This document shows, one piece after another, positions 1-39,206 of a DNA stretch of 39,206 nucleotides. The notes beneath the pieces are model-generated. The model had not been told where the DNA came from and did no database searches. It saw nothing but the letters and a program-made list of their open reading frames with translations. The DNA comes from an uncultured SAR116 cluster alpha proteobacterium (GTDB taxonomy: Bacteria > Pseudomonadota > Alphaproteobacteria > Puniceispirillales > Marisalimonadaceae). Position 1 is the stretch's first letter, and each line of letters begins with the position of its first letter. The stretch spans positions 1-39,206 of the forward strand of contig CACNQW010000008.1 in assembly GCA_902622745.1 (NCBI GenBank), in the 5' to 3' direction. A program made the position numbers and the translations under genes.

Positions 1-449
1 ATAAATGATGGAGTAAGTATTTTATTTTTGGGATGTTCACAGTTGTACAAAATTACCGAACTCCAATTCTTTTTGGGATAATCTTCATTTTTTGATCCTA
101 AATATTTTATTGGGAATTTAGTTTTGTAGTCATGTTTAACAACCTGAACCGCAAAGTTTTTGTCAAATAAAGTAAATAAATTTTGTAAATCTTCTCTTAC
201 AATCATGTCACCATCAATAAATAGTGCATTACCTTTAAATCCAGCAAGATAAGGTATAAGGAATCTCGAATATATAAAACAGTTACTTCCGTCAGTATGA
301 GTTTCTTTATAATTATTAAGCATTTCAAGATGTAGTGGTATTATTGAAACCAAACATTTAGTATTTTCTAATATACTTTGAACACAAGTATGATAAACAA
401 CTGACTCCTTAGGGTCATACCCTATAAAAATATTTAACCTTTTGACCAT
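1..449 (-). CDS. GT8-like glycosyltransferase, N-terminal part (runs off the window)
   Basis: This reading frame starts at an ATG at 449 and stays open to the left edge, so only about 149 N-terminal residues are visible. The protein begins MVKRLNIFIGYDPKESV. It contains the segment FIDGDMIV, whose D-x-D is the metal/nucleotide-sugar binding motif of GT-A fold glycosyltransferases, preceded by the IYSRFLIPYL helix typical of GT8-like enzymes. A strong ribosome binding site (GAGGGG) lies just upstream of the ATG. A sigma-54-type promoter lies at about 474-490, back to back with one for the divergent TPR-glycosyltransferase gene. The position beside two flagellins suggests a role in flagellin or surface glycan modification; that is inference. 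The sugar donor and acceptor cannot be read from the sequence. Confidence 0.75.
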   Translation of the reverse strand, partial: MVKRLNIFIGYDPKESVVYHTCVQSILENTKCLVSIIPLHLEMLNNYKETHTDGSNCFIYSRFLIPYLAGFKGNALFIDGDMIVREDLQNLFTLFDKNFAVQVVKHDYKTKFPIKYLGSKNEDYPKKNWSSVILYNCEHPKNKILTPSF

Positions 450-473
450 CTGCCCCTCTGTAAAATTATTTTT

Positions 474-490
474 TTGCAACTTACATACCA
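474..490 (-). promoter_or_regulatory. Sigma-54-type (-24/-12) promoter for the GT8-like gene
   Basis: Read on the minus strand the site is TGGTATG-N4-TTGCAA. The invariant GG (489-488) and GC (477-476) are separated by exactly ten bases, as required for RpoN promoters. The predicted start lies about 12 bases downstream of the GC, leaving a short leader that still contains the GAGGGG ribosome binding site before the ATG at 449. No activator site was identified. Confidence 0.65.
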
Positions 491-494
491 AATT

Positions 495-512
495 TTGGAA
501 TGCGTTTTGCAA
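495..512 (+). promoter_or_regulatory. Sigma-54-type (-24/-12) promoter for the TPR-glycosyltransferase gene
   Basis: The site reads TGGAATG-N4-TTGCAA, with GG at 497-498 and GC at 509-510 and a ten-base spacing. It is a near mirror image of the minus-strand site at 474-490; the two GG elements are only seven bases apart. Predicted transcription start is near 522, which leaves the AAGG at 530-533 in the leader and favours the ATG at 544 as translation start. Confidence 0.65.
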
Positions 513-534
513 TAGGTATATAAATAAATAAGGT

Positions 535-2577
535 ATGAAAAATATGTCTTTTGCATTAGAACAAAATTTTAAAAAAGCATCAAAGTTTATTGATTTTGGT
601 GACAATGAGAGTGCCAAAAAAATTTATTTAGATATTTTAGAAAAGTATCCAATGAACATAAAAGCCTCTCAGCATTTAAATGAGCTTAATAAAAGCCTAT
701 CTAAATCAAAAACAAACTTAAGAAATATAGTTCTAAATGATATTTATGAATTATATAAAAATAAAAAATTTGAAGATGCACTGAATAAAGCTTTCACAAT
801 ATATTCAAATGATGAATCTAATGCAGAATTAAACCATTTAATTGGATTAATACAATTAAATTTAGGTAATTTAGACAATTCAATAACTTACTTTAAGAAA
901 GCTGTTGAATCTGAGCCTAATAAAATGAGTTTTAATTATAATCTTGCTTTAAGTCTAAAAAAGTTAAAAAAATTTGATGAAAGTTTTTTATATTTTAAAA
1001 AAGCACTAAATCTAGATGTTAACCATCCTAATGTAAATTTCAATGTAGCACATTTATATGAAATTAAAGGTGACATCGATTTATCAATTTCTCATTATCA
1101 AAAAAGTTTCCGTAAAGATAAAAGTTTATCTGAATCTTATATTAATCTTGCTCTGATATTTGAGACTATTGGTCAAACAGAAAATGCTAGAAAAATTTAT
1201 GAGGAAGGCATCTTTAATAATCCTGATAATTTTTCTTTAAGAAACAATTTTGGTAAATTCTTAAATTCAGAGAAAAATTATAAAAAATCTATTATACATC
1301 TTAAAAAGGCTTTTGATATCTACCCAAATTCAGCAAAATTAAATTTTAATTTGGCCATGACTTATAAAGGATTAAATCAATTTGAGCAGTCCGTATATCA
1401 TTATAATAAAACACTTGATTTGAAACCAGATTATTTTGAAGCCTTTAGCCATTTGTCTGCATTATATTATGATAAAAATTTATATTTTGAAGCGGTCGAT
1501 TACATAAAAAAAGCAATTGAAATTAACCCAGAATATGCTGAAGGGCATAATAATTTGGGTGTGATTTTAAGAGATTTAAATTTAATGGATAAATCTGAAG
1601 CCTCCTTAATAAAAGCTGTGAACCTTAAGCCAAATTATTATTCAGCAATATGGAATCTTTCAATAACAAGATTAAATCAAGAAAATTATAGAGAAGGGTG
1701 GTTAGGTTTTAATTCAAGATGGTTAAATCCTAATTTAAATCAGATTCAAAGTATATTTACAAACAAACCAATTTGGAATGGTAAGGATGCAGGCAATTTG
1801 CTCATATGGTCTGAACAAGGAATTGGTGATCAAATAATGTTTTCTAGGTTTTTTAATAATCTTAGAGATTATAATGGACAAATTTATTCAATTCTTAACC
1901 CTAAACTTGAAAATATTTTTAGCGAAAGTTTTCCACATATAAATTTTGTTCAAAGCTTAGACCAGGATAAGTTTGATTTTCATTTGCCAGTTGCAAGTTT
2001 AGGAGAAATTTTTATTAAAAATAAAAATGATTTGATAGATAATTCTAAACCCTATCTTTTTTCTAAAAGTTGTAAAATAAAAAACCTTTCTAAGAAAAAT
2101 AAATTAATAGGCATTTCTTGGAAAAGTGTAAATAATAAACTTGGAAAAAATAAATCAATGAAATTATCTGATTTAAATAAAATTCTTAATCTTCCTAATG
2201 CAACATTCGTAAATCTGCAATATGGGGATGTGGATAATGAAATTCAAGAAATTAATAAACAGCTTAAAAATAAGATATTAAATCTAAAAGATATAAATAT
2301 GTTTAACGATATTGAAAGTATGGCATCATTAATATCAAAATTAGACTTAGTACTTACTATAAGTAATTCAACTGCCCATTTGGCTGGAGCACTTGGTAAA
2401 GAGACAATTTTAATGCTATCTAAAGGAAGAGGGCATTTGTGGTATTGGATGTATGGAGATAATAGAAGATCAAAATGGTATCCAACTATAGAAGTTATTC
2501 AGCAGGAGAAAATTAATTTGTGGAATAATGTCTTAGATGAAGCAAAAGAATTGATACAAAGAAAAGTATATTCTTAA
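535..2577 (+). CDS. TPR-repeat protein with C-terminal GT9-like glycosyltransferase domain; candidate flagellin glycosyltransferase
   Basis: The protein has 680 residues from the ATG at 535, or 677 from the in-frame ATG at 544. The second start is better placed relative to the AAGG at 530-533 and the predicted transcript start. Residues about 5-390 are a series of tetratricopeptide repeats (recurrent A..Y.KAL.L.P patterns). They are followed by the linker motif YREGWLGFNSRW, which in related proteins joins TPRs to a glycosyltransferase-like domain. The C-terminal domain (about 400-680) carries WSEQGIGDQI and the NSTAHLAGALGKE segment, resembling the sugar-nucleotide site of ADP-heptose-type (GT9) transferases. 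There is no signal peptide, so it should be cytoplasmic. Such TPR-GT fusions often sit next to flagellins, and here a flagellin follows after 82 bp. A role in O-glycosylating flagellin before export is likely but inferred. Confidence 0.8.
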   Translation: MKNMSFALEQNFKKASKFIDFGDNESAKKIYLDILEKYPMNIKASQHLNELNKSLSKSKTNLRNIVLNDIYELYKNKKFEDALNKAFTIYSNDESNAELNHLIGLIQLNLGNLDNSITYFKKAVESEPNKMSFNYNLALSLKKLKKFDESFLYFKKALNLDVNHPNVNFNVAHLYEIKGDIDLSISHYQKSFRKDKSLSESYINLALIFETIGQTENARKIYEEGIFNNPDNFSLRNNFGKFLNSEKNYKKSIIHLKKAFDIYPNSAKLNFNLAMTYKGLNQFEQSVYHYNKTLDLKPDYFEAFSHLSALYYDKNLYFEAVDYIKKAIEINPEYAEGHNNLGVILRDLNLMDKSEASLIKAVNLKPNYYSAIWNLSITRLNQENYREGWLGFNSRWLNPNLNQIQSIFTNKPIWNGKDAGNLLIWSEQGIGDQIMFSRFFNNLRDYNGQIYSILNPKLENIFSESFPHINFVQSLDQDKFDFHLPVASLGEIFIKNKNDLIDNSKPYLFSKSCKIKNLSKKNKLIGISWKSVNNKLGKNKSMKLSDLNKILNLPNATFVNLQYGDVDNEIQEINKQLKNKILNLKDINMFNDIESMASLISKLDLVLTISNSTAHLAGALGKETILMLSKGRGHLWYWMYGDNRRSKWYPTIEVIQQEKINLWNNVLDEAKELIQRKVYS

Positions 2578-2600
2578 AATATCTGTTCTTACATAAATTA

Positions 2601-2627
2601 CTAAACAATTTTAGAACAAGTCGTAAA
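2601..2627 (+). promoter_or_regulatory. Possible sigma-28 (FliA)-like flagellin promoter
   Basis: Upstream of the first flagellin there is CTAAA at 2601-2605, then 14 bases, then GTCGTAAA at 2620-2627. This resembles the FliA pattern TAAA-N15-GCCGATAA, with five of eight matches in the -10 part. No GG-N10-GC sigma-54 site is present in this gap. The gene could also be read through from the TPR-glycosyltransferase gene 82 bp upstream. Weak call. Confidence 0.3.
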
Positions 2628-2659
2628 CCTATTTGAACTTATAATTTAAGGAGTGGTTC

Positions 2660-4174
2660 ATGGCAAGTGTAAATACAAACATAGGAGCAATGGTTGCTCA
2701 AAATAATATGTCTAAACAAACTAGAGAGATGGAACAAGCAATGGAACGTTTATCTAGTGGTTTAAGACTTAATTCAGCTGCAGATGATGCTGCTGGCATT
2801 TCAATTTCTGAGAGAATGAATTCTCAAATTAGGGGTTTGTCTCAAGCTATCAGAAATTCACAAGATGGTCAAAATTTAATAGATACAATCGAAGGTGCAA
2901 ATCAAGAAGTTGTCAATATCTTACAAAGATTGCGTGAATTGGCTGTTCAGTCTGCGAACGATACAAATTCTGCATTAGATAGAACTTTTTTAAAAGATGA
3001 AGCAACAGCTCTTATTGCTGAAATCGATAGAATTAAAGATACAACTGCATATAATGGTACGAAAGTGCTAGATGGTACATTTACATCTAAAATTTTGCAG
3101 GTTGGTTTCTTAAAAGATGAAGAAATAGCAGTAAGCGTAGATAGTGTAGCTGCAGCTTCAATAGGAACATTCCAGTTAAAATCAGATGCTGTTGCATATG
3201 AAATAACAGACGGCACTAATGATAACACTGAAACTTCTATTACGATTGATGGACATTTAGGATCTGCGAATGCTGACGTATCAGCTGGTTCAAGTGCAAA
3301 AGTTATGGCCGCAGCTATAACTGAAGATGCTGCTTCTACTGGTGTATCAGCTACAGCTGTTACCTATGCATTGATCAATAATTTAACGGTAGATGGTACT
3401 TTAAACTTTACATTAGCAACTGATGATGCAACTTCTGGTGTATCAATTGTATCAAATAATGTTTCAAAAGCTGACTTAACTAATCTAAGAGACGCTATTA
3501 ATGCTAAAGCTGCTGTCACTGGTGTTACTGCGACTTATGAATCTGGTAGTCAGGGCGGTGTTGTTTTAAAACATGCTACTGGTGGTAATATAAATATGAC
3601 TAACTTTACTGGTGCTACTACTACAGCAGAAATAGATGTTCATTCATTAGATGTTGATGGTAAAACAGAACTAGATACAGGCGCTTCTGGTGTTGCATTA
3701 GACGGTGCTAACGACGCATTTGTTACTGGTACAATGACCTTAAGTTCAATTAAAGCATTTACTGTTTCTGGTGACGGTGCTGGCGATGCTGGTTTTTTTA
3801 ACACAAACCATGGTTTCTCAGGTGCAACCGACGCTGGTGGTACTGCAGCCCTAACAAATATGGCAAATATTGACATTGGAACACAAACAGGTGCTGAAGC
3901 TGCAATAGCAGTTATTGATGGTGCTATAGATCAGGTTAACAATATTAGATCTGATTTAGGTGCAATTTCTAACAGATTAGATAAAACAATTAATAATTTA
4001 TCTAATATTGTTGAAAACACTAGCGCTTCAAGATCACATATTAATGATGCTGACTTCGCTGCTGAAACATCAGCTTTAACAAAAGCTCAAATCTTGAACC
4101 AAGCAGCTACTTCAATGCTTGCTCAAGCTAATGCTTCAAAGCAAAATATTTTAGCTCTTTTACAAAACGGCTAA
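2660..4174 (+). CDS. fliC: Flagellin (504 residues)
   Basis: This is a structural subunit of the flagellar filament. The N-terminal D0/D1 region (about 1-165) shows the flagellin hallmarks ERLSSGLRLNSAADDAAG, RLRELAVQSANDT and YNGTKVLDG. The C-terminal D1/D0 region (about 415-504) has SASRSHINDADFAAE and ends in QNILALLQNG. The central part (about 170-410) is rich in Ala, Gly, Thr, Ser and Asp and is the variable surface-exposed domain, a plausible O-glycosylation target. A strong AAGGAG ribosome binding site at 2648-2653 precedes the ATG. The gene is visibly less AT-rich than its neighbours, probably because of the Ala/Gly/Thr content. It converges with a second, different flagellin, and the two share the terminator at 4195-4225. 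Confidence 0.95.
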   Translation: MASVNTNIGAMVAQNNMSKQTREMEQAMERLSSGLRLNSAADDAAGISISERMNSQIRGLSQAIRNSQDGQNLIDTIEGANQEVVNILQRLRELAVQSANDTNSALDRTFLKDEATALIAEIDRIKDTTAYNGTKVLDGTFTSKILQVGFLKDEEIAVSVDSVAAASIGTFQLKSDAVAYEITDGTNDNTETSITIDGHLGSANADVSAGSSAKVMAAAITEDAASTGVSATAVTYALINNLTVDGTLNFTLATDDATSGVSIVSNNVSKADLTNLRDAINAKAAVTGVTATYESGSQGGVVLKHATGGNINMTNFTGATTTAEIDVHSLDVDGKTELDTGASGVALDGANDAFVTGTMTLSSIKAFTVSGDGAGDAGFFNTNHGFSGATDAGGTAALTNMANIDIGTQTGAEAAIAVIDGAIDQVNNIRSDLGAISNRLDKTINNLSNIVENTSASRSHINDADFAAETSALTKAQILNQAATSMLAQANASKQNILALLQNG

Positions 4175-4194
4175 TAAGAAGCTAAACTAAAGTT

Positions 4195-4225
4195 AAAAAA
4201 GCCCTCTTATGAGGGCTTTTTTTTT
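4195..4225. terminator. Bidirectional rho-independent terminator between two convergent flagellin genes
   Basis: A perfect six-base-pair GC-rich stem (GCCCTC / GAGGGC) with a TTAT loop is flanked by an A-run on the left and nine T's on the right. It therefore works as an intrinsic terminator in both directions. It is the only strong classical terminator I could find in the window. Confidence 0.9.
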
Positions 4226-4241
4226 GGAGGAAAATCAAAAA

Positions 4242-6032
4242 TTATCTTAATAAATCAAGGACAGTTTGCATTGACTTACTTGCTTGCGCAATCATTGCTG
4301 TTGCTGATTGCTGAAGTATTTGAGCTCGTGTTAAGTTTGCAGATTCAAGTGCGAAATCTGCATCAGTAATACGACCTCTAGATTCTGTAGTATTCATTGC
4401 GACATTAGATAAATTATCAATAGCTTTTGTCATTCTACTCATAATTGCACCAAGTTTTGCTCTTTCTAAATTAATTCTATCTAATGCTTTATCCAATATG
4501 TCTAGTGCATTAACAGCGTTGGTTCTTGTATTTAATTTAACTGTACTTAGTTTTTGTAGTGTAGCGGATCCTGGTGATGTTGAAAATAAACCCTTATCTG
4601 TATCTGCTTGAACAGTAAATTGTGCAGTAGATGCAAATGTAACTTGTCCAGTTACTCTTGCAGAGTCGAATGTATGAGTTGTTTGATCTTTATCAATTAA
4701 TGTTACTCCCATACCTGCAGTAGATTGATCTTCTCCTAACCCAGTTACTGCCAATGCTCTGCTTGTATTTACAAATTTAACTGTTGCACCACTTGGTACT
4801 GTTCCACTGATTGCTTCTGAGAGTGTTACTGAGGCACCAGCAGATATTGCTGTTACATAAGCTCCAGCTGGTACAGGTGCGTGGTCTGATGTTATGACAA
4901 CAAAATCACCAACTTCAACATCAGTAGTAGAGGTTACATTTAGTGTAGTAGTGTCAGTAGAATCAGCATCAGTAGTTGTACTTAAATTTGTATCATTGAC
5001 TGTTTCTAAATCGAAATTTACATCGACAATTTTAATATCATGACCCTCAGCATTTGTGAGTATTAGGTTAGATTTATCTTGTGATAAAACCGCTTCAATT
5101 CCTGTTTGTGCTGTGTAAGCATTAACTGCATCTCTAAGTGTTTCAACATCTGAGGTTGCTTTTGTTGATCCTAGCGTAATCGCTGCAGAAATATTTACAG
5201 CGGTTGTATTTTTCCCATAGAGATCAAAAGCTACTGTAACAACGCCAGTCGTAGCCGGTGTATTAACTGATGAAACAGCTTCTAATTTAAGTTGCGTTGA
5301 AGCTATTGCATCAACACCATGATCATCATAACTTTGATTAACAAGATCGGCTACTTGCTTTGCACTCATATCAGCTGTGACACTTAATGCTTTATTGCCG
5401 AATTGTCCATTTATTGTGACTGTATCAGCTTCAACATGACCAGAATCACTTGCTCCTGTGACTAATTTTGCACTTGTTGCAATATCTGTATCTGTTGTGG
5501 ACATATCTGTCTTTTGTTGATAAGAGCCAATAGCATCAATTCTCATAGAACTAACTGATATGCTTGCATTTTCACCTTTTCTAACACCAATTTGAAATGT
5601 TTTACTTGCAAATGATCCATCTAAAACATTTACTTCATTAAATTCCGTATCTTTTGTAACTCTATCAAACTCTGCTAAAAGCTGATTTGTTTCAGCTTGA
5701 ATATAATTTCTTTCTGTTGCGTTATATGTATCAGAAGCAGACTGAATAGCTAATTCTCTAACTCTTTGTAAAATATCTGATATTTCACCAAGTGCACCTT
5801 CAGATACTTGAGCCATTGATATTACATCACCTGCATTTCTAACCGACATTTCTAACCCTTTAACTTGGGATAGCATTCTGTCAGATATTGCTGCACCTGC
5901 TGCATCATCACCTGCATTTGTAATTCTATCACCTGTAGAAAGTCTTTTCATTGCTGTAGACATATCTCGCTCTGTTTTTCTAGCAGCATCTACTGAAAAC
6001 AACGCTCCAGTGTTTGAATTAATTGATGGCAT
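4242..6032 (-). CDS. Flagellin, long form with extra beta-rich insert (596 residues)
   Basis: A second flagellin, clearly different from the one at 2660-4174. The N-terminal D0/D1 (about 1-170) has MKRLSTGDRITNAGDDAAGA and RVRELAIQSASDTYNATERN. The C-terminal D1/D0 (about 500-596) has NTTESRGRITDADFALE and ends MQTVLDLLR. The centre is long (about 170-500) and Thr/Ser/Asp-rich. Residues about 361-421 form a compact module (LNVTSTT..VGDFVVI..VPAGAYVTAI..SVTLS) that resembles beta-modules I associate with marine phage structural proteins or adhesins rather than the usual flagellin D2/D3. The ribosome binding site is GGAGG just upstream of the ATG. A sigma-54-type promoter lies at 6061-6078. It is probably a minor or alternative filament subunit; which flagellin dominates cannot be told from sequence. 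Confidence 0.93.
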   Translation of the reverse strand: MPSINSNTGALFSVDAARKTERDMSTAMKRLSTGDRITNAGDDAAGAAISDRMLSQVKGLEMSVRNAGDVISMAQVSEGALGEISDILQRVRELAIQSASDTYNATERNYIQAETNQLLAEFDRVTKDTEFNEVNVLDGSFASKTFQIGVRKGENASISVSSMRIDAIGSYQQKTDMSTTDTDIATSAKLVTGASDSGHVEADTVTINGQFGNKALSVTADMSAKQVADLVNQSYDDHGVDAIASTQLKLEAVSSVNTPATTGVVTVAFDLYGKNTTAVNISAAITLGSTKATSDVETLRDAVNAYTAQTGIEAVLSQDKSNLILTNAEGHDIKIVDVNFDLETVNDTNLSTTTDADSTDTTTLNVTSTTDVEVGDFVVITSDHAPVPAGAYVTAISAGASVTLSEAISGTVPSGATVKFVNTSRALAVTGLGEDQSTAGMGVTLIDKDQTTHTFDSARVTGQVTFASTAQFTVQADTDKGLFSTSPGSATLQKLSTVKLNTRTNAVNALDILDKALDRINLERAKLGAIMSRMTKAIDNLSNVAMNTTESRGRITDADFALESANLTRAQILQQSATAMIAQASKSMQTVLDLLR

Positions 6033-6060
6033 TTATAACCTCCGTTTAACATCGGTTAAT

Positions 6061-6078
6061 GTGCAATCTATATGCCAA
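6061..6078 (-). promoter_or_regulatory. Sigma-54-type (-24/-12) promoter of the long flagellin
   Basis: Read on the minus strand: TGGCATA-N4-TTGCAC, with GG at 6076-6075 and GC at 6064-6063, ten bases apart. This is the closest match to the RpoN consensus in the window. The predicted start near 6051 leaves a leader with the GGAGG ribosome binding site before the ATG at 6032. Confidence 0.7.
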
Positions 6079-6167
6079 AAATATAAGAGAACATATTTGT
6101 CGGATTTATCTAATTAAAACATATAGTTAGCAATTTACAAAAAGTGTCAAAAAAATGATTTAATTAG

Positions 6168-6518
6168 TTAAATAATACGATCTAGATCTTTTTTAACCTG
6201 TTTTAGCATTAAAGGTCCAAGACTAATAGCTTCGTATTTACTGATAGCTTCATTATTTCTATAAATAGGAGAAAGTAAACTTCTTGCTTTTAAAAAGTTT
6301 TCCGTTGATGAACCTGTTGATGGAGATAAATGAGTAGTAAAAATGTTTTTTTTATATTCATTTACATTATAATTACTCATACTTTTGCTGTTATCTATGT
6401 GAGGTACTCTTAGTAACCCATTTGGCATATTGTTTGCAGAAATATCATTTAGAGGTGATTTTTGAACAGTATATCCAAAATTTTCTGTTCTATTAATTGC
6501 GTTTAATGGAGTAATCAT
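6168..6518 (-). CDS. Unrecognised 116-residue protein in the flagellin locus
   Basis: I do not recognise this protein. It has no signal peptide or membrane segment. The N-terminal two thirds are Asn/Ser-rich and look flexible; the last 35 residues (KYEAISLGPLMLKQVKKDL) look helical. It lies between the long flagellin (same strand, about 135 bp downstream, with its own sigma-54-type promoter) and fliS (divergent, 49 bp upstream). No clear ribosome binding site precedes the ATG at 6518, which weakens the exact start. A small exported flagellar protein, a chaperone substrate or an anti-sigma-type regulator are all possible; the sequence does not decide between them. Confidence 0.6.
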   Translation of the reverse strand: MITPLNAINRTENFGYTVQKSPLNDISANNMPNGLLRVPHIDNSKSMSNYNVNEYKKNIFTTHLSPSTGSSTENFLKARSLLSPIYRNNEAISKYEAISLGPLMLKQVKKDLDRII

Positions 6519-6567
6519 AGGGCATACTACTATATTATGTTTCTAATTTCAAGTTGACAGGAATTTA

Positions 6568-6999
6568 ATGACAATCAACCCATCAAATGTATTAAGTGTT
6601 TACAAAAAAGTAGAGAAAGCTGGAAACTCTGTTAAATCTCCATATGAAATTGTAAAAATTATTTTGAATGAGTTACAAAGAAACATACATTTAATGATTT
6701 TAGAAATAGATAAAAAAAAGGCGTTTACAATTTCAAGAAAATTTAAAGATGTGAAAAGTTGCCAGAAATCAATTTCTAAATACGTTGTTAAATGTCTTAC
6801 AACTATATATTCTTTGCAAACAAGTTTAGATTTTGAAAAAGGCGGAACAATCGCTACTAATCTATTTCAACTTTATGAGTTTTGTCGAACTCAGGTGATT
6901 GATAGTTTTAGTTCAAGTGAAAATAAAGGTTTGAAAAAATCTTATGATGCTTTAAGTCAAATCATAACAGCTTGGGAAACAATGGAAACAAAAAAATGA
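6568..6999 (+). CDS. fliS: Flagellar secretion chaperone FliS
   Basis: The protein has 143 residues, the usual FliS size. It binds the C-terminal D0 region of flagellin in the cytoplasm, preventing early polymerisation and delivering it to the export gate. The diagnostic FliS segment is SLQTSLDFEKGGTIATNL followed by an LYEF helix, with a C-terminal helix around DALSQIITAWETM. The N-terminal SVYKKVEKAG...SPYEIVKIIL matches the family's opening helix. An AGGAA ribosome binding site at 6559-6563 precedes the ATG. The 3' end overlaps the next gene in an ATGA junction, so the two are probably translationally coupled. The usual alphaproteobacterial flagellin regulators flaF and flbT are not seen here. 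Confidence 0.9.
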   Translation: MTINPSNVLSVYKKVEKAGNSVKSPYEIVKIILNELQRNIHLMILEIDKKKAFTISRKFKDVKSCQKSISKYVVKCLTTIYSLQTSLDFEKGGTIATNLFQLYEFCRTQVIDSFSSSENKGLKKSYDALSQIITAWETMETKK

Positions 7000-7289
7000 T
7001 TTCTGTTGATGAAAAATTAGAAAAAAATTTTCTTGATAGGTTGCAATTACTATCTGAACAAATATCAGACTTAATTTATAAAAAAGAGTTTAGTAAAATT
7101 GAAAATTTAGATAGACAAAGACAAATTATATTATCTTCTTTTAAACATAAACTGTCAGACAAATCAAAACGCTCACTAATAAAGATTTTAAAACAAAACA
7201 AAAAATTAATTGATATTATTGAAAATGAAAATTTAAAATTAAAAGGAAATTATAAAAAAATCGTAAATATTTTTAATGCTTATAAATAA
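6996..7289 (+). CDS. FliT-like small helical flagellar protein
   Basis: The protein has 97 residues starting at the ATG of an ATGA overlap with fliS (6996-6999). A longer reading from a non-ATG codon at 6972 exists but is less likely. It is almost entirely predicted helix, Lys/Glu-rich, with no cysteine, membrane segment or signal. FliT-type chaperones and FliT-like proteins of about 100 residues commonly follow fliS directly. The pattern KKEFSKIENLDRQRQIIL near residue 35 fits the four-helix FliT layout. Assignment rests on size, helical pattern and position rather than a strong motif; an unrelated coiled-coil protein is possible. Confidence 0.6.
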   Translation: MISVDEKLEKNFLDRLQLLSEQISDLIYKKEFSKIENLDRQRQIILSSFKHKLSDKSKRSLIKILKQNKKLIDIIENENLKLKGNYKKIVNIFNAYK

Positions 7290-7431
7290 AATTCTTGTAT
7301 ATTCAACAAACAAATTTTCTTTTATCTAATGATATAAAATGCTTATATTTATTATATTGAATCAACTATTAAACTGATTTAAACACTACTTATAAAAATA
7401 TAAATTAAAAATTATTCATTGGTTAACTTAA

Positions 7432-7968
7432 ATGTCAGTTACAAATTTGGAAAATAAAAAAAAACTTCCAATTACGCCAAATATCTTACTGAGTTTTTTA
7501 AATGAACATCAAATTTCATTTAAGTTATTTAAACATAAACCTCTAATTTCTGTTGAGGATTCAAAAAGTATTCAAGCATTAGTATTTCCATCTAATAGAT
7601 ATAGTGTTCATATAAAAAACTTATACTTAAGAGATAAAAAGAAAAATAATTATCTAGTCACATGTGAGCAAGACAAAAAAATTGACTTAAAACGTTTAAA
7701 AGAAAAAATTAAATCTGACCGCCTATCTTTTGGTTCGCCTAAAAGATTGTTTCAGAATTTAGGAGTATTACCAGGAGCTGTTTCACCTTTTTGCATGCTT
7801 AATGGTATAAAAAATAAAGTAGATTTTTATTGTGACTTCAATTTAAAAGGTTACAAGAAGATTTTTTTACATCCATTTACATATAACGAAACGATATATA
7901 TGAATTTAGATGATCTTGAAAAATTTTTAAGTAAATATAACATCATCATTAATTGGATTGAATTGTAA
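7432..7968 (+). CDS. YbaK/ProXp-ala type aminoacyl-tRNA deacylase
   Basis: The protein has 178 residues, typical for the free-standing prolyl-tRNA editing protein (PrdX/ProXp-ala). It hydrolyses mischarged Ala-tRNA(Pro) in the cytoplasm and keeps alanine out of proline codons. Seen in the sequence: an N-terminal helix ILLSFLNEHQISFKLFKHKP, the substrate-binding core with a conserved lysine (HIKNLYLRDKKKN), and the family signature LGVLPGAVSPF near residues 122-132. The 142 bp upstream, after the FliT-like gene, contains no gene I can support and no convincing terminator. Only 3 bp separate it from the next gene, so the two are probably cotranscribed. Confidence 0.82.
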   Translation: MSVTNLENKKKLPITPNILLSFLNEHQISFKLFKHKPLISVEDSKSIQALVFPSNRYSVHIKNLYLRDKKKNNYLVTCEQDKKIDLKRLKEKIKSDRLSFGSPKRLFQNLGVLPGAVSPFCMLNGIKNKVDFYCDFNLKGYKKIFLHPFTYNETIYMNLDDLEKFLSKYNIIINWIEL

Positions 7969-7971
7969 TTT

Positions 7972-8322
7972 ATGACATTTATATTTTTAAAAATTTTAGT
8001 AACTGCTAGCATAATTGTCATAGTATCAGAAATAGCAAAAGTAAATGATAAAATAGGTGGTTTAATCGCAGCCATGCCTCTAACTACATTTTTAATTTTA
8101 TTTTGGATGTATTATGAAAATGTTTCTGAAAATAAAATTTCAGCTCATATTAATTATACGCTTGTATATTTAATAGCAACCATACCAATGTTTCTAGTAT
8201 TTCCTTATTGCTTAAATAAATTTGGTTTTTGGAATGCAATTTTTATAAGTATTTTCATTACACTAGTTTCTGTTTTTATAATTCATCTAATTAGTAAAAA
8301 TTTTGATAGTAAAATATTTTAA
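7972..8322 (+). CDS. Small integral membrane protein, DUF3147-like
   Basis: The protein has 116 residues with four hydrophobic membrane segments (about 4-22, 30-46, 58-78 and 85-107). The patterns VSEIAKVNDKIGGLIAAMPLTT and FLILFWMYYEN resemble the DUF3147 family of short inner-membrane proteins, whose function is unknown. It starts 3 bp after the deacylase gene, suggesting one transcript. Family placement is from memory of its sequence pattern. Confidence 0.6.
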   Translation: MTFIFLKILVTASIIVIVSEIAKVNDKIGGLIAAMPLTTFLILFWMYYENVSENKISAHINYTLVYLIATIPMFLVFPYCLNKFGFWNAIFISIFITLVSVFIIHLISKNFDSKIF

Positions 8323-8341
8323 CATTCTATGTTATAATGTT
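8321..8341 (+). promoter_or_regulatory. Extended -10 promoter overlapped by an inverted repeat, upstream of the MGMT gene
   Basis: TGTTATAAT at 8330-8338 is a perfect extended -10 (TGN plus TATAAT), with no good -35 at the right distance. It sits inside the inverted repeat AACATT-N9-AATGTT (8321-8341), which could be an operator. The predicted start near 8345 gives a leader of about 25 bases before the ATG at 8370. Confidence 0.4.
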
Positions 8342-8369
8342 CTAAATTTGGCACGTTAATTGAAGAATT

Positions 8370-8678
8370 ATGAATAAATACAATTTTGACATTGGTACAA
8401 CATTTCAAAAGATAGTTTGGAATGCTATAGCCAATATACCTAAGGGGAAAATTTTGACCTATCAAGAATTAGCTATTGTAATAGGACATCCAAAGAGTTG
8501 CAGAGCTGTTGCTAGCGCTTGTGGTAAAAACCCTTATGTGCCAGAAATACCATGTCATAGGGTTGTTAGAAAAGACGGAAGATTAGGAGGTTATAGTGCT
8601 GAGGGTGGAATTAAAAGAAAAAAATATTTGTTACAAAAAGAAGGACATAAATTTAATAATGACAAAATAATTTTATAA
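8370..8678 (+). CDS. Methylated-DNA--protein-cysteine methyltransferase, single-domain (MGMT/Ogt family)
   Basis: The protein has 102 residues, covering only the C-terminal DNA-binding/active-site domain of the family. It repairs O6-alkylguanine by irreversible transfer of the alkyl group to its own cysteine. Seen: the helix-turn-helix with ILTYQELAIVIGHPKSCRAVASA, the arginine finger in that helix, and the acceptor motif IPCHRVV (Cys62), followed by GRLGGYSAEGGIKRKKYLL. The presence of PCHR rather than PWHR argues for a true methyltransferase and against an alkyltransferase-like (ATL) protein. It lacks the N-terminal domain of Ada/Ogt. An extended -10 promoter lies just upstream. Confidence 0.88.
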   Translation: MNKYNFDIGTTFQKIVWNAIANIPKGKILTYQELAIVIGHPKSCRAVASACGKNPYVPEIPCHRVVRKDGRLGGYSAEGGIKRKKYLLQKEGHKFNNDKIIL

Positions 8679-8709
8679 ATTTGTCGTAAAATATATCAGG
8701 ATATTAATT

Positions 8710-9249
8710 ATGAGTGATAATAAAGATTTAAAAAGCAAGATTTTATTAATGAGACAAAAAAATTTTGGTGAAATAGAAAATGAAGCTAATGAAAAAAATG
8801 ATAATGAAAAACTTATTGATTCTAAACCTAATAATGAAGAAGCTAATACTGAACTTGATCAAAATAAAGATGATATTAATGAAAATAAAGTTAAAGAAGA
8901 TATGCAGTATGATATAAGCACGGATATATCTGAGTTAAAAGAAAATCTTAATAAAGTTGCTAAAACAAATGAAAAAGCCTTTGATTTACTTGCTAAGAAG
9001 TTTAATGAGTCTGTTGAGGTCATTTTAGAATTGACACAAAGAGTAGAAAAATTAGAAACAGTCTCAAAATTACAATCTATGCAGGAAAGTGTTAAAAAGA
9101 TAGAAGATAAGCCTAGTCAAAAAGGTCTTAAGTTTTTTTTGTTTCTATTATTTGTTGCTGGTATATCATATCTTTTCTATAAATTTAAAATTGATATTAG
9201 TGTTATAAAAGATATAAGTAAGGATTTTCTAACAATTCTTGGAAAGTAA
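8710..9249 (+). CDS. Unrecognised coiled-coil protein with C-terminal membrane anchor
   Basis: I do not recognise a family. The 179 residues are: a short basic start (KDLKSKILLMRQKNF), a very acidic, Asn/Glu/Asp-rich low-complexity stretch (about 18-70), a coiled-coil-like region (about 75-130, SELKENLNKVAKTNEKAFDL and VEKLETVSKLQSM), and one membrane helix near the C-terminus (about 140-160, FFLFLLFVAGISYLFYKF) followed by a short tail. There is no N-terminal signal, so most of the protein should be cytoplasmic. AGGA precedes the ATG by 11 bases. It ends 1 bp before the convergent DUF3126 gene. A scaffold or polar-organisation role is conceivable but unsupported. Confidence 0.65.
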   Translation: MSDNKDLKSKILLMRQKNFGEIENEANEKNDNEKLIDSKPNNEEANTELDQNKDDINENKVKEDMQYDISTDISELKENLNKVAKTNEKAFDLLAKKFNESVEVILELTQRVEKLETVSKLQSMQESVKKIEDKPSQKGLKFFLFLLFVAGISYLFYKFKIDISVIKDISKDFLTILGK

Positions 9250-9250
9250 T

Positions 9251-9463
9251 TTAATTTTCAAGGTCTTCACTTAAAATAGTCATGTTAAATTGAAAACATG
9301 TCTCACCATCTTCATCATCTTCAAAAACTACACCAATAAATTCATCTTCAATAAAAACTTCTGCAGAGTCGTCTTTATTTGCTCTACCTTCAATTTTGAT
9401 TTTTTTATTATTAAACTTTTGTTTAAAAAAACTTTCTATTTTTTTTAGTGTAATTCTATCCAT
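9251..9463 (-). CDS. DUF3126 family protein
   Basis: The protein has 70 residues, near the full length of this small family, which is essentially confined to Alphaproteobacteria and has no known function. The conserved core KDDSAEVFIEDEFIGVVFED is followed by DEDGETCFQF and the ending MTILSEDLEN. It follows the DUF2794 gene after 2 bp and shares its transcript. Confidence 0.85.
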   Translation of the reverse strand: MDRITLKKIESFFKQKFNNKKIKIEGRANKDDSAEVFIEDEFIGVVFEDDEDGETCFQFNMTILSEDLEN

Positions 9464-9465
9464 GG

Positions 9466-9816
9466 CTACCCTTTTTTATTTTTATGAAAAAACTCAAATT
9501 TTTTATCTAATCTATTTAAAATTTTTGAAAGTGATACGTTAGTCTCAACTATTTTTTGTTTATATATTATACTAAAATCAAATAAAAGTTTACTCTTAAC
9601 ATTGGTTTTTTTCTCTATTTGGAATAAAGGTTTATCAAAAGTACTTCTAAAAAAAGAAAATATAACTTTTTGTTTAATATGATCAATTGAATAATCCCTG
9701 CAAACCCCTGAAGAAACTTGTTTACTATAAGTTTGTAATATTATTTGTAATTCTGTTTTTGAAAAAAATACTTTGTCTTTATTATAATTAGTAGCTTTTG
9801 ATATAATTAGTTGCAT
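9466..9816 (-). CDS. DUF2794 family protein
   Basis: The protein has 116 residues. The pattern FSKTELQIILQTYSKQVSSG, then CRDYSIDHIKQKVIFSFFR, then PLFQIEKK, and finally LSKILNRLDKKFEFF matches the alphaproteobacterial DUF2794 family of unknown function. It is first in a two-gene unit with DUF3126 and diverges from the YfgM-like/bamB/der operon. Confidence 0.8.
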   Translation of the reverse strand: MQLIISKATNYNKDKVFFSKTELQIILQTYSKQVSSGVCRDYSIDHIKQKVIFSFFRSTFDKPLFQIEKKTNVKSKLLFDFSIIYKQKIVETNVSLSKILNRLDKKFEFFHKNKKG

Positions 9817-9854
9817 AATTCAGCTGTTCCACATATAAGTATTCTAGAAATCTA

Positions 9855-9863
9855 TGATATATT
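9855..9863 (+). promoter_or_regulatory. Possible extended -10 promoter for the YfgM-like/bamB/der operon
   Basis: TGATATATT matches TGN plus a TATATT -10 box in the 85-bp divergent gap. No good -35 is visible. The predicted start near 9870 would give a leader of about 30 bases before the ATG at 9902. Weak call in AT-rich DNA. Confidence 0.3.
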
Positions 9864-9901
9864 TATCAAGTATTTAACTCTTAATTTTGCTAGGTAATAC
9901 A

Positions 9902-10543
9902 ATGGCTGATATTTTTGATGAAGTTTCTGAAGATTTAAGGAAAGATCAATATAAGCAAATTTGGCTAAAATATAAGAAATTTATTATTTCTTTCATTTTA
10001 ATTTTTGTCGTGTCTATTTCAGCATTTAAATATATAGAATATTATCAGGAAAAAAAAAGAATGGAGATAGCTGCTCTTTATTTTGATGGTGTTCAAGAGA
10101 TAGAAAATAAAAACTTAGAAAAAGCTGAAGTTATATTTAAGAAAATTATAGAAAATGCTGATATAGGTTATACCGTATTATCATATTTTAAACTAGCAAA
10201 TATAAATTTTAATAAAAAAGATTTCCAATCCATGGAAAGTAATTATGACAAAATTATTGGCTTAAAAAAAATAAATAAAGCCTATAAAGAATTTGCTTTG
10301 ATACTTAAAATTACAAATTCACCAAATATTACAAAAGATGAGAAAATTAAATTTTTAAAACCATTTTTAACTAGTCCAAGTGAACTTCAGCCAATTGCTT
10401 CCGAATTAGAGATTTTATATTTGATTGAAAATAAGAAAATGAAAACCGCAGAAAACAAATTAGAAGAGCTTTTGAAACAAAAAAATATATCTAATAATCA
10501 AAAAAATAGGTTAAGTATTATAGATGAAATTTATTTTAAATAA
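9902..10543 (+). CDS. YfgM-like membrane-anchored tetratricopeptide protein
   Basis: The protein has 213 residues from the ATG at 9902; an in-frame TTG at 9887 is a less likely start. It has a short cytoplasmic N-terminus (MADIFDEVSEDLRKDQYKQI), one membrane helix (about 27-46), then a periplasmic helical domain of degenerate TPRs (YFDGVQEIENKNLEKAEVIF and following). This is the layout of the YfgM/TPR_21 family. In E. coli YfgM associates with the Sec translocon and periplasmic chaperones, and its gene lies just before bamB and der, exactly as here. The 3' end overlaps bamB by 20 bp. Confidence 0.75.
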   Translation: MADIFDEVSEDLRKDQYKQIWLKYKKFIISFILIFVVSISAFKYIEYYQEKKRMEIAALYFDGVQEIENKNLEKAEVIFKKIIENADIGYTVLSYFKLANINFNKKDFQSMESNYDKIIGLKKINKAYKEFALILKITNSPNITKDEKIKFLKPFLTSPSELQPIASELEILYLIENKKMKTAENKLEELLKQKNISNNQKNRLSIIDEIYFK

Positions 10544-11843
10544 TAAAAAATTGGTTTCAAAATCCTTTATTACAATTTTATTCCTGTTTATCTTTTCTTG
10601 CACTGATGAAGAAACCAGACCTTTTGTAGGAAAAAATATAAATATACATAAATTGAATAAATCTATGGCTTCAAGTGATTTTATTGTAAATATTAATCAA
10701 GTCACAACAAATGATCATTGGATGCAAAAGGGCGGAAACCATACTCATTTGTTTCCGAATGTTAATCTTAAATTTCCCTTAGAAAAAATTTTTTCCAAAA
10801 ACACAGATCAAGAAATATCAAACAAATATTTTAGTTTAGCAAATCCTGTTGCAGATGAAAAAAATATATACATTTTAAGCACTGATGGAAATATTAGATC
10901 AATAAATAACCAAAATTTTAAGGTAAATTGGAAGAAAAAAATCTTTTCTGATCAATACGATTTTCCTAATGTAGGCTCAATTGTTGTAAAAATAAATAGT
11001 GATGACATATATGTCCATAATGGTGGAAATTTAATATTTGGATTAAGTAAAAAAAATGGAAATGTCAAATGGAAATTTAAAAACGACTTCCCTTTTAGAG
11101 GTAATATTTCAATAAATGATAATTATTTATTAGCAAATGATTACAATAATAACTTACTGACATTTTTAGAAAATAAATTGATTTGGAAAAAAAAATTAGG
11201 CCAGGGTGAAAATGTCATATTTACAAATATTAGACCCATAATTCATAATAACAAAGTTATTAACCCTGCCTTTAATGGCTTGTTTCATATTTTGAATATA
11301 AGTGATGGAAAACTAATATTCTCAGATTATCTTCAACCAAACAAAAAAATGGCAAAAATTTTTAGAAATAATGATATTATTGCAAATCCTATTATATCAA
11401 ATAATAAAATGTATATTGTTTCTCATTCAGGAACACTAGCATCTTATGATTTAAAAAAATCAAAACTTTTATGGTCAGTACAAATTGGAGGAGGGAATAC
11501 TCCAATTTTATCAGGAAATAGTTTATTTCTGATAGATAATAATAATATTTTATACGCTATAAATAGTAATAATGGAAAAATTAAATGGATGAAACAATTT
11601 GATTTAAATATAAAAGATGGGTTTTATTTTAAGGATGTTAAAAAAATTAATTTTAAAGGGCCTTTTTTGATTGATAACAAATTGACATTATTTTCGAGTG
11701 ATGGATATTTAAAATTAATAGATCCTATGAATGGCAATCATATAGAAACTAAACGTTTTGATTTATTAGGAGCCGAACCAATATTTGTAAAAAATAAGTT
11801 GATAATCATCACATCTGATGGTTATTTAAAAGTATATCAATAA
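10524..11843 (+). CDS. bamB: Outer membrane assembly lipoprotein BamB (PQQ-like beta-propeller)
   Basis: The protein has 439 residues. The N-terminus is a lipoprotein signal: a basic start, a hydrophobic run, and a lipobox ending in Cys26 (LFIFSC), so the mature protein should be acylated and placed on the inner face of the outer membrane. The rest is a series of beta-propeller blades with PQQ-type repeats (for example YILSTDGNIRSIN, YDLKKSKLLWSVQIGG, YAINSNNGKIKWMKQF, LTLFSSDGYLKLIDP). BamB supports the BAM complex in inserting beta-barrel proteins. It overlaps the YfgM-like gene by 20 bp and is followed by der after 11 bp, the usual order. It is somewhat longer than E. coli BamB (about 390) owing to an N-terminal linker. 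Confidence 0.88.
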   Translation: MKFILNNKKLVSKSFITILFLFIFSCTDEETRPFVGKNINIHKLNKSMASSDFIVNINQVTTNDHWMQKGGNHTHLFPNVNLKFPLEKIFSKNTDQEISNKYFSLANPVADEKNIYILSTDGNIRSINNQNFKVNWKKKIFSDQYDFPNVGSIVVKINSDDIYVHNGGNLIFGLSKKNGNVKWKFKNDFPFRGNISINDNYLLANDYNNNLLTFLENKLIWKKKLGQGENVIFTNIRPIIHNNKVINPAFNGLFHILNISDGKLIFSDYLQPNKKMAKIFRNNDIIANPIISNNKMYIVSHSGTLASYDLKKSKLLWSVQIGGGNTPILSGNSLFLIDNNNILYAINSNNGKIKWMKQFDLNIKDGFYFKDVKKINFKGPFLIDNKLTLFSSDGYLKLIDPMNGNHIETKRFDLLGAEPIFVKNKLIIITSDGYLKVYQ

Positions 11844-11854
11844 TTTAAGTTTTT

Positions 11855-13195
11855 ATGTTTAATATAGCTATTTTTGGTAGACCTAATGTAGGTAAATCAA
11901 CATTATTCAATGCTCTTGTAGGAAAAAGAAAAGCAATAGTTTCAAACATCAGTGGTGTAACGGTTGACAGAAATTATGGATTTGTAGAACTTAATAATAT
12001 TTGTTTTAATCTCATTGATACTGCTGGAATTATAAATGAAGCAAAAAATGATGATGGTTTAACAATTCAAACTTTGAAGGCAGTTAAAGATGCAGACTTA
12101 GTTTTTTTTGTAACTGATTTTTCTACAGGAATTTTACCACATGACTTCGAATTAAGTTCTATTTTAAGAAAAACAAAAAAAAATGTTATCCACTTAGTAA
12201 ATAAATCTGATGTAAAAAAAAGTAATTTTTCTGATAAAGATGCAATAAGAATTGGTTTTAAAGATATTATACATGTGTCATCAGAACATAAAAAGGGTTT
12301 TGATGATATATATCATTCACTAATAAAAATTGAAAATTTTAAATATAGTCAAAACTTAATTGCTACAAAAAACAACAATAGTCATAAAATAAATATTTCA
12401 TTTATTGGGAAACCAAATTCCGGTAAATCATCTTTAATTAATACAATATTAGGTAATAAAAGGTTAGTTACTGGTCCAAAAGCTGGTTTGACAAGAGATA
12501 TTATTCAAATACCTTTCGCATTTATGAATAACAATTTCTTATTAATAGATACTGCAGGCATTAGAAAAAAATCAAGGGTTAATGATTATCTTGAAAAACA
12601 AAGTGTAACTAAAAGCATGTTAGCTATAAGAATATCAGATATAGTAATTTTGGTATTAGATTCAAAAGAGAAATTAAATAAACAAGATTTAATTTTAGCT
12701 AAAAGAGCATTAGATTATGGGAAATCTATTGTTATTGCTTTGAATAAATGGGACTTAATTGAGGATAAAATAAATTTAAAAAAGTATTTTAGTGAAAAAA
12801 TTAAAATTTCTTTATCTCAATTAAATGATGTAAAAATTTTACCAACATCTTGTATTAAAATTTATGGCATAGAAAAACTGCTTGAAAATATAATAGATAT
12901 CTATAAATGTTCTCAAAATAGAATATCAACGTCAGATTTAAATAAATGGTTTAAGTTTCTTTCAGAAAAACATCCAGCACCTATGGTTAGAGGAAAAAAA
13001 AACTCATTAAAATACATCTCTCAGGTTGATGTTTTGCCGCCTCGTTTTATAGTATTCTGTTCATACCCTAACGAAATTCCTTTATCATATATAAAATATA
13101 TTAAAAAAAATTTGAAAAATAAATTTAATTTTTCAGGTGTAAATATAGTGATTAACCTTAAGAAAACTCTTAATCCATTTATAAATCAAAAGTAA
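11855..13195 (+). CDS. der: Ribosome biogenesis GTPase Der (EngA)
   Basis: The protein has 446 residues with two tandem G domains and a C-terminal KH-like domain, which is unique to Der. It acts in 50S subunit maturation. First G domain: GRPNVGKS (8-15), DTAG (55-58), NKSD (116-119). Second G domain: GKPNSGKS (185-192), DTAG (232-235), NKWD near 295. The KH-like domain (about 350-446) contains HPAPMVRGKKNSLKYISQ. The third gene of the yfgM-like-bamB-der unit. Its 3' end overlaps the convergent SDR gene by 17 bp, with no terminator visible. Confidence 0.97.
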   Translation: MFNIAIFGRPNVGKSTLFNALVGKRKAIVSNISGVTVDRNYGFVELNNICFNLIDTAGIINEAKNDDGLTIQTLKAVKDADLVFFVTDFSTGILPHDFELSSILRKTKKNVIHLVNKSDVKKSNFSDKDAIRIGFKDIIHVSSEHKKGFDDIYHSLIKIENFKYSQNLIATKNNNSHKINISFIGKPNSGKSSLINTILGNKRLVTGPKAGLTRDIIQIPFAFMNNNFLLIDTAGIRKKSRVNDYLEKQSVTKSMLAIRISDIVILVLDSKEKLNKQDLILAKRALDYGKSIVIALNKWDLIEDKINLKKYFSEKIKISLSQLNDVKILPTSCIKIYGIEKLLENIIDIYKCSQNRISTSDLNKWFKFLSEKHPAPMVRGKKNSLKYISQVDVLPPRFIVFCSYPNEIPLSYIKYIKKNLKNKFNFSGVNIVINLKKTLNPFINQK

Positions 13196-13880
13196 ATATA
13201 TTATTTGGCATTGTTTTATTTAATATAGAAAACAATTTTTCAGCTGCGTCAGTAGGTGTTTGATTTTTTTTTTCATTTTCACCAGGCATCGCAGCTTTTC
13301 TAAGCTTCGTATTAATAGGTTTAGGTCGAAAAATATATACTTTTACATTTGTTTTTTTGTTTTCTAAATGCCAGCTAAAAATCATTTGTTCTAATGCAGC
13401 TTTTGATACTGAGTACGCACCCCAAAACGGTTTTGGATGTTTTGTTAATTTAGACGAAATTACACATAATTTACCATTTTTACTTTCTTTAAGACTCAAT
13501 TCAAGTGACCTTAACAGTCTAAAATTTGCAATCAAATTAGTATTTAAAACAGCCTCGAATTCTTTAGGTTCTTGATGACACAATGGAGATAGAGTTCCAA
13601 GAATTGCAGCATTCATGACTAACAAATCTAGTTTCTTATAATTTTTAAAAACTTCATGCCCTAATTTATTTATTCCATTATAATCATTAAGATCAAGATT
13701 AATTATTGTTGATGAACCGTTTATTTCTTTTATTTTATCATATAAATAATTTAGTTTATTTTCATTTCTGCCATGAATCAAAACATGATAGCCATTTTTT
13801 GATAAATGAATTGACAATTCTTTTCCTAATCCAGAAGTAGATCCAGAAATAAGAGCAATTTTTTTATTCGAATAATTCAT
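13179..13880 (-). CDS. Short-chain dehydrogenase/reductase (SDR) family protein
   Basis: The protein has 233 residues with a classical SDR Rossmann fold. It has the nucleotide-binding SGSTSGLGKEL (about 12-22), the NAA motif in VMNAAILG, an active-site Ser (LCVISSK) and YxxxK (YSVSKAAL). The Asn/Arg after the second strand (HGRN) suggests NADP(H). Substrate unknown. An SDR directly downstream of purF is a conserved alphaproteobacterial arrangement. It overlaps purF by 17 bp and the convergent der by 17 bp, and is the last gene of the rpsF-to-SDR transcript. Confidence 0.88.
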   Translation of the reverse strand: MNYSNKKIALISGSTSGLGKELSIHLSKNGYHVLIHGRNENKLNYLYDKIKEINGSSTIINLDLNDYNGINKLGHEVFKNYKKLDLLVMNAAILGTLSPLCHQEPKEFEAVLNTNLIANFRLLRSLELSLKESKNGKLCVISSKLTKHPKPFWGAYSVSKAALEQMIFSWHLENKKTNVKVYIFRPKPINTKLRKAAMPGENEKKNQTPTDAAEKLFSILNKTMPNNIFTFDL

Positions 13881-15273
13881 TTTTAAAATTTTGTATTTCT
13901 TCTACATTAATTGGATAGTCACCAGTAAAACAATGATCAGCAAATTGTGGATTTTCACTATTTCTATTTTTGTATCCCATTGCTTTATATGTACCTTTTA
14001 ATGAAAGAAAAAAGAGTGATTTAGCACCAACAATCTTAGTCATTTCATCTAAAGTATAATTTGATGCCATTAATTCTTTATGTTTTGGTGTATCGATACC
14101 GTAAAAATCTGGAAATTTGATTGGTGGACATGTTATTCCTAAATGAACTTCTCTTGCACCTGCTTCATAAACCATATTTACTATTTTACTTGCGGTTGTT
14201 CCTCGAACTATTGAGTCATCAATGAGAATTACTTTTTTATTTTTTATACATGATTTATTTACACTATGTTTAAGTTTAACACCAAGTTGTCTTATATTTT
14301 GCGTTGGTTCAATAAAAGTTCTTCCTACGTAATGACTTCTAATTATACCAAGCTCAAATGGTATATTTGATTTTTGCGAAAATCCTATTGCCGCCGAAAC
14401 ACCAGAGTCTGGAATAGGAACAATTACATCAGCATTAACTTTATTTTCTATTGCAAGTTGTTCTCCTAATTTCTTTCTATATGTATATACTGTTTTTCCA
14501 TCTATAATACTATCAGGACTTGCGAAATAAATTCGTTCAAATATACAAGGTCTTGCATTATATTTTTTAAATGGTTTAAAAGATTGAACATGGCTTTGTT
14601 CAATAGAAATTATTTCTCCATTTTCTACATCTCTTATATATTTAGCGCCAATTATATCAAGTGCGCAAGTTTCAGAAGTTAAAACATATGATCCATTTAA
14701 TGACCCTAAAACAAGTGGACGTATTCCAAAAGGATCTCTTACTCCTATAAGTTTTTTATTTGTTAAAATAACTAATGAGTACGCTCCTTTAATTTTATTT
14801 AAAGCATCAATTAATTTATTTACGAGTTTTTTTTGTCGTGAACGTGCTACTAATTGTAAAATTAACTCTGTATCTGAAGTTGTTTGAAAAATTGCACCTT
14901 TAGATACTAATTCTTTTTTTAGAGAATATGTATTTGTTAAATTTCCATTATGTGCACATGCAAAACCACCTATAGAAAGATTTGCAAATAAAGGTTGTAA
15001 ATTTTCAGCTTTAGACTCTCCAGTTGTCGAATATCTAACATGACCTATTGCATTTCTTCCAGGTAAATTTGAAAGAATTTCATTATTATTAAAATTATCG
15101 CCAACAAGACCTTGTTTTCTTATATTATAAAATTTTTTTCCATCATAAGAAACAATCCCAGCACCTTCTTGACCTCTATGTTGAAGAGAATGAAGGCCAA
15201 GTGTGGTTAAAACTGAAGCTTCTTCTGCATCAAAAATACCGAAAACACCACATTCTTCTTTTAATTTTGTCAT
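13864..15273 (-). CDS. purF: Amidophosphoribosyltransferase PurF
   Basis: The protein has 469 residues, normal length. It catalyses the first committed step of purine synthesis: PRPP plus glutamine gives 5-phosphoribosylamine. A short propeptide (MTKLKEE) precedes the catalytic N-terminal cysteine (CGVFG). The glutaminase domain shows HSLQHRGQEGAGI and CAHNGNLTN. The phosphoribosyltransferase domain carries the PRPP loop VILIDDSIVRGTT. CICP-type cysteines typical of Fe-S PurF are partly visible (ITCPPIKFPDFYG). It lies 20 bp downstream of cvpA, as in many proteobacteria. Confidence 0.97.
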   Translation of the reverse strand: MTKLKEECGVFGIFDAEEASVLTTLGLHSLQHRGQEGAGIVSYDGKKFYNIRKQGLVGDNFNNNEILSNLPGRNAIGHVRYSTTGESKAENLQPLFANLSIGGFACAHNGNLTNTYSLKKELVSKGAIFQTTSDTELILQLVARSRQKKLVNKLIDALNKIKGAYSLVILTNKKLIGVRDPFGIRPLVLGSLNGSYVLTSETCALDIIGAKYIRDVENGEIISIEQSHVQSFKPFKKYNARPCIFERIYFASPDSIIDGKTVYTYRKKLGEQLAIENKVNADVIVPIPDSGVSAAIGFSQKSNIPFELGIIRSHYVGRTFIEPTQNIRQLGVKLKHSVNKSCIKNKKVILIDDSIVRGTTASKIVNMVYEAGAREVHLGITCPPIKFPDFYGIDTPKHKELMASNYTLDEMTKIVGAKSLFFLSLKGTYKAMGYKNRNSENPQFADHCFTGDYPINVEEIQNFKNELFE

Positions 15274-15293
15274 TAAATCCTCAAAAAATTACC

Positions 15294-15785
15294 TTAAATA
15301 AAATTAATTATTTTTTCTATAACTTTAATTGAATATATTTTAATAGGCTCAAAAAATAAGGAACTTTTTAAAAAAGGTGGGAAGTCCTTAGTTGTATGAA
15401 ACAAATAAATTATTCCTGATGTACTTAGTAAAATTAAAAACAACCCTTTTGCAAAACCAAATATTGATCCAAAAATATTATTTATAAAACTGCTATTAAT
15501 CATGTTATTTAAATCACCAAAAAAATAAAAAATTATTAATTTTAGAATTATGAAATTAAATAAAAACAAGATAAAAAATGTTATTATTGAAACAATAATG
15601 TTTATGTCTATAAAGTTAGAAACTATTAATTTATTCATGATTAAAAAAGAAAAAAATATAGATAAAGTCCAAATAAAAAAATTAAAAAACTCTTTAATAA
15701 AACCATTATTTAAGCCAATTATTGATGTTATTAATAGTAAAATTAGAATGATCCAATCTACAAAATTAAGGTTTAAAAACTCCAT
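15294..15785 (-). CDS. cvpA: CvpA family inner membrane protein
   Basis: The protein has 163 residues with four hydrophobic segments. The opening LNFVDWIILILLLITSIIG and the NNGFIKEFFNF motif are typical of CvpA, followed by the G..FGFAKGLFLILL helix. E. coli CvpA is needed for colicin V production and for envelope stress or bile resistance; its molecular function is unclear. It overlaps mlaF by one base (TAATG), so translation is probably coupled, and is followed by purF. Confidence 0.85.
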   Translation of the reverse strand: MEFLNLNFVDWIILILLLITSIIGLNNGFIKEFFNFFIWTLSIFFSFLIMNKLIVSNFIDINIIVSIITFFILFLFNFIILKLIIFYFFGDLNNMINSSFINNIFGSIFGFAKGLFLILLSTSGIIYLFHTTKDFPPFLKSSLFFEPIKIYSIKVIEKIINFI

Positions 15786-16534
15786 TATCGATTGATTAGA
15801 AATTGCTTAACAATATTGTTTTTGGATTTATTCATTTCGTTTGGCTTTCCTGACCAAGCAATTTTATTATTATCTAATAGAATGACCCTACTAGCTAAAT
15901 TATTAATAGAAGAAATGTCATGTGTAATTGTAATAGCACTGACTTCAAGTTTTTTGACAGTTTTGTTAATTAAATCATTAATTACTTTCCCTGTAATTGG
16001 ATCAAGTCCCGATGTTGGTTCATCAAAAAATAATACTTGAGGTTGATCACATATTGCCCTTGCAATCGCAACTCTTTTTTGCATGCCTCCAGATAATTCA
16101 GAAGGATATAATTCTAATATATTTTCATCTAATTCAAGATTTTGAATAATTGAAAGAGCCTGTTTTTTAGCTGAACTTTTATCAAACCCTAAAAATCTAG
16201 TTTTTTTGAAAGTTATATTTTCCCAAATAGTCAAAGAATCAAATAAAGCACCATTTTGAAATGTTACTCCTATGTTTTTAAGAGCATTTTCTTTGTCTAT
16301 TCTGTTTGTGTTTACAATATTGACACCATTTATTTCTATGGACCCAACATCTGGTTTTAACAAACCCATTAGACATTTAAGTAACACTGATTTTCCTGAG
16401 CCAGATTTACCAATGATTACAAGGGATTCTTTTTTCGATAGATAAAAATTAATATTATTTAAAATTATATTATTTCCAAATGAAACTGACAAATTTTTAA
16501 CATTAATTAATCTTTTTGTTTTCATATTAATCAA
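15785..16534 (-). CDS. mlaF: ABC transporter ATP-binding protein MlaF (phospholipid transport)
   Basis: The protein has 249 residues. This is the ATPase of the Mla retrograde phospholipid transporter, which keeps outer membrane lipid asymmetry; it acts with MlaE at the inner membrane. Walker A GKSGSGKS (42-49), Q-loop FQNGALFDSLT, ABC signature LSGGMQKRVAIARAI, Walker B VLFFDEPTSGLDP and the switch-region ITHD are all present. LSGGMQKRV and EPTSGLDP are characteristic of MlaF/Ttg2A-type ATPases. The gene overlaps mlaE in an ATGA junction. mlaD and mlaC, the substrate-binding parts, are not in this window. Confidence 0.92.
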   Translation of the reverse strand: MINMKTKRLINVKNLSVSFGNNIILNNINFYLSKKESLVIIGKSGSGKSVLLKCLMGLLKPDVGSIEINGVNIVNTNRIDKENALKNIGVTFQNGALFDSLTIWENITFKKTRFLGFDKSSAKKQALSIIQNLELDENILELYPSELSGGMQKRVAIARAICDQPQVLFFDEPTSGLDPITGKVINDLINKTVKKLEVSAITITHDISSINNLASRVILLDNNKIAWSGKPNEMNKSKNNIVKQFLINR

Positions 16535-17298
16535 ATGAATAATGCTGTAATAAAGTAAGTGCTAGTTAAAATCAGTGTAGATGCTGTAACAACCGATATA
16601 GTAGTAGCTCTACCTACACCTTCTGCTCCACCAGAAGCATTGAAACCAAAGTAACAACTTATTATTGAAATTATGATTCCAAATACAAGAGCTTTTATTA
16701 ATCCTTGTATTAAATCGATTGAATTGAAGTTGTCTATAGTTGATATCATATACAGAATAGGATTTAAGTCTAATTTAAAAGTCGCAACTATAAAACCTCC
16801 AAAAATTCCAATTATATTTCCTATTAATACAAGAAATGGTACTGCGATAATAGATGCTAAAAGTCTTGTTGATATTAGAAATTGCATCGGTCTAGTGGAC
16901 AAAGTTTCTAAAGCGTCAATTTGATTAGAAACTCTCATAGTAGCTATTTCTGCAGCCATCTTTGCTCCAACTCTACCACATACCATCAAACCCGCGAGAA
17001 CAGGACCTAATTCTCTAAGAATAGATGTTAATACTATTTTAGAGATTGTGTTTTCATCATTAAAATTATCAAACCCTGAAAAGGTTTGTAAAGCGAGTAC
17101 CATTCCTGAAAAAAAAGTTGTTAAACCTACAACTGGTAAGGAATAAAATGCAATATCCAATAATTGGGATAAGAATTGTTTATAATAAAAAGGTTTTTTA
17201 AATAACCAAAAAAAACTCATAAAAAAGAATAAAGTTACTTTGCCTAAATTTTCGAAAGTACTTAGTGAAATTTTACCTATTAAGTTAAATATTTTCAT
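16531..17298 (-). CDS. mlaE: ABC transporter permease MlaE
   Basis: The protein has 255 residues and five to six membrane helices. The signature of the MlaE/DUF140 permease family is clear: TSILRELGPVLAGLMVCGR, then GAKMAAEIATMRVSNQIDAL. It forms the transmembrane core of the Mla phospholipid transporter with MlaF. It lies 20 bp downstream of alr and overlaps mlaF by 4 bp. Members of this family in other lineages serve other MCE-type transporters, but the neighbouring MlaF-type ATPase supports the Mla assignment. Confidence 0.92.
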   Translation of the reverse strand: MKIFNLIGKISLSTFENLGKVTLFFFMSFFWLFKKPFYYKQFLSQLLDIAFYSLPVVGLTTFFSGMVLALQTFSGFDNFNDENTISKIVLTSILRELGPVLAGLMVCGRVGAKMAAEIATMRVSNQIDALETLSTRPMQFLISTRLLASIIAVPFLVLIGNIIGIFGGFIVATFKLDLNPILYMISTIDNFNSIDLIQGLIKALVFGIIISIISCYFGFNASGGAEGVGRATTISVVTASTLILTSTYFITALFI

Positions 17299-17318
17299 TA
17301 TTTTTAAAACAATTTTAT

Positions 17319-18404
17319 TTATATATACTTTCTAATAACACGATTTGAAATTAGTGTGAATAATTCATATGTACTTAAACCTAATTCACTCGCATTCCAA
17401 TTATTTAAGAAATTTTCATTTATTAATTCTAAATATGAACCAACTTTCAGATTACTATTTTCAACGTCTGTTATATCTATTATTAACGAATCCATAGTAA
17501 TGGATCCAATAATTCGACAAGGTTTTCCATTTATTAATATACACATTTTATTTTTTAATAATCTTAAAATGCCATCAGCGTATCCTATACCAATAGTTGC
17601 AAGTTTACTATTGCGCTCGAGTGTTTCTGTTCTCCCATAAGAAACTTTATCTCCTTTTTTGCCAAACCTTATCTGAAGAACTGGAACTTTTAATTTAGCT
17701 GGAAAATTCAATTTTTTCTCATTAAGTATTATGTTATTACCATTGGCATCGTAGCCATAAATTCCGATACCTGGTCTGGTTTGGTCAAGTATAAATTTAT
17801 TATCTAATAAAATCCCACCAGTATTTGATAAACTAATTTTATTGTTTTTTAAGTATGAATTTATTTTTAATATTTTTTCATATTGTATATTATTGAAATT
17901 ATCATTTTGAGTATTAGAATTTGAAAAGTGTGTCATAATAAATTCAAAATTCACTGAAGAAATACTTGAAATATTTTCTAGAACTAGTTTTTGTTCATTT
18001 TCATCCAGTCCTAACCTGTTCATGCCAGTGTCTATGTGTAATATACTTTTTGTTTGGGGAAATGTTTTTTTAAATTCAATGAAATCATTTAATTGATTAA
18101 AACTATTAATTACAGGAATTAGATTATTCTCTCTATATTCTTTAGGATGATGAAGCATACCCTCTAAAATACCTATTTTAATTTTATCAGATTTAAATAG
18201 ATTTCTTAATCTGATTCCTTCTTCAATCTGAGCAACATAAAAAAAATTGCAACCAGATTGATTTAGAGCTAATGCAATCTCTTCTGATCCAAAACCATAC
18301 GCATTGGCTTTGATGACTGCTGAAGCTTTAAAATTTGAATATTTATTAATTTTCTCCCAATTAGATTTAATTTTTTTTAAAGATATTTCTAAAATACATT
18401 GCAT
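17319..18404 (-). CDS. alr: Alanine racemase
   Basis: The protein has 361 residues, the normal size. It is a PLP enzyme that makes D-alanine for peptidoglycan. The PLP-binding lysine lies in AVIKANAYGFG (about 29-39). The second catalytic residue, Tyr, is in VSYGRTETL, followed by the IGIGYADG segment and the GSITMDSLIID signature. The TRPGIGIYG substrate-site motif is also present. It lies 2 bp after dnaB, a common arrangement in Alphaproteobacteria, and is followed by mlaE. Confidence 0.95.
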   Translation of the reverse strand: MQCILEISLKKIKSNWEKINKYSNFKASAVIKANAYGFGSEEIALALNQSGCNFFYVAQIEEGIRLRNLFKSDKIKIGILEGMLHHPKEYRENNLIPVINSFNQLNDFIEFKKTFPQTKSILHIDTGMNRLGLDENEQKLVLENISSISSVNFEFIMTHFSNSNTQNDNFNNIQYEKILKINSYLKNNKISLSNTGGILLDNKFILDQTRPGIGIYGYDANGNNIILNEKKLNFPAKLKVPVLQIRFGKKGDKVSYGRTETLERNSKLATIGIGYADGILRLLKNKMCILINGKPCRIIGSITMDSLIIDITDVENSNLKVGSYLELINENFLNNWNASELGLSTYELFTLISNRVIRKYI

Positions 18405-18406
18405 TT

Positions 18407-19912
18407 TTAAAAATCTTTAGAAGGCCTTTCATTATCTTGAATTAAATCTAAAAACCTAGTGTATTGTGATTCAAATTGAATTTGAATATTACCAGTTGGG
18501 CCGTGTCTTTGTTTTGAAACAATTATTTCTGCTTTTCCATGTGCTTGCTCACATCTTTCTTCCCAACGTCTAAATCTTTCTGAAAAGGTTTCTCTATTTT
18601 CATTTTCTTTTTGTACAGGTTCAGCTTTATCCAAATAATATTCTTCTCTATAAACAAACATAACTACATCTGCATCTTGTTCTATAGAACCAGATTCTCT
18701 AAGATCAGCTAAAATTGGTCTTTTATCCTCTCGTTGTTCTACTGCTCTACTTAATTGTGATAGAGCAACAATTGGGATGTTTAATTCTTTTGCTAGGCCT
18801 TTAAGCTGTCTTGTTATTGCAGAAACTTCTTGTACTCTGAACTCAGGCCCACGAGGACTCTTAGATTGAATGAGTTGGATATAATCTATAACGATTAATT
18901 TTAATCCCTCTGTTCTTTTCAATCTTCTAGCTCTTGAAGCCATCTGACTGACTGACAAAGCTGGGGTGTCATCAATGTAAAAAGGTGTTTCTTGAATAAG
19001 ATTTTGAGTTTTTACTATATCTGAAAACTCATTCTCGTTGATATCACCTTTTCTTATTCTATGAGAATCAATACCAGATTGCTCTGATAATATTCTTTGC
19101 GCTAATTGTTCTGATGACATTTCCAAAGAGAAAAATAATACAGGTTCTTTTTTTTCTAAACTTGATTTTGCAGCTTTAAATGCAATATTCGTAGCTAGAG
19201 CTGTTTTACCCATTGAAGGTCTACCTGCCAAAACAATTAAATCAGATTTATTAAGGCCACCTAAAAATCCATTTAATCTTTTAAAGCCAGTATCTACTCC
19301 AGGTAATTCGGAACCTCTCTGATAAGCGTCATTTATCAATTCTGTGGCTAGTTTAAGACTTACTTGAAATTTTTGAGGACCATTATCAACTTTATCTTTT
19401 TCAGCTAAATTAAATAAACTTTCTTCAGCTCTTTCAATGAGATCTTCTGGAGAAGTGTCTATTTTAATATTGAGAGAATTTTCTTTAATATCTTCAGAAA
19501 TTCTGATTAAACATCTTCTTAGGTAACAGTTTTTAATTTCATTAGCGTAAGAAACTACATTTGAAATTGACAGTACGCCACCTTTTAATTTATTTAAATA
19601 ATCAGATATATCAACTTTTCTATTTGGGTTTTTATCTTTTAAATAGCCTTTTAAGGTTGTTGGATCTGCAAGATTGTTATTTTCAAAAAGAATAAGACAA
19701 GCTTGATATATTTCTTGGTGCAAAGGATCGTAGAGATGATAGTCTCTGATTAAATCTATTGATTTTTCTAAAGTGGTATTATCAAAAAGAATTGCACCTA
19801 ATAAGCTTTGCTCAGCTTCTAAATTATAAGGCATAGAGGTTTTGTTATCTGAATTAATATTATTTTGGTTATTTAAATTAATTAAATTATAAGGATTTTC
19901 TTCAGGACTCAT
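18407..19912 (-). CDS. dnaB: Replicative DNA helicase DnaB
   Basis: The protein has 501 residues. This is the hexameric fork helicase. N-terminal primase-interacting domain: LEAEQSLLGAILFDN (about 31-45) onwards. C-terminal RecA-like ATPase: Walker A GRPSMGKTAL (about 226-235), LFFSLEMSSEQLAQR (motif H1a), Walker B LIVIDYIQLI, the arginine-finger region and VSKQRHGPTG near the end. No intein is present. It is separated from rplI by a 200-bp gap containing a large hairpin, the longest non-coding gap in the window. Confidence 0.97.
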   Translation of the reverse strand: MSPEENPYNLINLNNQNNINSDNKTSMPYNLEAEQSLLGAILFDNTTLEKSIDLIRDYHLYDPLHQEIYQACLILFENNNLADPTTLKGYLKDKNPNRKVDISDYLNKLKGGVLSISNVVSYANEIKNCYLRRCLIRISEDIKENSLNIKIDTSPEDLIERAEESLFNLAEKDKVDNGPQKFQVSLKLATELINDAYQRGSELPGVDTGFKRLNGFLGGLNKSDLIVLAGRPSMGKTALATNIAFKAAKSSLEKKEPVLFFSLEMSSEQLAQRILSEQSGIDSHRIRKGDINENEFSDIVKTQNLIQETPFYIDDTPALSVSQMASRARRLKRTEGLKLIVIDYIQLIQSKSPRGPEFRVQEVSAITRQLKGLAKELNIPIVALSQLSRAVEQREDKRPILADLRESGSIEQDADVVMFVYREEYYLDKAEPVQKENENRETFSERFRRWEERCEQAHGKAEIIVSKQRHGPTGNIQIQFESQYTRFLDLIQDNERPSKDF

Positions 19913-20015
19913 AATTGAATATTAACATAATTATTAATAATCAAAAGACTAAACATATCAAATCATATAATTAAAAATAATCAGGAAAAATTTATAAATT
20001 TTCATATTTGAATGG

Positions 20016-20054
20016 AAACGAAATTAAATTTCAGAAATTGAAATTATTTCGTTT
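20016..20054. repeat. Long imperfect hairpin between rplI and dnaB
   Basis: AAACGAAAT at 20016-20024 pairs with ATTTCGTTT at 20046-20054, and AATTTC pairs with GAAATT inside it, giving a stem of about 15 base pairs with a two-base bulge and a short loop. There is no adjacent U-run on either strand, so it is not a classical terminator. It could be an attenuator, an RNA processing site separating rplI from dnaB in the operon, or the remains of coding sequence (see the frame extending from rplI). Confidence 0.5.
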
Positions 20055-20112
20055 GTCCTTAGATGAATTAATTTCATCATAATTAGTATCTAAATCTTCA
20101 ATTTGAGATAAT

Positions 20113-20793
20113 CTAGCTTTTTTGTTTACCTGTTATAGGTTCATTCTCTTCGGATAATTTTTCATTTACTTCTTTTTTTATATCTTCAGTTTCAGAATTG
20201 CTGGTCACAGCTTCCACAATTTGTTTTTGTTTATCTGTTATAGGTTCATTCTCTTCGGATAATTTTTCATTTACTTCTTTTTTTATATCTTCAGTTTCAG
20301 AATTGCTGGTCACAGCTTTCCCAATTTGTTTTTGTTTAGACGCTTCTTCTGATGAACGTGCGACATTAAGTATTATTTCGCAAGATACTTCAGGATGTAA
20401 ATTTACATTAACTTTTTCATATGTTAAATTTTTAATAGATTTATTAAGATCAATTTCATTTTTTGAAATGGAAATATTTTTTTCAGCTAAATTATTAACT
20501 ATATCTTTTGTGCTAACGGAACCAAACAATTGACCAGTATCGCTGGCAGCCCTTATTAATATTACTTCTTGTCCTGAAAGTTTTTTTAATTTTTCTTTTG
20601 CATCTTTAATTAAATTTTCATTTTGGGTATTAATTTCTGTCTTTTTCTCTTCAAAATATTTTCTATTTTCTGGTGTTGCATACAGGGCTTTGTTATTTGG
20701 TACTAAGAAATTTCTAGCATATCCTGATTTGACTGTTACTTCGTCACCAATATTACCCAGTTTTTTTATTTTTTCCAATAGAATTATATTCAT
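20113..20793 (-). CDS. rplI: 50S ribosomal protein L9 with duplicated acidic C-terminal extension
   Basis: The protein has 226 residues against about 150 for normal L9. Residues 1-150 are ordinary: the N-terminal rRNA-binding domain begins MNIILLEKIKKLGNIGDEV with GYARNFLVP. This is followed by the connecting helix and a C-terminal domain ending around VNVNLHPEVSCEIILNVARS. The last about 70 residues are an added Glu/Lys/Asn-rich tail made of two nearly identical 35-residue units (each with AVTSNSETEDIKKEVNEKLS). The DNA copies are 105 bp each. After the TAG stop, a neighbouring frame stays open for 28 more codons with the same acidic character, suggesting a recent frameshift in an A-run. It is third in rpsF-rpsR-rplI. 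Confidence 0.95.
   Translation of the reverse strand: MNIILLEKIKKLGNIGDEVTVKSGYARNFLVPNNKALYATPENRKYFEEKKTEINTQNENLIKDAKEKLKKLSGQEVILIRAASDTGQLFGSVSTKDIVNNLAEKNISISKNEIDLNKSIKNLTYEKVNVNLHPEVSCEIILNVARSSEEASKQKQIGKAVTSNSETEDIKKEVNEKLSEENEPITDKQKQIVEAVTSNSETEDIKKEVNEKLSEENEPITGKQKS
20119..20328 (-). repeat. Two tandem 105-bp repeats inside rplI
   Basis: Two head-to-tail copies, 20119-20223 and 20224-20328, are nearly identical. The differences are a few bases at the unit ends (for example CTTCCACAAT against CTTTCCCAAT). A short start of a third copy follows up to about 20338. The unit is a multiple of three, so duplication keeps the reading frame. Confidence 0.92.
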
Positions 20794-20802
20794 TTTTTTT
20801 CC

Positions 20803-21054
20803 TTATTTAACAACATATGGCATTAAACCAATATATCTTGCTCTTTTAATTGCTTTGGATAGTTCTCTTTGTTTTTTTGCAGAAACTGCAGATATTCTAG
20901 ATGGTATAATTTTACCTCTTTCTGAAACAAACTTATTTAGGGTTTTTAAATCTTTATAGTCAATTTTACTTTTTGAACCAGAAAATGGACAAGATTTTCT
21001 TTTCTTTTGAAAAGGTTTTCTAACAGCTTCTTTTGTTATTTTTAATTGTGTCAT
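20803..21054 (-). CDS. rpsR: 30S ribosomal protein S18
   Basis: The protein has 83 residues, the normal size. It shows the S18 signature: [20 protein letters not shown], then [19 protein letters not shown], and the ending [13 protein letters not shown]. It pairs with S6 on the 30S platform. It lies 20 bp downstream of rpsF and 9 bp upstream of rplI in the standard order. Confidence 0.97.
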
Positions 21055-21074
21055 AAATCACCTAAAAGTTAATT

Positions 21075-21416
21075 TTATTTATAATTCTCATCATCGTTTG
21101 TTTCTACCATTATCGATTGTTTTCCATCGAATGTTTTAATTTTAATTGTCATAAACCTTATTACATCCTCGTGAAGACGCAACTTTCTTTCATACTCTTC
21201 AATTTTTTCCGGTAGTGTTTCTAGTATTAGCATAGTATAATGAGCTTTTTTATTTTTATTTATCTCATAAGCTAAACTCTTAAGTCCCCAATACTCTTCT
21301 GTCAATATTTTCCCATTATCATTTTCAATAATGTTTTTAAACTCAGATATAATAACATCTAGTTGATTTTTAGTAATATCTTGTCTACAGATAATTACAT
21401 TTTCATATAAAGGCAT
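21075..21416 (-). CDS. rpsF: 30S ribosomal protein S6
   Basis: The protein has 113 residues with the S6 fold. It starts MPLYENVIICRQDITKNQLD, continues with EYWGLKSLAYEINKNKKAHY and ends with LRLHEDVIRFMTIKI. A GGGAGA ribosome binding site precedes the ATG. It is the first gene of the long minus-strand operon that runs to the SDR gene. The 132-bp gap to the divergent fabD holds a candidate promoter. Confidence 0.96.
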   Translation of the reverse strand: MPLYENVIICRQDITKNQLDVIISEFKNIIENDNGKILTEEYWGLKSLAYEINKNKKAHYTMLILETLPEKIEEYERKLRLHEDVIRFMTIKIKTFDGKQSIMVETNDDENYK

Positions 21417-21477
21417 AAATTCTCCCTATGAATATACCAGTTTGTAAAGCCATTACTATGAATAACAGCAAGGAGTT

Positions 21478-21514
21478 TTTTGCAATATAATAATATATAA
21501 AAATTTTGCAATAT
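21478..21514. repeat. Direct repeat of an 11-bp element in the rpsF/fabD divergent promoter region
   Basis: TTTTGCAATAT occurs at 21478-21488 and again at 21504-21514, 26 bp apart. The core TTGCAA is itself palindromic and could serve as a -35 in either direction or as a regulator half-site. Confidence 0.5.
21484..21511 (-). promoter_or_regulatory. Candidate sigma-70-type promoter for the rpsF operon
   Basis: Read on the minus strand: TTGCAA (21511-21506), 16 bases, TATATT (21489-21484). The predicted start near 21477 leaves a leader of about 60 bases before rpsF, long enough for an S6:S18-type autoregulatory structure, though I could not establish one. An alternative extended -10 (TGGTATATT), closer to the gene, would leave almost no leader. 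Confidence 0.4.
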
Positions 21515-21548
21515 TTAATTTTTAATTTAATTTAAAAGAGAGGTGAAT

Positions 21549-22481
21549 ATGAAAATTTTAGCTTTTCCTGGTCAAGGATCACAAAAAATAGGAATGGGAA
21601 AACTCTTCTATGAAAATTTTTCTATAGCAAAAAAAGTATTTGAAGAAGTTGATGAAACTCTTAAATTTAAACTAAGTAAATTAATTTTTGACGGTAACAT
21701 AACCGAATTATCTCTTACAAGTAACACTCAACCTGCATTAATGGCAGTTAGTATTGCAATATTAAGAGTTTTTCTTAAAGAAAATGAAATTAAAATTAAT
21801 CAAACATTTGAATTTGTTTGCGGACATTCCCTTGGAGAATTTACGGCTTTATGTGCTGCTAATGTAATATCACTAAAAGATACTGCAAATTTATTAAAAA
21901 TAAGAGGGCAATCGATGCAAGAAGCTGTGCCACAAGGTGAAGGTTCAATGGCAGCATTAATAAGTTCTGATTTTAGCCAGTTAGATAAGCTTATTAATAT
22001 GGTTACGAAAATTGGAGTTTGTGAAATAGCAAATCATAATTCCTCAGAACAAATTGTCATAAGTGGTCATACCAAAGCTGTACAAGAATTAGTAAATAAT
22101 GCTTCTAAATTCTCAATAAAAAAGGCACTTTTATTGAATGTAAGTGCTCCATTTCATTGTAGTTTAATGATGCCTGCACAGAGTAGATTGCAAAATGAAT
22201 TAAAAGAGATAAATTTTAATGTTCCTGATCTTCCAATTATATGTAATTATACAGCTGCTTCTGAAAACAATCCTGAAAAATTAAAAGACAATATTATAAA
22301 TCAAGTTACTAATAAAGTTAGGTGGAAAGAAACCATGGAGTTTGCTCTTGATAAAAAGATTAATACAGTTGTAGAATGTGGATCAGGTAAAGTTTTGTCT
22401 GGGTTGTTTAAGAGATTTTCTAAGGACTTAAATGTTTACAATATAGAAACTATAGAAGACTTAAAAGATTTAAAAATCTAA
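21549..22481 (+). CDS. fabD: Malonyl-CoA:ACP transacylase FabD
   Basis: The protein has 310 residues from the ATG at 21549. An upstream in-frame GTG at 21543 overlaps the GAGAGG ribosome binding site and is unlikely. It loads malonate from malonyl-CoA onto acyl carrier protein, the entry step of fatty acid elongation. Motifs: GQGSQKIGMG near the N-terminus, the catalytic Ser in GHSLGEFTAL, the substrate-binding arginine in KIRGQSMQ, and the catalytic His in SAPFHCSLM. First gene of fabD-fabG-acpP-fabF. Confidence 0.96.
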   Translation: MKILAFPGQGSQKIGMGKLFYENFSIAKKVFEEVDETLKFKLSKLIFDGNITELSLTSNTQPALMAVSIAILRVFLKENEIKINQTFEFVCGHSLGEFTALCAANVISLKDTANLLKIRGQSMQEAVPQGEGSMAALISSDFSQLDKLINMVTKIGVCEIANHNSSEQIVISGHTKAVQELVNNASKFSIKKALLLNVSAPFHCSLMMPAQSRLQNELKEINFNVPDLPIICNYTAASENNPEKLKDNIINQVTNKVRWKETMEFALDKKINTVVECGSGKVLSGLFKRFSKDLNVYNIETIEDLKDLKI

Positions 22482-22495
22482 TATTAGGAGGCGCA

Positions 22496-23233
22496 ATGTT
22501 TTCATTAAAAAATAAAACAGTTTTTCTAACTGGTTCTACAGGGGGAATTGGAAAAGAAATTGCTTTTCAAATGTCTTCATTAGGCGCAAAAATAATATTG
22601 ACTGGAACAAATGAAGAAAGGCTAAAAAATTTATCAAATAAATTACCAAACGAAAATGATTATATAGTATCAGATTTAAACAACAGTCAAAACATAGAAG
22701 ATTTAACAAATCAAATTATTGAAAGAGGATATTTGATTGATATTTTAATCAATAATGCAGGTATTACAAAGGATAACTTATTTTTAAGAATGAAAGAAGA
22801 TGAATGGGCATCAGTATTAAATATAAATTTACATTCTACTGTTTTACTTACTCAAAAAATTATAAAAGGGATGATTAAAAGGAAGACCGGTAGAATTTTA
22901 TTTATTACCTCTATAATTGGTCATTCAGGTAATCCTGGTCAATCTAATTATTCTGCTTCTAAAGCTGGAGTTGCCGCTTTTTCAAAATCAATTGCTGCTG
23001 AGGTTGCGAGTAGAGGGATAACTGTCAACTGTATTGCTCCAGGATTTATTAAGACACCAATGACTGACAAATTAACAGATGATCAACAAGATAAGATTTT
23101 AAAAAACATTCCTATTTCTAGGTTAGGGTTGCCAAGTGATGTTGCATCTGCATGTATTTATTTGTCTAGTGATGAAGCGAGTTTTGTCACTGGCACAACA
23201 CTTCATGTGAATGGTGGAATGGGGATGTTTTAA
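22496..23233 (+). CDS. fabG: 3-oxoacyl-[ACP] reductase FabG
   Basis: The protein has 245 residues, a classical SDR that reduces 3-oxoacyl-ACP with NADPH. Motifs: TGSTGGIGKEIA (cofactor loop), NNAGITKDNLFLRMK (the FabG-typical stretch), the catalytic Ser in FITSIIG, YSASKAG, and IAPGFIKTPMT. A perfect AGGAGG ribosome binding site lies upstream, 14 bp after fabD. Its place between fabD and acpP distinguishes it from the unrelated SDR at 13179-13880. Confidence 0.96.
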   Translation: MFSLKNKTVFLTGSTGGIGKEIAFQMSSLGAKIILTGTNEERLKNLSNKLPNENDYIVSDLNNSQNIEDLTNQIIERGYLIDILINNAGITKDNLFLRMKEDEWASVLNINLHSTVLLTQKIIKGMIKRKTGRILFITSIIGHSGNPGQSNYSASKAGVAAFSKSIAAEVASRGITVNCIAPGFIKTPMTDKLTDDQQDKILKNIPISRLGLPSDVASACIYLSSDEASFVTGTTLHVNGGMGMF

Positions 23234-23305
23234 AAATTAAATTATCTTCTTGGCATATTTTATCAAATATGTTAGAGCAAAATCTTAATTATAGTGAGGA
23301 TACAA

Positions 23306-23542
23306 ATGAGTGACATTGAAAATAGAGTTAAAAAGATCGTAGTAGAACATCTTGGTATTGATGAAGGTAAAGTTGTTGAGACAGCTAGTTTCATAGATGA
23401 TCTTGGTGCTGACAGTCTTGATACAGTTGAACTAGTTATGGCTTTTGAAGAAGAGTTTGATTGTGAAATTCCTGATGATGCAGCTGAAAAAATTCAAACT
23501 GTTAAAGACGCTATTGATTTTTTAAAAGAGAACTCAAAATAA
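23306..23542 (+). CDS. acpP: Acyl carrier protein
   Basis: The protein has 78 residues from the ATG at 23306, with GTGAGGA serving as ribosome binding site; the in-frame GTG at 23294 is part of that site rather than the start. It is strongly acidic. The 4'-phosphopantetheine attachment Ser37 is in [18 protein letters not shown]. It carries the growing acyl chain. The 72-bp gap after fabG may hold its own promoter, but no clear box was found. Confidence 0.97.
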
Positions 23543-23548
23543 TTTTTA

Positions 23549-24817
23549 ATGCGTGAAGTTGTTGTAACTGGCATTGGTCTATTAACACCTCTTGGTGTTG
23601 GTCAAGAAGTTAATTGGAAAAGGTTGATAAACGGACATAGTGGTATCAATAAGATTGATACTTTTGAAACCAATGATCTACCTTGTAAAATTGCAGGTCA
23701 AATTCCCAGTTTATCCAAAGATTTAGAAGGTGGTCTTAATATAAATAATTGGATTGATCCAAAAGATCTTAGAAGAATAGATAGGTTCATTGCTTATGGA
23801 CTGATTGCAGCACAATTGGCTATAGAAGATTCCAAATGGGTACCGTCTAATTTAAATGATAAAGAAAAAACAGGTGTTTTAGTTGGGTCTGGGATTGGAG
23901 GTTTAGAAACAATAGCTAACACAACTGAAATTTTAAATTCAAAAGGAGTTAGAAAAATAAGTCCTTTTTTTATACCTTCAGCTTTGATTAATTTAATTTC
24001 TGGACAAATAAGTATCAAATATAATTTTAAAGGACCAAACCATTCAGTAGTAACTGCATGTTCTACAGGTGCACATGCAATAGGTGACGCTGCTAAAATT
24101 ATAGAAAGTGGTAAGGCAAATGTCATGATTGCTGGAGGAACTGAGGCTGCTTGTTGTAGAATTGGCATGGCAGGTTTCTCTGCTGCTAAAGCTTTAAGCA
24201 CTAATTTTAATGAAAGTCCTCAAGAAGCTTCAAGACCTTGGGATAAAGAAAGAGACGGTTTTGTTATGGGTGAAGGGTCAGGTATCGTTGTACTTGAAGA
24301 AAAAGAACATGCTATCCAAAGAGGCGCTAAAATTTATTCTAAAATAAAAGGTTATGGTCTTTCTGGAGATGCTTATCACATTACAGCTCCTTCATCAGAT
24401 GGAGATGGTGGTTTTAGAGCAATGAATGCAGCTTTACATGAAGCCAAACTGAACCCAAGTGATATTGATTATATTAATGCACATGGAACCTCAACTCCGT
24501 TAGGTGATATGATTGAATTAAAAGCTATTAAAAGACTATTTGAAGCTAATTTAAACAGTTTATGTATAAGTTCTACAAAATCTATGACAGGTCATTTACT
24601 TGGAGCTGCAGGAGCAGTTGAAGCAATTTTCTCAATTTTAGCTATAAAAAATCAAGAAGTTCCTCCAACTATAAACTTAAAAAATCCTGATGATGATACT
24701 GCTGAATTTGATCTTGTGCCAAATGTATCCAAAAAGAAAAATATTAAAAATATTCTATCTAATTCATTTGGTTTTGGTGGAACTAACGCAAGTTTAATTT
24801 TTGGTGACCTTGACTAA
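23549..24817 (+). CDS. fabF: 3-oxoacyl-[ACP] synthase II FabF
   Basis: The protein has 422 residues, the elongating condensing enzyme of fatty acid synthesis. The Cys-His-His triad is visible: nucleophile in VTACSTGAHAIGDA, first His in INAHGTSTPLGD, second His in KSMTGHLLGAAGAVEA. The start MREVVVTGIGLLTPLG and the end SNSFGFGGTNASLIF are typical. It lies 6 bp after acpP and overlaps mltG by several bases. Confidence 0.97.
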   Translation: MREVVVTGIGLLTPLGVGQEVNWKRLINGHSGINKIDTFETNDLPCKIAGQIPSLSKDLEGGLNINNWIDPKDLRRIDRFIAYGLIAAQLAIEDSKWVPSNLNDKEKTGVLVGSGIGGLETIANTTEILNSKGVRKISPFFIPSALINLISGQISIKYNFKGPNHSVVTACSTGAHAIGDAAKIIESGKANVMIAGGTEAACCRIGMAGFSAAKALSTNFNESPQEASRPWDKERDGFVMGEGSGIVVLEEKEHAIQRGAKIYSKIKGYGLSGDAYHITAPSSDGDGGFRAMNAALHEAKLNPSDIDYINAHGTSTPLGDMIELKAIKRLFEANLNSLCISSTKSMTGHLLGAAGAVEAIFSILAIKNQEVPPTINLKNPDDDTAEFDLVPNVSKKKNIKNILSNSFGFGGTNASLIFGDLD

Positions 24818-25778
24818 GAATTATAAAATTCTTTTATCTTTTTTAATATTATTTTTTTTAATTCTTTACACATTTGCTAACTTTTTAAATTCAATATTTG
24901 CTAAACCAATCACAAATGATAATGCGTTTATCATTATAAATAAAAATATGAGTGAGACAGCTTTTCTAAATCACCTAAAAAAAAAGGAAATAAATGTTTC
25001 CAAACTCGAATGGTTTGTTTCAAAATTTTTCACAAAAGAAAAATTTATATTAAAGCATGGAGAATTTTTAATTACTAAAAGTAATTCATTAATTGATGTG
25101 CTTGAAAAGATTAACAACAATAACATTTATTATAGAAAATTCATACTTATAGAAGGAACAAATTCTAAGCAATTAAAAAGAAAGCTAATTAAAACCCCAG
25201 GGTTAATAGGAGAAGTACCATACTTAAGTGAAGGTAAATTTAAACCAGATACATATCTCTACAAATGGGGAGATAGTAAAGTTTCACTGTTAAAAAAAAT
25301 GGAAATTGAACAAAATAAAATCATTGAATCTCATTGGCACAAAAGAAAGAAAAACAAATTTATTAAATCAAAATTTGATGTATTAATATTAGCATCTATA
25401 ATTGAAAAAGAAGGGAAAAAAATTGAAGAATTAAAAAATATTTCAAGCGTTTTCTTGAATAGATTAGATAAAAACATGAAATTACAATCAGATGTTACTG
25501 TTGCATATGCCCTAAACAAAAAAGGAGACAATTTAAATAAATTAGATTTGAAATCAAAAAACTATTTTAACACTTATCGATACAGAGGTTTGCCACCAAC
25601 ACCAATTTCATATCCAGGAAAACATGCAATTTTAGCTGTATTATATCCTAATAATACAGATTATTTATATTTTGTTTCTGATGGAAAAGGAGGTCATAGA
25701 TTTTCCAAAAACTTTTCAGAACATAAAAAAAATATTAAATTATGGATAAAGGATCTTAAAAAATATGGTGAAAATTAA
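24804..25778 (+). CDS. mltG: Endolytic murein transglycosylase MltG
   Basis: The protein has about 324 residues. It cuts nascent glycan strands at the inner membrane. It has one N-terminal membrane helix (LLSFLILFFLILYTFANF), a LysM-like N-domain, and the YceG catalytic domain with the Glu in LASIIEKEGKK, LQSDVTVAYAL, the LPPTPISYPGKHAILAVLYP signature and the end YFVSDGKGGHRFSKNFSEH. No ATG is available near the N-terminus; TTG 24801, GTG 24804 or TTG 24810 could be the start, all overlapping the end of fabF. The 3' end overlaps gmk by 14 bp. yicC, often found between mltG and gmk in Alphaproteobacteria, is absent here. Confidence 0.9.
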   Translation: MTLTKNYKILLSFLILFFLILYTFANFLNSIFAKPITNDNAFIIINKNMSETAFLNHLKKKEINVSKLEWFVSKFFTKEKFILKHGEFLITKSNSLIDVLEKINNNNIYYRKFILIEGTNSKQLKRKLIKTPGLIGEVPYLSEGKFKPDTYLYKWGDSKVSLLKKMEIEQNKIIESHWHKRKKNKFIKSKFDVLILASIIEKEGKKIEELKNISSVFLNRLDKNMKLQSDVTVAYALNKKGDNLNKLDLKSKNYFNTYRYRGLPPTPISYPGKHAILAVLYPNNTDYLYFVSDGKGGHRFSKNFSEHKKNIKLWIKDLKKYGEN

Positions 25779-26394
25779 AAAGGAAGGTGTTTTACTAGTG
25801 ATTTCTTCTCCCTCGGGTACTGGAAAAACAACAATTTGTAAAAAATTACTTGAATATGATAAAAATATTCATCTTTCAGTATCAGTAACTACAAGAAAAA
25901 AACGAAAAAATGAAGTTGAGGGTATAGATTATTATTTTAAAACTAAAAAAGATTTTTTAAATTTAAAGTCTGAAAATTCCTTTATAGAAAATGCTTTTGT
26001 TTTTGAAAATTATTATGGAACCTTAAAATCAGAAGTTTTAGAACAGTTGGAAAATGGTATTGATGTCCTCATTGACATTGATTGGCAAGGCACAAGACAA
26101 ATTACACAAGCAATGAAAGGGAATTTAATTAAAATATTTTTATTGCCTCCAAGTATTGATGAGTTAAAAAAAAGGTTAAGTAAAAGAAATAGTGATAGTG
26201 TTGAAGAAATAAACTTTAGAATGTCTAGGGCTCTTAAAGAAATTAAACATTATGATGAGTATGATTATGTATTGGTTAACAATAACTTAGATAAAACTTT
26301 TCAACAAATTGTTAAAATTTTAGAGTCTGAAAGATTAAAATTATCTAAGCAACTTTACCTGCCTGAATTTATAAAAAATTTAAATATAACCTAA
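25765..26394 (+). CDS. gmk: Guanylate kinase
   Basis: The protein has 209 residues, phosphorylating GMP to GDP. P-loop SSPSGTGKTTI near residues 14-24, GMP-binding SVTTRKKRKNEVEGIDYYF, YYGTLKSEV, and DIDWQGTRQI. The start ATG lies inside the end of mltG. It converges on rsmA with a 4-bp overlap and no terminator between them. Confidence 0.96.
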   Translation: MVKIKKEGVLLVISSPSGTGKTTICKKLLEYDKNIHLSVSVTTRKKRKNEVEGIDYYFKTKKDFLNLKSENSFIENAFVFENYYGTLKSEVLEQLENGIDVLIDIDWQGTRQITQAMKGNLIKIFLLPPSIDELKKRLSKRNSDSVEEINFRMSRALKEIKHYDEYDYVLVNNNLDKTFQQIVKILESERLKLSKQLYLPEFIKNLNIT

Positions 26395-27194
26395 ATTCTC
26401 CTTAAAGAGAATTCTAATTTACAAAAATCTTCTAAAGATAAATTTTCAGGTCTAATATTAGGGTCTATGCTTATTGAATTTAAAAAAGAAGCTCCACCTT
26501 CTTTTTTAAATATTGTCCGAAGCATTTTTCTTCTTTTTGAAAAAACAAGTCTTGTTAATTGTTCCATATTTTGAAAATTAAAATTGTAAATTTTATTTTC
26601 ATATGGAGTGAATTGAACTAAGCTGGATTGAATTCTTGGTTTTGGAAAAAATGCTGTGTCAGGTATATCAAATAAAATTTTTGCTCTAGTGTTAAGTTGA
26701 GATATTACTGATAATCTACCGTAGTTTTTTGATCCTGGATTGGCAATTATTCTGTTTGCAACTTCTTTTTGAAACATCATAGTTAATTTACTAAAATTAC
26801 TTGAGTTTCTTAATAAATTTGTCAAAATTTTTGTACTTATATTGTAAGGTAGATTTGCAATAACTTCTCTTGTTCCATTTCCTAATTTCCAAATTGGCAA
26901 ACTTAAGGCATCTTTATTATAAATTTCAATTGAATCATGTTTTTCTTTTAAATTTTCAAGTAGTTTAACTAAACTTTGATCTTTTTCTATCAAAATAATT
27001 TTATTTACGTTTAATTTTAAAATTGATTTGGTTAAGGTTCCTGCTCCAGGACCTATTTCTATTACAGTATTTGAAAGTGGCAAGGAGTACTTCACAATTT
27101 TATCAGTTATGTTTGAATCAAATAAAAAGTTTTGTCCCAATGATTTTTTGAACTTAAAATCATAACTTTTGAGTTGTTCTAGATTATTTTGCAT
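26391..27194 (-). CDS. rsmA: 16S rRNA dimethyladenosine transferase RsmA (KsgA)
   Basis: The protein has 267 residues. It methylates two adjacent adenosines in the 3' terminal helix of 16S rRNA late in 30S assembly. Motifs: KKSLGQNFLFD near the N-terminus, SAM-binding VIEIGPGAGTLT, and the catalytic NLPYNIST. It overlaps the end of pdxA by 11 bp; pdxA-rsmA is a conserved pair. Last gene of lptF-lptG-surA-pdxA-rsmA. Confidence 0.96.
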   Translation of the reverse strand: MQNNLEQLKSYDFKFKKSLGQNFLFDSNITDKIVKYSLPLSNTVIEIGPGAGTLTKSILKLNVNKIILIEKDQSLVKLLENLKEKHDSIEIYNKDALSLPIWKLGNGTREVIANLPYNISTKILTNLLRNSSNFSKLTMMFQKEVANRIIANPGSKNYGRLSVISQLNTRAKILFDIPDTAFFPKPRIQSSLVQFTPYENKIYNFNFQNMEQLTRLVFSKRRKMLRTIFKKEGGASFLNSISIDPNIRPENLSLEDFCKLEFSLRRI

Positions 27195-28194
27195 ATTTTC
27201 TATCGATTAGATCTTCAGCTTTTTTTATTGCTAAAATCAAACTATTAGGATCACCTTTATTCTTTCCTGCAATATCTAATGCTGTACCATGGTCAGGTGA
27301 AGTTCGAATAAAATCTAAGCCGAGAGTAATATTTATAACATTACCCGAATAAAGAGCTTTTATTGGAATTAAAGCTTGATCATGATACATGCATACAGCT
27401 ACATCATATTTGTTAATCATTTTTTTTTGGAACAACGCATCTCCTGAAAATGGACCATTTACATTTAATCCTATTTCTTCCAATTTTTTAATTGCTGGAA
27501 TAATTATCGTTAACTCTTCTTTCCCGATCTTTCCACCATCGCCAGAATGTGGGTTAAGTCCTGAAATATATATTTTTGGTTTTTCAATTTTATAAATATT
27601 AGTTAATTCTTTATCTAGAACTTTAATTTTTTTAATAATCATATTTATACTTAATTCTGTTGAAACCGAATTTATGGGAATATGAGTAGTTAATGGAACA
27701 ACTCTAAGTTTGTTTGTTTCTAACATCATTACCGGTTGTTTTTTTAATTTTGACAAGTGTCCTAAATACTCAGTATGACCATTAAATTTAAAATCATTAG
27801 AATTCATTATAAATTTATTTATTGGGTTTGTTACTAAAGCATGAGCTTTTTTTTCAAGTAATAACTCTACCGATGTTTTAATACAATTTATAACAAAATT
27901 TGAATTATTTTTATTTAAAATGCCCGGAAACATTTTTTCATTTAAGTTAATTGGAAAAATATTAATAAAATTTTTTTTATAATCTTTAAAATGTAAACAT
28001 TTATCTAAAATGTTTAATTTAGCTGTTTTATTTAAATTTTTTAATTCGTGTTTAATTAATATCGGATCAGTTAATATTATTAATTCAGCATTATTTTTAT
28101 TTTTAAGTTTTTCCAGTGCTTTAATTGTTATTTCTGAAGAAATGCTTGCTGGCTCACCTGCTGTGATTAAAATTCTTTTGTTAACTAATTTCAT
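27184..28194 (-). CDS. pdxA: 4-hydroxythreonine-4-phosphate dehydrogenase PdxA
   Basis: The protein has 336 residues, an NAD-dependent step of the DXP-dependent pyridoxal phosphate pathway. Motifs: ITAGEPASISSEITIKAL at the start, the metal-binding HTEYLGH and MYHDQALIP segments, the GPFSGDALF loop, and LDFIRTSPDHGTALDIAGK. It overlaps surA by 14 bp and rsmA by 11 bp, indicating tight cotranscription. Confidence 0.95.
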   Translation of the reverse strand: MKLVNKRILITAGEPASISSEITIKALEKLKNKNNAELIILTDPILIKHELKNLNKTAKLNILDKCLHFKDYKKNFINIFPINLNEKMFPGILNKNNSNFVINCIKTSVELLLEKKAHALVTNPINKFIMNSNDFKFNGHTEYLGHLSKLKKQPVMMLETNKLRVVPLTTHIPINSVSTELSINMIIKKIKVLDKELTNIYKIEKPKIYISGLNPHSGDGGKIGKEELTIIIPAIKKLEEIGLNVNGPFSGDALFQKKMINKYDVAVCMYHDQALIPIKALYSGNVINITLGLDFIRTSPDHGTALDIAGKNKGDPNSLILAIKKAEDLIDRKYAK

Positions 28195-29446
28195 TAATTT
28201 GTATTTTTATGTCGATAATCGCATCTTTTTTTAAAATTTTTAATATTTTCTTAGTTAAGATATCTACTTTTTGAATTAATTTTTTTTCATTATATACTTT
28301 CTGTGAATTAGCATTTTTATTAATATTTATCTTATTACAAATATAAAACTGAACATTTTCTTTATCCAAAATAATAGGATCTGTTAATTGTTTAATTTTT
28401 GTTTTATTAATCATCAACAATAATTTTTCACTAAAATCGGATAAATTAACTTTTTGAAATTTTAAGTTAAAAATTTTTTTCTCTCTCAGCTTTGTGAATA
28501 AATCTTTACAACTCAGATTCGAACTTTTCAGTAAATACTTTTTTAAATAAGTTTTATTTTTTTTTGATTTTAAGTTACTTATTCTAATAAGATCAATTAT
28601 TTGCTCTCTACTACTACGCTTACCTTTTACTCTTTTACCAATTATTCGTAGATAATTAAGATTATTATCAAATTTTTCTTTTATAATTTTACCTTCAGGA
28701 AATTCAAAAAGTTTTTTGAATATATCCGGTTTAAAATTATTTTTATTTTGCCAACCAGATCTACCTCCAGAAACTTTTATTAAATTATTTTTTGATAAAA
28801 TATTTATTATTTCTTTAAATGAATAACCATTATTTGATAAGAAGCTAATGCGATCATCAATTGAATTAATCAATTCAGTATTTTTATTGTTAATTTTAAT
28901 AATAATTTGTTCAAGATCAATTTCATCTATTTTATTTTCTGAATTATTACTTATTTCTTTTAAATAATCGTCATATTCCTTTTCAAACATTTTACCTATT
29001 AAATATTTTTTTATAATTTCTATTTGTACATTTGAAATAACAACAGATTTCGAAAGGTCATTTTTATCGAGAAAGTTTTTAAAAGCTTCAGGTGAATTAT
29101 TATACTGTGAAAAAATATATTTAAGAGCGTCTTTTTCAGTTAGTTCTAAAATATTTTTATTGAATTGAAGAGCTTTTTTTATTAACAGTTTTTCTGAAAT
29201 AAGACTTTTAAGAGAAAAATCAAAATACTTTTTTAAGTTTTTATATTCATTATTTTTAGTGTTCAAAAAGTGGATCAATTTTGCTTTTTGTTTTAAATCA
29301 AGATATGTGATAGGTGATCGGTCAATTGTTGCTACAACAAAATTCTTTTCACTTGAAAAAACTTTGCTATTTATTCCAAAAATAAATAGTAATAAGAAAA
29401 TTTTTAAACTTATAATAATATTAATTTTATTTTTTAATTTCATCAA
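28181..29446 (-). CDS. surA: SurA-type periplasmic chaperone / peptidyl-prolyl isomerase
   Basis: The protein has 421 residues. A signal peptide is evident (basic start, then IIISLKIFLLLFIFGI, cleavage near SKVFSS). The SurA N-terminal chaperone domain follows (VATIDRSPITYLDLKQKAKL and on), with one parvulin-like PPIase domain around 175-275 (LEQIIIKI, GRSGWQNK). The protein is strongly Lys/Asn-rich and diverged. SurA escorts outer membrane proteins to the BAM complex. Upstream it overlaps lptG by 20 bp. In many relatives lptD lies between these two; it is not here. Confidence 0.82.
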   Translation of the reverse strand: MMKLKNKINIIISLKIFLLLFIFGINSKVFSSEKNFVVATIDRSPITYLDLKQKAKLIHFLNTKNNEYKNLKKYFDFSLKSLISEKLLIKKALQFNKNILELTEKDALKYIFSQYNNSPEAFKNFLDKNDLSKSVVISNVQIEIIKKYLIGKMFEKEYDDYLKEISNNSENKIDEIDLEQIIIKINNKNTELINSIDDRISFLSNNGYSFKEIINILSKNNLIKVSGGRSGWQNKNNFKPDIFKKLFEFPEGKIIKEKFDNNLNYLRIIGKRVKGKRSSREQIIDLIRISNLKSKKNKTYLKKYLLKSSNLSCKDLFTKLREKKIFNLKFQKVNLSDFSEKLLLMINKTKIKQLTDPIILDKENVQFYICNKININKNANSQKVYNEKKLIQKVDILTKKILKILKKDAIIDIKIQINEIS

Positions 29447-30563
29447 AAGAGCTCACTAAGTAACATCCAACAAAAAAAAATATAACAGTTGGGCCTATTC
29501 CAGCAATAAAAGGATTTAGTTTTTCTAACGAGCCCAAAACATACATAAAATCAACCAAAAAATAAATCATAAAACCTATTAATATAGTTAAGCACATTAT
29601 AGTCAAAGGAAATTTACGTTCATTATTTTTTAAGATTAATGGCGCACATATTAAAATCATTGAAACTATTAAGATAGGTTGTAATAATTCTTTTAATAAT
29701 TGTATTAAATGATTTGAATAGTTAACACCTAATTTTTTCATTAATAGTACATAATTATATAATTCGGCTATATTCAAATTTTCAGCAATTTCTGAAGTTA
29801 AATTAAAGGTTTTGAAATTACTACTCAATTGTATTGAAAAACTATCAAAAGATTTATCAATAATTTTTGGATCAAAATTTTTACCTTTTTTAAGCTTTAA
29901 AATATTTTTTTGAAGTGAAGCCGTATTAGCAATTAATTTATTAATAAAATTATTATTAATATCAAACCTAAAAATTTCTACATTGTTTAAGACATTTTTA
30001 TTTTTTGCAACACTTTGAGCTTTTATAATTAAAAATCCATCACTAATTTTTTTTCTTATCCATATTCCATTTTTTGATAAAGAGACACTTTCCTCTACTT
30101 TGTGTCCAAAATATTGATTTTCTAAAGTTTTATATTTTTTCTTACTATAGTTTGCTAAAGGATGTAAAAAAATTAAAGATAAAAAACCTAAAGATAAAAC
30201 TAAAATACATGGAGGAAAGATAGTTTTTTTAAGAGATATGCCTATGGTTCTTACAATAACGAAATAATTAGTTTGTCTCCAGTTTACAAAGGTTAAAACA
30301 GATGAAATTAAAATTGAGATTGGCAAAATATTTTTAATGGTGTTCGGTGACTTTAATAAAGATAAATATATCAAAATTGAAATAAAGTTATCATCACTAT
30401 TATTATTAAAATTAATTTTTTCACTTGCCCTTCTATATATTTCAATAAAATCAACAAGAAAAATAAGAAATAAAAAAATTAATAAAACTAATATAATATT
30501 TTTTAAGTATATTTTTATTAAATAAGAAAAAAGGACTTTTGGGAAAAAATTATTATTAACCAT
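29427..30563 (-). CDS. lptG: LPS export permease LptG
   Basis: The protein has 378 residues of the YjgP/YjgQ family. It has an N-terminal membrane helix (IILVLLIFLFLIFLVDFIE) followed by EIYRRAS, two further helices, a large periplasmic beta-jellyroll domain (about 130-265), and three C-terminal helices. With LptF and the ATPase LptB it extracts LPS from the inner membrane. NILPISILISSVLTF and the WRQTNYFVIVRTIGIS coupling segment are diagnostic. It lies 3 bp after lptF. Confidence 0.88.
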   Translation of the reverse strand: MVNNNFFPKVLFSYLIKIYLKNIILVLLIFLFLIFLVDFIEIYRRASEKINFNNNSDDNFISILIYLSLLKSPNTIKNILPISILISSVLTFVNWRQTNYFVIVRTIGISLKKTIFPPCILVLSLGFLSLIFLHPLANYSKKKYKTLENQYFGHKVEESVSLSKNGIWIRKKISDGFLIIKAQSVAKNKNVLNNVEIFRFDINNNFINKLIANTASLQKNILKLKKGKNFDPKIIDKSFDSFSIQLSSNFKTFNLTSEIAENLNIAELYNYVLLMKKLGVNYSNHLIQLLKELLQPILIVSMILICAPLILKNNERKFPLTIMCLTILIGFMIYFLVDFMYVLGSLEKLNPFIAGIGPTVIFFFVGCYLVSSFDEIKK

Positions 30564-30566
30564 TTT

Positions 30567-31676
30567 TTACTTTCTTAAATTTGAAATTGAAACATTTTCA
30601 TATTTTATCGATATAAAACTAGTCATAATTATTATAAAAGGCACTAAATAAAATACATATACAAAACTTTCAAATTTAGTAATTAAGTTTTTCATCGAAA
30701 ATAAAGTTATTTGGATAAAAAAAACTGAACTAATGATTAAAAACTTATTAAAAATACTATCATATCTAGAATGTTGAAACCTTAAAAAAAGGGATAGAAA
30801 AACTAAGCAAAAAATTAAAGGTGTTAAACTAAATACATTTCTAGAGTGAGCTTCAGCCAAATAAATTCCACTTGATTTTGGGTATAATTTAGATTTACTT
30901 ATCAAATCAAAATAAGTATATTCTTTCAAATCAATGACGCGATTTAATCTGGTTGGTTTTTTTGTTTGTTTTTGATCAAATGAGATGTAATCTTGTTTAA
31001 AATTTATAATTAATGGATTTGTCTTTTGATTTGAAATTATTTTAACACCATCCATTAATTTAATTTTTATATTTTTTTTTTCAAAAATAAAAAGAGCATT
31101 TTTAGCAAAAATATCGGTAGTTTTTTGTTTGGAAGAATAATCTTTAATAAAAAGTTTGCTCAATTTATTTCCTTTGATAGATTGTGCAAAAAATGTTTTT
31201 TGATCAATATGGAAAAAAGAGTTTTCATTAAACAAAAGTTGAGGTTTTTTGTATCTTAAGTTATCCTCATAACTTTTATAAAATGAATAACTTTTTGGAA
31301 GTAACACATGAAAGTTGAAAAATAAAAAAGAACTTAAAATTATGCTCATTACAAAAATTGGATAGGAAAGTTGAAGTGAGTTTAGTCCTGAAGACTTCAT
31401 AGCGATAAGTTCTCTTTCATTTTGCAATTTTGTAAAGGTAATAAAGGCTCCAAAAAATACTCCAAAAGATACACTTATTGATAGCCATGCTGGCATACTA
31501 AAAATAGATAATTTAAAAAAATCTAAAATAGTGCCGCCTTTTTCAAATATAAACTTTATTGATCTAAATGATTGACTTACCCAAACAAGTCCAATAATCA
31601 CTAAAGTTGATATTAATGTATTTAATATTGACATTTTAAAAATGTATTTAAAAATACGCATGGTATAATTTAACAT
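30567..31676 (-). CDS. lptF: LPS export permease LptF
   Basis: The protein has 369 residues from the ATG at 31676. The in-frame ATG at 31661 (MRIFKYIFKMS) is equally good as a start and leaves more room for a promoter. YjgP/YjgQ family layout: an N-terminal helix ILNTLISTLVIIGLVWVSQSF, helices around 50-70 and 98-118, a periplasmic domain, and three helices at the C-terminus. The coupling segment LQNERELIAMKSSGLNSLQL is clear. It diverges from pepA with only about 29 bp between them. Confidence 0.88.
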   Translation of the reverse strand: MLNYTMRIFKYIFKMSILNTLISTLVIIGLVWVSQSFRSIKFIFEKGGTILDFFKLSIFSMPAWLSISVSFGVFFGAFITFTKLQNERELIAMKSSGLNSLQLSYPIFVMSIILSSFLFFNFHVLLPKSYSFYKSYEDNLRYKKPQLLFNENSFFHIDQKTFFAQSIKGNKLSKLFIKDYSSKQKTTDIFAKNALFIFEKKNIKIKLMDGVKIISNQKTNPLIINFKQDYISFDQKQTKKPTRLNRVIDLKEYTYFDLISKSKLYPKSSGIYLAEAHSRNVFSLTPLIFCLVFLSLFLRFQHSRYDSIFNKFLIISSVFFIQITLFSMKNLITKFESFVYVFYLVPFIIIMTSFISIKYENVSISNLRK

Positions 31677-31705
31677 TATTTTTATTTTAGTAATAGGAAA
31701 GAGTT

Positions 31706-33172
31706 ATGATAATTGTAAGCAATTTGAAAATTGATTTTAAGAAAATTAGTTCAAAACGAAGTATTAAGAAAAATGCAGTAAATGTTTTGTTTCTAAAAGA
31801 TTTAAAAGAACTTAAATTTAAACCAAATTGGTTAAATATCGAAAATGAAAAATTTCTAATTTATAATTCAAAAGCCAGAAAAATAAAACAACCATATTTA
31901 TTTGAAACTGAATTTGGATGTTTTTTAATAATTCCACTTTTGAAAAATTCTGATGATTATAGTTTAGATATTGAGAATCAAGGTGGTTTAATTTTTGATA
32001 AAATAAGTTCTGAATTTTATGTTAATATTAGTTTTTACATTGATGATGAAATTTATTCTTCGAATTTATTAAGAGGGTTTTGTTTAAAGTCTTATAAGTT
32101 TCAAAATTATAAATCTAATAGAAATGAAAGTAAAATTAAAAACATATTAGTTTTTTCTCAAAACTATTCTAAAATTAAATCAAGCTTTCAGTTTAATTTA
32201 AATCTTGTTAGGGGGGTTAATTTTACAAGAGATTTAGTTTGGAAACCTGCAAATATACTTAATCCTAAATCTTTTGCAGAAGAATGTAAGAAATTAAAAA
32301 AATTTGGTGTGAATGTTAAAATTTTAAATGAGAATAATTTAAAAAAAATAGGAATGACGTCACTGCTTGCTGTTGGCCAGGGCTCCAGGCAAGAAAGTCA
32401 TGTTGTAGTGATGGAATGGATTGGTGGGAAAAAAAATGAGAAACCACTCACTATTGTTGGTAAAGGAGTTTGCTTTGATTCAGGTGGACTTTCTCTAAAA
32501 CCAGCTAAATCAATGGAAGACATGAAATGGGATATGGGAGGTGCTGCGACGGTTAGTGGTTTAATAGAAGCAATTTCAAGAAATAAAATAAAAAAAAACG
32601 TAGTAGGTATTATAGGTTTAGTTGAAAACATGCCTGATGGGAATGCTCAAAGGCCTGGAGATGTTATAAACTCATTTTCAGGCAAAACAATTGAGGTTTT
32701 AAATACAGATGCAGAGGGTAGATTAGTATTAGCAGACTTGCTATCTTGGGCTGAAAAAAATCTTAATCCAGAATTCATGATAGATTTAGCAACATTAACT
32801 GGAGCGATGATAGTATCTTTAGGAAAAGTCAGAGCAGGTTTATTTTGCAACAATGATAATTTAGCAAAAAAAATCGAAGAAACTGGAGAAAAAACTGGAG
32901 ATAAAGTATGGTCAATGCCATTAGACGAAGAATATGATAAAATGATAAATACTGAGATCGCAGATATGAAAAATATCGGCGGGTTAGGAGCAGGATCAAT
33001 TACTGCAGCATGCTTTTTAAAAAGACATGTTAAAAACACACCATGGGCTCATCTTGATATTGCTGGAGTAACTTGGTTAAATAGTTCTACTAAAACATCT
33101 CCTTCTGGTGCATCTGGATGGGGTGTCAAATTGTTATTTGAATTAATAAGAAATTTTGATTATAAGAAATGA
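31706..33172 (+). CDS. pepA: Leucyl aminopeptidase (M17 family) PepA
   Basis: The protein has 488 residues, a cytosolic two-metal aminopeptidase. The C-terminal catalytic domain carries [17 protein letters not shown], the metal ligands in MKWDMGGAA, and the M17 signature [14 protein letters not shown]. The N-terminal domain (1-160) is diverged, as usual. AGGAAAG precedes the ATG. The gene diverges from lptF, a standard alphaproteobacterial arrangement. holC, which often follows pepA in the class, is missing; ndk comes next, 13 bp away. Confidence 0.95.
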
Positions 33173-33185
33173 AAAAGGAGAACTT

Positions 33186-33611
33186 ATGTCTACAGAAAAA
33201 ACCTTATCAATAATCAAGCCAGATGCAACCGCTAGAAATATCACTGGGAAAATTAATTACATGATTGAAAAATCTGGTCTAAATATTATTGCACAAAAAA
33301 GAATTAAATTGTCTAAGGAAGTTGCAAGTAGATTTTACGAAGTTCATAAGGAAAGACCTTTTTTTGAAGATTTAGTCTCTTTTATGGTATCTGGACCAGT
33401 TGTAGTACAGGTATTACAAGGTGAAAATGCAGTTGCGCTTTATAGACGGGTAATGGGCGCAACAAATCCGGATGATGCAGAAAAAGGTACTATTAGGAAA
33501 GAGTGTGCATTGAGCATTGAGGCAAACTCAGTACATGGTTCAGATTCTGTTGATAATGCTAAAAAAGAAATTTCCTTCTTTTTTTCTGAAACAGAATTAT
33601 ATGAAGGTTAA
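33186..33611 (+). CDS. ndk: Nucleoside diphosphate kinase
   Basis: The protein has 141 residues from the ATG at 33186, which has an AAGGAG ribosome binding site seven bases upstream; a longer in-frame start at 33156 lies inside pepA and is not credible. It balances nucleoside triphosphates by phosphate transfer. It has ATP-binding [11 protein letters not shown] (Lys11), the [18 protein letters not shown] segment, and the phospho-accepting His118 in SVHGSDS. It converges on a very small cytochrome oxidase gene with a 4-bp overlap. Confidence 0.97.
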
Positions 33612-33736
33612 ACTAGGAAAAAAGCAAGTAAGGCAATTATTATGGTGATTGCTATACATGAATATAAAGTGAATTTTAAAAATCCTTCGTAGAATTTTTG
33701 GTTGTCTTTAGTATGTTTATCTAACTTATTAGTCAT
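33608..33736 (-). CDS. aa3-type cytochrome c oxidase subunit IV (small, 42 residues)
   Basis: This is a very short frame from the ATG at 33736 to a TAA at 33608-33610. The protein starts [20 protein letters not shown] and ends in one membrane helix (about 23-42, [22 protein letters not shown] in parts). The pattern of a hydrophilic start, then F/YEGFLKF, then one helix ending AxFLV matches the bacterial aa3-type cytochrome oxidase subunit IV family, single-helix peptides of about 40-60 residues typical of Alphaproteobacteria. It lies 10 bp after purN on the same strand, so it probably shares the purM-purN transcript. The ribosome binding site is weak (AAAGAAA). Without this gene the 135-bp gap would look empty. 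Confidence 0.72.
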
Positions 33737-33746
33737 GAAAATTTCT

Positions 33747-34373
33747 TTAATATGAAAATATAACGTCTTTATTACTGACTAGCTTACCTTCATAAACCCT
33801 ATCTTTTTTAAATATAAAAGTCCAAATATATTTTCGAATTACTTCAGGATACAATATGTTCTCATATTTTTTTATTCTATCTTTCATAGTTTTTATATCA
33901 GCATCTTTAACTGGAATAGCAAGTTGTCCTAGAATTTTTCCAGAATCAAGTTTATCATTTACAACATGAACAGTTGAACCATGAATTTTTAACCCTTTTG
34001 ATAATACTCTATTATGTGTATGTAAACCCGGGAATAACGGAAGAATTGAAGGATGTATATTTAAAATTTTGTTTTCCCAATTTAAAACAAATTCTGGTGA
34101 CAGAATTTGCATAAAACCTGCTAAACAAATTAAATCAATTTCATGGTAAATTAATTCATTATGAGCTAAAGTTTCGAATTTTTTACTATTTAAACTTGAA
34201 ATTAATTTAGTTTCATAATTTAAATTTTTTGACAATTCAAAAGCCGGACAAGTTTTATTACATATTACTAGTTCTATTAAACCTGGAAAAGTTTTATCCA
34301 TAGTAGCTTTATGAATAGCTAAAAGGTTACTTCCAACACCTGAAGAAAATATAGATAATTTAATTTTTTTCAT
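33747..34373 (-). CDS. purN: Phosphoribosylglycinamide formyltransferase PurN
   Basis: The protein has 208 residues, transferring a formyl group from 10-formyl-THF to GAR in purine synthesis. Start KIKLSIFSSGVGSNLLAI binds the phosphoribosyl substrate. The catalytic Asn and His are in ILNIHPSILPLFPGLHTH, with Asp in NDKLDSGKILGQ; the HGSTVHVV segment is also typical. It overlaps purM by 14 bp, the usual purM-purN order. Confidence 0.96.
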   Translation of the reverse strand: MKKIKLSIFSSGVGSNLLAIHKATMDKTFPGLIELVICNKTCPAFELSKNLNYETKLISSLNSKKFETLAHNELIYHEIDLICLAGFMQILSPEFVLNWENKILNIHPSILPLFPGLHTHNRVLSKGLKIHGSTVHVVNDKLDSGKILGQLAIPVKDADIKTMKDRIKKYENILYPEVIRKYIWTFIFKKDRVYEGKLVSNKDVIFSY

Positions 34374-35439
34374 AATTTAAAATTTGGACAGAATTATGAT
34401 TTTTTTCTTTCTTTCGCATTTCTCCAACTATCCAGGAATTAAAATTTAGATTTTTTAAATGATTTAGAAGATCAGAAGAATTCTTTTTATCTAAGAACAC
34501 TAACAATCCAATACCACAATTAAAAGTTTTAAATAATTCATACCAATCAAGATTAGCTTTTTCTTTTATCCATAAAAATAACGGATTAATATTAAATGTT
34601 GAACAATCTAATACTAAAGATAAGTCTTTTCCATAAGATCTTTTTGGATTTTCAATTAGACCACCTCCTGTTATATGAGATATTCCATGTAATTTTAAGT
34701 TTTTTGGTTTTTTTTTAATTAAGTCAGTATAAATAAAAGTTGGTTTTAATAGTGTCTCAGCAATATTTTTATCATTATTGAAATCAAATTTTTCTTTAAC
34801 TATATCAATAGAGTGATTATCAATTAATTTTCTAATTAACGAAAATCCGTTTGAATGAATTCCATTACTTTCAATAGCAATTACTAAATCTCCATCCTTT
34901 ACCAATGAAGGTATTAGAATTTCATCTCTTTCAACAGCACCTATAGAAAACCCTGCTATATCAAAATTATTTTTTACATAATGACCAGGCATTTCAGCAG
35001 TTTCTCCACCAACCAGTGCACAATTGGAAATGATACATCCTTTAATTATACTTTTTATGATTGCTTTAATCTGTTTTTCTTCTAATTTTCCAACTGCTAT
35101 ATAATCTAAAAAGAAATGAGGCAACCCTCCTTGTGCCAAGATATCATTTACACACATAGCTACTAAATCGATACCAATATTATCAAAATTTTGAGTTTCA
35201 ATTGCAAGTTTAAGTTTAGTTCCAACTCCATCAGTCGAAGATAGTAACAAAGGATCATTATATCCAAGTTTATTTATATCTAATACACTAGAAAAACTTC
35301 CAAAATTATTAATAACTGAATCATTGAAGGTACTTAAAATTTCTTTTTTAAGATCATTTAATATTATCCCAAATTTATCTATATCAACACCTGATTCTTT
35401 ATATGTGATTGATTTGATTTTATTGATTTTTTTTTGCAT
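34360..35439 (-). CDS. purM: Phosphoribosylformylglycinamidine cyclo-ligase PurM
   Basis: The protein has 359 residues, closing the imidazole ring to give AIR. It has the start ITYKESGVDIDK, the STDGVGTKLKLA loop, VNDILAQGGLPHFFLDY, the GGETAEMPGHY loop, and HGISHITGGGLIENPKR near the C-terminal domain. First gene of purM-purN (plus the small oxidase subunit). It diverges from the DUF2066 gene across a 70-bp gap, also a conserved arrangement. Confidence 0.97.
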   Translation of the reverse strand: MQKKINKIKSITYKESGVDIDKFGIILNDLKKEILSTFNDSVINNFGSFSSVLDINKLGYNDPLLLSSTDGVGTKLKLAIETQNFDNIGIDLVAMCVNDILAQGGLPHFFLDYIAVGKLEEKQIKAIIKSIIKGCIISNCALVGGETAEMPGHYVKNNFDIAGFSIGAVERDEILIPSLVKDGDLVIAIESNGIHSNGFSLIRKLIDNHSIDIVKEKFDFNNDKNIAETLLKPTFIYTDLIKKKPKNLKLHGISHITGGGLIENPKRSYGKDLSLVLDCSTFNINPLFLWIKEKANLDWYELFKTFNCGIGLLVFLDKKNSSDLLNHLKNLNFNSWIVGEMRKKEKNHNSVQILNYEKN

Positions 35440-35509
35440 AATTATGACTAATAATTTAAATAGTTAATTTAAGTATAAATATGATATAAATTATCTCTAC
35501 TTTATAGCC

Positions 35510-36637
35510 ATGGCATTTGATTTCAACTTAAAACTTTTTTTGATAAAAATAATCTTAATTTTTGTTTTTATAATTCAATTTAAAGTATTTGCATCTTCGA
35601 AATTAGATTGTAACGAAAAAGCATTTTATGTAAAAGATGTGATGTCTGATGCCAAGCATAAAGATTTAACTATAGCAAAATCAAAAGCAGAAGAAAAAGG
35701 CAGATTAATTGCTTTTAATCAACTACTAAATAGACTTACTTTAAGGAAACAAATTAAAAATTCGTATAAAATTGATTTAAATAAAATGATAAATTTTATA
35801 AAAATCAATAATGAAGCTAATAGCACAAATCGATTTGTAGGGAGTTTTGATTTTTGTTTTAATAGAGATGAGGTTGTTCAATTCTTTAAAAAAGAAAATT
35901 TAAATTTCGCAGAAGTGTTTAGTTTACCTATTTCTATTTTTCCAATATATGAAGGCCCGAGTGGATATATTTATTTGGATGAAAAAGATTTATGGTACAA
36001 ATTATGGAAAGACTTTTTAAATTCGAATGATAGTTTACTAAAATTCAAGCTTTCTGCTGGAAATTTATCATTAAAAAGAAGTATAAAAGGCGAAGAAGTA
36101 TTAAAATCTAATAAAAATGTTCTAAAAAAAATAATTAGAAATGATTTAACGAAAAGAATATTAGTAGTGATTTTACAACCTAAGTTAGCTCGCAATGGAA
36201 AATATCAATTAAAAATTTCAGGAAAACTTTACAATGAAATTGGCGAATTTGATCAAACTATTTTTTCTAAAGTAAGGAATTATGAAAATTTTAAGTCAGT
36301 TACAAATCTAAATAAAAATATACTTTTAAAAGATATTAATGAATTGATTTATGTATTTGAAGAGAGTTGGAAAAAAAATAATTTTTTTAAAGAAGGATTA
36401 ATCACTTTCGTTGATATTTATATTCCAATTCAAAAGAGTAAAGACTGGTCAAATTCTTTAAATCTGCTTAGTAATCTTCCTTATATGAAAAAGATAGACG
36501 TTATTGGGTTAAAAGGAGATGTTGGCAAAGTAAGTCTTGCATTCCAAGGCACAAATAATACTTTCTTTAATATTTTGAATGAAAAAGGCTATAAGTTGAA
36601 ACAAGTTAATGATGAATTTATTTTGATAAAAAAATGA
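35510..36637 (+). CDS. DUF2066-like secreted protein
   Basis: The protein has 375 residues. An N-terminal signal peptide is clear (LKLFLIKIILIFVFIIQFKVFAS), so the protein is probably periplasmic. After it comes an early conserved stretch (VKDVMSDAKHKDLTIAKSKA followed by EKGRLIAFNQLLNRLT) resembling the start of DUF2066 proteins. The C-terminal part (VDIYIPIQKSKDWSNSLNLL and following) recalls the small repeated domain that detects or compares values in that family. DUF2066 genes are typically found beside purM and an AI-2E/PerM gene, as here. Function unknown. The 3' end overlaps the next gene in an ATGA junction. Confidence 0.7.
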   Translation: MAFDFNLKLFLIKIILIFVFIIQFKVFASSKLDCNEKAFYVKDVMSDAKHKDLTIAKSKAEEKGRLIAFNQLLNRLTLRKQIKNSYKIDLNKMINFIKINNEANSTNRFVGSFDFCFNRDEVVQFFKKENLNFAEVFSLPISIFPIYEGPSGYIYLDEKDLWYKLWKDFLNSNDSLLKFKLSAGNLSLKRSIKGEEVLKSNKNVLKKIIRNDLTKRILVVILQPKLARNGKYQLKISGKLYNEIGEFDQTIFSKVRNYENFKSVTNLNKNILLKDINELIYVFEESWKKNNFFKEGLITFVDIYIPIQKSKDWSNSLNLLSNLPYMKKIDVIGLKGDVGKVSLAFQGTNNTFFNILNEKGYKLKQVNDEFILIKK

Positions 36638-37686
36638 GAGCATTTGAAGAGAATAAAAAAAATATCTTTTTGATCATGTGTTTGACTATATTAACTTTAA
36701 CTATTTTTGTGTTTTACAAAATAACTTATCCATTTGTTTTAGCTTTTATATTAGCTTATCTCTTAGGTCCAATAAATCATAAACTAAGCTCATTTTTGCC
36801 TAGTATAATTTCGAGTTTTGTTTCATTATTTATTTTTGTTATAATTGTTTTTTTAATTTTATCTCTAGCTATTCCTATTATTTCAGCACAATTTGAAAAG
36901 ATTACAATTAGTGCACCTAAATATATTAATTATTTAAATGAAACAATATCACCTTATTTAAAATCTATTTTCGGCCAGAAACAAATTAATGAAGAAGATA
37001 TATTTAAACTTTTAAAATTATTTTTTATTAAAGTTGGTGATGCTGGGTATAATTTTTTTAAGGGAGGTCTTTTAATATTAAACAGTCTTTTTGATATTTT
37101 ATTAATATTAATAATAACATTTTACATGTTATTAGAAATGAAAAATATAAGATCTTTTTTTAATAACATAACAAAAAATTCAAGCTTTAGTTTTTTTTCA
37201 ATTATTTTAGAAGAGATAAATTTAACTTTATCTAAATATATCAGAGGACAAATTTCTGTTTGTTTATGTTTATCAATTTTTTATTCACTGATTTTAAATT
37301 TCATATCACTTGAGTTTGGTTTCATTTTGGGATTGTTCGTTGGTTTGATATCTTTTATACCTTATATAGGGGCTTTTTTAGGAAGTTTTTTGGCATTAAT
37401 TTTAGGCTTGGTTCAATTTGGATATGGCATTGAATTATTGATTATATTAATAACTTTTATTATTGGACAATTATTAGAAAGTTATTTTTTAACACCTAAA
37501 CTTGTTGGTGAAGCAGTTAATTTAAATCCAATATGGATTATTTTTGCACTTTTAATTGGAGGTGGTTTTTTTGGATTTATAGGTATTTTAATGGCTATTC
37601 CAGTTGCAGCAATAATAGGTGTAATTGCACGTTTTTATTTTAATTATATTTTCGATGATTCAAAAAATGGAAAAAAAATTAATTAA
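36634..37686 (+). CDS. AI-2E/PerM family membrane transporter
   Basis: The protein has 350 residues with about eight membrane segments. The family pattern is clear in the second half: LFVGLISFIPYIGAFLGSFLA, then QLLESYFLTPKLVGEAVNLNP, followed by FGFIGILMAIPVAAIIGV. Members are called AI-2 exporters or PerM permeases; actual substrates vary (some work as Na+(Li+)/H+ antiporters), so no substrate is claimed. It begins in an ATGA overlap with the DUF2066 gene and ends overlapping hdaA. Confidence 0.87.
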   Translation: MRAFEENKKNIFLIMCLTILTLTIFVFYKITYPFVLAFILAYLLGPINHKLSSFLPSIISSFVSLFIFVIIVFLILSLAIPIISAQFEKITISAPKYINYLNETISPYLKSIFGQKQINEEDIFKLLKLFFIKVGDAGYNFFKGGLLILNSLFDILLILIITFYMLLEMKNIRSFFNNITKNSSFSFFSIILEEINLTLSKYIRGQISVCLCLSIFYSLILNFISLEFGFILGLFVGLISFIPYIGAFLGSFLALILGLVQFGYGIELLIILITFIIGQLLESYFLTPKLVGEAVNLNPIWIIFALLIGGGFFGFIGILMAIPVAAIIGVIARFYFNYIFDDSKNGKKIN

Positions 37687-38371
37687 ACAATTAGCATTAC
37701 CTTTATCTTTTAGAAACGTTAAAAATCATTCTAATTTTATTATAAATAAGGTCAATGAAGTTGCATTATCTCTAATTGATGAATTTAAAGATATTAAAAA
37801 ATTTAAAAAAAAATTTGATTTCCCTGTATTAATTCTTTATGGACCTTCTGGTTCGGGAAAGACACATTTAGCTCATATCTATAAAGAAATAACAGATGCT
37901 AAATTTATTAAAAAATTTAGTAATGAAAATTTAAATCAAGCTAAGTTAGGTAAATCATTTATTTTTGATAATTTTGATAAAGCAGAATGTTTAAATGAAA
38001 ATCTTTTTATTCATTTTTTTAATGAAATTCTTTTTAATTTAGGATCTTTATTAATTATAACTTCAAAACCTCCTAATGAAATAAATTTTGGCTTGACTGA
38101 TTTAGAATCAAGGATTAGATCATGTATAAGTACTAAAATAGAGCTACCAGATGATGAATTCTTATTTTCTATTCTTGTAAAGGAATTAAGTGATAAAAAG
38201 ATATTTCTAAATGATAAGCTATGTTTATATATTATTAAAAGAATCAAAAGAAATTATAAATCTATTTCTCATTTTACTCAAGCTCTAGACATAATATCTC
38301 TTGAAGAGAAAAGAAAAATTACATTAAAACAAATTAAAGAAGTGTTAAACAGCTTAGAAGTTAAAACTTAA
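37667..38371 (+). CDS. hdaA: DnaA-related regulator HdaA (Hda homologue)
   Basis: The protein has 234 residues from the ATG at 37667; upstream in-frame starts at 37625-37655 give a membrane-like leader out of character. The N-terminus carries QLALPL (residues 8-13), a sliding-clamp-binding hexapeptide as in Hda. An AAA+ domain follows: Walker A GPSGSGKTHLAH, a degenerate Walker B (FIFDNFDKAE), sensor 1 (LLIITSKPPNE) and LESRIRSC (box VII). No DnaA DNA-binding domain is present. Hda proteins promote ATP hydrolysis by DnaA at the clamp and so limit re-initiation. It overlaps the PerM-like gene by 20 bp and the convergent rnd by 4 bp. Confidence 0.85.
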   Translation: MEKKLIKQLALPLSFRNVKNHSNFIINKVNEVALSLIDEFKDIKKFKKKFDFPVLILYGPSGSGKTHLAHIYKEITDAKFIKKFSNENLNQAKLGKSFIFDNFDKAECLNENLFIHFFNEILFNLGSLLIITSKPPNEINFGLTDLESRIRSCISTKIELPDDEFLFSILVKELSDKKIFLNDKLCLYIIKRIKRNYKSISHFTQALDIISLEEKRKITLKQIKEVLNSLEVKT

Positions 38372-39206
38372 ATTTTTTCTAAAAAGAATCTTTTTTCTTT
38401 AGTAATAATTTTAAGTTCGTTGTTTAAAAATTTTTTAATTTTATTTCCAAAAACTTCATTTCTCCAAGTTTTAAATAATCTAGAGTTTTTATTATTATTA
38501 AATTTTAACTTTTCTAAATCTGATGTTGTGGCAATTAAATTTTGACTTATATTTAACTCATTTGAAATTAATTTAAGAATAAATTTTAAAATAGTTAATA
38601 GTTCAATATTATTATTTAAAATTTTAGTCTCCTTTTCAAATAATGTGTCAGAATCGTTTGATAAGATTTTATTAAGTATTACTAAATCTTTATTTTCTAA
38701 TTTATACTTTATGCTAAGTGAATTTAATTTTTTTGGAGATTTTGCTAGTGTGATAAGATCTTTATCACTAAATACTAATTTTCTACTAATATTAAAATTT
38801 ATACATTTTTTCTCTCTCCATTCAAAAATTTTTTTTAACTTAAATAAGTCGAAATGTTTAACTTTTGATGGATAAATATTTTTCCAATAATTTTCTGGAG
38901 AATTAAGATAAAGTTTTCTGTTTAGATAAGTTTTTGATTCTTCTATGGCCCAATCAAATCTATTTTTAATCTTTAATTTTTGTTTTATTTTAAAGTATAT
39001 TTTTCTTAAGTAATAGACATCATTCAATGCATAATTAAGTTGATTTTGACTAATCGGTCTTAAAGTCCAGTCAAAATATTGAAAAGTTTTATCTAATTTT
39101 ATTTTTAATATTTTAAAAACTAATTTTTCATAACTTATTTGGTATTCTTGACTAATGAAAGAATATGCAATTTGAGTATCAAATATATTATTGGGTAGAA
39201 TTCCAA
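38368..39206 (-). CDS. rnd: Ribonuclease D, C-terminal three quarters (5' end outside the window)
   Basis: The frame is open from the right edge to the stop at 38368, about 278 residues, against about 380 for the full enzyme. A start at 39027 is internal and not real: upstream in frame lie the DEDD exonuclease motif II (NNIFDTQIAYSF) and the conserved FDWTLRPIS, running into motif III (YALNDVYYL). Motif I (DTE) must lie beyond the edge. HRDC-type helical domains follow (WREKKCINFNISRKLVFSD and a second, weaker one). RNase D trims the 3' ends of tRNA precursors. It converges on hdaA with a 4-bp overlap. Confidence 0.88.
   Translation of the reverse strand, partial: GILPNNIFDTQIAYSFISQEYQISYEKLVFKILKIKLDKTFQYFDWTLRPISQNQLNYALNDVYYLRKIYFKIKQKLKIKNRFDWAIEESKTYLNRKLYLNSPENYWKNIYPSKVKHFDLFKLKKIFEWREKKCINFNISRKLVFSDKDLITLAKSPKKLNSLSIKYKLENKDLVILNKILSNDSDTLFEKETKILNNNIELLTILKFILKLISNELNISQNLIATTSDLEKLKFNNNKNSRLFKTWRNEVFGNKIKKFLNNELKIITKEKRFFLEKI

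Follow-up and report, generated by a model that had tools for sequence, protein, structure and literature searches.

Two glycosyltransferase genes at the beginning of a contig from an uncultured alphaproteobacterium of the SAR116 cluster point away from each other, and the short gap between them raises two questions: does it carry a sigma-54 promoter for each gene and, if so, can both promoters be occupied at the same time? The window, which is the whole stretch of DNA that was analysed (39,206 nucleotides), corresponds to contig 8 in an assembly of 74 contigs and 1.39 Mb that is only 68% complete; as it begins at the contig end, the gene for the GT8-like enzyme is cut. The features of the locus are listed in Table 1.

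Table 1. Genes and predicted promoters at the divergent glycosyltransferase locus and the adjoining flagellin genes
Feature	Position	Strand	Remarks
GT8-like glycosyltransferase gene (GT8)	3-449	-	PF01501, E 2.3e-6; truncated at contig end (149 aa of some 230)
Intergenic gap GT8/TPR-GT	450-534		85 bp, given TPR-GT start at ATG 535
Sigma-54 promoter TGGTATGTAAGTTGCA for GT8	475-490	-	predicted transcription start ~464; 12.2 bits, weak; ~4e-4 by chance
AATTT	491-495	.	sole bases separating the two TGG elements; centre of inverted repeat CCAAATTTTGG
Sigma-54 promoter TGGAATGCGTTTTGCA for TPR-GT	496-511	+	predicted transcription start ~522; 18.8 bits, strong
TPR-glycosyltransferase gene (TPR-GT), FlmG-like layout	535-2577	+	680 aa; TPR region (TPR families) followed by GT-B/GT9-like domain; possible alternative start at 543
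Sigma-28-type promoter TAAACAATTTTAGAACAAGTCGTAA of FlaA	2602-2626	+	motif shared with 8 relatives, likewise before FlaA
Flagellin FlaA	2660-4174	+	PF00669/PF00700; no sigma-54 site
Long flagellin FlaB	4242-6032	-	PF00669/PF00700
Sigma-54 promoter TGGCATATAGATTGCA of FlaB	6062-6077	-	25.0 bits; strongest site of window
Sigma-54 promoter TGGCATATTGTTTGCA of fliS	6423-6438	+	21.1 bits; inside opposite-strand ORF 6168-6518; kept 120-148 bp before fliS in relatives
fliS, flagellin chaperone	6568-6999	+	PF02561, E 6.7e-13

A preliminary description of this DNA had read the motif TGG-N-ATG-N4-TTGCAA on either strand of the gap, GG and GC being separated by exactly ten bases, and both the sequence and a pattern search confirm this. 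The seven bases that it gave between the two -24 elements are correct too when counted from GG to GG (490-496); from TGG to TGG the distance is 5 bp. From the end of each site to the start codon there are 26 bp for GT8 and 24 bp for TPR-GT; for the sites of relatives this distance is mostly 18-41 bp. The GT8 start at ATG 449 is consistent with homologues and is preceded by a Shine-Dalgarno sequence (AGAGGGG, 453-459); for TPR-GT, the alternative start ATG 543 has a better-spaced Shine-Dalgarno sequence (AAGG, 529-532) than ATG 535. The predicted transcription starts assume that the C of GC is at -12. The pattern TGGNAN6TTGCA has four matches in the window, namely the two gap sites and the sites of FlaB and fliS, with 0.34 expected, and none of 100 shuffles reached four. 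Genome-wide there are 41 matches (3 for the reversed control); most are within coding sequence, and those at gene starts are flagellar: flgF, flgB, flgG, FlaB and the gap pair.

The preliminary description had proposed scoring with an RpoN-type matrix. We built one from 52 distinct flagellar-locus promoters of relatives and five sites of this genome; it is strict by construction, as the training sites were picked by a consensus pattern. The plus site scored as strong (Table 1), and the minus site is at the lowest edge of the training sites (12.3 bits at the lowest and 20.9 at the median, scored leave-one-out) and weak taken alone: a match within coding sequence of the window that lacks the GC reaches 12.4 bits with the same matrix. 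The chance of an equally good site per 70-bp upstream zone is 7e-5 for the plus and 4e-4 for the minus site under an intergenic order-2 null. A scan for sigma-70-like promoters found none above chance in the gap. An independent check of the motif comes from the promoter of flgF, where the site is present in all 18 genomes compared, and this validates the motif. The assembly has an rpoN gene (G000:C13, E 1.1e-62), and this gene, the GG-N10-GC spacing in TGG/TTGC context at both sites and the matrix scores uphold the proposed sigma-54 nature of the gap promoters. Judged by its sequence, the gap is a pair of predicted divergent flagellar sigma-54 promoters, one strong and one weak. Leaving competition aside, it is likely that both are working promoters of this type. 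One further near-site, TGGCACGTTAATTGAA at 8349-8364 (+), stands directly before an ogt-like gene (8370-8678); it lacks the GC and is probably no promoter.

That the two enzymes share a regulon with the long flagellin is borne out by the neighbouring promoters: FlaB, like the glycosyltransferases, has a sigma-54 site, while FlaA has a sigma-28-type promoter instead. The two neighbouring flagellins thus belong to different tiers, and the glycosyltransferases side with the long one. The same division is found in relatives, where a sigma-54 site precedes 17/18 FlaB-type genes (a count that includes the window gene and leaves out two labels that matched a very long FlgK-like protein at 47-50 bits) and 1/29 FlaA-type genes; for the FleT-like activator gene it is 19/20. 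The fliA gene was found in this genome. Transcription of FlaA mainly from the TPR-GT promoter was considered and set aside, given the conserved sigma-28 promoter in front of FlaA itself. Between FlaB and fliS, the minus-strand ORF 6168-6518 encodes a conserved protein of 116 aa of no known family, which has 33-54% identity in relatives and the same position between these two genes there.

The TPR-GT resembles FlmG of Caulobacter crescentus, a flagellin O-glycosyltransferase with an N-terminal TPR region and a C-terminal GT-B domain (PMC7591256). The likeness is one of layout, with a TPR half followed by a C-terminal GT-B domain according to profile matches and predicted fold; the window domain differs in resembling GT9. 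The model of this domain has a mean pLDDT of 90, and its best fold matches are the GT9 structures 3tov and 1psw together with TibC, a protein heptosyltransferase; Glyco_transf_9 is matched by 9/38 aligned TPR-GT members. The earlier assignment to GT9 therefore holds for a predicted GT9-like domain C-terminal to the TPRs. There is good support for reading GT8 and TPR-GT as a pair that is co-regulated and probably modifies flagellin; the adjoining flagellins and the common promoter type suggest flagellin as the substrate.

Flagellar TPR-GT genes of relatives often have sigma-54 sites too (L055, L062, L129, L137, L138), some of which were also training sites of the matrix. Many relatives across the family also have a non-flagellar cluster of TPR-GT and GT8 in tandem, which usually follows a LolA-like gene (identified by eye) and in which no sigma-54 site precedes any of 12 TPR-GT or 13 GT8 genes; the latter count omits the window's own GT8, which was listed from a wrong upstream start. 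Included in these counts is a second TPR-GT/GT8 pair of this genome (L271, G000:C19), which is tandem, has no sigma-54 site and shares 58% (GT8) and 29% (TPR-GT) identity with the window copies. By its sequence the window pair looks like the flagellar version of this gene pair, divergent rather than tandem. If both gap promoters work, sigma-54 promoters may serve to tell flagellar TPR-glycosyltransferases from non-flagellar paralogues.

No convincing sigma-54 enhancer-binding activator was found in this 68% complete assembly, and fliF is absent too. All 12 congeners have at least one such activator, and in those examined a divergent activator pair lies beside fliE-fliF-fliG, one with a Fis-type HTH and the other with no detected HTH. 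As fliF is absent along with the activators, the locus was probably just not assembled, which would account for the missing activator. The preliminary description had suggested looking for an activator of the FlbD/FlrC type; those of the congeners look like a FleQ/FleT pair instead. In congeners the FleT-like gene encodes an AAA+ sigma-54 domain and is the first gene of the fliEFG operon, whose sigma-54 promoter is preceded in the family, at 81-101 bp, by a GTCA-N6-TGAC box. The proposed tie by a shared activator found no backing near the gap: the best candidates for this box (392-405 and 433-446) carry two mismatches, which is chance level. Before the FleT-like activator gene of relatives (L142, L143, L144, L125, L126 and others) there is a box GTCATAAAACTGAC / GTCATAATAATGAC, which resembles the FleQ box of Pseudomonas.

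The congeners are similar in layout to the Fla1 system of Rhodobacter (Cereibacter) sphaeroides: a Fis-HTH activator, a divergent second activator followed by fliE-fliF-fliG, and fliA. In Fla1, FleQ with sigma-54 activates the operon of fleT and fliEFGHIJ, FleQ together with FleT activates further sigma-54 genes, and FliA drives fliC (PMC7277832). Unlike in Fla1, the flagellin FlaB and the glycosyltransferases of the window also carry sigma-54 promoters.

On the explanation we favour, the GT8-like gene and that of the FlmG-like TPR-glycosyltransferase are each served by a sigma-54 promoter in the gap, and these two divergent promoters belong to the flagellar regulon. The enzymes and the long flagellin would be produced at the same time, controlled by an activator of the FleQ/FleT type, and flagellin is most likely what the two enzymes modify. 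As the -24 elements are only 7 bp apart, a holoenzyme on either promoter probably also covers that of its neighbour, and the two would compete for a single slot, in which the stronger TPR-GT site would have the advantage. The footprint of a sigma-54 closed complex reaches to about -34, which here would extend to 498 for the minus and to 488 for the plus promoter; each complex would thus cover the other's -24 element and simultaneous binding is unlikely. From this geometry of overlapping footprints, mutual exclusion of two holoenzymes is plausible. To the explanation as a whole we give a probability of about 0.5; that both promoters are active, that this species has such an activator, that the promoters compete and that flagellin is the substrate are parts of it that we infer. 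It is doubtful whether the arrangement goes as far as a switch in which each firing serves either GT8 or TPR-GT, and competition sets the ratio of the enzymes, perhaps also the pattern of glycans on the filament. If both promoters work, the gap would offer a small natural example, easily tested in vitro, of stable sigma-54 closed complexes, two in number, in competition for the same piece of DNA, and flagellin glycosylation would be tied to the sigma-54 tier of flagellar expression in this group.

Divergent sigma-54 promoters are already known, and the new part is the 5-bp packing, the extreme case in the order. The hyc and hyp promoters of E. coli are reportedly divergent and co-activated. 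No published back-to-back overlapping sigma-54 promoters were found in open-licence papers. In Desulfovibrio vulgaris, the divergent sigma-54 operons orp1 and orp2 are activated together by one activator, with IHF and activator sites between the two promoters (PMC3897727). The gap is like both systems in having two sigma-54 promoters facing apart and differs from orp in the 5 bp between its TGG elements. The other divergent sigma-54 pairs in the order are at flagellar loci, with TGG elements 38-65 bp apart, and the strict pair pattern was found in 1/136 genomes of the order, namely this one. Elsewhere in this genome, divergent sites 48 bp apart (L260:12577-12656) lie between flhA and an operon starting with a short lipoprotein-like gene. 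At the flagellin locus of a congener, two sigma-54 promoters 65 bp apart (L129:2310-2406) diverge, one towards a gene for a TylF-like methyltransferase and the other towards a TPR-GT operon.

Several points stand against the favoured explanation as a whole: the weakness of the GT8 site, the uniqueness of the strict pair, the core at flgF, the lack of an activator box, and GT8 homologues with no sigma-54 site. The core, ATACCAAATTTTGG and likewise CCAAATTTTGG, recurs at the flgF promoter of this genome, where there is no opposite -12 element, and it is not conserved there in congeners; an inverted -24 half can thus arise without being used. Together with the large score gap (18.8 versus 12.2 bits) and the GT8 homologues elsewhere, this would fit a reading in which the plus-strand site alone works, the inverted half matched on the minus strand is due to chance, and the scans have missed a weak promoter that serves GT8. 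We regard this as rather unlikely, given that the minus site has a complete, exactly spaced -24/-12 that lies 26 bp ahead of the start codon of GT8, at a chance of about 4e-4, and that there is no other promoter-like site above chance.

Both promoters might also work with no hindrance in practice, if occupancy is not limiting, the arrangement is merely compact and one activator fires both. The joint activation of orp1 and orp2 by one activator is a precedent (PMC3897727), but there IHF and activator sites fit between the promoters, whereas nothing fits between those of the gap, and the other pairs in the order are spaced much more widely, making this unlikely. The symmetry of the arms, TTGCAA-N4-CAT-N-CCA and TGG-N-ATG-N4-TTGCAA, would also suit an inverted repeat that is mainly the operator of a dimeric regulator overlapping a single sigma-54 promoter. 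We consider this very improbable: two copies of a promoter motif, which is found singly elsewhere in the same regulon, account for the symmetry. As a conserved operator, the palindrome CCAAATTTTGG was rejected because it is not conserved at flgF in congeners.

The relatives' genomes searched contain no orthologous intact gap. In the congeners seen, fliD is upstream of FlaA; in one genome (G015) TPR-GT precedes FlaA, but the contig ends there. When 84,980 species were scanned for the pair, 77/117 of the matches listed were within ORFs and 6/117 between divergent ORFs, and most look like chance. Canonical-looking pairs among these six are those of a member of the Burkholderiales (L156) and of the Clostridia (L189), and the tight layout may thus recur.
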